In this document: positions 1 through 64,000 of the stretch, piece by piece
Layout: each line of letters starts with the position of its first letter
How positions within the stretch are numbered: position 1 is the stretch's first letter
Notes under the pieces: model-generated
Told to the model about the DNA's origin: nothing
Databases searched by the model: none
The model's input: only the letters and a program-made list of their open reading frames with translations
Assembly (NCBI GenBank): GCA_902557235.1
Contig: CACDZR010000002.1
Location: 62,001 to 126,000 of the forward strand
Length of the DNA stretch: 64,000 nt
Origin: an uncultured Pelagibacteraceae bacterium
Lineage (GTDB): Bacteria; Pseudomonadota; Alphaproteobacteria; Pelagibacterales; Pelagibacteraceae
Reading direction: 5' to 3'
Program-made: the position numbers and the translations under genes

Positions 1-630
1 TCTGATAACTTAAAAAATAATGAAATCAAAACAAAATTAAAAAATGTATCTGGATTATTGATACCAGGTGGTTTTGGTAAGCGAGGAACTGAAGGAAAAA
101 TTTCTGCAATTAAATTTGCTAGAGAAAATAAGATACCTTTCCTTGGTATTTGCTTTGGAATGCAAATGGCTATTGTTGAATTTGCGCGAAATAAATTAAA
201 GATTAAAAAAGCAGGATCAACTGAATTGGATAGAAAATGTTATCCAGTCATTGGTCTAATCAACGAATGGGATAAAGATGGAAAAATAATAAAAGGAACA
301 GATAAAGATTTAGGTGGAACAATGAGATTAGGCTTATACGAAGCTAAATTAAGAAATAATTCTGCCATAAATAGAATTTATAAATCTAGTTCTATTAAAG
401 AAAGACATAGGCACAGATATGAAGTTAACAATAAACTTAAAAATCAATTTGAAAATAAAGGATTAATTTTTTCAGGAATGTCACCAGATAATAAATTACC
501 AGAAATAATTGAGCTTCAAAATCATCCATGGTTTATAGGAGTTCAATTTCATCCTGAATTTAAATCTAGACCTTTATCTCCTCATCCTTTATTCTCTTCA
601 TTTATCAAAGCATCAAAAAATTATAAATGA
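1..630 (+). CDS. pyrG: CTP synthase, C-terminal part (truncated by window start)
   Basis: Frame open from nt 1; class I glutamine amidotransferase motifs (IPGGFGKRG, FLGICFGMQMA, HPEFKSRP). Confidence 0.93.
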   Translation, partial: SDNLKNNEIKTKLKNVSGLLIPGGFGKRGTEGKISAIKFARENKIPFLGICFGMQMAIVEFARNKLKIKKAGSTELDRKCYPVIGLINEWDKDGKIIKGTDKDLGGTMRLGLYEAKLRNNSAINRIYKSSSIKERHRHRYEVNNKLKNQFENKGLIFSGMSPDNKLPEIIELQNHPWFIGVQFHPEFKSRPLSPHPLFSSFIKASKNYK

Positions 631-1451
631 GTAGTATTAAAGTAAATTGTAATAAAATAGAAATCTCAAACGACAGTAAAATATGCATTATTGCGGGTCC
701 TTGTCAGCTTGAAACTGAACAACATGCTATGGATATGGCTGGTAAAATACAAGATATCACTAAGAAATTTGGAGTTGGTTTTATTTATAAAACATCATTT
801 GATAAAGCTAATAGAACCAGTCTTAAAGGTAAAAGAGGAGCAGGCTTAGATGCTTCGCTTCCAGTTTTTGATAAAATAAAGAAAGAACTCAATGTTCCGA
901 TTTTAACTGATATCCATAATATTGAACAATGCTCAATTGTTGCAAGTCATGTAGATGTTTTACAAATACCAGCATTTTTATGTCGTCAAACAGATTTATT
1001 AGTAGCTGCTGCTAAAACAAATAAAGTCATTAATGTAAAAAAAGGTCAATTCTTGGCGCCTTGGGATATGGTTAATGTTACAAAAAAAATTTCAGACTCT
1101 GGAAATAAAAATATTTTAGTCACTGAAAGAGGTGCTAGTTTTGGTTACAATACTTTAGTGTCGGATATGAGAGCATTACCCATAATGGCAAAAAATGGTT
1201 ACCCAGTTATATTTGATGCTACTCACTCTGTTCAACAACCAGGTGGTCTTGGTGAAAAAAGTGGTGGACAAAGAGAGTTTGTAGAACATTTAGCAAGAGC
1301 AGCAGTTGCAGTGGGTGTTGCAGGAGTTTTTATTGAAACTCATCAAGATCCTGATAATGCCCCTTCCGATGGTCCAAATATGATTCCGTTAAATAAATTA
1401 GAAAGTCTATTAGAACAATTAACTGACATAGATAATTTGATTAAAAAATAA
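627..1451 (+). CDS. kdsA: 3-deoxy-8-phosphooctulonate (KDO-8-P) synthase
   Basis: CIIAGPCQLE, YKTSFDKANRTS, TERGASFGYNTLVSDMRALP, DATHSVQQPGG motifs; overlaps pyrG stop. Confidence 0.95.
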   Translation: MSSIKVNCNKIEISNDSKICIIAGPCQLETEQHAMDMAGKIQDITKKFGVGFIYKTSFDKANRTSLKGKRGAGLDASLPVFDKIKKELNVPILTDIHNIEQCSIVASHVDVLQIPAFLCRQTDLLVAAAKTNKVINVKKGQFLAPWDMVNVTKKISDSGNKNILVTERGASFGYNTLVSDMRALPIMAKNGYPVIFDATHSVQQPGGLGEKSGGQREFVEHLARAAVAVGVAGVFIETHQDPDNAPSDGPNMIPLNKLESLLEQLTDIDNLIKK

Positions 1452-1457
1452 AAATAA

Positions 1458-2714
1458 GTGAGTAAAATTTCAAAAGTAAAAGCCCGACAAGTTTTCGATA
1501 GTAGAGGTAATCCAACAATAGAAGCTGAGGTTTTTGTCAAAAACCAAAGTGCAATTGCAATTTGCCCCTCAGGTGCATCGACAGGAACTTATGAAGCTTT
1601 CGAAAAAAGAGATAAAAACAATAAAAGATACTTAGGAAAAAGTGTTCTGAATGCAATTAATTTAGTCAACACTAAAATCTCAAACAAACTTAAAGGTCAA
1701 AGTGTACATAATCAAGAGAGAATAGACTCTATAATGATTAATTTAGATGGAACTAGACAAAAAACAAAGTTAGGAGCTAATTCTATATTAGCTGTATCAA
1801 TGGCAGCAAAAAAACTTTCAGCAAAAATTAACAAACAACCATTGTATAAAACTTTCCTAGTAAAAAATAATTATAAATTACCTTTTCCACTTATGAATAT
1901 AATTAATGGTGGAGCACACGCTAATAATGGTTTGAGAATTCAAGAATTTATGATTAGACCAGATCGTGCAAAAAATTTTTCTGATGCGATGAGAATTTGT
2001 TTTTTGGTGATTAAAAATTTAAGTAAGATTATTGAGAATAAAGGATTATCTACATCTGTTGGAGATGAGGGTGGATTTGCACCAATGATTTACAATAATA
2101 ATCAAGCGCTAGATTTAATTGTTTCAGCTATTAAGAAGTCAGGTTTTGTAAACGGTAAAGATGTTTCAATCTGTTTGGATGTAGCTGCAAATGAATTATA
2201 TAAAAAAAATAAGTACTCTATTCATTCTAAAAGCTATATTTCTGTAGAAAAATCTATTCAAGAATATAAAAAAATTATTAATAAATACAAAATTAAATCA
2301 ATCGAAGATCCTTTCGCAGAGAATGATTGGATGTCATGGAGCAAGTTAATGAAATCTCTACAAAAAGTGCAGATTGTAGGTGATGATCTTTATGTCACTA
2401 ATCTTGAGCGACTTAAGAAGGGTTTTTTAAATTTATCATCAAATGCAATTTTAGTTAAACTTAATCAAATCGGCACTGTTTCAGAGACTTTAGATGTAAT
2501 TAGATTTGCTCAAACTATAGGATTTAAAACAATCATTTCGCATAGATCTGGCGATAGTGAAGATACATTTATTGCTGACTTAGCAGTGGGTACTAATTCT
2601 AACCAAATTAAAACAGGATCTTTAGCTCGATCAGAAAGAGTTGCTAAATATAACCAATTATTACGTATAGAAGAAGAACTTGGAAAAAAAGCTAGAATGA
2701 ATAAGATTCATTAA
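1458..2714 (+). CDS. eno: Enolase (GTG start)
   Basis: ARQVFDSRGNPTIEAEV, GDEGGFAP, SHRSGDSEDTFIADLAV, IKTGSLARSER. Confidence 0.96.
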   Translation: MSKISKVKARQVFDSRGNPTIEAEVFVKNQSAIAICPSGASTGTYEAFEKRDKNNKRYLGKSVLNAINLVNTKISNKLKGQSVHNQERIDSIMINLDGTRQKTKLGANSILAVSMAAKKLSAKINKQPLYKTFLVKNNYKLPFPLMNIINGGAHANNGLRIQEFMIRPDRAKNFSDAMRICFLVIKNLSKIIENKGLSTSVGDEGGFAPMIYNNNQALDLIVSAIKKSGFVNGKDVSICLDVAANELYKKNKYSIHSKSYISVEKSIQEYKKIINKYKIKSIEDPFAENDWMSWSKLMKSLQKVQIVGDDLYVTNLERLKKGFLNLSSNAILVKLNQIGTVSETLDVIRFAQTIGFKTIISHRSGDSEDTFIADLAVGTNSNQIKTGSLARSERVAKYNQLLRIEEELGKKARMNKIH

Positions 2715-3022
2715 TGCTTCAAAGATTAAAAAAAAATTATTTTCTACTTATATCAGTTTTTCTAATCGTATATTTTTTCTTCAATCTTTTATCAGGTGAA
2801 AGAGGATTAATTTCCTACTATGAAAAAAAACAAATTTTAAATGATTTAAAAATTGAGCAATTATCATTAAAAAATCAAATAAATGACTTGGATTTTAAGA
2901 ATTCATTATTAAGTGACAATCTAGATCTTGATTATATTGAAACTTTAATTAGAGAAAGATTCTTATTTGGTAAAAAAAATGAAAAAATCTATATTATAAA
3001 AAAAGATGACACAAAAAATTAA
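2714..3022 (+). CDS. ftsB: Septum formation initiator family protein (FtsB/DivIC-like)
   Basis: N-terminal TM + short coiled coil, [12 protein letters not shown]; position after eno. Confidence 0.7.
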
Positions 3023-3938
3023 ACCAAGACATCCTGAAAAAATAAAAAATCCAATTAATCCTATTAAGAAAAAACCTGAATGGATTAGATCTAAATTAAA
3101 TAATAGTAGAGAATTTTTTTTAACGAAATCAATTGTAAATAAAAATAATCTCGTAACAGTTTGCCAGGAAGCAAATTGTCCAAATATAACTGAGTGTTGG
3201 AGTAAAAGACATGCAACCTTTATGATAATGGGTGATACATGTACAAGGGCATGTGCTTTTTGTGATGTAAAAACTGGTAAACCAGAAAAATTAGATAAGT
3301 TAGAACCAATTAAAATATCTCAAGCAGTTAAAAAATTAGACCTAAAACATGTTGTAATTACTTCAGTTGATAGAGATGATTTGAATGATGGTGGCTCAAA
3401 TCATTTTTATGAAGTTATAAATCAAACAAGAAAAACTAATCCTAATACAACTATCGAAGTTTTAACACCTGATTTCTTAAGAAAAGGTGATGCTTATAAG
3501 AAAGTACTAGAAGCTAATCCAGATGTTTTTAATCATAATATTGAAACTGTTCCTAGTCTTTATTTAAAGGTTAGACCAGGTTCAAGATATTTTGCATCTC
3601 TAGAACTTTTAAAAAATGCGAAAAAAATGAACAATAGGGTTTTTACTAAATCTGGAATAATGGTTGGTTTAGGTGAAACAAGAGATGAAATTTTACAAGT
3701 AATGGATGATTTAAAATCTGCTGATGTAGATTTTTTAACCATCGGGCAATATTTACAACCATCCGTAAAGCATTTTCCATTAGATAGATATTATAAACCC
3801 GAGGAGTTTAAAGAATTGGGTGATATTGCAAAAGCAAAAGGTTTTTTATTAGTTTCCTCATCTCCTTTAACAAGATCTTCATATCATGCAGATGAAGACT
3901 TCGCTAAACTTCAACAAAATAGATTAAAAAACCATTAA
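3006..3938 (+). CDS. lipA: Lipoyl synthase
   Basis: Radical SAM motif [40 protein letters not shown]. Confidence 0.95.
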
Positions 3939-4396
3939 TGCCAAAAGCTTCAGTTAAGCGATTAATTGAATGTAAAAAAAAAGATTTAATTGATTTAGTT
4001 TTGGATATTGAAAAATACCCAGAATTTGTCCCATTCTGCTTTGATGCAAAAATATATGAAAATAAAAATGAAGGTGATTTAACAAAAATAATTGCAGATT
4101 TAACAATAGGCAAAGGACCATTTAAAGATACTTATAAAAGCGATGTGGTTTTTAATAGAAAGGAGGACTCAATATTTGTTAAGAATATAGAGGGGCCCCT
4201 GAATCATTTATCCAATAATTGGATTTTTGTAGATAAAGAGAATGGAATTACCGAAGTTACTTTTGATATTGATTTTGAAATCAAAAATAAATTTTTAAAC
4301 TCTTTAATGGTAGTATCTTTTCAATTTGGATTAGAGAAAATAGCTGATGCATTTCAAAAAAGAGCAGAAAAGTTATTTAGCAGCTCTAAGAACTAG
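3938..4396 (+). CDS. Coq10/START-like ubiquinone-binding (RatA-type) protein
   Basis: [34 protein letters not shown] typical of the family; follows lipA. Confidence 0.8.
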   Translation: MPKASVKRLIECKKKDLIDLVLDIEKYPEFVPFCFDAKIYENKNEGDLTKIIADLTIGKGPFKDTYKSDVVFNRKEDSIFVKNIEGPLNHLSNNWIFVDKENGITEVTFDIDFEIKNKFLNSLMVVSFQFGLEKIADAFQKRAEKLFSSSKN

Positions 4397-4834
4397 ATTT
4401 AAGGCCTTTTTTACAGTAGCTTTTTGTATTAAGGATCTTTTTTTACTTTTAAATAAACACTTAATTATTTGGATTTTATTTCCTTTTTTAAGCCCAATAT
4501 AAACTAAGCCCACAGGTTTATTTTTGGTACCACCTCTAGGTCCCGCTATACCAGTAATTGAAACATTGATATTGGTTTTTGAAATTCTAGATAAATTATT
4601 AACCATTGCATAACAACATTCGTAGCTCACAGCTCCAAATCTCTTAATAATATTTTTATTTACTTTTAAAATCTTCATTTTTGCTTGATTAGAGTAGGTG
4701 ATCAAACCTAAGTTAAATATTTTTGATGCACCACTTATTGAAGTTATAGCACTTGCTAATAATCCACCAGTGCATGATTCCGCAACCGATATTTTAATTT
4801 TTTTTCTAATTAATAGTTTGATTAATGATTTCAT
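4373..4834 (-). CDS. CinA C-terminal domain protein (PncC-type nicotinamide-nucleotide amidase)
   Basis: SVAESCTGGLLASAITSISGAS, SITGIAGPRGGT(K)NKPVGLVYIG. Confidence 0.9.
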   Translation of the reverse strand: MKSLIKLLIRKKIKISVAESCTGGLLASAITSISGASKIFNLGLITYSNQAKMKILKVNKNIIKRFGAVSYECCYAMVNNLSRISKTNINVSITGIAGPRGGTKNKPVGLVYIGLKKGNKIQIIKCLFKSKKRSLIQKATVKKALNLVLRAAK

Positions 4835-5337
4835 TATACAAAATAACTACTTAAAACCATAAAACAAATTAAAGATAAAACAACATAAAATCCTGCAATT
4901 ACATCATCCATAATTACACCAAAACTATTTTTGAAGTTTTTATCAAAAAAACTTACAGGAAATGGTTTTGCAATATCAAAAAATCTGAATAACACAAAAC
5001 AAATACCGTAAAAAATTAAAGCCTCATTTGGTGATTTTTCTGTGCCATGTGAAATTTCATAAAGATAAATCGGAATTGATTGACCAATAAACTCATCAAT
5101 AATTACTTCTTTGGGATCTTTATTTTCATTATCTTTAATATGATGTGCTACAGCCGGAAAAGATAAAATGAAAACAACTACTAAAAATATTAATACTAAG
5201 TTTGAAGATAAATTAAATGTGTGAAAAAAAATGTAAAGAATAATTACTGTGGCTAAAGATCCAAAAGTACCTGGAATTTTTGGAACTTTACCCAAACCAA
5301 ACATTGTAACGAACAAAGTATTAATAGTTTTAATCAT
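4834..5337 (-). CDS. pgpA: Phosphatidylglycerophosphatase A
   Basis: GLGKVPKIPGTFGSL, DEFIGQ, GVIMDDVIAGFY; polytopic. Confidence 0.88.
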   Translation of the reverse strand: MIKTINTLFVTMFGLGKVPKIPGTFGSLATVIILYIFFHTFNLSSNLVLIFLVVVFILSFPAVAHHIKDNENKDPKEVIIDEFIGQSIPIYLYEISHGTEKSPNEALIFYGICFVLFRFFDIAKPFPVSFFDKNFKNSFGVIMDDVIAGFYVVLSLICFMVLSSYFV

Positions 5338-6436
5338 ATTTTGTTATTGAAATAATTACTTCACACGCAATAGCTTTTTCTTTTCCAATCAAACCAAGTT
5401 TTTCAACTGTTTTACCTTTTAAATTTATTAAATCTTTTTTCAAACCCATGAGTTTGGATATAGAGTTAATGATATGATCTCTGTATTTTGATACCTTAGG
5501 TTGTTCACAAATCAAATTTATATCTAAATTATTTATAAAAAAATTTGATTTATAAAGACTTTCAATTACTGGGTTTAATAATTTTGGAGATCTAATATTT
5601 TTATATTTTTTTGTGTTAGGAAAAAAGGATCCAATATCTTTATTTCTCATTGCACCTAAAATAGCATCTATGATTGAATGTAAAATAACATCTCCATCTG
5701 AGTGTCCTCTCAATCCTGAGTGAAAAGGTATCTTAGCACCACCTAAATAAAGCTTTTTGTTTTTAACTAATCTATGAATGTCAAAACCAATTCCAAAAAA
5801 AGTTTTATTTAATTTTACATCATTTTTAAAAGTAATCTTATTATTAGTATTTTCTCCTTTTATAAATTTTATTTTTCTATTTTTATTTATAAATAGAGTT
5901 GCCTCATCTGTAATTTTATTTTTTTCATTAATTGCAAGTTCGTATAATTTTTTAAATTTAAATGCTTGTGGTGTTTGAGTTAGATAAGTGTTTTCTCTAT
6001 TAAGATTATATAATTCATTTTTTACTTTATATTTTATTGTATCTTTAGAATTTATATATGGAATAACAGCTATATTTTTTGTTAAATGATTTAATAGTTG
6101 TTTTAACAATTTTATAGTAAAATCTGGTCTCGCAGCATCATGAATAAGAACATTATTGGGCTTATACTTTTTAAGATATTTTAAAGCTATTAAAGATGAG
6201 TCAGATCTTTCTTTCCCACCCTTTATTATTTTGACCGAGTTATGAATTTGTTTTTTTTTAAGATGTTTAATGTTGTTAGTTACAACTAAAATTTTTTTAA
6301 ATAGCCTAGAATTAACTGATTTTTCAATAGAGTGATCAATAATTTCTTTATTTTTATAATTGTAGAATTGCTTAGGTATTTTTTTATGAAATCTCTTACT
6401 TTTTCCAGCAGCTAATATTACAAAATAGTTGTTCAT
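5330..6436 (-). CDS. ispDF: Bifunctional IspD/IspF (MEP pathway)
   Basis: N-terminal nucleotidyltransferase AAGKSKRFHKKIPKQF; C-terminal GFDIHRLV...GHSDGDVILHSIIDA. Confidence 0.93.
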   Translation of the reverse strand: MNNYFVILAAGKSKRFHKKIPKQFYNYKNKEIIDHSIEKSVNSRLFKKILVVTNNIKHLKKKQIHNSVKIIKGGKERSDSSLIALKYLKKYKPNNVLIHDAARPDFTIKLLKQLLNHLTKNIAVIPYINSKDTIKYKVKNELYNLNRENTYLTQTPQAFKFKKLYELAINEKNKITDEATLFINKNRKIKFIKGENTNNKITFKNDVKLNKTFFGIGFDIHRLVKNKKLYLGGAKIPFHSGLRGHSDGDVILHSIIDAILGAMRNKDIGSFFPNTKKYKNIRSPKLLNPVIESLYKSNFFINNLDINLICEQPKVSKYRDHIINSISKLMGLKKDLINLKGKTVEKLGLIGKEKAIACEVIISITKYD

Positions 6437-6462
6437 TCCTTTAAATACTATAATTCTTAAAT

Positions 6463-8241
6463 ATGGTTGAATTTTTGAAAAAAAATATTTTCATAATTTT
6501 CCTATCTAGTATTACACTATTTTTAGGATTTTTAACTTTTTTAACATTTATAGACAGAAGTTTTATTGAATTAAATCAAAATAATTTACAATATTTATTG
6601 CTTGTAAATATTTTATTACTTTTATCATTATTCGCATTCGTTTTCTTTGAGGTTAAAAAATCTATTCGAAATGACATTGATAAAGATGGTTTAAAATCGA
6701 ATAAAAAATATATTACTTATTTTTCACTTTTCACATTAATACCTTCAATATTAATTTCAATTTTTTCACTTTTTTTATTTTCCTTTGCACTTGAAAAATA
6801 TTTTGATAAAAAAGTAACAACTGTCGTAAATAATTCCTATGAACTTGCCAAAAGTTATGTTGAGGAAGTAAGAAATAAAATTGAATCTGATATAATATTG
6901 ATTGCTTTTGATACAAACAAAAGTTCTAAATTTTTAAATGACAATAAAAATGAATATATAAGGTTTTTAAAAACTCAAAGATTGATTAGAGATATTGATG
7001 AAATACATATCATTGATCAAAATAAAAAATTACTATTTACCAATTTAGATGATCGTACAAAATATATACCTCCAATAGATAAAACACTTAAACTCGTAAT
7101 AGATGATGATAGACCTCTTAAAATAATAAATGCTCCTGAAAACATCTCAGCTGCTATAATGAGGCTTCAAGCTTTTGACAATAGATTTTTATATATTGTA
7201 AAATATCTTGATAAAGATATATCAAAATATTTAAATGAGTCTCAAGAGGCAATTAATTTTTATTATACTGTTGAGGAAAGAAGCACAGGTATAAAAATTT
7301 CCTTTGCAATAATATATATAATTATAGTTACTCTTTTGCTTTTCATATCAATTACTATTGCTATTAGATTTTCCTCAAGATTTTTTAGGTCTATAAATAA
7401 TCTAATTTCTGCATCTACCGCAATAGGAGAAGGTGATTTAACTACAAAAGTTCCTGAGATAAAAACAGATAAAGATTTGGAAATTTTAAATAAGAATTTT
7501 AATTCAATGATTGTTAGATTAAAAAATCAGCAAGATAAATTGATTATTAATGAAAGATATGAAGCATGGGGTAATCTTGCAAGAAAATTAGCCCATGAAA
7601 TTAAGAATCCTCTTACTCCGATTCAATTATCAATCGATAGAATAAAAGAAAAATACATTAATCAGGTTGATAAAAATGAGAAAGATAATTTTGAGGAAAA
7701 TTTGAAAATTATAAATAATCAGATCAAACAAATAGGTAATTTGGTTAATGAATTTTCTGATTTTGCCAGAATGCCAAAACCAGTCTTAAAAGAAAATGAC
7801 CTGATTAAGATAATTCATGAAAATATTAGATTATTGTCAGAAATAGACAATTCGATTAAAATTAATTTATATAATAAAAAACCTTCAATTTTATTGAAGT
7901 GTGATAAAGAGCAAATTAGCAGAGTAATATTTAATTTGATTAAAAACTCTGTTGAAAGTATTCAGCAAAAAGCTGAAAACACCAGTAATTTCGATAAAAT
8001 TATTACTATTGAAATTTTTGAGAGAAATAACCAAATTTATATTATAATTAAAGACAGTGGGTTAGGTTTTGAAAATATAAAAAATAATATTAAAGATATT
8101 TTAAATCCTTACTTTACTACAAAAAAAAATGGTACAGGATTAGGTCTTTCAATAGTAAATAAGATTATTAATGATCATAAAGGTGAAATAAATTTTGTTT
8201 CGATTCCAAATGGAGCAAAAATAGAAATTATATTTAATTAA
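6463..8241 (+). CDS. ntrY: NtrY-like sensor histidine kinase
   Basis: N-terminal TMs, HAMP, HEIKNPLTPIQLS H-box, GTGLGLSIV; pairs with ntrX. Confidence 0.88.
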   Translation: MVEFLKKNIFIIFLSSITLFLGFLTFLTFIDRSFIELNQNNLQYLLLVNILLLLSLFAFVFFEVKKSIRNDIDKDGLKSNKKYITYFSLFTLIPSILISIFSLFLFSFALEKYFDKKVTTVVNNSYELAKSYVEEVRNKIESDIILIAFDTNKSSKFLNDNKNEYIRFLKTQRLIRDIDEIHIIDQNKKLLFTNLDDRTKYIPPIDKTLKLVIDDDRPLKIINAPENISAAIMRLQAFDNRFLYIVKYLDKDISKYLNESQEAINFYYTVEERSTGIKISFAIIYIIIVTLLLFISITIAIRFSSRFFRSINNLISASTAIGEGDLTTKVPEIKTDKDLEILNKNFNSMIVRLKNQQDKLIINERYEAWGNLARKLAHEIKNPLTPIQLSIDRIKEKYINQVDKNEKDNFEENLKIINNQIKQIGNLVNEFSDFARMPKPVLKENDLIKIIHENIRLLSEIDNSIKINLYNKKPSILLKCDKEQISRVIFNLIKNSVESIQQKAENTSNFDKIITIEIFERNNQIYIIIKDSGLGFENIKNNIKDILNPYFTTKKNGTGLGLSIVNKIINDHKGEINFVSIPNGAKIEIIFN

Positions 8242-9596
8242 TGAGTATTGAAATATTAATTGTTGATGATAATTCAGATATAAGAAATATCTTGAATGAT
8301 CTCATTGAAGATGCAGGCTATAAAACGCGATTAGCTGCAAACTACAATCAAGCGTTAAATGAAATTGACAAAAAAATGCCAGATGTTGCAATACTTGATG
8401 TTAAGTTAGATAAAGGCGACATTGATGGTATACAACTTTTAACACATATAAAATCAAAAAATAATGATGTGCCTGTAATTATGATTTCAGGACACGCAAA
8501 TATAGAGATGGCGGTTAACTCATTAAAGCATGGGGCATTTGAATTTGTTGAAAAACCTTTTGATAAAGCAAGATTATTAAATTTTGTAAGTAGAGCTGTT
8601 GAAAATTTAAATTTGAAAACACAGAACAAAGAATACGAAAATAAACTTTTTTCTTCTTACGAATTAATCGGTGACAGTAAAAATATTATAAATATAAAGG
8701 ACCAAATTGAAAAAATTTCTATTACTGAAAGTAGGATCTTTATTAATGGTCCCTCAGGTTCTGGAAAGGAACTGATTGCACGAAAAATACATAAAAATTC
8801 AAAAAGAAAGAATAAACCCTTTGTAATAATTAATGGTGCTTTACTAGATAATGATAAATATGATTTAGAGTTATTTGGGGAAGAAAAAAATGATGGATCT
8901 ATATCTTACGGTGCATTAGAGAAAGCAAATAAAGGAACACTACTAGTAGATCAGGTTTCAGAAATACCACTTGCAATACAATCAAAGATTTTGAGAGTTT
9001 TAACAGATCAAAAATTTAAAAGAGTAAACGGCAATAATGATATTAATGTTGATGTAAGACTAATTTGTTCATCTAGTAAAGATCTTAAACAAGAGGTAGA
9101 ATTAGGCAATTTTAGAGAAGATTTATTTCACAGATTAAATGTATTTGAAATTAATATTAAACCTTTAAGTGAGAGAATTTCAGATATACCATTACTTATA
9201 AAGTATTTCTCAAAAAAAATTTCTGAAAGTTATAATATTAAAAATTTAGAAATTGATGAAAACAATAGTTATATTTTAAATCATGATTGGCATGGAAATG
9301 TAAGAGAATTAAGAAATTTAATTGAGAGAATTGCAATATTACAACCTAATACTCAAGAAAAAGTTTCGAATATTATTAAGGAGTCTCTAAAATCTGGAGT
9401 AAATAGTAGCAGATTTAATGAAAATAGCTTATCTGTGCCTTTAAAAGAGGCTAGAGAAAAGTTTGAAAAAGAGTATTTAAGTCTTCAGCTTAAAAAGTTT
9501 AATGGAAATATATCCAAAACAGCCACTTTCGTTGGTATGGAGAGAAGTGCACTACATAGAAAATTGAAGGGTCTAGGGATTAAAGAATTTAATTAA
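8241..9596 (+). CDS. ntrX: NtrX-like response regulator (receiver + AAA+ + Fis HTH)
   Basis: Receiver LIVDDNSDIRN, Walker A GPSGSGKEL, Fis-type HTH NGNISKTATFVGMERSALHRKLKGLGI. Confidence 0.9.
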   Translation: MSIEILIVDDNSDIRNILNDLIEDAGYKTRLAANYNQALNEIDKKMPDVAILDVKLDKGDIDGIQLLTHIKSKNNDVPVIMISGHANIEMAVNSLKHGAFEFVEKPFDKARLLNFVSRAVENLNLKTQNKEYENKLFSSYELIGDSKNIINIKDQIEKISITESRIFINGPSGSGKELIARKIHKNSKRKNKPFVIINGALLDNDKYDLELFGEEKNDGSISYGALEKANKGTLLVDQVSEIPLAIQSKILRVLTDQKFKRVNGNNDINVDVRLICSSSKDLKQEVELGNFREDLFHRLNVFEINIKPLSERISDIPLLIKYFSKKISESYNIKNLEIDENNSYILNHDWHGNVRELRNLIERIAILQPNTQEKVSNIIKESLKSGVNSSRFNENSLSVPLKEAREKFEKEYLSLQLKKFNGNISKTATFVGMERSALHRKLKGLGIKEFN

Positions 9597-9597
9597 A

Positions 9598-10989
9598 ATG
9601 AATATTATTATTTGTGGTGCTGGTAGAGTAGGTTTCACCATTGCTAAATTACTTAGTGAACAGGGTCACTCTATTACTGTAATTGATCAATCAAGTGAAG
9701 ATATACAAAAAATAAATGACTCACTTGATGTAAAAGCAATAGTTGGTAAAGCGACTTATCCTTCAATACTCGAAAAAGCTAATGCAGCTGAAACTGATAT
9801 GATAATAGCAGTTACAAGAAATGACGAAATTAATATGTTAATTTGTCAAATAGCATACTCTATTTTTAATATCCCAAAAAAGATTGCGAGAATTAGATCT
9901 CAAGATTATTTAAATCCAAAATTTACCAGAGTTTATAATAAAGAAAATTTACCAATTGACGTAATAATTTCGCCGGAAATTGAAATTGCAAGATCAATCC
10001 AAAGAAAATTAGAAGCGCCAGGAGCTCTAGATAGCGTCCCATTTGCAGAAAAACAAATTAGACTTTTAGAGATACTAATCAAAGACAATTGTAAATTAAT
10101 AGGTTTAAAGTTAAATGAATTGACAAATAAATTTCCAAATTTGGATGCAAATATAATTGCAATTATTAGGGAGGATAAATCTTTTATTCCAAAAAAAACT
10201 GATCAAATAAAAGAAAATGATAAAATTTATGTGATAATAAATTCATCGCAAATGGCAGAAACTTTAGAGGCCTTTGGTCATACTGAAAAAATATCTAAAA
10301 AGATTTTGATAATTGGTGGAGGTAATATTGGCTATAATCTTGCTAAAAATATTGAGGACACGTTAGAGGGTGTGAGAGTAAAAATTGTAGAAAAAGATAA
10401 ATTACGATCAGAATACCTTGCTAATGAACTCAATAATACAATTGTGATTAATGGTAATGGATTAGATGAAGAAGTTTTATCAGAGGCAAATTTGGATGAA
10501 GCAGAAACTGTTCTAGCACTCACCAATGATGATGAAGATAATTTGATGGTGAGTGTTCTTGTTGAAAAATTTGCTAAAGATCAAAAAGATATTGAAGATA
10601 AAAGAACAATGGCTCTCATCAATAAACCAAACTATTCTCTTTTACAGTCTTCATTAAAAATTGATGATTTAATTGACCCAAGAATGAATACAGTTTCAAG
10701 TATTTTAAAACATATCCATAAAGGCACAATTGAAAATGCCTATACAATTTCAAATGGTGAGTATGAGGTAATTGAGGCAGAGATAATTGAGTCTTCAGAA
10801 TTAATTAATAAAGAATTAAAGAATTCAAACTTACCAGATGAAATAAGAATCGGAGCTGTTTTAAGAGAAAAGAAGGTAATTATCCCAAAGTCTGATTTTG
10901 TTTTTAAAAAAGATGATCAAATTGTTTTAATTGTGAAAAAAGATGCAATCGGAGTCGTAGAAAATCTTTTTAGACTTAGCTCTGTTTAA
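9598..10989 (+). CDS. trkA: Trk K+ uptake regulatory NAD-binding protein
   Basis: Duplicated GAGRVGFTIAKLL / GGGNIGYNLAKNI Rossmann domains with TrkA-C domains. Confidence 0.94.
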   Translation: MNIIICGAGRVGFTIAKLLSEQGHSITVIDQSSEDIQKINDSLDVKAIVGKATYPSILEKANAAETDMIIAVTRNDEINMLICQIAYSIFNIPKKIARIRSQDYLNPKFTRVYNKENLPIDVIISPEIEIARSIQRKLEAPGALDSVPFAEKQIRLLEILIKDNCKLIGLKLNELTNKFPNLDANIIAIIREDKSFIPKKTDQIKENDKIYVIINSSQMAETLEAFGHTEKISKKILIIGGGNIGYNLAKNIEDTLEGVRVKIVEKDKLRSEYLANELNNTIVINGNGLDEEVLSEANLDEAETVLALTNDDEDNLMVSVLVEKFAKDQKDIEDKRTMALINKPNYSLLQSSLKIDDLIDPRMNTVSSILKHIHKGTIENAYTISNGEYEVIEAEIIESSELINKELKNSNLPDEIRIGAVLREKKVIIPKSDFVFKKDDQIVLIVKKDAIGVVENLFRLSSV

Positions 10990-10993
10990 TTGA

Positions 10994-12400
10994 ATGTTTA
11001 AATTACAGATCAAATATTTAAGTTTTTTTTTTGGTATTGTTTCAATACTTTCTTTTTTTAATATTCTTTATTCCTACTATTTTAATCTATATTTAAATTT
11101 AGATACTTATTATTTTACTTTACTAGCATCATTTATTTTATTTATAACTTTTTTTAAATTTGGAAAATATGATATCAAATCAAATATTTTTCAAAAAATA
11201 TTAACCATTTTTTTAGGTTATTTGTTAATACCTTTAGTTTTATCAATTCCTTTTTATTTCAGCATCTACAATTTAACTTTTTCAAACTCTTTTTTTGAGG
11301 CAATATCAGGATTTACATCTACAGGGTTTACAGTTTTTGAAAATATAAAACTTATTGATCAAAGTTTAATTATCTGGAGATCATCTACTCAATGGTTAGG
11401 AGGTCTTTATTTTCTATTTTCTATAATCTATTTAATAGATATTTATGATGACAGTTTTAAAAAAACTTTAACAAATTTTATATCATTTAATAGCTCAGAA
11501 ATTTTGAAACAAGCAGCTAAAATTTTTATTTTATATTCATCATTGACGATATTAATATTTATAGTATTAAATATTTTTTCTATAAGAACTTTCGACTCAT
11601 TAAATTTATCTTTAACAATAATTTCATCAGGTGGTTTTTTACCTGTCAACGAATTATCAACTATAATCAAAGAAAATGCTCAAATAATTATATTTTCATT
11701 GTTGATGCTTTTTTCATTTTTTAGTCTTTTCTTTTCATACAATTTAATTTTTCTAAGAAAAAAAAATGTTAATTTTTTTTATGAAGATCTACACTTATTT
11801 GTTTATTTAATTATTGTAACTACTGTTTTTTTTCTTTTTTTTAGTTTCAATTATGATTTTTCTATAAATCTTTTTGCAATAATTAGCAGTATGAGTAATA
11901 TTGGTTTTTCATTAAGTTCTGGCCAAGAAAATTTAAACTTTATATATCTGATCTTAGTAATTATAGGTGGATCTTTCTTTTCAACAAGTTCTGGTTTAAG
12001 ATTTATTAAAATCTATTCACTATTTAAATTTTCTCTAAATCAAATTTTATCTTTTAGTAGACCTAAAAATGTTTTTATGAACAAGTTAATTTTCACAAAA
12101 ATTAATTTTAATCTTGATGAAATAAATAAATATTTTCTAACAATATTAATATTTATTTTATCTTTATTCATATTAACATCATTACTAAGCTTAAGTGGAA
12201 TAACATTTGTTAACTCTTTCAAGTTAGCAATTTTAACTTTAATGAACACTGTCAACTCCTCAATCTATGGTTTAAAGGAATTTGATTTTTATAATCTTCA
12301 ATTATTTAGTAAATATTGTCTTATTTTCTTTATGATTGTGGGTAGGATAGAGTTATTAACAATTTTACTTTTAATAAAAAAATTCCTTTTTAAAAATTAA
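10994..12400 (+). CDS. trkH: Trk potassium uptake membrane protein
   Basis: Polytopic; ISGFTSTGFTVF, WLGGLYFL; follows trkA; near-ATG start (TTG/ATG at 10994). Confidence 0.88.
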   Translation: MFKLQIKYLSFFFGIVSILSFFNILYSYYFNLYLNLDTYYFTLLASFILFITFFKFGKYDIKSNIFQKILTIFLGYLLIPLVLSIPFYFSIYNLTFSNSFFEAISGFTSTGFTVFENIKLIDQSLIIWRSSTQWLGGLYFLFSIIYLIDIYDDSFKKTLTNFISFNSSEILKQAAKIFILYSSLTILIFIVLNIFSIRTFDSLNLSLTIISSGGFLPVNELSTIIKENAQIIIFSLLMLFSFFSLFFSYNLIFLRKKNVNFFYEDLHLFVYLIIVTTVFFLFFSFNYDFSINLFAIISSMSNIGFSLSSGQENLNFIYLILVIIGGSFFSTSSGLRFIKIYSLFKFSLNQILSFSRPKNVFMNKLIFTKINFNLDEINKYFLTILIFILSLFILTSLLSLSGITFVNSFKLAILTLMNTVNSSIYGLKEFDFYNLQLFSKYCLIFFMIVGRIELLTILLLIKKFLFKN

Positions 12401-12435
12401 CTTATTATTGTATATGTAAGATTATTTTTTTTGAT

Positions 12436-12512
12436 GCGCCCTTAGCTCAGCTGGATAGAGCATCGGTTTTCTAAACCGAGGGTCGTAGGTTCGAATCCTT
12501 CAGGGCGCGCCA
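12436..12512 (+). tRNA. tRNA-Arg(TCT), CCA encoded
   Basis: Acceptor GCGCCCT/AGGGCGC, anticodon arm TCGGT-TTTCTAA-ACCGA, GGTTCGAATCC T-arm. Confidence 0.96.
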
Positions 12513-12687
12513 GACACCATTTTTTCACTGATATTTTTATATAATTATTATCTTGACTTGAATTTCATAGGGTCAAAATATCTAATAAATTCCTCTTGAA
12601 GAGTATTTTTGAACATGCTTAAATTGTGAATATTCAAAAGTAATTTTGAATTATTTGTTAACAAATAAACAAACAATAGGAAGAAAT

Positions 12688-13728
12688 ATGTTTAAATACT
12701 TAAAACAATTAACTTCTTTAGTTGCTATGGTAGCTGTGTTGTTCACTTTTACAACAGAGTCTATGGCCGCTAAAAAATCTAAAACACTTAAAAACACTCA
12801 AAAAAAGGGTTTTGTAAGATGTGGAGTATCTCAAGGTCTTCCAGGATTTTCTAATGCTGATGCTGCAGGAAATTGGACTGGTGTTGACGTTGACGTATGT
12901 AGAGCGGTAGCTGCTGCAGTATTAGGTGATGCAAACAAAGTTAAGTTTACACCACTAAGTGCTAAAGAAAGATTTACGGCTTTAACTTCTGGTGAGATTG
13001 ATATCTTATCAAGAAACACAACTTGGACTCTTTCTAGAGATGCTGATATCGGACTTACTTTCGTAGGTGTTAACTTTTACGATGGACAAGGTTTCATGGT
13101 AAGAAAAAGTTCAGGTATTACTTCAACAAGCCAATTCAAAGATGGTATCTCAGCTTGTACTAACATTGGTACAACAACTGAGTTGAATATGAGAGATTTC
13201 TTTAATTCAAAAGGAATCAAATATGAGCCAGTTGCTTTCGAAAAAGCTGATGAAGTTGTAGCTGCTTACGATGCAGGTAGATGTGATACTTACACTACTG
13301 ATAAATCTGGTTTAGCTGCTCAAAGAACAAAAATGAAGAATCCTGATGAACACATTGTTCTACCAGAAACTATTTCTAAAGAACCTTTAGGACCAGTTGT
13401 TAGACAGGGTGATGCAGTTTGGGAAGATATCGTAAGATGGTCTTTGAACACTATGATCGAAGCTGAAGAGTATGGTATTACCTCAGCAAATGCAGACATG
13501 ATGAAAACTTCTGATAACCCAGCTATTAAAAGATTAGTTGGAGCTGAGGGTGAATTAGGTGCTGCTTTTGGTCTAGATAATGACTGGAGCTTGAGAATTA
13601 TCAAGCAAGTTGGTAACTACGGTGAAAGTTATAAGAGAAATATAGCTGACACTGGAATTTTACCAGATAGAGGTCCAAACCAATTATGGACTAAGGGCGG
13701 AATACTTTACGTTCCACCTGCAAGATAA
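12688..13728 (+). CDS. aapJ: General L-amino acid ABC transporter substrate-binding protein (AapJ/YhdW type)
   Basis: Signal peptide MFKYLKQLTSLVAMVAVLFTF, VRCGVSQGLPGFS, ISKEPLGPVVRQGD; SD-like AGGAAG before ATG 12688. Confidence 0.92.
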   Translation: MFKYLKQLTSLVAMVAVLFTFTTESMAAKKSKTLKNTQKKGFVRCGVSQGLPGFSNADAAGNWTGVDVDVCRAVAAAVLGDANKVKFTPLSAKERFTALTSGEIDILSRNTTWTLSRDADIGLTFVGVNFYDGQGFMVRKSSGITSTSQFKDGISACTNIGTTTELNMRDFFNSKGIKYEPVAFEKADEVVAAYDAGRCDTYTTDKSGLAAQRTKMKNPDEHIVLPETISKEPLGPVVRQGDAVWEDIVRWSLNTMIEAEEYGITSANADMMKTSDNPAIKRLVGAEGELGAAFGLDNDWSLRIIKQVGNYGESYKRNIADTGILPDRGPNQLWTKGGILYVPPAR

Positions 13729-13747
13729 TTGTAGTTTAAAACATTTA

Positions 13748-13779
13748 AAAAGGGCTAGATTTTTCTAGCCCTTTTTTTT
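13748..13779 (+). terminator. Rho-independent terminator/attenuator downstream of aapJ
   Basis: GGGCTAGA-tttt-TCTAGCCC stem followed by T-run. Confidence 0.9.
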
Positions 13780-13803
13780 ATAAACTCATATATTATCACT
13801 ATT

Positions 13804-14955
13804 GTGAATTTTAAACTTAAAGATATTCTTCCACAATTAATTACAGTCACTGCTGTTGTATTAGTCTTTGGTTTTTTTACTTATAACGCACAAATCAATA
13901 TGGAAAATAGAGGTATTGATTTTGGTTATGGATTTTTATCTCAAGAGTCATCGTTCGATGTTCAATTTTCTTTAATAGAGTACGATGGTTCACATTCATA
14001 TTTTAGAGCGTATTTAGTTGGATTATTAAATACAATTCTTGTTTCAGTTATTGGTATTATTATTGCAACTATTTTAGGTGTAATAGTTGGTGTAGCAAGA
14101 TTATCACCTAACTATTTAATAAATAAATTTGCAGCCTTTTATGTTGAATTCTTCAGAAACATTCCATTACTACTTCAAATATTCTTTTGGTACTTTGCAG
14201 CATTAAGAGCTTTACCGCTCCCACAAGATGCAGAAGCAATGTTTGGTGTTTTTTTCTTAACTATTAAAGGATTATATGTTCCAGCATTTATTTGGCAAAA
14301 TTTTAATGTTTTCTTTTATTCAATACTTGCAGCAATAATTGCAATAATTGTTATTCGCATTCAGGCTAAAAGAGTTCAAGAAAATCAAGGAAAACAAATA
14401 CCAGTATTTTTGATATCAATAGGATTAATATTCATTTTACCTCTTTTAAGTTTTTTAATTGGTGGAGTAAGTCTTTCATTTGAGGTTCCTGTTTTAAAAC
14501 AGTTGGCAACAACATCTTTTATTTATGATGGAGGAGTAAGTTTACCTCCAGAATTGATAGCTCTTACTTTATCTTTATCTCTTTACACAGCTACCTTTAT
14601 AGCAGAATGCGTAAGAGCAGGAATTCAAGGTGTGGGTAAAGGACAAAAAGAGGCGGCAGCATCAATAGGATTAACTCCAAATCAGGTACTTAAACTTGTA
14701 ATTATGCCTCAAGCTTTAAGAATAATAATTCCACCAACAACAAATCAATATTTAAATTTAACAAAAAATTCCTCATTAGCGGCAGCGATTGCTTATCCAG
14801 ATTTAGTTTTGGTGTTTGCAGGGACTGCATTAATGCAAACTGGTAAAGCTATAGAAATAGTTTCTATAACTATGTTTACCTATTTAACCTTAAGTATTTC
14901 AATCTCACTTTTAATGAATTGGTATAACAAAAAAATTGCAATACAGGAAAAATGA
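13804..14955 (+). CDS. aapQ: Amino acid ABC transporter permease (AapQ/YhdX), GTG start
   Basis: GFGFFTYNAQ...EFFRNIPLLLQIFFWYF, ECVRAGIQGVGKGQKEAAASIGL. Confidence 0.9.
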   Translation: MNFKLKDILPQLITVTAVVLVFGFFTYNAQINMENRGIDFGYGFLSQESSFDVQFSLIEYDGSHSYFRAYLVGLLNTILVSVIGIIIATILGVIVGVARLSPNYLINKFAAFYVEFFRNIPLLLQIFFWYFAALRALPLPQDAEAMFGVFFLTIKGLYVPAFIWQNFNVFFYSILAAIIAIIVIRIQAKRVQENQGKQIPVFLISIGLIFILPLLSFLIGGVSLSFEVPVLKQLATTSFIYDGGVSLPPELIALTLSLSLYTATFIAECVRAGIQGVGKGQKEAAASIGLTPNQVLKLVIMPQALRIIIPPTTNQYLNLTKNSSLAAAIAYPDLVLVFAGTALMQTGKAIEIVSITMFTYLTLSISISLLMNWYNKKIAIQEK

Positions 14956-16397
14956 TGTCAAAAATAAATTTTTTAAGACCTGATAAAGATAACTTAAATA
15001 CTTTTTTATACTTAGGCTCTTTTTTATTTTTTATTAGTGTATTGGATGTTTTTTTTAATTCATTTTTTAGTTTAAATTTAACAGGTTTCTTACCAGGTTT
15101 TTTAAGTTTTTTATTTCCATTAATATTAGGTTTTATTGGACTTTATTTCATAAGGATAGAATTTAGCGGGATAAAACAATTAGATCTTTTAAATAAGCAT
15201 ATAAATACTAATAACTTTAATGCACTTCTATCATTACTTATAATATTTGTAATTATTAAATCCATTCCACCAATTCTTAGTTGGTTTGTAATAGATGCTA
15301 GTTTTGCAGGCGATACAAAAGATGTTTGTACTGGCTCAGGTGCATGCTGGACATATATTAAGGTTTGGATGAGAAGATTTATGTATGGCATGTACCCTAA
15401 TGCTGAGCAATGGAGAATAAATTTATCATTTATAGCCTTAGTATTAATGGGTTCAGTTGGTTATTTTGCTACTGATAGATTTAAGAAATATTTAACACTA
15501 TATTATGTCGTTATTTATCCTCTGATTGCATTTTTGTTTATCTTTTTCTTTATATCTGGTGGCCCTGTATTTTTTGATTTTTCATATGGGATTATTGCTG
15601 CTATTTTATCTATTATTATTGGTTTTTTTATACCTGCTAAATATAAGTTTTATTATTTTTTAATTGTACCCTTAGCTCTGTATATAACTTTGAAGTATTT
15701 TATATTTTTTGAGGAATACATTGAGTTAGGTAAATTAGATGGTCTAAATTGGGTAGAGACAGGTGCCTGGGGAGGATTATCTTTAACATTTATAATATCT
15801 TTTTTCTGCTTAATTTTCTGTTTTCCAATAGGAATGGCTTTTGCTTTAGGTAGAAGATCAAATTTTCCTCTAATTAGATATATTTCAGTTGGCTTTATTG
15901 AATTTTGGCGAGGCGTACCTTTGATAACAGTACTATTTATGTCAGCAGTAATGTTTCCGATGTTTCTACCAGAGGATTTCTTCATAGATAAATTAGTAAG
16001 AGCAATTATTGCAATTTCATTATTTGAAGCTGCTTATGTGGCAGAAGTTATACGTGGTGGTTTACAAGCTTTGCCGAGAGGCCAATATGAAGCTGCAAAA
16101 TCATTAGGCATGGGTTATTGGAAAATGCACATATTTGTTATACTTCCACAAGCACTTAAACTAGTAATTCCTGGAATTGCCAATACATTCCTTGCTTTAG
16201 TTAAAGATACACCATTAATATTTGTTGTAGGTTTACTAGAAATAGTTGGAATGTTAAATTTAGCCAAAACTAATCCAGAATGGTTAGGTTTTGCTATGGA
16301 AGGTTATGTTTTTGCTGCAATAATTTTCTGGATTATTTGTTATGCAATGAGTAAATATAGCTATAATTTAGAACAAAAATATAAAACAGATAGATAG
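14952..16397 (+). CDS. aapM: Amino acid ABC transporter permease (AapM/YhdY)
   Basis: [41 protein letters not shown]. Confidence 0.9.
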
Positions 16398-16401
16398 AAA
16401 T

Positions 16402-17136
16402 ATGTCAGATAGCATCATCCAAATTAATAATATGAACAAATGGTTTGGTGACTTTCAAGTTCTAAAAAAGATTAATTTAGAAGTCAAACCAAAAGAAAAA
16501 ATTGTAGTATGTGGTCCATCAGGATCTGGAAAATCAACTTTAATTAGATGCATCAATAGATTAGAGGAACATCAAGAGGGAAATATTATTGTTGATGGAA
16601 CTGAATTAACAGAAGATACAAAAAATATTGAGCAAATAAGAGCTGAAGTTGGTATGGTATTCCAACAATTTAATTTATTTCCTCATTTATCAATTTTAGA
16701 TAATTGTACATTAGCTCCTATTTGGGTAAAAAAAATGCCGAAGAAAGATGCTGAGGAACTAGCATTAAAACATTTAGAAAGAGTACAAATTCTTGATCAA
16801 TCACAAAAATACCCAGGCCAATTATCTGGAGGACAACAACAAAGAGCAGCAATAGCAAGAGCTTTATGTATGGAGCCAAAAATAATGCTTTTTGATGAAC
16901 CTACATCAGCTTTAGACCCTGAGATGATTAAAGAAGTGCTTGATGTAATGGTTAATCTTGCAAAACAAGGTATGACTATGATTGTTGTAACACACGAAAT
17001 GGGTTTTGCTAAAGAAGTTGCTGATCAAATGATATTCATGGATGAAGGAATGATAGTAGAAAAAGCAGATACTAAGGAATTTTTTGCTAATCCTAAGAGT
17101 GATAGGACTAAACTTTTTCTCAGCCAGATACTATAG
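16402..17136 (+). CDS. aapP: Amino acid ABC transporter ATP-binding protein (AapP/YhdZ)
   Basis: [46 protein letters not shown]. Confidence 0.95.
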
Positions 17137-17185
17137 ATACCAGTAATTTCAAGGAATTTTTCTCAAATTATACCCTAAGAATTGC

Positions 17186-17222
17186 TTGACATATTTTTGG
17201 AATAGCAGGTATTTCCAAAAAA
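17186..17222 (+). promoter_or_regulatory. Candidate promoter with overlapping dyad operator upstream of XRE regulator
   Basis: TTGACA at 17186-17191; inverted repeat TTTTTGGAA (17194-17202) / TTCCAAAAA (17213-17221). Confidence 0.5.
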
Positions 17223-17299
17223 ATAAAAAAATAATATTGTTGCAGTAAAGATTAAAAACTTGTTCAATCTGATTTTAATAAAAATTAAGAGGGGTCTTA

Positions 17300-17668
17300 A
17301 TGGAAGATAATTTTAATAAGCATTTAGGCAATAAGCTTAAGCTTAGAAGGTTAGCTTTAGGTTTAACACAAACAAAAGTAGCAAAAGCTATCAACGTCAC
17401 ATTTCAACAAATACAAAAATATGAAAAAGGTACTAACGGAGTTAGTTCAATAAGATTATTACAGTTATCAAATTATCTTAAAGTTCCAATAAACTATTTC
17501 TTTGAAGATTTTTCAGAATACTTAGTTAATTTAGAAAAATCTCAAGAGGGTCATATGAATGTGAATTATAATTTCTTAGTTAAATTATACTCTGAACTTA
17601 ATGCTGATCAAAAATTGAAATTTAACAAATCGTTACAGGTTTCAAACAATATTTCAAAAGTTGGGTAA
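17300..17668 (+). CDS. XRE/Cro-CI family HTH transcriptional regulator
   Basis: LKLRRLALGLTQTKVAKAINVTFQQIQKYEKGTNGVSSIRLLQLSNYLKVPINYFF. Confidence 0.92.
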   Translation: MEDNFNKHLGNKLKLRRLALGLTQTKVAKAINVTFQQIQKYEKGTNGVSSIRLLQLSNYLKVPINYFFEDFSEYLVNLEKSQEGHMNVNYNFLVKLYSELNADQKLKFNKSLQVSNNISKVG

Positions 17669-17672
17669 AATT

Positions 17673-17748
17673 TGGCTCCTCGGGCAGGACTCGAACCTGC
17701 GACCAATTGATTAACAGTCAACTGCTCTACCAACTGAGCTACCGAGGA
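17673..17748 (-). tRNA. tRNA-Asn(GTT), CCA encoded
   Basis: Minus strand TCCTCGG...CTGTTAA anticodon loop...GGTTCGAGTCC...CCGAGGAGCCA. Confidence 0.95.
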
Positions 17749-17797
17749 ATATAAAAAGCAAACTTACTTTTTTTTTTAACTAAAACAAGATTTTTTT

Positions 17798-17871
17798 TGG
17801 AGGCAACGCCCGGAATCGAACCGGGATACAAGGATTTGCAATCCTCTGCGTAACCATTCCGCCACGTTGCC
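17798..17871 (-). tRNA. tRNA-Cys(GCA), CCA encoded
   Basis: Minus strand GGCAACG...GGATT-GCA-AATCC...GGTTCGATTCC...CGTTGCCTCCA. Confidence 0.95.
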
Positions 17872-17994
17872 TTATGTTTTAGATGATAGCTACATCAGTT
17901 TTATATAAAATTTTTAAGATTAGTCTATCAAATAACGTTTGTATTTGATTATTGTTAATTTAGATTAATAAATTATAAACTAACTATATCCAAG

Positions 17995-20619
17995 ATGAGT
18001 GATAAATATATACATTCTAATGTAGAAGATAAGATCTATTCGTATTGGGAAAAAAATAAACTATTTAAACCTCAAAAAAACTCTAAAAAATTTTCAGTTG
18101 TAATTCCACCACCCAATGTAACGGGAAGTTTACATATGGGTCATGCTTTAAATAATTCAATCCAAGATATGTTGGTTCGATATTATCGAATGAATAATTA
18201 TGAAACCTTATGGCAACCAGGCACAGATCATGCTGGTATTGCAACCCAAGCACTTGTTGAAAGAAAACTTGAAAAAGAAAATCAAAATAAAAATATATTA
18301 GGAAGAGAAAAATTTATTGAGAAGGTTTGGGATTGGAAAAATCAGTATGGTGATATAATTATCAATCAATTAAAAAAACTAGGTTGTTCATGTGATTGGT
18401 CCAGAAATGCTTTCACTATGGATGAAAATTTATCAAAATCTGTAATTAAGGTATTTGTTGAATTACATAAAAAAAAACTAATCTACAAAGCAGAAAAATT
18501 AGTAAATTGGGACACAGTATTAAAAACTGCAATTTCAGATTTAGAGGTAGATCAAAGAGAAATGAACTCTAAGATTTACTATATTAGGTATCCAATAGAT
18601 AAATCATCAGAATTTATCACTATAGCTACCACAAGACCTGAGACTATGCTTGGAGATACAGCTATTGCAGTTAATCCAAAAGATAAAAGATATAAAAGTT
18701 TTGTCGGCAAAACAGTCACTATACCTATTGTAGGAAGAAAAATTAAAATAATAAAAGATAATTATGCGGATCCAGAACAAGGAACAGGAGCATTAAAAAT
18801 TACACCAGCACATGATTTTAATGATTATGACGTAGGACAGAGAAATAAACTCGAAATAATAAATGTTTTTACTGAAGAGGGTAAAATAAATGAAAATGCG
18901 CCGAAAGATTATGTAGGTTTAGATAGATTTGATGCTCGTAAAAAAATATTAAATGAACTTAAAGAAAAAGATTATTTTGTTAAAGAGGAAAATATAAAAA
19001 ATAAAGTTCCTTATGGAGATAGATCTAATTCTGTTATCGAACCTTTTTTAACTGAGCAATGGTTTGTTGATGCAAAAAAATTAGCTATCAAAGCAAAAAA
19101 AATTGTTAAAACAAAAAAAACAAATTTTTTTCCAAATAACTGGTCTAAAACATATTTTCAATGGATGAATAATATTGAGCCTTGGTGTGTTTCTAGACAG
19201 TTGTGGTGGGGTCATCAAATCCCAGCATGGTATGGACCTGACAATAAAATATTTGTTGCTTTAAATGAAAAAGAGGCAAGCAAGCAAGCTAAGAAGTATT
19301 ACAAAAAAGAAGTAAAATTAGTTAGAGATCCTGACGTATTAGATACTTGGTTTTCTTCAGGTTTGTGGCCGTTTGCAACTTTAGGATGGCCAGATAAAAA
19401 AGATTTTGTAAAGAAATTTTATCCAACCACAGTTTTAGTAACTGGTTTTGATATAATTTTTTTCTGGGTTGCAAGAATGATTATGTTTGGAATGGAATTT
19501 CTTAATAAAGAACCTTTTAAAGATATTTATGTTCATGCTTTAGTAAGAGATGAAAAAGGACAAAAAATGTCTAAATCTAAAGGTAATGTTATTGATCCTT
19601 TAGACTTAATCGAAAAATATAGTGCAGATGCTTTACGATTTACTTTACTTTCAATGGCTTCACCTGGAACCGATGTAAAACTTTCTGAGGATAGAGTAAA
19701 AGGTTATAGAAATTTTTTAAATAAATTGTGGAATGCTAATAATTTTTTGATCACAAATAATTGTGATTTTAATAAGACTGATAAAATTCCTAAGACTACT
19801 TTAAATATCAATAAATGGATTTATTGTGAATTGATAGAAATAAAAGATAAAATCCAAAAGAATATAAAAGACTATCGATTTGATGAGGCAGCCAAAAATG
19901 CTTACCAATTTGCTTGGCATTCGTATTGTGATTGGTATATTGAACTATCCAAAACAATCCTTTACTCAGATAATGAAAAATCAAAAAAAGAGGTAAAAGA
20001 AGTATCTGCATATGTTTTTAAACAAATACTTATTATGCTTCATCCATTTATCCCGTTTGTTACTGAGGAAATATGGTTAAAAAATAAGTTTGATAAATCG
20101 AATAAGAATTTCCTTATGTATAAAAACTGGCCATCAGGAAAAGTTAAAAAAGATAAATCTCAAAAGGATGTAGAGAAAATCATCAATATTATCTCAGAAC
20201 TAAGATCCTTTAAAAATGAGTTAAATGTCAGCCCAGGTTCATTTGTAGATCTCTCTATGAATAAAATAGCTAAAAAAAATCGTTCTTTGATGGATAATAA
20301 TGAAATAATTTTAAAAAAGCTTGGTCGTATCAATAATTTTTTTGAAAAAGATCAAGATAGACCTTCTGCAACTCTTGTAATTTCTGGTGATATATTCAAG
20401 ATTTATTTTGATGAAAATGTTGATCTAAATTTAATTAAAGAAAATTTGCAAAAAAGACAAACAAAATACCAAGATGAATTAGATAAGATTTCACAACGAT
20501 TATCAAACAAAGGATTTGTCGATAGGGCACCAAAAAATATTGTTGAACAAGAAAAAACTAACTATAGTAACTTAAAAAATGATATCAAAAAAATATCTTT
20601 AACTATTGAAAGTTTATAA
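17995..20619 (+). CDS. valS: Valyl-tRNA synthetase
   Basis: [16 protein letters not shown] (HIGH region), [14 protein letters not shown] (KMSKS), C-terminal coiled coil. Confidence 0.96.
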
Positions 20620-22337
20620 TGCGCAAATTTAATAAAAAAAAATTACCAAGTAGACACACATCTTTAGGACCTGACAGAGCTCCTCATAGATCTTTTTATT
20701 ATGCAATGGGAGAAACAGAAAAGGATGTTGCTAAACCTTTTGTTGGAGTTGTATCAACATGGAATGAGGCGGCACCTTGTAATATAGCCTTAATGAGACA
20801 AGCCCAGTCTGTTAAAAAGGGTGTTAGAGCATCAGGTGGAACACCACGAGAGTTTTGTACAATTACCGTAACAGACGGTATTGCTATGGGGCATGAGGGA
20901 ATGAAATCCTCATTAATATCAAGAGAAGTTATTGCTGACAGTGCTGAATTAACTGTTAGAGGGCACTGCTATGATGCTTTAGTAGGTATTGCAGGTTGTG
21001 ATAAGTCTTTACCTGGTTTGATGATGTCGATGGTTAGATTAAACGTTCCAAGTGTATTTATATATGGTGGTTCAATACTACCAGGAAAATACAAAGGTAA
21101 AGACGTGACTGTCGTAGATGTTTTTGAGGCAGTTGGAAAACATTCATCAGGACAAATGTCTGCTAAAGAACTAAGAAAATTAGAATTAGTTGCATGTCCA
21201 ACAGCAGGAGCTTGTGGAGGGCAATTTACTGCTAACACTATGGCATGTGTATCAGAAGCTATTGGTTTAGCACTACCTTATTCAGCTGGAACACCAGCTC
21301 CGTACGAAGAACGAGATAAGTATGCAAAAGCAAGTGGGCGAATGGTTATGGAATTATTGGCTAAAAAAATTAAACCAAGAGATATAGTTACAAGAAAGGC
21401 TTTAGAAAATGCTGCAACAATTGTTGCTGCAACAGGTGGATCAACTAATGCAGGTTTACATCTACCGGCAATTGCAAATGAAGCAGGTATTAAATTTGAT
21501 TTAATGGATGTTGCGAAAATATTTAAAAGAACTCCATATCTTGCGGACTTGAAACCAGGTGGAAAATATGTTGCTAAAGATATGTGGTTAGCAGGTGGTG
21601 TACCAATGCTTTTAAAAACTCTTTATGAAGGTGGTTATATTCATGGAGATTGTATGACTGTTACAGGTAAAACAATGAAAGAAAATTTAAAGGGAATTAA
21701 ATTTAATCCAAAACAAAAAGTAATGAGATCATTTAAAAATCCTTTATCACCAACGGGTGGTGTAGTTGGTTTAAAGGGTAACTTAGCTCCTGAAGGAGGA
21801 ATTGTTAAAATTGCTGGACTTAAAAAATTACAATTTACTGGAAGAGCAAGATGTTTTGATAATGAAGAAAGTGCAATGAAAGCTGTTCAGAGCAGAAAAT
21901 ATAAAGATGGTGATGTAATTATTATTAGATATGAAGGACCAGTTGGTGGACCAGGTATGAGAGAAATGCTTTCAACAACAGGTGCAATTTATGGTCAAGG
22001 TAAAGGAGAAAAAGTTGCTTTAATAACTGATGGAAGATTCTCTGGAGCAACTCGGGGATTTTGTGTAGGCCATGTAGGACCAGAGGCTGCATTAGGTGGA
22101 CCGATCGCTCTATTACGTAACGGAGATATTATTGATATTGACGCTAAGAAGGGAACAATTAATGTTCGACTAACTAGAACACAATTAGCTTCAAGAAGAA
22201 GAAAATGGAAGGCTAGAAAATCTGATTTTGGATCAGGAACTCTTTGGAAATACGCACAAACTGTAGGACCTGCATATTTAGGAGCACCAACACATCCAGG
22301 TAAGAAAAACGAAGTTAAGGATTACTCGAAAATTTAA
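20619..22337 (+). CDS. ilvD: Dihydroxy-acid dehydratase
   Basis: [55 protein letters not shown]. Confidence 0.96.
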
Positions 22338-23527
22338 TGAAAATTCGCCCTGTTATTTTATGTGGTGGCGCTGGAACAAGACTTTGGCCTAACGCTAAAA
22401 AACATCAAGCTAAACAATTTATAGATTTCGGTAATTGGACTTTATTAGGCAAAACCCTAGAGAGAGTGAAAGCATCGATATTTGATGCTCCAATCATAAG
22501 TACTAATGCAAAATATTTGAGACAAGTAAAACAACACCTAAAGAAACACAAAATAAAAAAATTCAAGATAGTTTTAGAGCCTGCTAAAAGAAACACCGCG
22601 CCAGCTATTTTAAGCACTGCTTTAATTAAAGATATTCCAAATGAACAACCTTTAATGTTCTTAGCTGCTGATCATTTGATAGAGAAGGTTGGTTTATTCA
22701 ATAAAGCCATAAAAAAACAACAGAAGAAATTAACTCATAACAATATCTTTATCTTTGGAATTAAGCCCACAATGCCTTCAAGTGAGTTTGGCTATTTTTT
22801 AACAAAAAATACTAAAGTAACTAGATTTATAGAAAAACCAAAAGAGGCTAAAGCTAAACAAATAATTAGTAAAAAAGGTTATTGGAATTCTGGAATGTTT
22901 TATTTGAGAAAAGATTCAATAATTAATAATTTCAAGAAACACCAACCAAATATTTACCGAAATTGCAACAAAGCTGTAACAAAAGCAAAATATAAGAGTA
23001 ATGTGTATTATTTAAACAAACAAGCATTCACCAAAGCAACAGCTAAGTCTTTTGACTATGCAATTTTAGAAAAAACCAAAGATATAAACGCTATCAAATT
23101 AGACATTCCTTGGTCTGATTTAGGATCTTGGAAAGAAATCTGTAAGATGTATGGAAGAAATAAGAGACATTATTATAAAAAGAAGAATGTATTTCATAGA
23201 CCTTGGGGCAGTTATGTTAATCTATTCAATGGTAAGGAATTCTTAATTAAAGAATTATATGTAAAACCCAAAGGTATATTAAGTCTTCAAAAACATCATC
23301 ATAGAGCTGAGCACTGGGTAGTTACTCATGGTAAACCTAAAATTACTTTAAATAAGAAATATTTTACTATGAAACCTGATGAAACTATTTTTATACCATT
23401 AGGTGCAATTCATAGAATAGAAAATCCCTACAAAAAACCAGTAAAAATTATTGAAGCTCAAGTAGGATCTATATTAAAAGAAACAGATATTGTTAGATTT
23501 CAGGATATATATGGAAGAGTAAAATAA
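22337..23527 (+). CDS. manC: Mannose-1-phosphate guanylyltransferase / mannose-6-phosphate isomerase (cupin)
   Basis: ILCGGAGTRLWPNA, FIEKPKEAKA, PWGSYVNL, LQKHHHRAEHWVV. Confidence 0.88.
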   Translation: MKIRPVILCGGAGTRLWPNAKKHQAKQFIDFGNWTLLGKTLERVKASIFDAPIISTNAKYLRQVKQHLKKHKIKKFKIVLEPAKRNTAPAILSTALIKDIPNEQPLMFLAADHLIEKVGLFNKAIKKQQKKLTHNNIFIFGIKPTMPSSEFGYFLTKNTKVTRFIEKPKEAKAKQIISKKGYWNSGMFYLRKDSIINNFKKHQPNIYRNCNKAVTKAKYKSNVYYLNKQAFTKATAKSFDYAILEKTKDINAIKLDIPWSDLGSWKEICKMYGRNKRHYYKKKNVFHRPWGSYVNLFNGKEFLIKELYVKPKGILSLQKHHHRAEHWVVTHGKPKITLNKKYFTMKPDETIFIPLGAIHRIENPYKKPVKIIEAQVGSILKETDIVRFQDIYGRVK

Positions 23528-24412
23528 TTATTTTACAAGAAAATTCACCTTTTTATTTGATAGATTTAAATGAATTTTTTTATATGAACCAAAATTATCT
23601 CCATCAATTTGAACTGGTATCAAATCATTTCCATCAATAGTAATGTTTTGTGAATAAGTAGTAATAACATTTTTGTTTTTACTTAAATCACCATTAAGAA
23701 TTATTAAGAATATAGAATATAATAAACTGATCCTAGTCAAATCCTTAAAAATATAGGTGACTAATTTATCTTCAAAAATATTTGTTTTATTTATTTTATG
23801 ATGTCCAGCATAATATTTGGTATTTGAGGATAATATCCAGTCTGCTTGATAAAATTGCCCATCAAAAGTTACATTTAATTTTTTATTATTCATAAATAAG
23901 AAATATTGAAAACCTTTGATACCAAATATAATTTTACCTAGAATCTTTTTAATTTTTGAATTAATTGAATGAACAATTTTTGCATCCCATCCTATGCCAG
24001 CCATTAAAAAGAAATAATTATCGTTAATTTTTACAAGATTAGAGGATTTATAATTATCAGAAACCAACACATTTACTATATCATCAACTTTTTTATTCAT
24101 TGATAATTCAGCTTGCAATAAATTTGCAGTCCCAGCAGGTATATAGCCTATAGCAAAATCGTCTTTAAAATCAAAATTATTTTTAATTAATTCATTAATT
24201 GCAAAAGATACTGATCCATCTCCACCAGCGACTATTAGTCGATCATAATTTTTTTGATTAAAATTTTTGAAAATTTTCTTAGCTTGATTTATAGTTTTTG
24301 TTTCAAAGTAGTCTACAGAAATATTCTCTTTTAACTTAGATAAAATCCTATTTATGAATTTAGATTTTCTTCCAGAGGAAGAATTAAGATTATAAATCAA
24401 ACAGCATAACAT
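23528..24412 (-). CDS. Diacylglycerol kinase / lipid kinase family (DAGK_cat) protein
   Basis: YNLNSSSGRKS, VAGGDGSVSFAINELI, GYIPAGTANLLQAEL. Confidence 0.85.
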   Translation of the reverse strand: MLCCLIYNLNSSSGRKSKFINRILSKLKENISVDYFETKTINQAKKIFKNFNQKNYDRLIVAGGDGSVSFAINELIKNNFDFKDDFAIGYIPAGTANLLQAELSMNKKVDDIVNVLVSDNYKSSNLVKINDNYFFLMAGIGWDAKIVHSINSKIKKILGKIIFGIKGFQYFLFMNNKKLNVTFDGQFYQADWILSSNTKYYAGHHKINKTNIFEDKLVTYIFKDLTRISLLYSIFLIILNGDLSKNKNVITTYSQNITIDGNDLIPVQIDGDNFGSYKKIHLNLSNKKVNFLVK

Positions 24413-24431
24413 AATTAATCCTTAAAAAATT

Positions 24432-24449
24432 TTTAACAAATCTTTAACA
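24432..24449 (+). promoter_or_regulatory. Candidate Pho-box-like direct repeat, oriented toward the plcP-like gene
   Basis: TTTAACA-aatc-TTTAACA, 11-bp period, 61 nt before ATG 24511. Confidence 0.6.
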
Positions 24450-24478
24450 TTCAAATGAGATAAGAATTACATGATTCG

Positions 24479-24496
24479 TGTTACAGTTGTGTTAAA
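24479..24496 (-). promoter_or_regulatory. Candidate Pho-box-like direct repeat, oriented toward the DAGK-like gene
   Basis: Reverse strand TTTAACA-caac-TGTAACA, 11-bp period, about 66 nt before the minus-strand start at 24412. Confidence 0.6.
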
Positions 24497-24510
24497 TTAT
24501 AGGTCTTTAA

Positions 24511-25323
24511 ATGCCTAACATACTTAAATACAAAAGTATTTTTATTTCTGATGTGCATTTAGGTACCAAAGGTTGTCAGGCGAATAAACTTTTAGAGTTT
24601 TTTAAAAACTCAAGATCCGAAAATCTTTATCTTGTAGGGGACATTATAGATATCTGGGAAATGCAAAAAAGTTTTTTTTGGCCTCAAGAACATAATGATG
24701 TAATCCAAAAAATTTTAAGAAAAGCAAGACATGGCACTAAAGTTTTCTATATTATGGGCAACCATGACGAAATGTTAAGAAAATTTATTCCAATGCATTT
24801 TGGTGACATCCATATGGTTAATAGAGTTATTCATGAAACAAATGCAGGAAAAAAATATGTTGTTGTTCATGGTGATGCTTGGGATGGTGTTATGAAACAT
24901 GCTAAATGGTTATCTAAACTTGGATCAATAGCCTATAATTTACTATTAAAATTAAATGTAATAATTAATTTTTTTAGAAGATTGAGAGGAAAAGAATATT
25001 GGTCTCTTGCGAAATTTTTAAAGTATAAAGTCAAAAATGCAGTTAAATATATTGGTGAATATGAAAAAACACTTTCAGATTATGCAAAAAGAAAAAAATT
25101 TGATGGAATTATTTGTGGCCACATCCACCATGCCGAGGATAGAGATTTTAATGGGGTCAATTATTTGAATTGTGGAGACTGGGTAGAATCTTGTACCGCA
25201 TTAGCCGAAAATTACGATGGTAGTTTTGAAATATTATATTGGGATAAAATAAGAGAACAATATTTAGATAATAAAGAAATAATTAAACCAATTACAACTG
25301 AAGACTTAAAAAAAGCTTCATAA
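24511..25323 (+). CDS. plcP: PlcP-like metallophosphoesterase (UDP-2,3-diacylglucosamine hydrolase superfamily; candidate phospholipase C)
   Basis: FISDVHLGTKG, GDIIDIWEM, MGNHDEMLR, VVHGDAWD, GHIHHAE; directly followed by an Agt-like gene. Confidence 0.75.
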   Translation: MPNILKYKSIFISDVHLGTKGCQANKLLEFFKNSRSENLYLVGDIIDIWEMQKSFFWPQEHNDVIQKILRKARHGTKVFYIMGNHDEMLRKFIPMHFGDIHMVNRVIHETNAGKKYVVVHGDAWDGVMKHAKWLSKLGSIAYNLLLKLNVIINFFRRLRGKEYWSLAKFLKYKVKNAVKYIGEYEKTLSDYAKRKKFDGIICGHIHHAEDRDFNGVNYLNCGDWVESCTALAENYDGSFEILYWDKIREQYLDNKEIIKPITTEDLKKAS

Positions 25324-25326
25324 TGT

Positions 25327-26334
25327 ATGAAAATTTTAATTGCTACAGATGCATATTTTCCACAAGTAAATGGTGTCGTAAGAACCTTACATGAAACAGG
25401 TAAAATTTTAAAAGAACAAGGTCATAGAATAGAATATATTACACCTGACTTATTTTTTACTTTTCCGATGCCGAAATATAATGAAATTAGGTTGTCTATA
25501 AATGTATGGCCCAGAGTTGGTAGTTTAATAAAGAAAATCAATCCAGATGCAATTCATATCGCTACCGAAGGCCCGATAGGCACTATGGCAAGAAGATATT
25601 GTTTAAAAAATAATCTAAAGTTTACTACGAGTTTCCATACAAGATTTGATAGATATCTAAAACTTTACTTTCCTATTATACCAGCAAAATGGGCTGAAAA
25701 ATTCTTAGCAAATTTTCATAATAAGGCTGAGAGAATTTTAGTAACTACAGAGTCTATGAGAAAAGAATTAATCGATATAGGTATAGATGACAATAAAATG
25801 ATTACTTGGACTAGAGGAGGAAATCATGGAGCTTTTAAGAACCCTAAAAAAATTGATTTACCTCATAAAAGACCTATTTGGATTTATGTTGGAAGAGTTG
25901 CAGTTGAAAAAAACATAAGAGCTTTCTTAGAATGTGATTTAGAAGGTACAAAGATAATTATAGGAAAAGGACCTGATTTAAAAAAATTGAAAAAAGAATT
26001 TCCTAAAGATATTTTTTTAGGAGAAAAAACAAATGGTGAATTAGCATCACATTTTGCATCTTCCGATGTTTTTGTATTCCCTAGTAAAACAGATACATTT
26101 GGAATTGTAGTTACAGAAGCTTTAAATTGTGGAACACCTGTTGCTGCGTATCCTGTTCCAGGTCCTAAAGATATATTTGAAGGATCCAAAATAAATTGTT
26201 TAGATGATGATCTTAAAGTATCAGCCCAAAAAGCTTTAAAAGTTGACAGAAATGATTGTCTTGAATTTGCAAAAAAATTCACTTGGGAAGAAACAGCAAA
26301 AATATTTTTTAACAATATTTCACCAAATCATTAG
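25327..26334 (+). CDS. GT4-family glycosyltransferase (candidate diacylglycerol glycosyltransferase, Agt)
   Basis: ATDAYFPQVNGVVRTLHETGK, YVGRVAVEKNI, FPSKTDTFGIVVTEALNCGTPVAAYPVPGP. Confidence 0.8.
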   Translation: MKILIATDAYFPQVNGVVRTLHETGKILKEQGHRIEYITPDLFFTFPMPKYNEIRLSINVWPRVGSLIKKINPDAIHIATEGPIGTMARRYCLKNNLKFTTSFHTRFDRYLKLYFPIIPAKWAEKFLANFHNKAERILVTTESMRKELIDIGIDDNKMITWTRGGNHGAFKNPKKIDLPHKRPIWIYVGRVAVEKNIRAFLECDLEGTKIIIGKGPDLKKLKKEFPKDIFLGEKTNGELASHFASSDVFVFPSKTDTFGIVVTEALNCGTPVAAYPVPGPKDIFEGSKINCLDDDLKVSAQKALKVDRNDCLEFAKKFTWEETAKIFFNNISPNH

Positions 26335-26344
26335 TTAATTTTTC

Positions 26345-26387
26345 CTTAATTTATTTGCATTAAAAAGTGTAATGATGCAAAATTAAG
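26345..26387. promoter_or_regulatory. Imperfect inverted repeat just upstream of phoR
   Basis: CTTAATTTattTGCAT - 14 nt - ATGCAAAATTAAG; 13-bp arms with one 3-nt bulge. Confidence 0.5.
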
Positions 26388-26399
26388 CCATCTAAATTT

Positions 26400-27545
26400 A
26401 TGGAATATTTCGTCATTCTACTTATAGTTGTTATAATTTATCTCCTCTATTTACTTAATCAAAAAAAAAATAAATCAATAAATACTGCTACAATAGTTAA
26501 TAAAAGAGAGGAAAAAACCAAAAGAGTAATTATTGATGAACTTGAGGATCAGTTTTTTGCATTAAATAAATTTAACATAATTAAATATGCTAATCCAAGT
26601 GCATTAAAAAGATTTGGAAGTAATTTAATTGATAAAAACATATCCTCTGTAATTCGAAAACCAGAATTAATAGAAAATATTGAAAAAGCTATCGTAGAAA
26701 ATAAAACAAAAAATATCGATGTTGAAATAGACCTCCCATCATATCAATTCTATAAAATTTATATTATTCCTGGCCCAACTCATTTATTTACTGAACCAGA
26801 TTCTGTTGTGTTATTTTTAAAAGATTTTACTGAAATTACAAAAGCACAAAAATTTAAAACTGATTTTGTAGCAAATGTAAGCCATGAATTAAGAACACCT
26901 TTAATGGCAATCAAAGGATCACTAGAAACAATTGAGGGCCCAGCGTCTGATGATGAAAAGGCTAAAAAAAAATTTATGAAAATAATGACTGATCAATCAA
27001 ATAGAATGGAAAATTTAATTAATGATCTTTTAATACTCACAAGAATTGAATTAGAAGAACACATAAGGCCAAACTCTTTAGTTGATATAAATGATCTTTT
27101 CAAAACAATCATCAGTAATTTTGAGATTGTTTTAAAAAGAAAGAAATTAAATATTAATTTATCTCTCGCCAATCCAACAGTTGTTATTGGAGATGAAAAA
27201 AAATTACAAACTGTTTTTTCTAATCTTTTAGATAATGCAATTAAGTATTCAAAGGAAAATAAGTCTATTTTTATATCAAGCAAAATTAGCGATGGTAAAT
27301 TGTTAGAAAAAAATTTTATGATCAGTATTAAAGACGAAGGTGTTGGCATTCCTCAAAGATATATTTCTAGAATTACAGAAAGATTTTTTAGGGTAGATCT
27401 TGAACAAAGTAACAAGGTTGGTGGAACTGGTTTAGGATTAGCTATTGTTAAACATATAGTTACTCAACATCGTGGACACTATGAGATTCTAAGTGAGGAA
27501 AACCAAGGAACTGAAATTCAAATTTATTTACCAGCGAAAACTTAA
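26400..27545 (+). CDS. phoR: Phosphate regulon sensor histidine kinase PhoR
   Basis: N-terminal TM, PAS-like domain, FVANVSHELRTPLMAIKGSLETIEG, GGTGLGLAIVKHIVTQHRG; pst/phoB neighbours. Confidence 0.9.
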   Translation: MEYFVILLIVVIIYLLYLLNQKKNKSINTATIVNKREEKTKRVIIDELEDQFFALNKFNIIKYANPSALKRFGSNLIDKNISSVIRKPELIENIEKAIVENKTKNIDVEIDLPSYQFYKIYIIPGPTHLFTEPDSVVLFLKDFTEITKAQKFKTDFVANVSHELRTPLMAIKGSLETIEGPASDDEKAKKKFMKIMTDQSNRMENLINDLLILTRIELEEHIRPNSLVDINDLFKTIISNFEIVLKRKKLNINLSLANPTVVIGDEKKLQTVFSNLLDNAIKYSKENKSIFISSKISDGKLLEKNFMISIKDEGVGIPQRYISRITERFFRVDLEQSNKVGGTGLGLAIVKHIVTQHRGHYEILSEENQGTEIQIYLPAKT

Positions 27546-27585
27546 ATTTAAAAAATATTATATTGTAATAGTTTTAGAAGGTTTT

Positions 27586-27603
27586 TTTAACAATTCTTTA
27601 CTT
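27586..27603 (+). promoter_or_regulatory. Weak Pho-box-like repeat upstream of the unknown exported protein
   Basis: TTTAACA-attc-TTTACTT, 11-bp period. Confidence 0.35.
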
Positions 27604-27635
27604 GATTAATGTTAATCTTTTAATTAATTTTTTAT

Positions 27636-28244
27636 ATGGTTAAAATATTTAAAAATATTTTGATTTTTGCTTTTTTATTAAGCTCTATAACAACAAGTGT
27701 TTTTTCTAAAGATATCACAACATTATTAAGAAATCAGCAACTTACAGTTTTTGATATTGGAATTTTTAGATTAGAGGCAGATTTGAAAACTTCATATCCT
27801 TCTATTAAAGATCATTTAGAAGTTACTGAAGCTGAATTTTATACAGACGTAGTTACCTCGTATTCTAAAAATTCAATTGATTTAATTGTTTCTGTTCCTA
27901 TGAATAGAAATCTCAAGAAGGAAAATTATTTTTCAGATTCTTTTAGATGTAGGAATATTTTTAATTCTGTAAGAGATTTTTTATTGAGGAATGAAAATTT
28001 GAGTAATTATAGATATACTATGGCTACAAGCTATTTAACCTCTATATTTTCAACCCCAAGTTCATGGCCAAGCTGGAGATATGATGAAGAAATTAGAGAG
28101 GAATTAGTAAACTTAGTAAAACTAGAAATAACTTTACGTCCAACAAAAGAACTAGCTCTTAATGAACAGGTAAACCCTGTTTCATGTATTGGTGGCTTAG
28201 AAACTGATATTGATCAAATAATTATATCAAAAAAATACAACTAA
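27636..28244 (+). CDS. Exported protein of unknown function in the pho/pst locus
   Basis: 202 aa; signal peptide MVKIFKNILIFAFLLSSITTSVFSK; no family recognised by eye; between phoR and pstS. Confidence 0.75.
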   Translation: MVKIFKNILIFAFLLSSITTSVFSKDITTLLRNQQLTVFDIGIFRLEADLKTSYPSIKDHLEVTEAEFYTDVVTSYSKNSIDLIVSVPMNRNLKKENYFSDSFRCRNIFNSVRDFLLRNENLSNYRYTMATSYLTSIFSTPSSWPSWRYDEEIREELVNLVKLEITLRPTKELALNEQVNPVSCIGGLETDIDQIIISKKYN

Positions 28245-28255
28245 AAAGTTACCTT

Positions 28256-28284
28256 TTTAACAAAAGTGTAACAATTCTGTAATA
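28256..28284 (+). promoter_or_regulatory. Candidate triple Pho-box repeat upstream of pstS
   Basis: TTTAACA-aaag-TGTAACA-attc-TGTAATA, three heptamers at 11-bp period, 69 nt before pstS ATG. Confidence 0.7.
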
Positions 28285-28353
28285 TTAAAGATTCAATAAA
28301 TTTATACGAGTCAATCATCTTTTAATTAATAAATAACGAAAGGATTAAAGATA

Positions 28354-29385
28354 ATGAAAAAACTAACTATAGTAATTGCTTCTTTAGTTGCACTTTCAAT
28401 TGCAACTGTTGCTCAAGCAAGAGATCAAATTAAGATAGTTGGTTCTTCTACAGTATTCCCTTATGCAACAGTTGTTGCTGAAAGATTTGGTGGTTCAGGA
28501 TTTAAAACTCCTGTAATCGAGTCTACTGGTACTGGTGGTGGAGCTAAACTATTCTGTGCTGGTGTAGGTGAACAACATCCAGATATTACAAATGCATCAA
28601 GAGCTATGAAAGATAAAGAAAAAGCTCTATGTAAGAAAAATGGTGTTAATGATATCGTTGAGATCGTAATTGGTAACGATGGTATTACATTAGCTTACAG
28701 CAAAGATGCAAAACCAGTAAACTTTACTAAAGAACAATTATATTTAGCACTTGCTGCTCATACAGTTGTTGATGGTAAATTAGTTCCAAATATTTATAAA
28801 ACTTGGGACCAAATTGACCCTAGCTTACCAAAACAAAAAATTTCAGTGATGATCCCACCAGGAACATCAGGAACTAGAGATGCTTGGAATTCTTTAGTAA
28901 TGAAAAAAGGTATGACTAAAGAAGCTAAAGCTCTTTATAAAGCTGGTTTTGAAGCTGGAAATAAAAAATACAAAAAACCTGAAAAACTTTACAGAGAAGA
29001 TGGTGCTGCTATTGAAGTTGGAGAAAACGATAGTTTAATCATCCAAAAGTTAACTCAAGATAAAGAAATGTTTGGTTTCTTTGGTTTCAGTTATTTCTTA
29101 GCTGCAAAAGATAAATTGCAAGCAGCAAGTATTGATGGTGGACAACCGTCATTAAAGTCTATTCAAGACTACAGTTATGCTGTTGCTAGACCTTTATTCT
29201 TCTACGTGAAAAAAGCACACGTTGGAGTAATTCCAGGCTTACATGAGTTTGTGAAAGAATTCACAACTAAGAAAGCTATTGGAAAAGGGGGTTACTTAGC
29301 AGACATTGGTTTAGTGCCATTAGACTCTAAGTTGTATAAAACAACTAGAACTAATGCTACGAAGCTAGTTGCTATGGGTAATTAA
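28354..29385 (+). CDS. pstS: Phosphate ABC transporter substrate-binding protein
   Basis: Signal peptide; IVGSSTVFPYATVVAERF, ESTGTGGGAKLFC, PGTSGTRDAWN. Confidence 0.95.
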   Translation: MKKLTIVIASLVALSIATVAQARDQIKIVGSSTVFPYATVVAERFGGSGFKTPVIESTGTGGGAKLFCAGVGEQHPDITNASRAMKDKEKALCKKNGVNDIVEIVIGNDGITLAYSKDAKPVNFTKEQLYLALAAHTVVDGKLVPNIYKTWDQIDPSLPKQKISVMIPPGTSGTRDAWNSLVMKKGMTKEAKALYKAGFEAGNKKYKKPEKLYREDGAAIEVGENDSLIIQKLTQDKEMFGFFGFSYFLAAKDKLQAASIDGGQPSLKSIQDYSYAVARPLFFYVKKAHVGVIPGLHEFVKEFTTKKAIGKGGYLADIGLVPLDSKLYKTTRTNATKLVAMGN

Positions 29386-29410
29386 TTATTCCTCAGTTAA
29401 CAAATGATTA

Positions 29411-29441
29411 AAAAGGGGGTCTTTTTAGACCCCTTTTTTTT
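29411..29441 (+). terminator. Rho-independent terminator/attenuator after pstS
   Basis: GGGGTCT-tttt-AGACCCC followed by T8. Confidence 0.92.
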
Positions 29442-29476
29442 AAAAAAAGAGTAAAGTCCTCACTTAAGGAGATTCT

Positions 29477-30862
29477 GTGAACTTAATATTATTTACATTT
29501 ATTGTTCTTCTAGGTTTCACAAGCTATTATTTTGGACGCAAAAAAGCATATACAATTCAATCTACAAAAAAAAGATTAACCGCATTACCACAATTTTATG
29601 GTTATTATCTTGCAATCTGGTGTGCAATACCAGCCTTTATAATTTTTTCATTATGGGCAATTTTTGAGCCCACAATTGTAAAACTATTAATCTTAAGTGA
29701 TTATTCAAATCAAGGTTATCTTGATGATGAATTAAATTTATTATACGAAAAATCAAAAGCATTGTCTCGAGGGCAATTCACTGGAGAAATTACACCTTTT
29801 ATTGAAGCTTCAGCTGAAAAATATTTAAGTCTTCGATCAATAGCTCAAAGTTCAAAAGTTGTTATAGTATTATCTGCAATTATTGCCTCTGTTGCTTATG
29901 CGTATAAAAGAATTTCATCTAATTCTAGAACAAGAGAACCAGTTGAAAAATTTTTGAACGCAGTTTTATTTACAGCTTCTTTAGCTGCAATATTAACTAC
30001 TGTTGGAATAGTTTTCTCACTTATATTTCAAACTATAGATTTTTTTAAAGTAATTCCATTATTTGATTTTGTCTTTGGAACTCACTGGTATCCAGCAAAA
30101 GCTTTTGTTAGAGATTCTTCTGAGGCTTTAGATCCGACAATGTATTCAGATACATTTGGAGCAGTCCCTATTTTTGCAGGTACTTTTTTTATTGCATTTA
30201 TTGCTATGTGCGTTGCTATCCCAATTGGATTAATGAGTGGAATTTATTTAGCTGAATATGCATCAACTAAAGTTAGACAATATGCAAAACCATTAATTGA
30301 AATTTTAGCTGGTATACCAACAGTTGTTTATGGTTTTTTTGCTGCCCTAACTGTTGGACCATTTTTGAAAGAATTAGGAACTTCAATGGGTCTTGAAGTT
30401 TCAGCTGAAAGTGCTTTAGCAGCAGGAGGGGTAATGGGTATTATGATTATACCATTTATTTCAAGTTTAAGTGACGATGTAATTACAAGTGTGCCTCAAA
30501 GTTTAAGAGATGGAAGTTACGCTATGGGAGCAACTAAATCAGAAACAATTAAGAGAGTTATTTTTCCCGCGGCATTGCCGGGGATAGTTGGATCTATTTT
30601 ACTTGGTGTTTCAAGAGCTATTGGAGAAACAATGATAGTTGTTATGGCCTCTGGTTTAGCTGCTAATTTAACTTTAAATCCTTTAGAGTCTACTTCAACG
30701 ATTACAGCTCAAATTGTAGTTATTCTAATTGGTGACCAAGCTTTTGGCGACCCAAAAACGCAAGCTGCTTTTGCTTTAGGTATGTCATTATTTTTAGTAA
30801 CACTTTGTTTAAATATTGTGGCCTTGAGAGTAGTTAAAAAATATAGAGAAAAATATGAATAA
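29477..30862 (+). CDS. pstC: Phosphate ABC transporter permease PstC (GTG start)
   Basis: GIYLAEYAS, EILAGIPTVVYGFFA, SRAIGETMIVVMASGLAAN. Confidence 0.93.
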   Translation: MNLILFTFIVLLGFTSYYFGRKKAYTIQSTKKRLTALPQFYGYYLAIWCAIPAFIIFSLWAIFEPTIVKLLILSDYSNQGYLDDELNLLYEKSKALSRGQFTGEITPFIEASAEKYLSLRSIAQSSKVVIVLSAIIASVAYAYKRISSNSRTREPVEKFLNAVLFTASLAAILTTVGIVFSLIFQTIDFFKVIPLFDFVFGTHWYPAKAFVRDSSEALDPTMYSDTFGAVPIFAGTFFIAFIAMCVAIPIGLMSGIYLAEYASTKVRQYAKPLIEILAGIPTVVYGFFAALTVGPFLKELGTSMGLEVSAESALAAGGVMGIMIIPFISSLSDDVITSVPQSLRDGSYAMGATKSETIKRVIFPAALPGIVGSILLGVSRAIGETMIVVMASGLAANLTLNPLESTSTITAQIVVILIGDQAFGDPKTQAAFALGMSLFLVTLCLNIVALRVVKKYREKYE

Positions 30863-32123
30863 AAATAAAGAACAATTATTAAATAAAAGATATAAAGCTG
30901 AACAGCGATTTCGCTTATACGGTCTGAGTGCAATTTTTATGGCACTTTTATTTTTAACAATCTTTATTTTTAAAATTTTTTCAACTGGCTATTCAGCTTT
31001 TCAAAAAACATGGCTTATTGTTCCAGTAACTTTCGATGCTGAATTAATGATGTTAGACCAAAATCCTTCTAAAGAAGATTTACAGGACGCTGATTATTAC
31101 GATATAGCATTAAAATCAATGGCTGATTTAGATCCAAACGCCAATGAAGATCAAGAAAATGAATTGAAGAGAATGGTGTCTTATTTTTTTGAAAAAGAAA
31201 TTAAAAATGAACTTTTAAATGACCCTAATTTAATAGGAAAAACAAAGGAAGTTTATCTAACTGCTTCAGATGATTTAGACCAAGTCTTTAAAGGAAATTA
31301 TCCAAGAGATTTACCTGAAGACCAAAGAAGAGTAAGCGATTATCAATTAAAAATTTTTGATCAACTTGTTGCAAATGGTAAGGTTGAAAGTAAATTTAAT
31401 ATAAGTTTTTTTACAAATGCTGACTCAAGAGAAGCTGAGCTAGCTGGAATAGCAAGTTCATTTATGGGCTCAATTTTTTCTATACTTGTTTGTTTAATGA
31501 TAGCTTTTCCTGTTGCGGTTCTAGCTGCAATCTATCTTGAAGAATTTGCCCCTAAAAATAGATTTACTGATTTTATTGAAGTTAATATAAACAACTTAGC
31601 AGCGGTTCCATCTATAGTTTTTGGTCTATTAGGGTTAGGAGTTTTATTGGCTATATTTCATTTACCAAGGTCTACCCCATTAGTTGGAGGTATCACTTTG
31701 TCCTTAATGACTTTACCAACAATAATTATAGCTGCTAGAGCATCTTTAAAAGCAGTTCCACCAAGTATAAGAGAGGCAGCACTTGCTATGGGAGCAAGTC
31801 GAATGCAAACCACAATGCATCATACAGTTCCTCTTTCTATGCCTGGCACGTTATCAGGAACAATAATTGGTTTAGCTCAAGCTTTAGGAGAAACTGCACC
31901 CTTAATTTTAATTGGAATGGTTGCTTTTGTTAACACGATACCTGGATCACCCATGGATCCTGCTGCAAGCTTACCAGTTCAAATTTATATTTGGGCTGAA
32001 AGTGCTGAAAGGGGATTTGTAGAAAAAGTTTCGGCATGTATAATGGTCTTACTTGGTTTTTTAATAATAATGAATTTATTTGCCCAAATAATAAGACATA
32101 AGTTTGAGAAAAAATGGAGTTAA
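30855..32123 (+). CDS. pstA: Phosphate ABC transporter permease PstA (long N-terminal region)
   Basis: [40 protein letters not shown]. Confidence 0.93.
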
Positions 32124-32124
32124 A

Positions 32125-32880
32125 ATGATAAAGATTAAAGCAAAAGATGTTGATGTTTTTTATGGAAAAAAACAAGCGCTCTTTAATATAAGTTTAGATA
32201 TTGAGGAAAATCAAGTAACGGCATTAATTGGTCCATCTGGTTGTGGTAAATCAACTTTCCTAAGATGTCTTAATAGAATGAATGATGTAATTGATATCTG
32301 TAGTGTTAAAGGAGAAATTTTAATTAATGATTTTAATATCAATGATAAAAGTTGTGATGTCGTAAGACTAAGAGAAAAAATTGGTATGGTTTTTCAAAAA
32401 CCCAATCCTTTCCCAAAAACTTTATATGAAAATGTGTCTTACGGTCCAACAATTCATGGTATGGCTCAATCAAAACAAGAAATGGATGAAATTGTTGAAA
32501 CTAGTTTGAAAAAGGCTGCACTATGGGAAGAGGTAAAAGATAGGTTGCATGAACCTGGAACTGGATTATCTGGAGGACAACAGCAAAGACTTTGTATTGC
32601 TAGAGCGATTTCTGTAAGACCTGAAGTTATATTAATGGATGAACCTTGTTCAGCATTAGATCCAATAGCAACAGCACAAATTGAAGAATTGATTGATGAG
32701 TTAAAAAAAGAGCACACAATAATAATTGTAACTCATTCTATGGCTCAAGCAGCACGTGTTTCTCAAAATACAGGTTTTTTTCATTTAGGTCAATTGATTG
32801 AACATGGATCTACTGATAAAATATTTAAGAATCCTGATAATAAAAAAACGCAAGATTATATAACAGGGAGGTTTGGATAA
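32125..32880 (+). CDS. pstB: Phosphate ABC transporter ATP-binding protein PstB (ORF track start 32104; ATG at about 32125 likely)
   Basis: [50 protein letters not shown]. Confidence 0.95.
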
Positions 32881-33587
32881 TGTCTGAAGCACCACATACA
32901 GTCAAATCTTACGAAGAAGAACTAAAAAATCTTAATGCTAATATAATTAAAATGGGAAGTGCATGTGAAGATTCTTTAGGTAAAGCAATTCAAGCCATTA
33001 CAACAAGAGATAATAATATTGCAGAAGCTGTTATTCAAGAAGATGAAAAAATAGATAAATATGAGACTTTAATTGAACAGCAAGTTGTGAATTTAATTGC
33101 TTTAAGACAACCTATGGCAATTGATTTAAGAGAGACAGTAACGGCTTTGAAAATGTCTTCAGATTTAGAAAGAATAGGTGATTTAGCAAAAAATATATCC
33201 AAGAGAACACTTTTGCTTAACGAAAATCTTCCAAAGAACTTGGTAGACTCATTGAATAGAGTATCTACCAATGTTCAAAAACAATTAAAATCAACATTAG
33301 ATGCTTATCTAGAAAGATCTGCGCCAATGGCAGTAAATGTTTGGGAAGGTGATGAGCAAATAGATGATCTAACAAATCTTTGTATGCAAGAAGTTATAAA
33401 ATATCTTAAAGAAAATGAAAAAAATTTAGAAGATGGAACCCATTTATTGTTTGTAACTAAAAACATAGAGCGTATTGGTGATCATACTACAAATGTTGCA
33501 GAACAAGTTTATTATTTAGTTAAAGGCGAATATTTAGAAGGTGATAGACCCAAGGGAACAGAGCCAATTGTAACCGGAGAAAAATGA
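32880..33587 (+). CDS. phoU: Phosphate uptake regulator PhoU
   Basis: Two PhoU helical repeats; SSDLERIGDLAKNISKR, KNIERIGDHTTNVAEQVYYLVKG. Confidence 0.95.
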   Translation: MSEAPHTVKSYEEELKNLNANIIKMGSACEDSLGKAIQAITTRDNNIAEAVIQEDEKIDKYETLIEQQVVNLIALRQPMAIDLRETVTALKMSSDLERIGDLAKNISKRTLLLNENLPKNLVDSLNRVSTNVQKQLKSTLDAYLERSAPMAVNVWEGDEQIDDLTNLCMQEVIKYLKENEKNLEDGTHLLFVTKNIERIGDHTTNVAEQVYYLVKGEYLEGDRPKGTEPIVTGEK

Positions 33588-33590
33588 TTT

Positions 33591-34274
33591 ATGTCAGCTC
33601 ATGTTTTCATAGCTGAAGATGAAGCATCAATTGTTAGTTTGTTAAAGTACAATCTTGAAAAAGAAGGTTATAAAGTCAGTCATTCAGAAAATGGAGAAGA
33701 TGCTCTTAAACAAATAAAATTAAAACAGCCAGATTTAATATTAATGGATTGGATGTTACCAGAATTATCTGGTGTTGAAATTTGTAAAAACTTAAAAAAA
33801 GATAATAAGTTTAATGATATTCCTGTCATTATGTTAACTGCAAAAGGGGAGGAAGAAGACAAATTAAAAGCATTTGATACAGGTGCAGATGATTATGTAA
33901 CTAAACCTTTTAGTCAAAAAGAATTGAATGCTAGAATTAAATCTTTATTGAGAAGATCTAAACCTCAATCATCATCAGACATTGTAGAATTTACTGATTT
34001 AAAAATAGATCGGATTACAAAAAGAGTTTATAGAAAAGATAAAGAAATTACTTTGGGTCCAACTGAATTTAAACTCTTAGATTTTTTTATCAAAAATCCA
34101 AAAAGAGTTTATTCAAGAGAACAACTCTTAAACAATGTTTGGGGAGAAAATATATATGTTGAGTCTAGAACAGTTGATGTTCATATTAGAAGATTAAGAC
34201 AAGCAATTAACATACAAAATACAAAACCTTTAATTAGAACAGTAAGATCAGCTGGTTATTCTTTAGAATCTTGA
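33591..34274 (+). CDS. phoB: Phosphate regulon response regulator PhoB
   Basis: Receiver + OmpR-type winged helix; LGPTEFKLLDFFIKNPKRVYSREQLLNNVWG. Confidence 0.93.
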   Translation: MSAHVFIAEDEASIVSLLKYNLEKEGYKVSHSENGEDALKQIKLKQPDLILMDWMLPELSGVEICKNLKKDNKFNDIPVIMLTAKGEEEDKLKAFDTGADDYVTKPFSQKELNARIKSLLRRSKPQSSSDIVEFTDLKIDRITKRVYRKDKEITLGPTEFKLLDFFIKNPKRVYSREQLLNNVWGENIYVESRTVDVHIRRLRQAINIQNTKPLIRTVRSAGYSLES

Positions 34275-34780
34275 AGATCTTTGGGTCTTATAAATTTTTT
34301 TAATACTCCCTTTTTCTCAACTTCATTCCAGGATTTAATATCAAACTCAATTTTTGCAAATGCTGCTGTTGGGAATTTATAATTCATTAGTTTAAAATTA
34401 TTCGTATTATGATTTTTTGTAAGATTTCGTACTAAATTTTTCACTGATGGTTCATGGTTTATAATCAAAATTGATTTATATTCACTGGATATTTCTTTAA
34501 TTTTTTTTACAATTGCATTCTCATCAACTAAATATAAATCTTTTGAAAAATTAACTTTTTTTGGCTTATTAATTTTCTTGGATAAAATTTGAAAAGTTTT
34601 TTTTGTTCTTTTTGATGATGAAATTAATGCATAATCAAATTCAAATTTTTTTTTAACAAAAAATTCACAAATCATTTTTGCATTTTTCTTGCCTCTTTTA
34701 GTAAGTGGTCTATCAAAATCATTAATACTTAAATCATCCCAACTAGATTTTGCGTGTCTCATGACGTATAATTGATACAT
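34256..34780 (-). CDS. sixA: SixA-type phosphohistidine phosphatase
   Basis: MYQLYVMRHAKSSWDD...DFDRPLTKRGKKNAK; internal Met at 34780 preferred over ORF-track start 34873. Confidence 0.85.
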   Translation of the reverse strand: MYQLYVMRHAKSSWDDLSINDFDRPLTKRGKKNAKMICEFFVKKKFEFDYALISSSKRTKKTFQILSKKINKPKKVNFSKDLYLVDENAIVKKIKEISSEYKSILIINHEPSVKNLVRNLTKNHNTNNFKLMNYKFPTAAFAKIEFDIKSWNEVEKKGVLKKFIRPKDLQDSKE

Positions 34781-34793
34781 AAAATCTAAATAT

Positions 34794-36950
34794 ATGACTG
34801 CTTTAAAAAAACAACATAAAGAAGAGTTGAAATCTAAATATATAAATAGAGAGCTTTCTTGGTTAAAATTCAACGATAGAGTACTTTTAGAGGCGCAAAA
34901 TATCGAAAATCCTCTTTATGAAAGAGTAAAGTTTTTATCAATTGCTGGGTCTAATCTAGATGAATTTTTTATGGTCCGTGTAGCTGGATTATATAGTCAA
35001 ATAAAACAAGAAGTTGACTCACTAAGCTCTGATGGTTTGACACCTGAAGAGCAAATGAATGAGGTAGTGCTTGAAACTAAGAATCTATTAAAAAAACAGA
35101 ACAAAATTTTTATTCAACTGATTATGGAATTAAAAAAAAATAATATCAATTTAGTTAAACCAGTTAATTTAAATACTAAGGATAAAAAAAAACTTTTAGA
35201 AATATTTAAAGAAGAGATTTACCCTTTATTAACACCATCAGCAATTGATCCTGCACATCCATTTCCATTTATAATCAATCAAGGAAGAGCAATTGTAATG
35301 AAGTTAAGAAAAAAAAATAAAAAAAGGATTTTAAACTCAATAATAGTAATACCAAAAGCATTATCTAGATTTATTGAAATTGAGTCTTCAAAAAATCATA
35401 AGAAATTTGTGATTCTAGATGATGTAATAAGTTTTTTTGCTAATGAAATTTTTCCAGATCATGATTTAGAAAAGAAAATGATTTTTAGAGTAATAAGAGA
35501 CAGCGATGTAGAGATTCAAGAGGAAGCAGAAGATTTGGTTAGATCTTTTGAATTGGCTTTAAAAAGACGTAGAACGGGTGATATTGTTCGTTTAGAGGTT
35601 CTTGAAAATAGTGATAACGAACTGATAAGATTTATAACTAATAAATTAGATATAAATCCTGACTATATTTATGATGTTGCTGGCCTTGTTGGAATTCAAG
35701 ATATAGATCAAATATGTAAAGTAAAAAATCCAAAATTAAGATTTAAACATTTTACACCTAGAGAAGTTGAAAGATTAAAAGAATATAATGATAATTTTTT
35801 TGAAACTATTAAAAAGAAAGATTTAGTTGTTCATCATCCTTTCGAAACATTTGACTCAGTAATTGAATTTTTAAACCAAGCAGCAAATGATAAAAAAGTT
35901 ATAGCTATAAAACAAACTCTATATAGAACAACTCTAGACTCACCTATTGTTAAAGCTTTAATAACAGCTGCAGAAAACGGAAAAACAGTTACCGCTTTAA
36001 TTGAAATTAAAGCTAGATTTGATGAGGAAGCTAATATTCAACTATCAAGAAGTTTAGAAAAAGTAGGTGTTCAAATTGTTTATGGTTTTGCTAAATATAA
36101 AACTCATGCAAAATCATCATTAGTTTTAAGAAGAGAACAGGGTAAAATACAAACTTATTTTCATTTAGGAACTGGCAATTATCATCCAGTAAATGCTAAA
36201 ATTTATACTGATTTGTCTTTATTTAGTTGTGATAAGAAAATGGCATCAGATGTTGAAAAGTTTTTCAATTATGTAACAGGATACGCAAAACCAAAAAATT
36301 TAAATAAAATTTCTATTTCGCCAGTAAATATGAGGCAAACCTTAAATGAAAATATTGATGCTGAAATTAAAAATTCTAAAAATGGAAAATTTGCAGCTAT
36401 TTGGGCAAAAATGAACTCTTTAGTAGATCCAGAAATTATTGATAAATTTTATGAAGCTTCGAATGCTGGTGTAAAAATTCATTTATTTGTAAGGGGTGTT
36501 TGTTGTTTAAGACCAGGAGTAAAAGATAGATCAGAAAACATATTTGTAAAAAGTATCATAGGAAGATTTTTAGAGCATTCTAGAATTTACTGCTTTAGTA
36601 ATGGTACAAAAAAAATGCCTAATAGAAATGCAAAAGTATATATTTCGTCAGCTGATTTAATGCCGAGAAATTTAAATCGAAGGGTAGAACTTCTAGTCCC
36701 AATTGAAAATGAGACTGTTCATGAACAGATCTTAGATCAAATAATGTTGGCAAATTATCTTGATACTAATCAGAGCTGGGAACTTGAAGCTGATGGTAAT
36801 TATAAAAAAATTAAATATAGTAAGAGCGATTCCTTTTCAGCTCATGAATATTTTATGAATAATCCGAGCTTATCTGGAAGAGGTAAAGCTAAACTAAGAA
36901 TGCAGCCTAAACAACTGCACTTAAGATTGATTAAAAGTGGAAGTAATTAA
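34794..36950 (+). CDS. ppk: Polyphosphate kinase
   Basis: INRELSWLKFNDRVLLEA, HHPFETFDSVIEFLNQAA, AIKQTLYRT, HLGTGNYHP. Confidence 0.96.
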   Translation: MTALKKQHKEELKSKYINRELSWLKFNDRVLLEAQNIENPLYERVKFLSIAGSNLDEFFMVRVAGLYSQIKQEVDSLSSDGLTPEEQMNEVVLETKNLLKKQNKIFIQLIMELKKNNINLVKPVNLNTKDKKKLLEIFKEEIYPLLTPSAIDPAHPFPFIINQGRAIVMKLRKKNKKRILNSIIVIPKALSRFIEIESSKNHKKFVILDDVISFFANEIFPDHDLEKKMIFRVIRDSDVEIQEEAEDLVRSFELALKRRRTGDIVRLEVLENSDNELIRFITNKLDINPDYIYDVAGLVGIQDIDQICKVKNPKLRFKHFTPREVERLKEYNDNFFETIKKKDLVVHHPFETFDSVIEFLNQAANDKKVIAIKQTLYRTTLDSPIVKALITAAENGKTVTALIEIKARFDEEANIQLSRSLEKVGVQIVYGFAKYKTHAKSSLVLRREQGKIQTYFHLGTGNYHPVNAKIYTDLSLFSCDKKMASDVEKFFNYVTGYAKPKNLNKISISPVNMRQTLNENIDAEIKNSKNGKFAAIWAKMNSLVDPEIIDKFYEASNAGVKIHLFVRGVCCLRPGVKDRSENIFVKSIIGRFLEHSRIYCFSNGTKKMPNRNAKVYISSADLMPRNLNRRVELLVPIENETVHEQILDQIMLANYLDTNQSWELEADGNYKKIKYSKSDSFSAHEYFMNNPSLSGRGKAKLRMQPKQLHLRLIKSGSN

Positions 36951-38448
36951 AAGTAAAAATAGTTTAAAATTAAATCAGGCAAAATTAGCTATAATAGACA
37001 TTGGATCAAACTCTATAAGAATGCTAATTTATGAAGATTTCAGTTCTTCTCGTGTGCCTTTTTTTAATGAAAAAGCAGTTTGTGAACTTGGAAAAAATTT
37101 AGATAAATCCAAAAAACTTCACAGATCTGGTACCGAATATGCTTTAAAAGTTTTAAAAAGATTCTCTGAAATTTTAAATGTTTCAAAAATCACAAATCTT
37201 AAAATCATTGCAACAGCAGTTTTAAGAGAAGCGACTGATACAAAACCATTTATTAATGAAGTTGAAAAACTTTTTAAAACTAAGATTAATATATTATCTG
37301 GTGAAGAAGAAGCTGAATGCTCAGCTGAGGGAGTAAAAATAGGCTTTGAAAATGTCAATGGATTAGTTGCTGATCTTGGAGGTGGAAGTTTAGAATTAGC
37401 TCGAGTTGAAAATAATATAGTTACTAATAAAACCTCATTACCTATTGGAGTTTTAAGATTATTAAATAATCCTATAGTTAAAAAAAGAAATTTAGCAAAA
37501 TATATCAAAAAATTATTAAGAGAAGAAAAATGGCTTTCAAAAAAGAAATTTAATAATCTATATTTAGTTGGAGGTACCTGGCGAGCATTATTTAAATTAC
37601 ATCTTTTTCAAAATAATCATCCGGTACATATAATTCATCAATATAGTATTGATAACAATGTTTTATCTAAGTTTGTTGAAAAAATTTCATCTTTTAATAA
37701 ATCTAAACTTAAAACAGTTGAGTATATTTCAAAATCTAGAACAGCGTATTTACCTTATAGTTGCATTATACTTGATGAAATTATGAGAGTTACAAATCCA
37801 AGAAATATAATTTGTTCTATAAGCGGTTTGCGTGAAGGTTCTTTATCAATTGACTATTTTAAAGATGTAAAAGAATCAGAAATTTTTCATAAAGCACTTG
37901 AGAATATTGCAAAAAAAAGAGGTGATCTAGGATCGAACTATAAAAAATATTATGATTTTATTCAGCCAGTTTTTGAAGGCAATGAACATTTTAATAAGAA
38001 ATTATTATATCTGGCATGTGTATTAAGTCATATGGATTGGGGATTAGGAGCATTTCAAAAAGCTGAATTGGTATTTCAAGAAACAATAAATACTCCTTTA
38101 CTTAGATTGACTCATAAAGAAAGAATACAATTAGCTTTGTCATGTTATTGGCGGTACTGTAGTATCAAGTATAATCCAAAGATGGAGTATCTAACTTTTT
38201 TAAATAATAATGAAATTTTTTCAAGCAAACAAGTTGGAGCAGCATTGAGATTTTCACAATCATTGACCTCGATATCTACGATATTTCTTGAAGAGTTTAA
38301 ATTGTATAAAAGAGGTAATGCTGTATTTTTAAAAATTCCATCACAACATCAAGAAATAATCTCAAAACAAGTTACTAAAAGATTTAAAGCTCTTGCTAGA
38401 GAATTATTTTTAGAACCAAGAGTAATTTACTCAAATAATTCAAGATAA
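36937..38448 (+). CDS. ppx: Exopolyphosphatase / Ppx-GppA phosphatase
   Basis: AIIDIGSNSIRMLIYE, LSGEEEAECSAEGV, VADLGGGSLELA. Confidence 0.93.
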   Translation: MEVIKSKNSLKLNQAKLAIIDIGSNSIRMLIYEDFSSSRVPFFNEKAVCELGKNLDKSKKLHRSGTEYALKVLKRFSEILNVSKITNLKIIATAVLREATDTKPFINEVEKLFKTKINILSGEEEAECSAEGVKIGFENVNGLVADLGGGSLELARVENNIVTNKTSLPIGVLRLLNNPIVKKRNLAKYIKKLLREEKWLSKKKFNNLYLVGGTWRALFKLHLFQNNHPVHIIHQYSIDNNVLSKFVEKISSFNKSKLKTVEYISKSRTAYLPYSCIILDEIMRVTNPRNIICSISGLREGSLSIDYFKDVKESEIFHKALENIAKKRGDLGSNYKKYYDFIQPVFEGNEHFNKKLLYLACVLSHMDWGLGAFQKAELVFQETINTPLLRLTHKERIQLALSCYWRYCSIKYNPKMEYLTFLNNNEIFSSKQVGAALRFSQSLTSISTIFLEEFKLYKRGNAVFLKIPSQHQEIISKQVTKRFKALARELFLEPRVIYSNNSR

Positions 38449-38624
38449 ATTAAATTTAATTCTATTTTTAATTGAGTGATATTTTTTTGTAACATTATTT
38501 TAATTTAAATTCATTTAACTTTAACAATAAGTAAATAATTTTGTAATTTAGTTTATGTATAAAGCACCATCAAAGTTTAAATATTCATTATTTTTTCCCC
38601 TGTTTAAATTTTGTTGATTAACTA

Positions 38625-38658
38625 CTTTCTTCCTTCTCTTAAATGAGAAGGGAGAAAG
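38625..38658. other. Long hairpin in an intergenic region (possible structured RNA)
   Basis: CTTTCTTCCTTCTC-ttaaat-GAGAAGGGAGAAAG: 14-bp stem (one G.U), 6-nt loop, no flanking T-run. Confidence 0.6.
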
Positions 38659-38669
38659 ACGATTTGGAA

Positions 38670-38879
38670 TTAATTATTTATAGATGCAGGAGACTGCTCT
38701 GCATTTTTCTTAGCAAGCTTTTTTGCTTTTTTTTCTGCAACCTTTTTTTCTAGACCAGCAATTTTAATATTAAGGCTTGATAATTTTTTTTCTTTTGCTG
38801 TAATTTTATTTTTAAGTTTGTCTATTGATTTTAATATCTTTGTTTTTTTCTTTTCATTTTTTTTTAGTTTTTTTCTCAT
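38670..38879 (-). CDS. Small Lys-rich coiled-coil protein, unknown function
   Basis: 69 aa MRKKLKKNEKKKTKILKSIDKLKNKITAKEKKLSSLNIKIAGLEKKVAEKKAKKLAKK; isolated ORF. Confidence 0.5.
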   Translation of the reverse strand: MRKKLKKNEKKKTKILKSIDKLKNKITAKEKKLSSLNIKIAGLEKKVAEKKAKKLAKKNAEQSPASINN

Positions 38880-38958
38880 TAATGCCTCCGAATTATTTAA
38901 TATTTGATTTAATCATATAATCCTTAAATAAAAAAGATATTTTGATACAACCTTTACT

Positions 38959-39450
38959 TTATAGTTTTTTAAGAACTGTTATTAAATAAAAAAACATTGC
39001 TATATGAGAACTATTATTGAATTTTTGATTTAATATTAATTTAAATATCTCTCTTTGATTAAAAAGATGAATTCTAATACCCTGTTCTGGTTTCGAAATT
39101 TTAATTAAGTCTTCTGTGTAATAACCAGTAATTTTAGTAGTTAGTCTTCCAGGTTCGTTATAAAAAGTTATTATTTTACTCAATTTTGATCTTGATCTAT
39201 ATCCTGTTTCTTCTCTTAATTCCTTATATGCTGATTGGAGAGTTGTTTCCTTTTTTTCCACTATGCCAGAAGGAAACTCGTAATTAATTTTATTAATTGG
39301 AACTCTTTTTTGAGATACTACTATATATTTGTCTTTAAGCTTAGGTATTACTAATGAAAGATTAGAAGTTTTAAGATAATGATAAAACTCTTTTTTCTTA
39401 AATTTTTTGTTAATTAAACTTATTCGATTGGTAAGTTTTATATTTTTCAA
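38959..39450 (-). CDS. NUDIX hydrolase
   Basis: Nudix-box-like FPSGIVEKKETTLQSAYKELREETGY. Confidence 0.88.
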   Translation of the reverse strand: MKNIKLTNRISLINKKFKKKEFYHYLKTSNLSLVIPKLKDKYIVVSQKRVPINKINYEFPSGIVEKKETTLQSAYKELREETGYRSRSKLSKIITFYNEPGRLTTKITGYYTEDLIKISKPEQGIRIHLFNQREIFKLILNQKFNNSSHIAMFFYLITVLKKL

Positions 39451-40106
39451 TTTTTCTCTAAAAATAACTTTTTAACAATAAATACAGCAATTAACATTCC
39501 AATAAGCTCAGCTAAAATATAATAAGGAGTATTTAAATAACTAATACCAGTAAACGACTCTGTAAATGTTCTAGCAATAGCAACAGCTGGATTGGCAAAT
39601 GAAGTTGAAGAAGTAAACCAATAACCAGCAGTAATATAAAGACCAACGCTAGCTGCAACAGCAATTTTGCCTGACTTCATTGAACCAAAAATTATTATTA
39701 TTAGTCCTAATGTTGCTATTACCTCAGACGTGAATATGTAAACCCCATCTCTTGACTTAGTAGATAATTCATAAATTTCATGTTCAAAAAAGAAATTAGC
39801 TAAACCAACACCAATCAAGCAACCAACCAATTGAGCAATGATATAGTAGGGTAATAGTTTCCTTTTTAATTTGCCTGTTATTGCCATTGCGATACTTACA
39901 AATGGATTAAAGTGAGCTCCTGATACATCAGCAAAAACTGTAATAAGCACAAATAAACCTGCTCCTGTTGCTATAGTATTAGCTATTAACATCACAGCAA
40001 CATCATTAGTTAAGTTTTCAGCCATTAAACCTGAACCAACAATAATCATTACTAAAAAACAACTTCCTAATAGTTCAGCAAGAAAATAGCGACTTTTATT
40101 TTTCAT
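39447..40106 (-). CDS. MIP family aquaporin/aquaglyceroporin (AqpS-like)
   Basis: AELLGSCFLVMIIVGSG, GAHFNPFVSIA (first NPx), FANPAVAIARTFT (second NPA). Confidence 0.88.
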   Translation of the reverse strand: MKNKSRYFLAELLGSCFLVMIIVGSGLMAENLTNDVAVMLIANTIATGAGLFVLITVFADVSGAHFNPFVSIAMAITGKLKRKLLPYYIIAQLVGCLIGVGLANFFFEHEIYELSTKSRDGVYIFTSEVIATLGLIIIIFGSMKSGKIAVAASVGLYITAGYWFTSSTSFANPAVAIARTFTESFTGISYLNTPYYILAELIGMLIAVFIVKKLFLEKN

Positions 40107-40527
40107 AAAGCAGTTCCTTTATTCTTTTATGAATATTATTGTAAACTTTTTCTATTATTTCATCTTTTTTATTTAAGTCGTTTGTTTCATTAAGTAATTT
40201 AACAGGATCCTCTATATCCCAATGAATTATCTGATCTTTATTTGGCCAAATAGGACAGACTTCGTTATTGGCATTATTACAAACTGTAATCACATAATCC
40301 ATTTTAATTTGACCATTAATAAACTCATTAAAATTTTTAGATCTATAATTTGAAAGATCATAATGTTTTGATAATAAATAATTCTTCACATCTTCATTAA
40401 TTTTTCCTGTTGGATTACTCCCAGCACTAAAACCTTTATACATATCGTCATACTCGTTATTTATTATACTTTCAGCAATAATACTTCTTGCTGAATTACC
40501 TGTGCAAACAAACAATATATTCTTCAT
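40096..40527 (-). CDS. arsC: Low-molecular-weight phosphatase-type arsenate reductase (ArsC-like)
   Basis: NILFVCTGNSARSIIAESI P-loop, DYVITVCNNANNEVCPIWP; next to aquaglyceroporin. Confidence 0.82.
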   Translation of the reverse strand: MKNILFVCTGNSARSIIAESIINNEYDDMYKGFSAGSNPTGKINEDVKNYLLSKHYDLSNYRSKNFNEFINGQIKMDYVITVCNNANNEVCPIWPNKDQIIHWDIEDPVKLLNETNDLNKKDEIIEKVYNNIHKRIKELLYEK

Positions 40528-40749
40528 TTAAAAAATAATCTTATAAATTCCAATAACAAATAATGGAATTTGTAATCCAAAGTTAGTGAGTATCGCCTTA
40601 TCTTTGTTAACAAATCCAGCGATAGTCCATCCAATAACTCCTAATCCATGAAAATATATATTTAAAGGATATATATTTAAGTTTGTAAGAAGTATTCCTA
40701 CTAAAACTAAAAAAGTACTGATCCACTTTAGATATTTTTTTATAAACAT
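40528..40749 (-). CDS. Small membrane protein (2-3 TM), unknown
   Basis: 73 aa hydrophobic; abuts arsC-like gene; SD-like AAGGAG upstream. Confidence 0.65.
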   Translation of the reverse strand: MFIKKYLKWISTFLVLVGILLTNLNIYPLNIYFHGLGVIGWTIAGFVNKDKAILTNFGLQIPLFVIGIYKIIF

Positions 40750-40769
40750 ATTTTCTCCTTCTTATTGAT

Positions 40770-40787
40770 TATTACATTAATGTTACA
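40770..40787 (-). promoter_or_regulatory. Pho-box-like repeat upstream of the ars-type cluster (could be an ArsR-type or other operator)
   Basis: Minus strand TGTAACA-ttaa-TGTAATA, 11-bp period; contains palindrome ACATTAATGT. Confidence 0.35.
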
Positions 40788-40809
40788 AATTTATTAAGAT
40801 GTAACAGTA

Positions 40810-41148
40810 TTAGAGAAAATTTGTTATATATTTATGAATAAAGAAACCAACAATTAAAAATCCTAAGCCTGTGCCATAAATTAGGAAGAAATTCATATTA
40901 AATGATTTTGCAAAAAAGAAGGGTAAAAAAAATAAATAACTCACAGGTACCGCTACTAGTATGCTCTTAGTAAAAAGAATTGTTTTTTCTATATCATTAT
41001 GTTCATAGTAGGAAAAAGCTATAGCTATGAGTGATACAAGAGGTAAGGCGATAATAAAACCTGCAAGTTTTGGATTTTGTCCTGAAAGCCAACTGGCGAA
41101 TGCTATTATTATTGCTGCGAGTATGATCTTTAAAGTAAAAAATATCAT
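40810..41148 (-). CDS. Small polytopic membrane protein (DUF3147-like, tentative)
   Basis: 112 aa, four predicted hydrophobic segments. Confidence 0.55.
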   Translation of the reverse strand: MIFFTLKIILAAIIIAFASWLSGQNPKLAGFIIALPLVSLIAIAFSYYEHNDIEKTILFTKSILVAVPVSYLFFLPFFFAKSFNMNFFLIYGTGLGFLIVGFFIHKYITNFL

Positions 41149-41161
41149 TAATAATTCAAAT

Positions 41162-41551
41162 TTATTTGGTTATACATTTTTTGCATAAACCAAAAAATTC
41201 AAGATTATATTTACTATATTTCATACCAGCTTTATCTTTAAAATTTGATAGATATTTTGAGAGACTAGAATTATTAATCTCTGTTACTTTTTCACAACTT
41301 TCACATATAGAAAAAGCAGTAGCTTTTGACACCTGACAACTCGAATTTTGACATGCAATAAAAGCGTTTCTACTTTCAATTTTATGAATTTTTCCAATTT
41401 CAACTAACTTATCTAATGCTCTATAAACTTGTAGAGGAGCTTTAATTCCTTTTTTTTGAACATTAAAAAGAATTGAATAGGCTTTCATTGGTTCAGGTGA
41501 TTTATCAATTATATCGAAAATAATTCGCTGATTTTTTGAAAGAGTATGCAT
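41162..41551 (-). CDS. zur: Fur-family regulator, probable Zur
   Basis: LSKNQRIIFDIIDKSPEPMKAYSIL, CESCEKV / CKKC metal motifs; next to znuBC. Confidence 0.85.
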   Translation of the reverse strand: MHTLSKNQRIIFDIIDKSPEPMKAYSILFNVQKKGIKAPLQVYRALDKLVEIGKIHKIESRNAFIACQNSSCQVSKATAFSICESCEKVTEINNSSLSKYLSNFKDKAGMKYSKYNLEFFGLCKKCITK

Positions 41552-41575
41552 TTTGTTTAGTTTACCGATTCCTCA

Positions 41576-42379
41576 TTAATTTTTCAATTTAATCGACTGT
41601 TTAATGTTTAATAATGATAAAATAAATAGCAATAAAGATGCTGCTATAATTGAAGGTCCAGATGCAGTATTAAATTCAAGTGAAGAAAATAATCCCAAAA
41701 TCACAGACAACAATCCACCTATAATTGAATACATTACCATTTTCTGAGGGCTTGAAGAGATATTTCTAGCCATTGCAGCTGGTATGATTAACATTCCTGT
41801 AATTAATAATAAACCAACCATCTTTATTGAAATAGCAATAATCGCTGCCATCAGAATAGTAAAAATAGCTTTTGCACGATCAGGATTTAAACCTTCTGCT
41901 TCAGCCAATTCATAATTAACTGTTGATGCAAACAAAGGTTTCCAAATTAATTTTAGAACTAAGAGGATTAATGCTCCTCCAATCCATATTATCAATAGAT
42001 CATCAATTGTAACAGCTAATATATCTCCAAATAATAATCCCATAATATCAAATCTGATAAATGATAAAAAACCAATGACCACAAGACCTATTGCCAGTGA
42101 TGAGTGAGCTAAAAGACCAAGCAAAGCATCACCCGGAAGATTAGTTCTTTTTTGAAGTTGTATTAAAGTTAAAGCTATTAAAGACGAAATAATAAATACT
42201 GAGAATGCTATATTGAATTCCATTGAGTAAGCTAGTGTTACTCCAAGTAATGCAGAGTGGGCTAAAGTATCTCCAAAATAGGATAATCTTCTCCAAACAA
42301 CAAAACATCCAAGAGGTCCAGTAACTATGGCAACTCCAATACCTGCTATTAAAGCTCTTATAAAAAAATCATCTAACAT
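41576..42379 (-). CDS. znuB: Zinc ABC transporter permease
   Basis: ABC-3 family; VTGPLGCFVVWRRLSYFGDTLAHSALLGV. Confidence 0.93.
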   Translation of the reverse strand: MLDDFFIRALIAGIGVAIVTGPLGCFVVWRRLSYFGDTLAHSALLGVTLAYSMEFNIAFSVFIISSLIALTLIQLQKRTNLPGDALLGLLAHSSLAIGLVVIGFLSFIRFDIMGLLFGDILAVTIDDLLIIWIGGALILLVLKLIWKPLFASTVNYELAEAEGLNPDRAKAIFTILMAAIIAISIKMVGLLLITGMLIIPAAMARNISSSPQKMVMYSIIGGLLSVILGLFSSLEFNTASGPSIIAASLLLFILSLLNIKQSIKLKN

Positions 42380-43126
42380 TTAATTTTTCTTTATTTCACC
42401 TTCACTTGTATGAACATGATCATGTCTATGCTCATATCTAGATAAAATTTGAGAAGCCTGTTCACCAAACAAAGCTTTGTATTCATTATTTTTCGCTACA
42501 TCCATTGGTGATCCTGAACAACAGACATGACCATTCAAACAAACAACATGATCTGTTGCACTCATTACGGTATGTAAGTCGTGAGATATTAATAAAATAC
42601 CACAATTTAATTCATCAGAAATTTTTTTAATTAATTCGTATAAAGCAATTTCACCAGTAAAATCTACACCTTGAACTGGTTCATCGAGTACTAATAACTC
42701 AGGTTTCTTTGAAATGGCTCTTGCAAGTAACACTCTTTGAAACTCTCCGCCAGACAAATCACCTAAATTTTTATCTTTTAGATGAATAACACCAGTTAAA
42801 GACAAGGCCTCATCAATTAATTCATTATTAATGCTTTCTGTTAATACCATGAAATCGTTTACTCTTAGTGGTAGTGTCCAATCAATTGAGATTTTTTGCG
42901 GCACGTATCCAACTTTACTAGTGTATTTTTCTACAGAACCATCAATCTTTTTATAAATACCTAGTGCAATCTTAGCTGTTGTACTTTTACCTGATCCATT
43001 AGGACCAATTAGAGTAACTATTTTCCCTTTTTCAACTTGTAGTGATACTCCTTTGACAAGCCACTTATTATTTAAACTAAAACCAGCTCCATTTAACTTC
43101 ACAAGTATATTCTGATTTGAGCTCAT
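42380..43126 (-). CDS. znuC: Zinc ABC transporter ATP-binding protein
   Basis: IGPNGSGKSTTAKIALG, LSGGEFQRVLLARAI, VLDEPVQGVD, His-rich C-terminus. Confidence 0.93.
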   Translation of the reverse strand: MSSNQNILVKLNGAGFSLNNKWLVKGVSLQVEKGKIVTLIGPNGSGKSTTAKIALGIYKKIDGSVEKYTSKVGYVPQKISIDWTLPLRVNDFMVLTESINNELIDEALSLTGVIHLKDKNLGDLSGGEFQRVLLARAISKKPELLVLDEPVQGVDFTGEIALYELIKKISDELNCGILLISHDLHTVMSATDHVVCLNGHVCCSGSPMDVAKNNEYKALFGEQASQILSRYEHRHDHVHTSEGEIKKN

Positions 43127-43146
43127 ATTATTCCTTGACTTATAAA

Positions 43147-43161
43147 TGTTATATTATTACA
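43147..43161. promoter_or_regulatory. Zur-box-like palindrome 1
   Basis: TGTTATA-T-TATTACA (one mismatch to perfect dyad) between divergent znuC and znuA. Confidence 0.6.
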
Positions 43162-43164
43162 TAG

Positions 43165-43179
43165 TGTTATATTATAACA
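43165..43179. promoter_or_regulatory. Zur-box-like palindrome 2
   Basis: TGTTATA-T-TATAACA, perfect 7+1+7 dyad, centre 18 bp from palindrome 1. Confidence 0.7.
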
Positions 43180-43196
43180 TTTAAATTATACAACAT

Positions 43197-44249
43197 ACGA
43201 AAAACATAAAAAAATTACCATTTATCTTAACAATATTATCATTCTTAACTATTTTTGTACCTGCAAATGCAGAAATTAAAGTAGTTACATCAATAAAACC
43301 AATTCATTCACTAGCTAGTTATTTAATGGATGGGGTGGCAAAACCAGATTTAATAGTGGACGGTTATGCTTCTCCTCACGGATTTGCACTTAAGCCAACG
43401 CATGCGAAAATGTTGCAAGAGGCTGATTTAGTATTTTGGGTTGGTGAGGACTTGGAAAATTTTTTAGAAAAACCATTAAAATCGATTGCCAAAAAAGCTG
43501 AAAAAATTGAATTAATGGAAATTAAAGGGTTAACAAAACTTAAATTTAGAGAGAGAAATATTTTCGAGGAACACGACCATGGACATAAAGAAGATGATCA
43601 CGATGATCATGCCAAGAAAGAGGACGATCATGACGATCACGATCATGACAAAAAAGAGAAAGAACATGGTCATGATGAGCACGGACATGACGATGAGCAT
43701 AAAGAAGATGGTCACGATGAACATGGTCATGAAGGACATGCACACGGTGAACATGATCCCCATATTTGGTTAGATCCAATGAATGCAAAAGTAATTTTAA
43801 GCGAAATGGCAGAGCATTTAATTGAGAATGACTCAAAAAATGAGGCTAAATATAAGGCAAATTTAAAAAAAGGTCATAAAGATTTAGATAAGCTTACTAA
43901 AAAAGTAAAATCAGAATTAAATAAAGATTTTAAATCGATAGTTTTTCATGATGCTTATCAATACTTTGAAAAAAGGTTTGACATTAATGTTTTAGGTGCT
44001 TTTACAGTTAATACAGACGTAATGCCTGGTGCTGAGCAATTAGCTGAAATTAGAGAAGTAATTGAGCATGATAAAGTAAGCTGTATATTTTCAGAGCCTC
44101 AATTTAATCCTGATATCATTAAAGCTGTAGCAAAAGATACTAATGTTGCAACAGGGGTTATCGATCCATTAGGAGCTACTCTTAACCCTGGCAAAGATTT
44201 ATACTTCGATTTAATTGGGAATATGTCTAAATCTTTTAAAGGTTGTTAA
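43197..44249 (+). CDS. znuA: Zinc ABC transporter substrate-binding protein; apparent ACG start (ORF-track ATG at 43326 omits signal peptide)
   Basis: In-frame codons upstream of 43326 give xKNIKKLPFILTILSFLTIFVPANA|EIKVVTSIKPIHSLASYL; His/Asp-rich loop; HDPHIWLDP. Confidence 0.8.
   Translation, partial: TKNIKKLPFILTILSFLTIFVPANAEIKVVTSIKPIHSLASYLMDGVAKPDLIVDGYASPHGFALKPTHAKMLQEADLVFWVGEDLENFLEKPLKSIAKKAEKIELMEIKGLTKLKFRERNIFEEHDHGHKEDDHDDHAKKEDDHDDHDHDKKEKEHGHDEHGHDDEHKEDGHDEHGHEGHAHGEHDPHIWLDPMNAKVILSEMAEHLIENDSKNEAKYKANLKKGHKDLDKLTKKVKSELNKDFKSIVFHDAYQYFEKRFDINVLGAFTVNTDVMPGAEQLAEIREVIEHDKVSCIFSEPQFNPDIIKAVAKDTNVATGVIDPLGATLNPGKDLYFDLIGNMSKSFKGC
43570..43761 (+). repeat. Low-complexity His/Asp/Glu-encoding repeat in znuA (metal-binding loop)
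   Basis: HDHGHKEDDHDDHAKKEDDHDDHDHDKKEKEHGHDEHGHDDEHKEDGHDEHGHEGHAHGEHDPH. Confidence 0.9.
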
Positions 44250-44291
44250 ATAAAAATTGATCTTTAACCATTAATAATATCTAATATTGGG

Positions 44292-45290
44292 ATGAGTACA
44301 GTTTCCCTTACATTAGATGAAATTTTTGATTTAGCTAAAAAGACTTTACTAGCTAATGGCTGTGATGATGAAACAGCATCTATCCTTTCTGATTTAATAA
44401 GAAATGCTGAAAGAGATGGATCTTTATCTCATGGCTTGTTTAGGTTACCTGCATATGTGAGTGGTTTAAAAAGCGGAAAAATTAATGGTAAAGGAAAACC
44501 TGAGGTAAAAAAAATTTCAGCATCTGTGATAAAAGTTCAAGGGAATAATTGTTTAGCCCCTGTAGTTTTAAATAAAGGGTTACCTGAATTAGCAAAAGCT
44601 GCAAAAGAAAATGGTGTGGCTGTACTTGCTATAAATAATTCTCATCATATGGCTGCGATGTGGCCTGAAACAGAAAAATTAGCAGAGGAAGGTTTAGTTG
44701 CCTTTGCTTGCACATCATACAAGCCTGCTGTAGCACCCGCTGGAGCTATCAAACCATTGTTTGGAACAAATCCAATTTCTTTTGCCTGGCCACGTCCAGG
44801 AAAAACTCCTGTAGTTTACGATATGGCAACTGCATCAATGGCCATGGGTGAAGTTCAAGTTGCTAAAAGAGAAGGGCATAAAGTTCCACTTGGAACTGGT
44901 TTAACTAAAGATGGTAAAGAAACAACTGACCCAGGAGCAATAGCGGATGGAGGTGTATTACTTCCTTTTGGGGGATATAAAGGTTCTGCTATAGCAATGA
45001 TGGTAGAATTAATGGCTGGCGCATTAGTTGGTGATAATTTTAGTTTTGAGACAGCTGCAAAAGATAATAATGACGGTGGACCTCCTAGCGGTGGAGAATT
45101 TATTCTTGCAATTTCACCTGATAAAACTTCAGGAACTGATTGGCAGAAACATGCTGATGAATTTTTTAACAAAATGAAATCCTTTGAAGGAGTTAGACTT
45201 CCAGGGGAAAGAAGACACAAAAATAGATTAGATAAGGGCCCTCGTCATATTAATGAAGAGCTGGTTAATAAAATAAAATCTTTAAGCTAA
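44292..45290 (+). CDS. Malate/L-lactate dehydrogenase (Ldh_2) family NAD(P)-dependent oxidoreductase
   Basis: NAERDGSLSHGLFRLPAYVSGL, NNSHHMAAMWP, GTNPISFAWPRP, PFGGYKGSAIAMMVELMAGAL. Confidence 0.85.
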   Translation: MSTVSLTLDEIFDLAKKTLLANGCDDETASILSDLIRNAERDGSLSHGLFRLPAYVSGLKSGKINGKGKPEVKKISASVIKVQGNNCLAPVVLNKGLPELAKAAKENGVAVLAINNSHHMAAMWPETEKLAEEGLVAFACTSYKPAVAPAGAIKPLFGTNPISFAWPRPGKTPVVYDMATASMAMGEVQVAKREGHKVPLGTGLTKDGKETTDPGAIADGGVLLPFGGYKGSAIAMMVELMAGALVGDNFSFETAAKDNNDGGPPSGGEFILAISPDKTSGTDWQKHADEFFNKMKSFEGVRLPGERRHKNRLDKGPRHINEELVNKIKSLS

Positions 45291-46058
45291 AGTAATTTCT
45301 ATTGGAGTATGGTCTGATGGTTTTTCTCGACCTCTTGGATCTTTATTAATATTAATACTTTTAACTTGGTCTATTAAAGAATTTGATACTAAAAAATGAT
45401 CTATTCTCATTCCATTGTTTTTTTGCCATGCACCTCTCATGTAATCCCAAAAAGTATATCCTTCTTTAGTTTCATTAAAATGTCGGTAAACATCATTAAA
45501 ACCTAGATTAATCATTTCTCTTAATTTTTTTCTTATTTCCAATCTAAATAGAGCATCGTCTTCGAAGCTTTTTGGATTATAGACATCCTCAGCTGCAGGA
45601 ATAATATTAAAATCACCACCAAGAATTATATTTTGATTTTTTTTAGTTAAAGCTTTTAATTGTTTAATTAAATCATCAAGCCATTTTTTTTTGTAATTAT
45701 ATTTATCAGTATCAACAGGATTACCATTTGGCGTATAGATATTGATTAATTGAATATTTTTCTTTTTGTATTCAAGTTCAGCTGAGATTATTCTTGATTG
45801 TTTAAGCTTATCTTTGATTAAATCTGTTTTGATATTTTTTAATTTTCCTTTTGAAATAATTGCAACACCATTATAACTTTTTTGACCAAATACATGACTT
45901 TCATAGTCCATTGAGGAAAAATCATCATAGGGAAAGTTTACATCCTCAGTTTTAATCTCTTGCATCATCACAACATCAGGTTTGTATTTTAGTAGATAAC
46001 TTTTGATATTTTCAATACGTGCTCGCACAGAATTTACATTCCACGAGGAAATAATCAT
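45282..46058 (-). CDS. xthA: Exodeoxyribonuclease III
   Basis: MIISSWNVNSVRARIENIKSYL, QEIKTED, GGDFNIIPAAEDVYNP, RIDHFLVS, SDHTPI. Confidence 0.93.
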   Translation of the reverse strand: MIISSWNVNSVRARIENIKSYLLKYKPDVVMMQEIKTEDVNFPYDDFSSMDYESHVFGQKSYNGVAIISKGKLKNIKTDLIKDKLKQSRIISAELEYKKKNIQLINIYTPNGNPVDTDKYNYKKKWLDDLIKQLKALTKKNQNIILGGDFNIIPAAEDVYNPKSFEDDALFRLEIRKKLREMINLGFNDVYRHFNETKEGYTFWDYMRGAWQKNNGMRIDHFLVSNSLIDQVKSININKDPRGREKPSDHTPIEITLA

Positions 46059-46375
46059 TAAAGAGAAAACGAAACACCACAACCACAAGAAGATTTGGTT
46101 TGCGGATTAGTTATTTTGAATTGTTCACCAATTAATTCAGAAACATAGTCTATTTCTGATCCTTTTAATAAATCTGCAGAGGTTTTATCTATCAATATAT
46201 TTTCATAATTTAAATCATCTGCTGCTTTTTCTTTGTCAAAAGTAAATTCATATTGGAAGCCTGAGCAACCACCACCTTTGATAGCGATTCTAAAAAACGA
46301 CCCTTTGTCTTTTTTAGACAGCAAAACATTGATCTGTTTTAGAGCCTTATCAGTAAATTTAATTTCTTTAATCAT
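46058..46375 (-). CDS. erpA: HesB/IscA-type Fe-S cluster assembly protein (ErpA-like)
   Basis: IKGGGCSGFQYEF, TNPQTKSSCGCGVSFSL. Confidence 0.9.
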   Translation of the reverse strand: MIKEIKFTDKALKQINVLLSKKDKGSFFRIAIKGGGCSGFQYEFTFDKEKAADDLNYENILIDKTSADLLKGSEIDYVSELIGEQFKITNPQTKSSCGCGVSFSL

Positions 46376-46425
46376 TATTGATCACTGGTATTACTAATAT
46401 AATACTTAAATTTTAATTTTAAAGG

Positions 46426-47544
46426 ATGAAAAAATACTCAAAGATTGCTCTTACCAAAAGCAAAGGAAGAATATTCAAAGAATCTGTATCAAAATATAGA
46501 TCGCCATTTCAAAGAGATAGAGATCGAATAGTTCACAGCGCCTCATTTCGAAGGCTCAAACACAAGACACAAGTATTTGTAAACACAGAAGGTGATCATT
46601 ACAGAACAAGATTAACCCATTCAATGGAAGTTGCTCAAATTGCACGATCAATTGCAAGATATCTTGAATTGAATGAGGATCTAGCTGAAACCTTAAGTTT
46701 AGCACATGATTTAGGTCACCCACCTTTTGGTCATGCTGGTGAGGACTCTCTTAATGAATGTATGGAAAATTATGGAGGCTTTGACCATAATTTACAAACT
46801 CTTCGTGTGGTTATGTTTTTGGAGAATAAATATCTAAAGTATAGTGGATTAAATCTTTCAATTGAAACCTTAGAAGGATTGCTTAAACACAATGGTCCCG
46901 TTTATGAATTAGATTTAGTTGATAGTCTTATTGGTGTAAAAAAATTCAATCATAAGATTAATTTTGAAACTTATCCATCATTAGAGGCTCAAGTTTCAGC
47001 TATTTCAGATGATATAGCTTATAATAATCATGATATTCAAGATGGTATAAATGCAAATTTATTTAAACTAGAGGAGTTAATTGAAATTAACTTTTTTAAA
47101 GATATTTATAAAAAATATAAAAAAAAGATAAACAAACAAAACTATAAAATTGCAACATATCAGATTATAAGAGATTCTATTGATCAAATGATTAGAGATT
47201 TAATTAAAAATACCAAAACCAATTTGAAGATTAACAAAATAAAAAATTATAAAGATATTACTAAAGCAAATTTAACAATGGTAGATTTTTCTGAAAAAGT
47301 CAAAGATTCTGTTAATGAAATAAGATTTTTTTTAAAAACAAAGATGTATAATAATAATGCAGTTCTGAAAAAAAATGATAATGGCAAATTAATAATTAAA
47401 AAACTGTTTAATAAAATACAAAAAAACCCTAAAAAATTTATTTCAAAAAATCATCTCTCAAAGGATAAATATAGAGCAATTTCAGATTTTATATCAGGAA
47501 TGACAGACAGATATGCAATCAACCTTCACAAAAACTTTAAATGA
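46426..47544 (+). CDS. dgt: Deoxyguanosinetriphosphate triphosphohydrolase-like protein
   Basis: RRLKHKTQVF, YRTRLTHSMEVAQIARSIAR, LAHDLGHPPFGHAGE (HD). Confidence 0.92.
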   Translation: MKKYSKIALTKSKGRIFKESVSKYRSPFQRDRDRIVHSASFRRLKHKTQVFVNTEGDHYRTRLTHSMEVAQIARSIARYLELNEDLAETLSLAHDLGHPPFGHAGEDSLNECMENYGGFDHNLQTLRVVMFLENKYLKYSGLNLSIETLEGLLKHNGPVYELDLVDSLIGVKKFNHKINFETYPSLEAQVSAISDDIAYNNHDIQDGINANLFKLEELIEINFFKDIYKKYKKKINKQNYKIATYQIIRDSIDQMIRDLIKNTKTNLKINKIKNYKDITKANLTMVDFSEKVKDSVNEIRFFLKTKMYNNNAVLKKNDNGKLIIKKLFNKIQKNPKKFISKNHLSKDKYRAISDFISGMTDRYAINLHKNFK

Positions 47545-49271
47545 ATATTTTTGAACAGTATTTAGATAAAATAAAAGAAATCCTTTCAACACTTTCTTCA
47601 AGTGGAGATTTAATTTTACCAGACTCACTAAACGGGGTAACCGCTGAAATTCCACCTTCAAAATTTGATAGTGATATTTCTACCAATGTAGCCATGGTTC
47701 TTTCTAAGATTAATAATAAATCTCCATCAGATCTGGCGTCAATCTTGGCAGAAAAAATCAAAAAAGAAGATAAATTTATTGAAGAGATATCAGTTGTAAA
47801 ACCTGGTTTTATCAACATTAAATTTAAACCTATTTTTTGGACAAATTTTATCAAAGAGATGATTAAAAATTCTAAATCTTTTGGAACAAATAAAAATATT
47901 AAAAGAAATTACCTAATAGAATTTGTATCTGCTAATCCAACAGGTCCTTTACATGTTGGTCATTGTAGAGGTGCAATATTAGGCGATGTGATGGCTAATC
48001 TTTTATTATTTAATAATAATAAAGTTACAAAAGAGTATTATATAAACGACTACGGTAATCAGATTATAAATTTTACAAAGTCAGTTTATTATAGAATAAG
48101 AGAGATTTCTTTTAATGAACCTTTTCCAGTTGATAATGAAGATTTATATCCTGGAGACTATTTAATTGATTTTGCTCAAAACATTTTAAACTCAAATAAA
48201 AATATTGATTTTAAAAATTTTGACAAAATATCCAAAGAATTAACTTCTTTAGCCATTAACGAAGCATTAAAATTAATCAAAAATAATCTTAAAAGTCTTG
48301 GTATTAATCATGATAACTTTGTCAGTGAAAAAAAATTAGTTGAAAATCAAGAAGTAGAAAAAGTTATTGAGTTTCTTCAAAAAAACAAATTTGTTTATAA
48401 AGGAAAGATAAAGGCGCCTGCTGGTGAAGATGACAGTAATTGGGTTGAACGTGAGCAGTTGCTTTTCCGATCAACCGATTTTGGAGATGACAAAGATAGA
48501 GCATTACAAAAATCTGATGGTGCTTGGACTTATTTTGCAAGTGATGTTGCATACCACAAAAATAAATTAGACAGAAAATTTGATAGGCTTATTAATATTT
48601 TAGGCGCAGATCATGCTGGTTATATCAAAAGAATTTCATCATCTGTTGAAGCTCTATCAAACTCCAAAGATAGATTAATTTGTAAAGTTAGCCAACTTGT
48701 TAAACTTATTAAAGATAAGAAACCCTTTAAAATGTCTAAAAGAAAAGGAGACTACATAACTATAGAAGATTTAATTAATGAGGTAGGAAAAGATGCAACA
48801 AGATTTATAATGCTAAACCGAAGTAGTGATGTTGAACTCGATTTTGATTTCGATAACGTTATAGAAAAATCAAAAGATAATCCCCTTTATTACGTTCAAT
48901 ACTGTTATGCAAGAATATGTTCAGTATATAGACATCTTGATAAAGATTTAAAATCAGATCTAGATATTACTAATTACGATTTTGAGTATTCCAAAGATGA
49001 AATTAAAATCTTAAAAAAATTATCTGAATGGCCCAAGTGTATTGATGTATCTTGTAATAAGCTTGAGCCGCATAGAATACCGACTTATTTATATGAATTA
49101 GCTTCTTTATTTCATTCATATTGGAATTTAGGTAAGGAAAATCCAGACAAAAGATTTATTAATGATCAAAAAAAAATAACTGACGATAAATTGATTTTTC
49201 TTAAAGCTATTTCCAATGTAGTAAAATCTGGGATGAATATAGTTGGAGTATCTACGCCAGATAAAATGTGA
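47541..49271 (+). CDS. argS: Arginyl-tRNA synthetase
   Basis: EFVSANPTGPLHVGHCRGAILGD, KMSKRKGDYITIEDL. Confidence 0.95.
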   Translation: MNIFEQYLDKIKEILSTLSSSGDLILPDSLNGVTAEIPPSKFDSDISTNVAMVLSKINNKSPSDLASILAEKIKKEDKFIEEISVVKPGFINIKFKPIFWTNFIKEMIKNSKSFGTNKNIKRNYLIEFVSANPTGPLHVGHCRGAILGDVMANLLLFNNNKVTKEYYINDYGNQIINFTKSVYYRIREISFNEPFPVDNEDLYPGDYLIDFAQNILNSNKNIDFKNFDKISKELTSLAINEALKLIKNNLKSLGINHDNFVSEKKLVENQEVEKVIEFLQKNKFVYKGKIKAPAGEDDSNWVEREQLLFRSTDFGDDKDRALQKSDGAWTYFASDVAYHKNKLDRKFDRLINILGADHAGYIKRISSSVEALSNSKDRLICKVSQLVKLIKDKKPFKMSKRKGDYITIEDLINEVGKDATRFIMLNRSSDVELDFDFDNVIEKSKDNPLYYVQYCYARICSVYRHLDKDLKSDLDITNYDFEYSKDEIKILKKLSEWPKCIDVSCNKLEPHRIPTYLYELASLFHSYWNLGKENPDKRFINDQKKITDDKLIFLKAISNVVKSGMNIVGVSTPDKM

Positions 49272-49525
49272 TGCTAAAAGAGATTAAATATTTGATATTT
49301 TTATTATTCATCAGTTTTTTTATATTTTTTACAGGTAAGTATTATTTTTCAGATAATAATAAAAAAAATTCTTTTAGATCTTTGAGTAATATTGACAAAA
49401 AAATTGATATTTATTCTGAAAAATTACCAGTTTTAGAAAATGATACTAAAGATATCATCCAATATGTAGAGAAATCTAACAAAGATAAAAAGAAAAAATT
49501 TAATTTTTGGAAACTTCTAGATTAA
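49268..49525 (+). CDS. Small single-TM protein, possible truncated relative of the SPOR-domain protein usually between argS and nagZ
   Basis: 85 aa, N-terminal TM + charged tail; no SPOR repeat visible. Confidence 0.55.
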   Translation: MMLKEIKYLIFLLFISFFIFFTGKYYFSDNNKKNSFRSLSNIDKKIDIYSEKLPVLENDTKDIIQYVEKSNKDKKKKFNFWKLLD

Positions 49526-50472
49526 TGAATAATCGAAGATCTTTTATTATTGGTATTAAATCAACAAAACTTAGTAATAGAGAAAAGAATTTTCTTAGAA
49601 AATATAAGCCATGGGGAGTAATTTTATTTACCAGAAACATAAAAGACATTAAACAAGCGAAGAAGTTAACCACATCTATTCGTAAAATCTTTAACGATAA
49701 TAAATATCCAATCTTGATTGATCAAGAAGGTGGTAGAGTAAACCGACTTAGAAATATTATATCTTTTGAAAATTTGACATCTGAATTTTTTGGTAAAAAA
49801 TTTATAAAAAAACCTAAGGAATTTAATTTTTTCTATAAACTTTTTATTGACAAAACTTCATATTTATTAAAATTGATAGGAGTTAATATTAATACTTGTC
49901 CTGTTTTAGATCTTAGAAAGAAAGGTTCATCATCAATTATTGGAGACAGATCTTTCTCTAGTAATCCCAAAATAGTTTCTAAAATTGGTGATTATTGCAT
50001 CAACTATCACCATAATAATGGCATAGGAACTGTTATTAAACATATACCAGGACATGGTTTAGCAAAAGTTGACAGCCACCATTTTACACCCGTAATTAGT
50101 AAAAATTTAGATTACTTATTAAAAAATGATTTTTTTCCTTTCAAAAGAAAAAATTCTTTTTTTGCAATGACAGCCCACATCATATTCAAAAAGATTGATT
50201 TAAAAAATACAGTAACGCATTCTAAAAAAATAATAAAATTAATAAGAAATAAAATAGGTTTTAAAAATATTTTGATTTCTGATGATATATCTATGAAAAG
50301 TTTAAAAGGTAAAATTAAAGAAAATACAATCAATGCGTTTAATGCAGGTTGTGATCTAGTTTTACATTGTAATGCCAAAGAAAAAGAGATGGAAATTGTT
50401 GCTCAAAATTCACCTTTCTTAAGCAAATTTGTAATAAAAAAAACATCACAATTTTACAAGATAATAAGCTAG
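49525..50472 (+). CDS. nagZ: Beta-N-acetylhexosaminidase (GH3, NagZ)
   Basis: LIDQEGGRVNRLR, IGDRSFSSNP, KHIPGHGLAKVDSHH, ISDDISMKSL. Confidence 0.9.
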   Translation: MNNRRSFIIGIKSTKLSNREKNFLRKYKPWGVILFTRNIKDIKQAKKLTTSIRKIFNDNKYPILIDQEGGRVNRLRNIISFENLTSEFFGKKFIKKPKEFNFFYKLFIDKTSYLLKLIGVNINTCPVLDLRKKGSSSIIGDRSFSSNPKIVSKIGDYCINYHHNNGIGTVIKHIPGHGLAKVDSHHFTPVISKNLDYLLKNDFFPFKRKNSFFAMTAHIIFKKIDLKNTVTHSKKIIKLIRNKIGFKNILISDDISMKSLKGKIKENTINAFNAGCDLVLHCNAKEKEMEIVAQNSPFLSKFVIKKTSQFYKIIS

Positions 50473-50481
50473 TATTCATTT

Positions 50482-51219
50482 ATGACAGAAAATGATTCCT
50501 CACTTTTTAGTGTTGATATTGAAAATTATAATGGTCCATTAGATATATTATTAGACCTTGCAAAATCTCAAAAGGTAAATTTAGAAAATATTTCTATCAC
50601 AAAACTGGCAGATCAATTCCATGAGTTTATAACCAATCAAAAAAATTTGAATTTAGAGATTGCATCTGAGTATTTGCTTATGGCTACATGGCTTGCTTAC
50701 TTAAAATCTAAACTTCTTTTACCTGGAACACCAGAAGAGGAATTTAAAGTTCAAGAAGTAGCAGAAAAATTAAAACTCCAACTAAAAAAATTAGAGTTAA
50801 TAAGACTACTATCAGAACAAATGTTAAAACGTAAAAGGTTAGGTCGTGAAATTAGAACAAGAGGTGTCAAATCAGGCATTAGACCGATCTACAACAGTGA
50901 AATTAAAGTAAATTTATTTGAATTATTAAAGACATATTCAACAATCATTATGACCAAAGATTTTCAAAAAATAAATATTCCAAAACTACCTGTCTTCACA
51001 ACTGAAGAGGGGATTAAAACAATTAGAGATTTTTTTGGAAAATTAACAGATTGGAAAAAATTAGAGGACTTAATACCTAAAAATTTCAAAAGTGTTACTA
51101 AATATAAGAAAACCGGTACAGCAGGTATATTTGCTGGATCACTTGAACTTGTTAAAGAAGGTAATTTAAGAATTAAACAAGAAAATTTATTTGATGACAT
51201 TTTTATTAAGGAAAAGTAA
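50482..51219 (+). CDS. scpA: Segregation and condensation protein A
   Basis: ENYNGPLDILLDLAKSQKVNLENISITKLADQF, EYLLMATWLAYLKSKLLLP. Confidence 0.92.
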   Translation: MTENDSSLFSVDIENYNGPLDILLDLAKSQKVNLENISITKLADQFHEFITNQKNLNLEIASEYLLMATWLAYLKSKLLLPGTPEEEFKVQEVAEKLKLQLKKLELIRLLSEQMLKRKRLGREIRTRGVKSGIRPIYNSEIKVNLFELLKTYSTIIMTKDFQKINIPKLPVFTTEEGIKTIRDFFGKLTDWKKLEDLIPKNFKSVTKYKKTGTAGIFAGSLELVKEGNLRIKQENLFDDIFIKEK

Positions 51220-51926
51220 TGGACAAAAAAAATATAAAAAAGAATAATATTATTGATTTTCCTAAAAAGTTATCTTCAATTGAAAAAGAAATTGAAGCAA
51301 TAGTTTTTGCAGCTGCGGAGCCTCTTGATATAGAGACTATAGAAAATAAGATTTCAAAAAAAACTAATGTTGAAAAGATTTTATTAAAATTACAGAGTGA
51401 ATATAAAGATCGTGGTATTAACTTAGTATGTATCTCAAAAAAATGGTCATTTAGAACCTCCCCAAATCTTTCTGAGATCATGAAGCAAGAAAAAACCGTT
51501 GAAAAAAAGTTATCAAGAGCTGCAATTGAAACACTTGCAATTATTGTTTATCATCAACCAGTGACGCGTGCTGAAATTGAAGAGATTAGAGGTGTTGCAT
51601 TTGGCACTAATACTCTTGAAATTTTGATGGAGTTAAACTGGGTAAAACCAGGTGGGAGAAAAGATGTCCCTGGAAAACCTATTCAATATGTTACGACTGA
51701 TGATTTTTTAAGTCATTTTAATCTTCAAAAGTTATCTGACTTACCAACTGTTGATGAATTGGGAGCTGCTGGTCTTATTGATAGTACAAATATTGATAAT
51801 GCAATTTTTGGGACTGGTAAATTTTATAAAGAAAAACAAGATGATAAAAAAGAGGATATTTATTCGAATATTGATGAAATGTTAAGTAGCACCCTAGACT
51901 CTGAGGAGAAAAATAAGAATTCATAA
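51219..51926 (+). CDS. scpB: Segregation and condensation protein B
   Basis: LSRAAIETLAIIVYHQPVTRAEIEEIRGV. Confidence 0.93.
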   Translation: MDKKNIKKNNIIDFPKKLSSIEKEIEAIVFAAAEPLDIETIENKISKKTNVEKILLKLQSEYKDRGINLVCISKKWSFRTSPNLSEIMKQEKTVEKKLSRAAIETLAIIVYHQPVTRAEIEEIRGVAFGTNTLEILMELNWVKPGGRKDVPGKPIQYVTTDDFLSHFNLQKLSDLPTVDELGAAGLIDSTNIDNAIFGTGKFYKEKQDDKKEDIYSNIDEMLSSTLDSEEKNKNS

Positions 51927-51979
51927 CTTAAGTTAAAAAGTCACTTTCAAATTGAGATTAAAAGATATATAGTTTTTTT

Positions 51980-52180
51980 ATGAGCATAGGAATTTGGCAA
52001 ATAGCAATTGTTGTTATACTTGTGGTTTTACTTTTTGGAAGAGGTAAGATCTCAAGTCTGATGGGAGATGTTGCTAAAGGAATTAAGAGCTTTAAAAAGG
52101 GCATGGCATCAGATGTTACTGATGACAATGAGCCTAAAAATATTTCCGAAGATAATCAAGATAATAACAAAAAAGATTAA
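51980..52180 (+). CDS. tatA: Sec-independent translocase TatA
   Basis: [42 protein letters not shown]. Confidence 0.93.
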
Positions 52181-52185
52181 ATCAC

Positions 52186-52401
52186 ATGCCTACTATTGGT
52201 TGGTTTGAGATTTTAATTATTGTTGCAATAGCTATCATTGTTCTTGGACCAAAAGACTTTCCAATAATGTTAAAAAAAGTCGGATCATGGATTGGCACGA
52301 TTAAGAACTATATCAATAATGTCCAGAATGAAGTTTCTAATATTGATATTGAAAATGATAAAGTAGAAAAAAAAGAAGAAAAAAAACATGAGTCAGAATG
52401 A
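52186..52401 (+). CDS. tatB: Sec-independent translocase TatB
   Basis: MPTIGWFEILIIVAIAIIVLGPKDFPIMLKKVGSWIG. Confidence 0.9.
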   Translation: MPTIGWFEILIIVAIAIIVLGPKDFPIMLKKVGSWIGTIKNYINNVQNEVSNIDIENDKVEKKEEKKHESE

Positions 52402-53158
52402 CAATGAAAGTGGTTTTGTAAGCCATTTAGCTGAATTGAGAAAAAGACTTATACATAGTTTTATTTTTCTCATAGTTTTTTTTATTGGATGTTATTTTTT
52501 TGCAGAACACTTGTATGGTTTTTTAGTGGATCCTTTCGCTCAAGCTGTTAAAGACGATGGAACTGACAGACGATTAATATTTACTGCTCTTCAGGAAACT
52601 TTTTTGACATATCTAAAAATTTCTTTCTTTACAGCATTCTTTGTTACATGCCCATTTATATTGATGCAAATTTGGAAATTTATAGCGCCTGGTTTATATA
52701 AACATGAAAAGCATGCAATTTTACCTTACCTTATACTGACTCCTGTACTTTTTTTTTTAGGAGGGATGTTGGTTTATTACTTGATTATGCCCTTAGCGAT
52801 AAAGTTTTTTTTATCATTTGAAAGCACGGGTTTATCTACAAGTTTACCAATTCAATTAGAGGCTAAAGTAAATGAATATTTATCATTAGTCATGAAACTT
52901 ATTTTTGCTTTTGGTATTAGTTTTCAATTACCTGTTGTCTTAAGTTTATTGGCTAGAATAGGTATTGTTGATTCTGAATTTTTAAAGAAAAGAAGAAAAT
53001 ATGTTGTAGTTATAATTTTTGCTGCAGCAGCATTATTAACACCACCTGACCCTATCACGCAAATTGGTTTAGCGATTCCTTTATTAATTTTATATGAATT
53101 ATCAATTTTTTCTGTAAAGTTTATAGAGGATAAGAAATTTAAAGATTCTAATGCATAA
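52388..53158 (+). CDS. tatC: Sec-independent translocase TatC
   Basis: SHLAELRKRLIHSFIF, FAFGISFQLPVVLSLLARIGIV, TPPDPITQIGLAIPL. Confidence 0.95.
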   Translation: MSQNDNESGFVSHLAELRKRLIHSFIFLIVFFIGCYFFAEHLYGFLVDPFAQAVKDDGTDRRLIFTALQETFLTYLKISFFTAFFVTCPFILMQIWKFIAPGLYKHEKHAILPYLILTPVLFFLGGMLVYYLIMPLAIKFFLSFESTGLSTSLPIQLEAKVNEYLSLVMKLIFAFGISFQLPVVLSLLARIGIVDSEFLKKRRKYVVVIIFAAAALLTPPDPITQIGLAIPLLILYELSIFSVKFIEDKKFKDSNA

Positions 53159-54410
53159 CTTAAAGGAAATAAGAAAAAATTTTGATGATTTTAAAGATGC
53201 TCTTAAAGGTAGATTTCTCAAAATAGATTTTAATGAACTTAAAGATTTAGATATTCAAAATAGAAATTTTATTCAAAAAAAAGAAACTTTAGAAAATGAA
53301 AAAAAAGAAATTTCAAAATCTAAAGATGAAAAATTATTTAAAAAATCAAAAAAAATTTCAAATGAAATTGAGGAAATTTCAAAACAACAAAAAATTATTA
53401 AAGATCAATTAGATAAGATTTTATCATTTATACCAAATATTCCTCACAAGGATGTTCCTAACGGTAAAGATGAAAATGATAATGTAGAAATAATGAAGTC
53501 AGGACAAATACCAAAATTTGATTTTAATCCTTTATCACATTATGAATTGGGTGAAAAACTTGGCATGCTTGATTTTGATTTGGCAACAAAAACTACGGGT
53601 TCACGTTTTGTATTTGTTAAAAATAAACTGGCATTACTAGAGAGAGCTATTTCAAATTTTATGTTAGATACGCACATAATAAAAAATGGTTATGAAGAAA
53701 TTTCACCACCTTTATTCGCTTCCGAAAGTACAATGTTTGGTACTGGTCAACTTCCTAAATTTGAAAATGATCAATTTGAAATTAAACTTGAAGATAATGG
53801 TGAAAGGAAATTTTTAATACCCACTGCAGAGGTAATTTTAACTAATATTGTTAAAGATAAGATTATTAATCAAAAAGATCTACCAATGAGATTTGTTGCA
53901 TCCACGCCTTGCTTTAGAAAAGAGGCGGGTAGTTATGGCAAAGATACAAAAGGAATGATCAGACAACATCAGTTTTATAAAGTTGAAATGGTCAGTATTG
54001 TTGAGCAAGAAAAATGCTTAGAAGAACTAGAGAGAATGACGAAATGTGCAACTACAATTTTAGATCTATTGGAATTGCCATATAGAAAAATGATTCTTTG
54101 TAGTGGTGATATGGGCTTTAGTGCTGAGAAAACCTATGACATTGAGGTTTGGCTACCTTCTGAAAAAAAATATAGAGAAATTTCTTCTTGCTCATCTTGT
54201 GCAACTTTTCAAGCTGTGAGAATGAAAGCAAGATATAAGAATCAAAAAAAAGAAACTCTTTATGTTGGTACTTTGAATGGTAGTGGTTTAGCAGTGGGTA
54301 GAACCTTAATAGCAATTTTAGAAAATTATCAGCAAAAGGATGGTTCGATAATAATTCCAAAAGTTTTAAGACCGTATATGGACAATTTGGAAAAAATTTC
54401 TGTCAAATAA
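53151..54410 (+). CDS. serS: Seryl-tRNA synthetase
   Basis: LGMLDFDLATKTTGSRFVFVK, CFRKEAGSYGKDTKGMIRQHQFYKVEMVS. Confidence 0.95.
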   Translation: MHNLKEIRKNFDDFKDALKGRFLKIDFNELKDLDIQNRNFIQKKETLENEKKEISKSKDEKLFKKSKKISNEIEEISKQQKIIKDQLDKILSFIPNIPHKDVPNGKDENDNVEIMKSGQIPKFDFNPLSHYELGEKLGMLDFDLATKTTGSRFVFVKNKLALLERAISNFMLDTHIIKNGYEEISPPLFASESTMFGTGQLPKFENDQFEIKLEDNGERKFLIPTAEVILTNIVKDKIINQKDLPMRFVASTPCFRKEAGSYGKDTKGMIRQHQFYKVEMVSIVEQEKCLEELERMTKCATTILDLLELPYRKMILCSGDMGFSAEKTYDIEVWLPSEKKYREISSCSSCATFQAVRMKARYKNQKKETLYVGTLNGSGLAVGRTLIAILENYQQKDGSIIIPKVLRPYMDNLEKISVK

Positions 54411-54464
54411 AGTTGTTTTAATCTTTTAGATAGTATAAATAATCAACTTTAATTAAGGAGTTTT

Positions 54465-54752
54465 ATGGATAGTGCAGGAATAGGACAATTTATACCGTTA
54501 ATTTTAATTTTTGTTATTTTTTATTTTTTCTTAATAAGACCTCAGCAAAAAAAAGTTAAAGAACATAAAGCTATGGTAGAGAATTTAAAAAAAGGTGACA
54601 AAATTGTAACCTCTGGGGGTATTACTGGAACAATTTCAAGAGTTATCGATAATGATAAAATTGAAGTAGAAATTGCTGAAAATGTGACAGTTGAAGTAAT
54701 TAGAGGTACTGGTGTTCAAAGTTTAATGAATTCTCAAGAAGTAAAAAAATAA
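54465..54752 (+). CDS. yajC: Preprotein translocase subunit YajC
   Basis: FLIRPQQKKVKEHKAMVENLKKGDKIVTSGGI. Confidence 0.95.
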   Translation: MDSAGIGQFIPLILIFVIFYFFLIRPQQKKVKEHKAMVENLKKGDKIVTSGGITGTISRVIDNDKIEVEIAENVTVEVIRGTGVQSLMNSQEVKK

Positions 54753-54768
54753 TTTTTTTGAATATAAA

Positions 54769-56322
54769 GTGTTATATTTTTCAAAACTAAGAATTATTTT
54801 TATTACCTTAATTTCTGTTTTTTTTGTCATCATCGCTTCATCAAATCTTTTTAAATTTGATAATAAATTATTAAATAAAAAGATAAATTTAGGACTAGAT
54901 TTACAAGGCGGATCTTATCTGTTGCTAGAAATTGATAACGATCCTGTAATTGAACAAAAACTTCAAAATTTAACTGTTACAATAAGAAATTATTTTAAAG
55001 ATAGAAATATTAAAACCACAAATTTCAAACTTTTAGATCAAGCTCTCTTTTTCACTTCAGATGAAAATTCTAAACAAGCTATTTTGAATGAATTCAATTC
55101 AGAGGAAAGTAGAATAAATCCTTATTACCAAAAATTTAAATCACATCAATTAGACATAATAGAAGAAAATAATTCTTTTAAAGTTTCTTATTCTAGGCAA
55201 GGTATTATTAATCTAAAAACTTCCTCTCAAGATCAAGCACTAGAAATAGTTAGGAGAAGAATAGATGAAATTGGAACAAATGAGCCCAATATTCTCAAAA
55301 GAGGTAATGATAGAATTTTAGTTGAATTACCAGGTTTAGATGATCCAATGAGAATAAAATCTTTATTAGGTAAGACTGCTAATTTAACATTTAGATTTGT
55401 GACGAATGATACTGAAGATTCATTTGGAGCAGAAAAATTAGTATTTGAAGATGGTTCTGAGGAAGCAATAGTTAGTAAAAGAATTATATTAAGTGGTGAC
55501 AATCTTTTGGATGCTCAGCCAAGAATGAATAGTGAAACTAACGAAACTGTCGTAAATTTTTCTTTAGATAGAGTAGGAGCAAAAAGATTTGGTAAAGCTA
55601 CATCAACTGGTATTGGCAAAAGATTAGCTATCGTTTTAGATGGAAAAATAATCAGTGCTCCAGTGATAAGAGATACAATTGCAACTGGATCTGGTCAAAT
55701 TAGTGGTGGATTTACATTTCAATCAGCCACTGACCTTGCGTTACTTTTAAGATCAGGTGCATTACCTGCACCTTTAAATATAATTGAAGAAAGAACTGTT
55801 GGCCCTGATTTAGGACAAGACTCTATAAATGCAGGTATGCTTGCACTCTTGATTGGTTTTATATTGGTTATCCTTTTTATTTTGGTTAAATATAAAATTT
55901 TTGGCATTATCACTAATATTGCTTTAGTGTTAAATCTTTTTATATTGGTTGGTGTACTTACTTTATTTGAAGCAACCCTAACTTTACCTGGTATAGCAGG
56001 AATTATTCTTACCGTTGGTATGGCTGTCGATGCAAATGTTCTTATTTTTGAAAGAATTAAAGAAGAACTAAAGAATGAAAAAAATAATTTGATAGCATTT
56101 GACAGTGGTTATACAAAATCAAGAACTGCTATATTAGATGCTAATATAACTACTTTATTAGCAGCAATAATTTTATTTTTCATGGGATCAGGTCCAATTA
56201 AAGGATTTTCATTAACTTTAGGAATCGGGATATTTACAACACTATTCACAGTCTACTTTATTGCAAGATTATTAACTGTTTTATATGTATCAAAAAATAA
56301 AGAAAAACAGGGACTGATTTAA
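54769..56322 (+). CDS. secD: Protein translocase subunit SecD (GTG start)
   Basis: LGLDLQGGSYLLLEID, VGPDLGQDSINAG, AVDANVLIFERIKEEL. Confidence 0.95.
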   Translation: MLYFSKLRIIFITLISVFFVIIASSNLFKFDNKLLNKKINLGLDLQGGSYLLLEIDNDPVIEQKLQNLTVTIRNYFKDRNIKTTNFKLLDQALFFTSDENSKQAILNEFNSEESRINPYYQKFKSHQLDIIEENNSFKVSYSRQGIINLKTSSQDQALEIVRRRIDEIGTNEPNILKRGNDRILVELPGLDDPMRIKSLLGKTANLTFRFVTNDTEDSFGAEKLVFEDGSEEAIVSKRIILSGDNLLDAQPRMNSETNETVVNFSLDRVGAKRFGKATSTGIGKRLAIVLDGKIISAPVIRDTIATGSGQISGGFTFQSATDLALLLRSGALPAPLNIIEERTVGPDLGQDSINAGMLALLIGFILVILFILVKYKIFGIITNIALVLNLFILVGVLTLFEATLTLPGIAGIILTVGMAVDANVLIFERIKEELKNEKNNLIAFDSGYTKSRTAILDANITTLLAAIILFFMGSGPIKGFSLTLGIGIFTTLFTVYFIARLLTVLYVSKNKEKQGLI

Positions 56323-57206
56323 TGATAGCTTTTAATAAATATTACAATAAATTTAATATTCTTTCGGTATCCTTAGTAATAATTTCCTTATTATTACTTA
56401 CATTTAAAGGTTTAAATTTTGGAATAGATTTCAAAGGTGGAACTCTTATTGAATTAAGATCTTCAGATTCCAAAATTAATGTTTCTTCGCTTAGAGATAA
56501 TTTAAGTCAAATGAATTTAGGCGATGTATCTGTTAAAAATTTTGGTAATGAGACTGATTATTTGATTAAGTTTGAAAATAATGAAAATAAAAAAGTAATT
56601 GAAGAAATTAAAAAGAATTTAGATAAATCATTTGGAAATAACTTCAATTTTAGACGTGTGGAAAATGTTGGTCCTAAAGTTAGTGCTGAATTATTAAGAT
56701 CAGGTGTTATTGCAATATCGGTTGCTTTGTTTTTAATGCTTGTTTACATTTGGATAAGATTTGAATGGCAGTTTAGCTTAGGTGCTATAGTTGCTTTATT
56801 TCATGATGTAATTGTTACACTTGGTGTTTTCTCATTGTTGGGTCTTGAGATCAATCTTTCAATAATTGCTGCCGTATTAACAATAGTAGGTTATTCAATG
56901 AATGATACAGTTGTTATTTTTGATAGAGTTAGAGAGAATTTAAGAAAATATTCAGATATTAAAATTTTTGAATTAACAAATATTTCTATAAATGAAACTT
57001 TATCTAGAACTTTGATAACTTCTATCACAACACTATTAGCTTTAATTTCAATATTCTTTTTTGGTGGCGAAGTTTTGAAGGGTTTTTCTTTAGCAATGAT
57101 ATTTGGTGTAATTTTTGGTACTTATTCATCAATTTATATTGCAAATACAGTGTTAGTAAGACTAAATGTATCTCAAAAAACAGTTCTTAGAGAAGATAAA
57201 AATTAA
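56322..57206 (+). CDS. secF: Protein translocase subunit SecF
   Basis: NFGIDFKGGTLIELR, YSMNDTVVIFDRVREN. Confidence 0.95.
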   Translation: MIAFNKYYNKFNILSVSLVIISLLLLTFKGLNFGIDFKGGTLIELRSSDSKINVSSLRDNLSQMNLGDVSVKNFGNETDYLIKFENNENKKVIEEIKKNLDKSFGNNFNFRRVENVGPKVSAELLRSGVIAISVALFLMLVYIWIRFEWQFSLGAIVALFHDVIVTLGVFSLLGLEINLSIIAAVLTIVGYSMNDTVVIFDRVRENLRKYSDIKIFELTNISINETLSRTLITSITTLLALISIFFFGGEVLKGFSLAMIFGVIFGTYSSIYIANTVLVRLNVSQKTVLREDKN

Positions 57207-57805
57207 TATAAATTTTGGGCAGCTACCATTGAAAGTAGCATTGGTAAAGATAACAAAGTGTTAGTTCTTGAGAACAGCATAGCAGTCTTAGCTGATTTTG
57301 CTTTTACTTCAGGTTCACACTCAACTATACCTAAAGCTCTTTTCTGATTTGGCCAAATTACAAACCATACATTAAAAGCCATAACAACACCTAACCACAT
57401 ACCAATTCCTATGGCAGTATGTTTCGGTACTCCTGAGCCTATGCTTAAAGTCATAGCGTCGTGAAGATATCCATTTAACCATGCTAATATAAATCCTGAT
57501 AGAATAGTAAGCGCTGCTGCCCATCTAAAATAAAAAAGAGCAGCTGGAGCAATAACTTTACCTATAGCTGGTTTTTGCTCATCAGGAATTTTACTCATGT
57601 TAGGGATCTGTACGAAATTGAAATACCACAAAAGTCCTATCCACATTATTGCTACTACAACGTGAAAAAATCTTGTCAACCAAGACCAGAAAAGTCTATC
57701 GAAACTAAATCCATCATTTTGATAAAACAATCCAATAAAGACTACAATAGCTAATGCTAATGAGGCATGTATTGTTCTGGGTAGGGAGGCTAACAATTTA
57801 TCCAT
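57203..57805 (-). CDS. Urate hydroxylase PuuD / urate-oxidase-N domain-like membrane protein
   Basis: FHVVVAIMWIGLLWYFNFVQIPNM, polytopic, no CxxCH haem motif. Confidence 0.7.
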   Translation of the reverse strand: MDKLLASLPRTIHASLALAIVVFIGLFYQNDGFSFDRLFWSWLTRFFHVVVAIMWIGLLWYFNFVQIPNMSKIPDEQKPAIGKVIAPAALFYFRWAAALTILSGFILAWLNGYLHDAMTLSIGSGVPKHTAIGIGMWLGVVMAFNVWFVIWPNQKRALGIVECEPEVKAKSAKTAMLFSRTNTLLSLPMLLSMVAAQNLY

Positions 57806-57847
57806 GTTTAAATATACTAGTTTTGATTATATTTAACAACGTTTATT

Positions 57848-60703
57848 TCAATTTAAAAGAGGTTTCAAAAATTTTCCAGTGTAACTTTCAGTTATTTTAC
57901 AAATTTCCTCAGGCTTTCCTTCTGCGATAATTTTTCCACCTTTGACACCACCTTCAGGACCCATATCAACAATATAATCTGCTGTTTTTATTACATCTAA
58001 ATTATGTTCAATCACAACAACAGTATTTCCAAGGGCTACAAATGTATGAAGAATTTCGAGTAATTTTTTTATATCGTGTTGATGTAAGCCAGTAGTTGGT
58101 TCATCTAATATATACATGGTTCTTCCTGTAGATCTTTTGGATAATTCTTTAGCTAATTTAATTCTTTGGGCTTCACCACCTGATAAGGTTGTAGCTTGTT
58201 GACCAATCTTGATATATCCTAAACCAACTTTCTTAAGTGTAAGTAATTTTGTTTTAATATTAGATATATTCTCAAAGTATTCACATCCTTCATCAACAGT
58301 CATATTCAAGACATCAGCAATACTTTTATCTTTAAATTTTATTTCTAGAGTTTCCCTATTGTATCTAGTTCCTTTACACTCATCACATTGAATATATACA
58401 TCCGGTAGAAAGTGCATTTCATAAGTAATAACACCATCACCTTCACAGGCCTCACATCTACCACCTTTAACATTAAATGAAAATCTTCCTGGCTTATAGC
58501 CTCTAGACTTTGACTCGGGTAAACCAGTGAACCAGTCTCTGATAGGACCAAAAGCACCTGTGTAAGTTGCAGGGTTAGATCTTGGAGTTCTCCCAATAGG
58601 TGATTGATCAATATCGATGATCTTATCAACTAACTCCGTTCCTTTAAAACCTTTAAAAGGTTTTGGAATTTTTCTAGATTTATTATTATTCAACGTAAGA
58701 TTTAAGGCATTATATAAAGTTTGTAACACAAGTGTAGATTTGCCACTCCCAGATACTCCAGTGACACAAGTTAAACTTCCTAAAGGAATTTTTAGATTTA
58801 CATTGTCTAAATTATTACCTGTTGCGCCTGTTATTTCCAAAAATCTTCCATTTTTGGCTAATCTTCTTTTCGGTGGTACATTTATTTTAAACTTGTTCGA
58901 TAAATACTTTCCAGTAATACTATTTTGGTTTTGACTTATTTCTTTTATTGAACCTTGAGCAACAACCTCACCACCTTTGTTACCCGCCTCTGGTCCTAAA
59001 TCAATTATATGATCTGCATTCTCCATTGTTTCAGTATCGTGCTCAACTACAATAACTGTATTACCTAAATCTCTTAACCTTTTTAAAGCATTTATAAGTT
59101 TGACATTATCTTTTTGATGAAGACCTATTGATGGTTCGTCTAAGACATATAGAACACCTGTCAAACCAGAACCAATTTGTGATGCCAATCTTATCCTTTG
59201 TGCCTCACCACCTGATAAAGTTCCTGACTCTCTAGATAGTGTTAGATAATCAAGACCAACATTCAGTAAAAAATTTAATCTTTCATTAATTTCTTTTAAA
59301 ATATGTTCAGCAATTTTTACCTGTCTTTTGTCCAAATTATTCTTTAGGTTTTCGAACCATAAAGCAGCATCTGAAATCGATTTTTCTGTAACCTCACTGA
59401 TATGAAGACCATCTATTTTTACACATAAAGCTTCATCTTTTAGCCTATGACCGTTACATCTTTCACATTTAGTATCGGATTGATATTGAGCAATTTCTTC
59501 TCTTTTCCAATCACTATCTGTCTCTAAATATCTTCTTTCTAAGTTATTTATAACACCTTCAAAAGTTTTCTTATGCGAATATTTTTCGTACCCATCATCA
59601 TATGTAAATTTTATCTCTTCATCATCAGATCCATAAAGAATAATATCTTTTATCTTTTTAGATAATTTTGACCATTTTTCCTCTAGGGAAAATCCATAAT
59701 GTTTAGCTAAAGAACTTAAAGTTTGAGCATAATATAATGTTGTTGTTTTTGCCCATGGCTCGATAGCTCCATCAATTATACTTTTTTTCTCATTTGGTAT
59801 AACTAAATTTGGATCAACATTTAATTTTACCCCAATACCCTCACATTCTTCACAAGCACCAAATGGACTATTAAAAGAAAATAATCTTGGTTCAATTTCC
59901 TCTATTGTAAATCCACTTTCAGGACATGCAAATTTTGTTGAAAAAATTAATTTTTCTAATTTTCTGAATTTTTTTGGTAAAGTTTCATCCTCATATTCGA
60001 CAAATAAAAGACCATTAGCTAATTGGATTGAAGTTTCTATACCTTCTGCAAGTCGATTTCCTAAAGTTGAGTTTAGAACTATTCTATCGACCAGTATCGA
60101 TACATCATGTTTGATTTTTTTATTAAGTTCTGGAACTTTTTCAATATCATATAAAACATCATCAATTTTAATTTTTCTAAAACCTCTTTTTTTATAATTT
60201 AAAATCTCTTTTTTATATTCACCTTTTCTTCCCCTAACTACTGGAGCATAAAGATAAATAGTTGATTTTTTTGGTAATCTTTTAATCTTATCTACTATTT
60301 GACTAACAGTTTGTGACTCGATCGGTTTTCCAGTAAATGGTGAATATGGAATACCAGCTCTAGCATATAATACTCTCATATAATCATAAATTTCAGTAAC
60401 GGTTGCAACTGTAGACCTAGGATTTTTTGATGTATTTTTTTGCTCTATCGAAATCGCAGGACTTAAACCTTCTATAAGGTCCACGTTTGGCTTTTTCATC
60501 TTATCTAAAAATTGTCTTGCATAGGCTGATAAGCTTTCAACATATCTTCTTTGACCTTCAGCATAAATTGTATCGAATGCTAACGAAGATTTTCCTGATC
60601 CAGATAGTCCAGTAATTACAATAAATTTATCCTTTGGAATTTCTAAAGATATATTTTTTAAATTATGTTCTTTTGCACCCTTTATAACTATCTTTTTAAT
60701 CAT
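57848..60703 (-). CDS. uvrA: Excinuclease ABC subunit A
   Basis: Two ABC domains [35 protein letters not shown] and [16 protein letters not shown]; zinc motifs [12 protein letters not shown]. Confidence 0.97.
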
Positions 60704-60793
60704 AATTTTTGTTGCTTTGGTCTAATAAAATTAATATTCAGAGTAAAATTGTGATATAAATTAATTAACTATTAAAATAAATATTAAAATATT

Positions 60794-61249
60794 ATGGCTG
60801 GAAGTTTAAATAAAGTACTTTTAATTGGTCGTTTGGGCGCAGATCCCGAAATCAAGCAAATGGTGAATGGAAAGAGCGTTGCAAGATTAAGCCTCGCTAC
60901 AAGTCAATCATGGAAAGATAAAAACACAGGCGAAAAAAAAGAAAAAACTGAATGGCACCGTGTAGTTGTATTCAATGAAGGTTTGGTAAATGTTGTTCAA
61001 CAATATTTAAAAAAAGGTGCTCAAGTTTATGTTGAGGGTCAAATTACTACAAGAAAATGGAAAGATGAACAATCTGGACAAGACAAATATTCAACCGAAG
61101 TAGTTATACAAGGTTACAATTCTTCTTTAACTATGCTTGGTGGAGGAAATTCAAGTGGCGGTATAGCTAATGACAATTCGCAAATATCAAATAATACTGA
61201 AGATTTATCTCAAGTACAAAATGATATGGACGACGATATTCCATTTTAA
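60794..61249 (+). CDS. ssb: Single-stranded DNA-binding protein
   Basis: [29 protein letters not shown], acidic tail DMDDDIPF. Confidence 0.97.
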
Positions 61250-61254
61250 TTATT

Positions 61255-63834
61255 ATGGAAAAAAACGAAGTTTCTAAAGATAAGAATATAAAATTAATCT
61301 CAATGCATGATGAGATGAGCTCATCTTATCTATCATATGCAATGAGTGTCATTGTCAGCAGAGCACTTCCAGATGTTAGAGATGGTCTAAAACCTGTTCA
61401 TAGAAGAATATTATATGCGATGTATAAAGGTGGTTATGATTGGTCTAAACAATTTAGAAAATCTGCAAGAATAGTTGGAGATGTAATTGGTAAATATCAC
61501 CCACATGGTGATCAATCTGTTTATGACGCACTTGTTCGTATGGTTCAAGATTTTTCAATGAGTCTACCTCTTGTAGATGGCCAAGGAAATTTTGGATCTA
61601 TAGATGGTGATCCAGCAGCGGCCATGAGATACACAGAAACTAGATTATCAAAAGTTTCACAATTTTTAATAGATGATATTGAGAAAAAGACAATTGATTT
61701 TAAAAGCAATTATGATGAAACAGAAAAAGAACCAACTGTTTTACCTGCCCAGTTTCCAAATCTTTTAGTAAATGGAGCAGGGGGTATTGCTGTTGGTATG
61801 GCGACTAGTATTCCACCTCATAATTTAGGAGAGATTATTAATGGTACATTAGCTTTAATTGATAACAAAGATATTAAGATTAAAGATTTAATGAAGCACA
61901 TACCTGGACCTGATTTTCCTACAGGTGGTGTAATTATTGGTAAAGATATTATTAAACAGGGTTATAACAAAGGTAGAGGCTCTTTTAAAATTAGAGGTGA
62001 AATATCAAACGAAACTCTTAAAAATGGTAGAGATAGATTAGTTATAAATTCTATTCCATATCAAGTTAATAAATCTGTGTTGAATGAGAGAATAGCACAA
62101 TTAGTTAGAGAAAAGAAAATAGAGGGTATTAGAGATATACGAGATGAGTCCAACAGAGAAGGTATAAGAGTTTCAATAGATTTAAGAACAGGTGTTGAGC
62201 CTGAGACTGTTAAAAGACAATTATACAAGAACACTCAAATAGAAAGTTCATTTGGGTTTAATACTCTTGCAATTGTAGATGGTAAGCCAAAGACTTGTAA
62301 TCTTAAAGAATTTTTAGAGAATTTTTTAAACTTTAGAGAAGATGTTGTACTCAAGAAAACAAAATTTGATCTTAATAAAGCAGAAGATAGAGCGCATATC
62401 TTGATTGGTTTATCAGTATCCGTTGAGAATTTAGATAAAGTAATAAAAATTATAAGAGGTTCAAAAACTCCAGATGATGCAAAAAAATCTTTATTAAATA
62501 CTAAATGGAAAATTAATAAATCAAAAAAAATGGTTTCATTGATAGAGACCAAAAATTCAAAAGGTTTATATAATTTATCATTAGTACAAGTTGAAGCTAT
62601 ATTAGAATTAAGATTACAAAAATTGACAGCACTTGGTATTAATGAAATAGAAGTTGAAATAAAAAAACTATCTGAGTTAATTTCTTCACTAAAAAAAATT
62701 ATATCTTCAAAAAAAGAATTATTAAAAGTAATCAGCAATGAACTTAAAGAAATAAAAGAAAAATATGCAACACCAAGAAGAACAAAAATCATTGATGCAG
62801 TGCTTAATTACGACATTGAGGAAACAATACAAAAAGAAACTGTTCTTATAACTGTTACCTTACAAGGCTATATAAAAAGAGGATCACTTAAAACTGTAAA
62901 GATTCAAAAAAGAGGAGGTAAAGGTAAAACTGGTATTACAACTAGAAATGAAGACTCTGTAGTTCAAACGCTATCAGTCAATACTCATACGTCTGTGTTA
63001 TTTTTTTCTACCGAAGGTCTTGTTTATAAAATAAAAGCATGGAAAATTCCCGAAGGTTCAGCATCATCAAAAGGTAAATCTTTATTCAATATTTTGCCGC
63101 TTAAAAACCATCAATCAATAAGCTCAATTATGCCATTTCCTGAAAGTGAAGAAGATTCAAGCAAATATCAAATCGTTTTTGCAACTTCAAAAGGCAAGGT
63201 TAGAAAAAATAGTTTAGAGGATTTCTCTTCAATTAATACATCTGGAAAAATAGCAATGAAACTAGATACTAATGATAGAATAATTGGAGTTAAGATATGT
63301 AAAGATGACCAAGATATAATCCTGAGTACAAAATTTGGAAAATGTATCAGATTTGAGTCTAAAAAATTAAGAATATTTAAGGGAAGATCGTCAAAAGGTA
63401 TAAAGGGAATAGAATTAGCACCTAATGATGAAATAGTTTCTTTATCAATTATTGACAATAATAAGATGAAGAAAAATGGAAAAAATACAAAAGATGATAA
63501 GTCTGAATTAGCAGCAAAACAAAAGTTTATTTTATCTATTAGTGAAAATGGTTTTGGTAAGAAAACCTCACATTATGACTACAGAACAACGAATAGAGGT
63601 GGTAAAGGAATTATTGGAATAATTAATTCACCCAGAAATGGAAATATTTCATCATCGTTTCCTGTTTATGAGGGGGACGAAATAATGATTTCAACAAACA
63701 AAGGTCGAGTTATAAGATTAGCAGTTAAAGAAATTAGAACAGCAGGAAGAAACACCCAAGGAGTAAGAATAATTAAGTTATCTGGTGATGAAAAAGTTGT
63801 TTCAGCAATTAAAATTGATGATAATTTAATATAA
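61255..63834 (+). CDS. gyrA: DNA gyrase subunit A
   Basis: [47 protein letters not shown]-type QRDR, C-terminal beta-pinwheel repeats. Confidence 0.96.
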
Positions 63835-64000
63835 TGCATAAGACAGCTATCTATCCTGGTACATTTGATCCAATTACTTTTGGTCATATTGATGTAATAA
63901 AAAAAGCATTAAAATTATTTGATAAGATTGTTGTAGCTGTATCAGATGGTGAAAATAAAGATTATCTTTTTGACGCTGAGGAAAGATTAGATATTGTAAG
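63834..64000 (+). CDS. coaD: Phosphopantetheine adenylyltransferase, N-terminal part (truncated by window end)
   Basis: [39 protein letters not shown]. Confidence 0.93.
   Translation, partial: MHKTAIYPGTFDPITFGHIDVIKKALKLFDKIVVAVSDGENKDYLFDAEERLDIV

Follow-up and report, generated by a model that had tools for sequence, protein, structure and literature searches.

A private T-to-C change at the start codon of znuA in one Pelagibacteraceae assembly

In one assembly of an uncultured Pelagibacteraceae bacterium, znuA, the gene predicted to encode the periplasmic zinc-binding protein of the ZnuABC transporter, shows ACG at the place of its start codon. We analysed a stretch of 64,000 nucleotides of this assembly (hereafter the window), and we are highly confident that the ACG represents a one-off, private T-to-C change at position 43198, whether an error or a recent mutation, and that it is no evidence for a new type of start codon. 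The apparent case of ACG initiation drops out of consideration, and the window illustrates how one altered start-codon base in an assembly leads a gene caller to truncate an intact transporter gene.

The znuA frame and its locus

The codons from 43185 read ATT ATA CAA CAT ACG AAA AAC ATA AAA AAA TTA CCA TTT, with ACG (43197-43199) directly 5′ of those encoding the signal peptide (AAA AAC ATA AAA AAA TTA CCA). Translated from 43185, the frame begins IIQHTKNIKKLPFILTILSFLTIFVPANAEIKVVTSIKPIHS and is free of stops until the stop codon ending at 44249. An in-frame TAA (43182-43184) lies upstream of the ACG, so no standard start is possible farther upstream, and codon reading found no ATG, GTG or TTG in the frame from this TAA to an ATG at 43326, which shares the frame of the ACG at a spacing of 129 bases. 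The preliminary description had stated that znuA is without a standard start codon ahead of its signal peptide, and this reading bears it out. The open reading frame listed from ATG 43326 encodes 307 amino acids, without the signal peptide and without the start of the mature protein. Inspection of the sequence before the ACG found no Shine-Dalgarno-like stretch in the leader.

Judged by its family matches, the product of znuA (43197-44249, forward strand) is a ZnuA family member, with a predicted role in zinc binding and uptake. It scores above the cut-offs of both NCBIfam NF007091 (286.8 bits, cut-off 268) and Pfam PF01297 (203.7, cut-off 29), ZnuA crystal structures such as 2ogw and 2osv rank with its best sequence matches in the PDB, and it is the sole PF01297 protein found in the searched part of the genome. 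The signal peptide occupies about residues 1-25, and a long loop rich in His, Asp, Glu and Lys is encoded at about 43570-43760. This loop seems variable, in that matches to some relatives split there.

The permease and ATPase genes adjoin znuA, and their best family matches are those expected of ZnuB and ZnuC, yet under the equivalog cut-offs. The gene for the ATP-binding subunit, znuC (42380-43126, reverse strand), diverges from znuA, with NF007090 as its best hit (264 bits, below the cut-off of 306) and a match to ABC_tran; the permease gene znuB (41576-42379, reverse strand) has NF007089 as its best hit, below cut-off, and matches ABC-3 (PF00950). On the same strand, a gene for a Fur-family regulator (41162-41551; PF01475) is probably zur, the Zur family NF008646 being its best hit, likewise below cut-off. 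Between znuC and znuA (43147-43179), alignment of same-genus relatives and box matches revealed two conserved palindromic boxes, TGTTATATTATNACA, which can also be written TGTTATATTAT(A/T)ACA and are near-identical to each other. These are probably Zur operators, and a TTGACT at 43135-43140, a putative -35 element, is conserved as well. Elsewhere in the window (39447-40527), an aquaporin-like gene adjoins a gene resembling those of low-molecular-weight phosphatases and arsenate reductases, as judged by eye; the two are possibly an arsenic detoxification pair.

Start codons of the relatives

At the DNA level, 83 of the 150 related genomes searched gave matches, some of them merely short chance matches, and a protein-level search of named genomes added 80 loci, some of which belong to genomes of the first set. 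Alignment of the leaders, together with frame-based reading, yielded 131 distinct znuA start regions from Pelagibacterales relatives, the window included. ATG stands at the znuA start position in 130 of the 131, the window being the lone exception, and in these 130 leaders it precedes the mature-protein anchor by 24 codons, except in seven, where the distance is 23. The sister locus L004 is 98% identical to the window over 321 bases, and its aligned leader differs at 43198 alone, with T where the window has C; ATG is likewise found in the sisters L088 (AG-908-A06), L073 (AG-904-C22) and L005. Because all other leaders, including that of L004, have T at 43198, the C of the window is derived and private to one assembly, and on these alignments the ancestral start of znuA is exactly the codon at 43197-43199, a conventional ATG.

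These comparisons bear directly on the preliminary description, which had proposed comparing the starts of orthologous znuA genes. The observation that ACG occupies the place of the expected ATG is upheld by the leader alignments, the frame readings and the count of private substitutions, which together assign the ACG at 43197-43199 on the forward strand to the aligned start-codon position. Initiation at ACG as a trait of znuA or of its lineage fails, since all relatives, including the 98% identical sister, read ATG, and conservation of the noncanonical codon in close relatives, the mark of a natural near-cognate start, was not found among the 131 leaders. A conserved ACG start was therefore ruled out. 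Among the three options that the description had left, the noncanonical start falls away, and a recent mutation of the start codon and a base error both still stand.

Error, mutation or alternative start

How might the private base have arisen? Apart from its start, the body of znuA is intact, and its divergence from the nearest sisters is nearly all synonymous, with seven synonymous changes and one nonsynonymous change relative to L088 and 25 and one, respectively, relative to L156 (both alignments begin just past the changed base). Across the 13.5 kb that this genome has in common with three sisters, its private substitutions comprise 77 synonymous, 16 nonsynonymous (the start change counted) and 10 intergenic differences, a spectrum that is normal for purifying selection and does not point to an assembly heavily burdened with errors. 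Our survey of lesions in the genome itself spans the window, and when its 61 open reading frames were compared with those of sisters, none but znuA was seen to have lost its start in this way. General decay of znuA and an error-rich assembly were thereby set aside.

We also scanned the neighbouring genes for lesions in distinct copies of znuC (136), znuB (80), zur (75) and a dehydrogenase gene (28). One clear lesion was found in about 319 copies, in L029 (about 112-116), where a frameshift after residue 213 breaks znuB. Two automatic flags were dropped: in the zur of L147 the stop comes just one codon early, and in the znuA of L031 upstream ATGs exist and the break in the match falls in the variable His-rich loop. 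One start lesion in 133 copies of znuA is in line with this low background in related assemblies. In a different part of the window (34794-36950, corresponding to L158 5349-7506), one open reading frame is divided in the sister genome G043 into two overlapping frames of 99-100% identity, a split that is a probable frameshift or assembly error.

Nearly all of the named relatives bear AG- or AH- names and are single-cell genomes, and by analogy the assembly of the window, which comprises 34 contigs and is 83% complete, is probably also a single-cell genome. For the workflow behind these single-cell genomes, 5 mismatches and 3 indels per 100 kb have been reported (PMC11247762). By simple arithmetic, the mismatch rate translates into about 1.5e-4 wrong start codons for each gene, or some 0.15 in a genome of 1000 genes. 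For the 61 genes of the window, the same 5 errors per 100 kb predict only about 0.01 start-codon errors, so that an error of this kind is itself a rare event here, a rarity that is offset by the selection of this site through a search for anomalies. The private synonymous divergence of the genome is, by a rough estimate, a few per cent per synonymous site, so that even a strongly counterselected start loss could match the error rate per gene. Furthermore, znuA was present in 50% of the surveyed SAR11 genomes (PMC4771312), so its loss, or a null allele, seems tolerable in the group. We accordingly give roughly even chances to an amplification or sequencing error at 43198, probably in a single-cell genome, and regard a real and very recent mutation that removed the start, in the cell or its lineage, as a serious possibility; error and real mutation are about equally likely.

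The best account is that the znuA start of this lineage is a conventional ATG, the second base of which appears as C instead of T in one assembly. Should the C be genuine, the synthesis of ZnuA would be expected to fall strongly, with loss of function as the likely outcome, because the leader has no Shine-Dalgarno-like sequence and offers no other start upstream. In Escherichia coli, initiation at near-cognate codons, ACG among them, is only weak, and a product made from ATG 43326 would be without a signal peptide and so unable to reach the periplasm. The window would then hold a recently arisen allele, with lost function or low expression, of a gene that only about one half of SAR11 genomes possess.

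Several other ways of starting znuA were weighed. A real ACG might be used, as a near-cognate codon with formyl-Met, at a low but useful rate that tunes ZnuA down; Hecht et al. (2017) are said to have seen low-level initiation at near-cognate codons in E. coli, and the gene body is intact, with almost no amino-acid change relative to the nearest sisters. However, a very recent change would leave the body equally intact, which deprives that argument of its force, ATG is kept by every other distinct relative, and the leader offers no Shine-Dalgarno-like sequence. We consider such use of the codon unlikely, and equally unlikely that this is a real single-cell variant in which weak translation from ACG makes znuA an allele that segregates in SAR11 and lowers the expression of a zinc transporter. 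Initiation at the upstream ATT (43185) or ATA (43188), also raised in the preliminary description, appears highly improbable: both codons are in frame and lie 3′ of the TAA, but in sisters that share the leader, ATG occupies 43197 and the signal peptide begins MKNIKKLP; there, both codons precede the start and are not required, and other relatives do not keep them as starts. Finally, no standard start codon precedes ATG 43326 in the frame, and the upstream frame might be open by chance, but this ATG is residue 48 of the extended frame, in which the Pfam match already begins at residue 33, and in the relatives the same signal peptide and N-terminus follow an ATG. The chance that it is the true start is negligible, and we ruled it out on the family match and the alignment of relatives.

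Comparison with known systems

The znuA of the window resembles genes with natural bacterial near-cognate starts in having a codon other than ATG, GTG or TTG at the place of initiation, and differs from them in that its codon is not conserved in the lineage; to our knowledge, natural near-cognate starts, for example that of infC, are conserved in their own lineages. The locus agrees with the znuA locus described for SAR11 (PMC4771312), with znuA, the remaining transporter genes and a gene of the Fur family in conserved synteny, and no difference was seen beyond the start codon. Compared with ZnuA of ZnuABC (NF007091, PF01297; 2ogw, 2osv), the product scores above the curated cut-off and has a signal peptide and a charged, His-rich loop, and its gene lies beside a divergent znuCB with a Fur-family regulator nearby; the start codon, ACG for ATG in the window, is the only departure.
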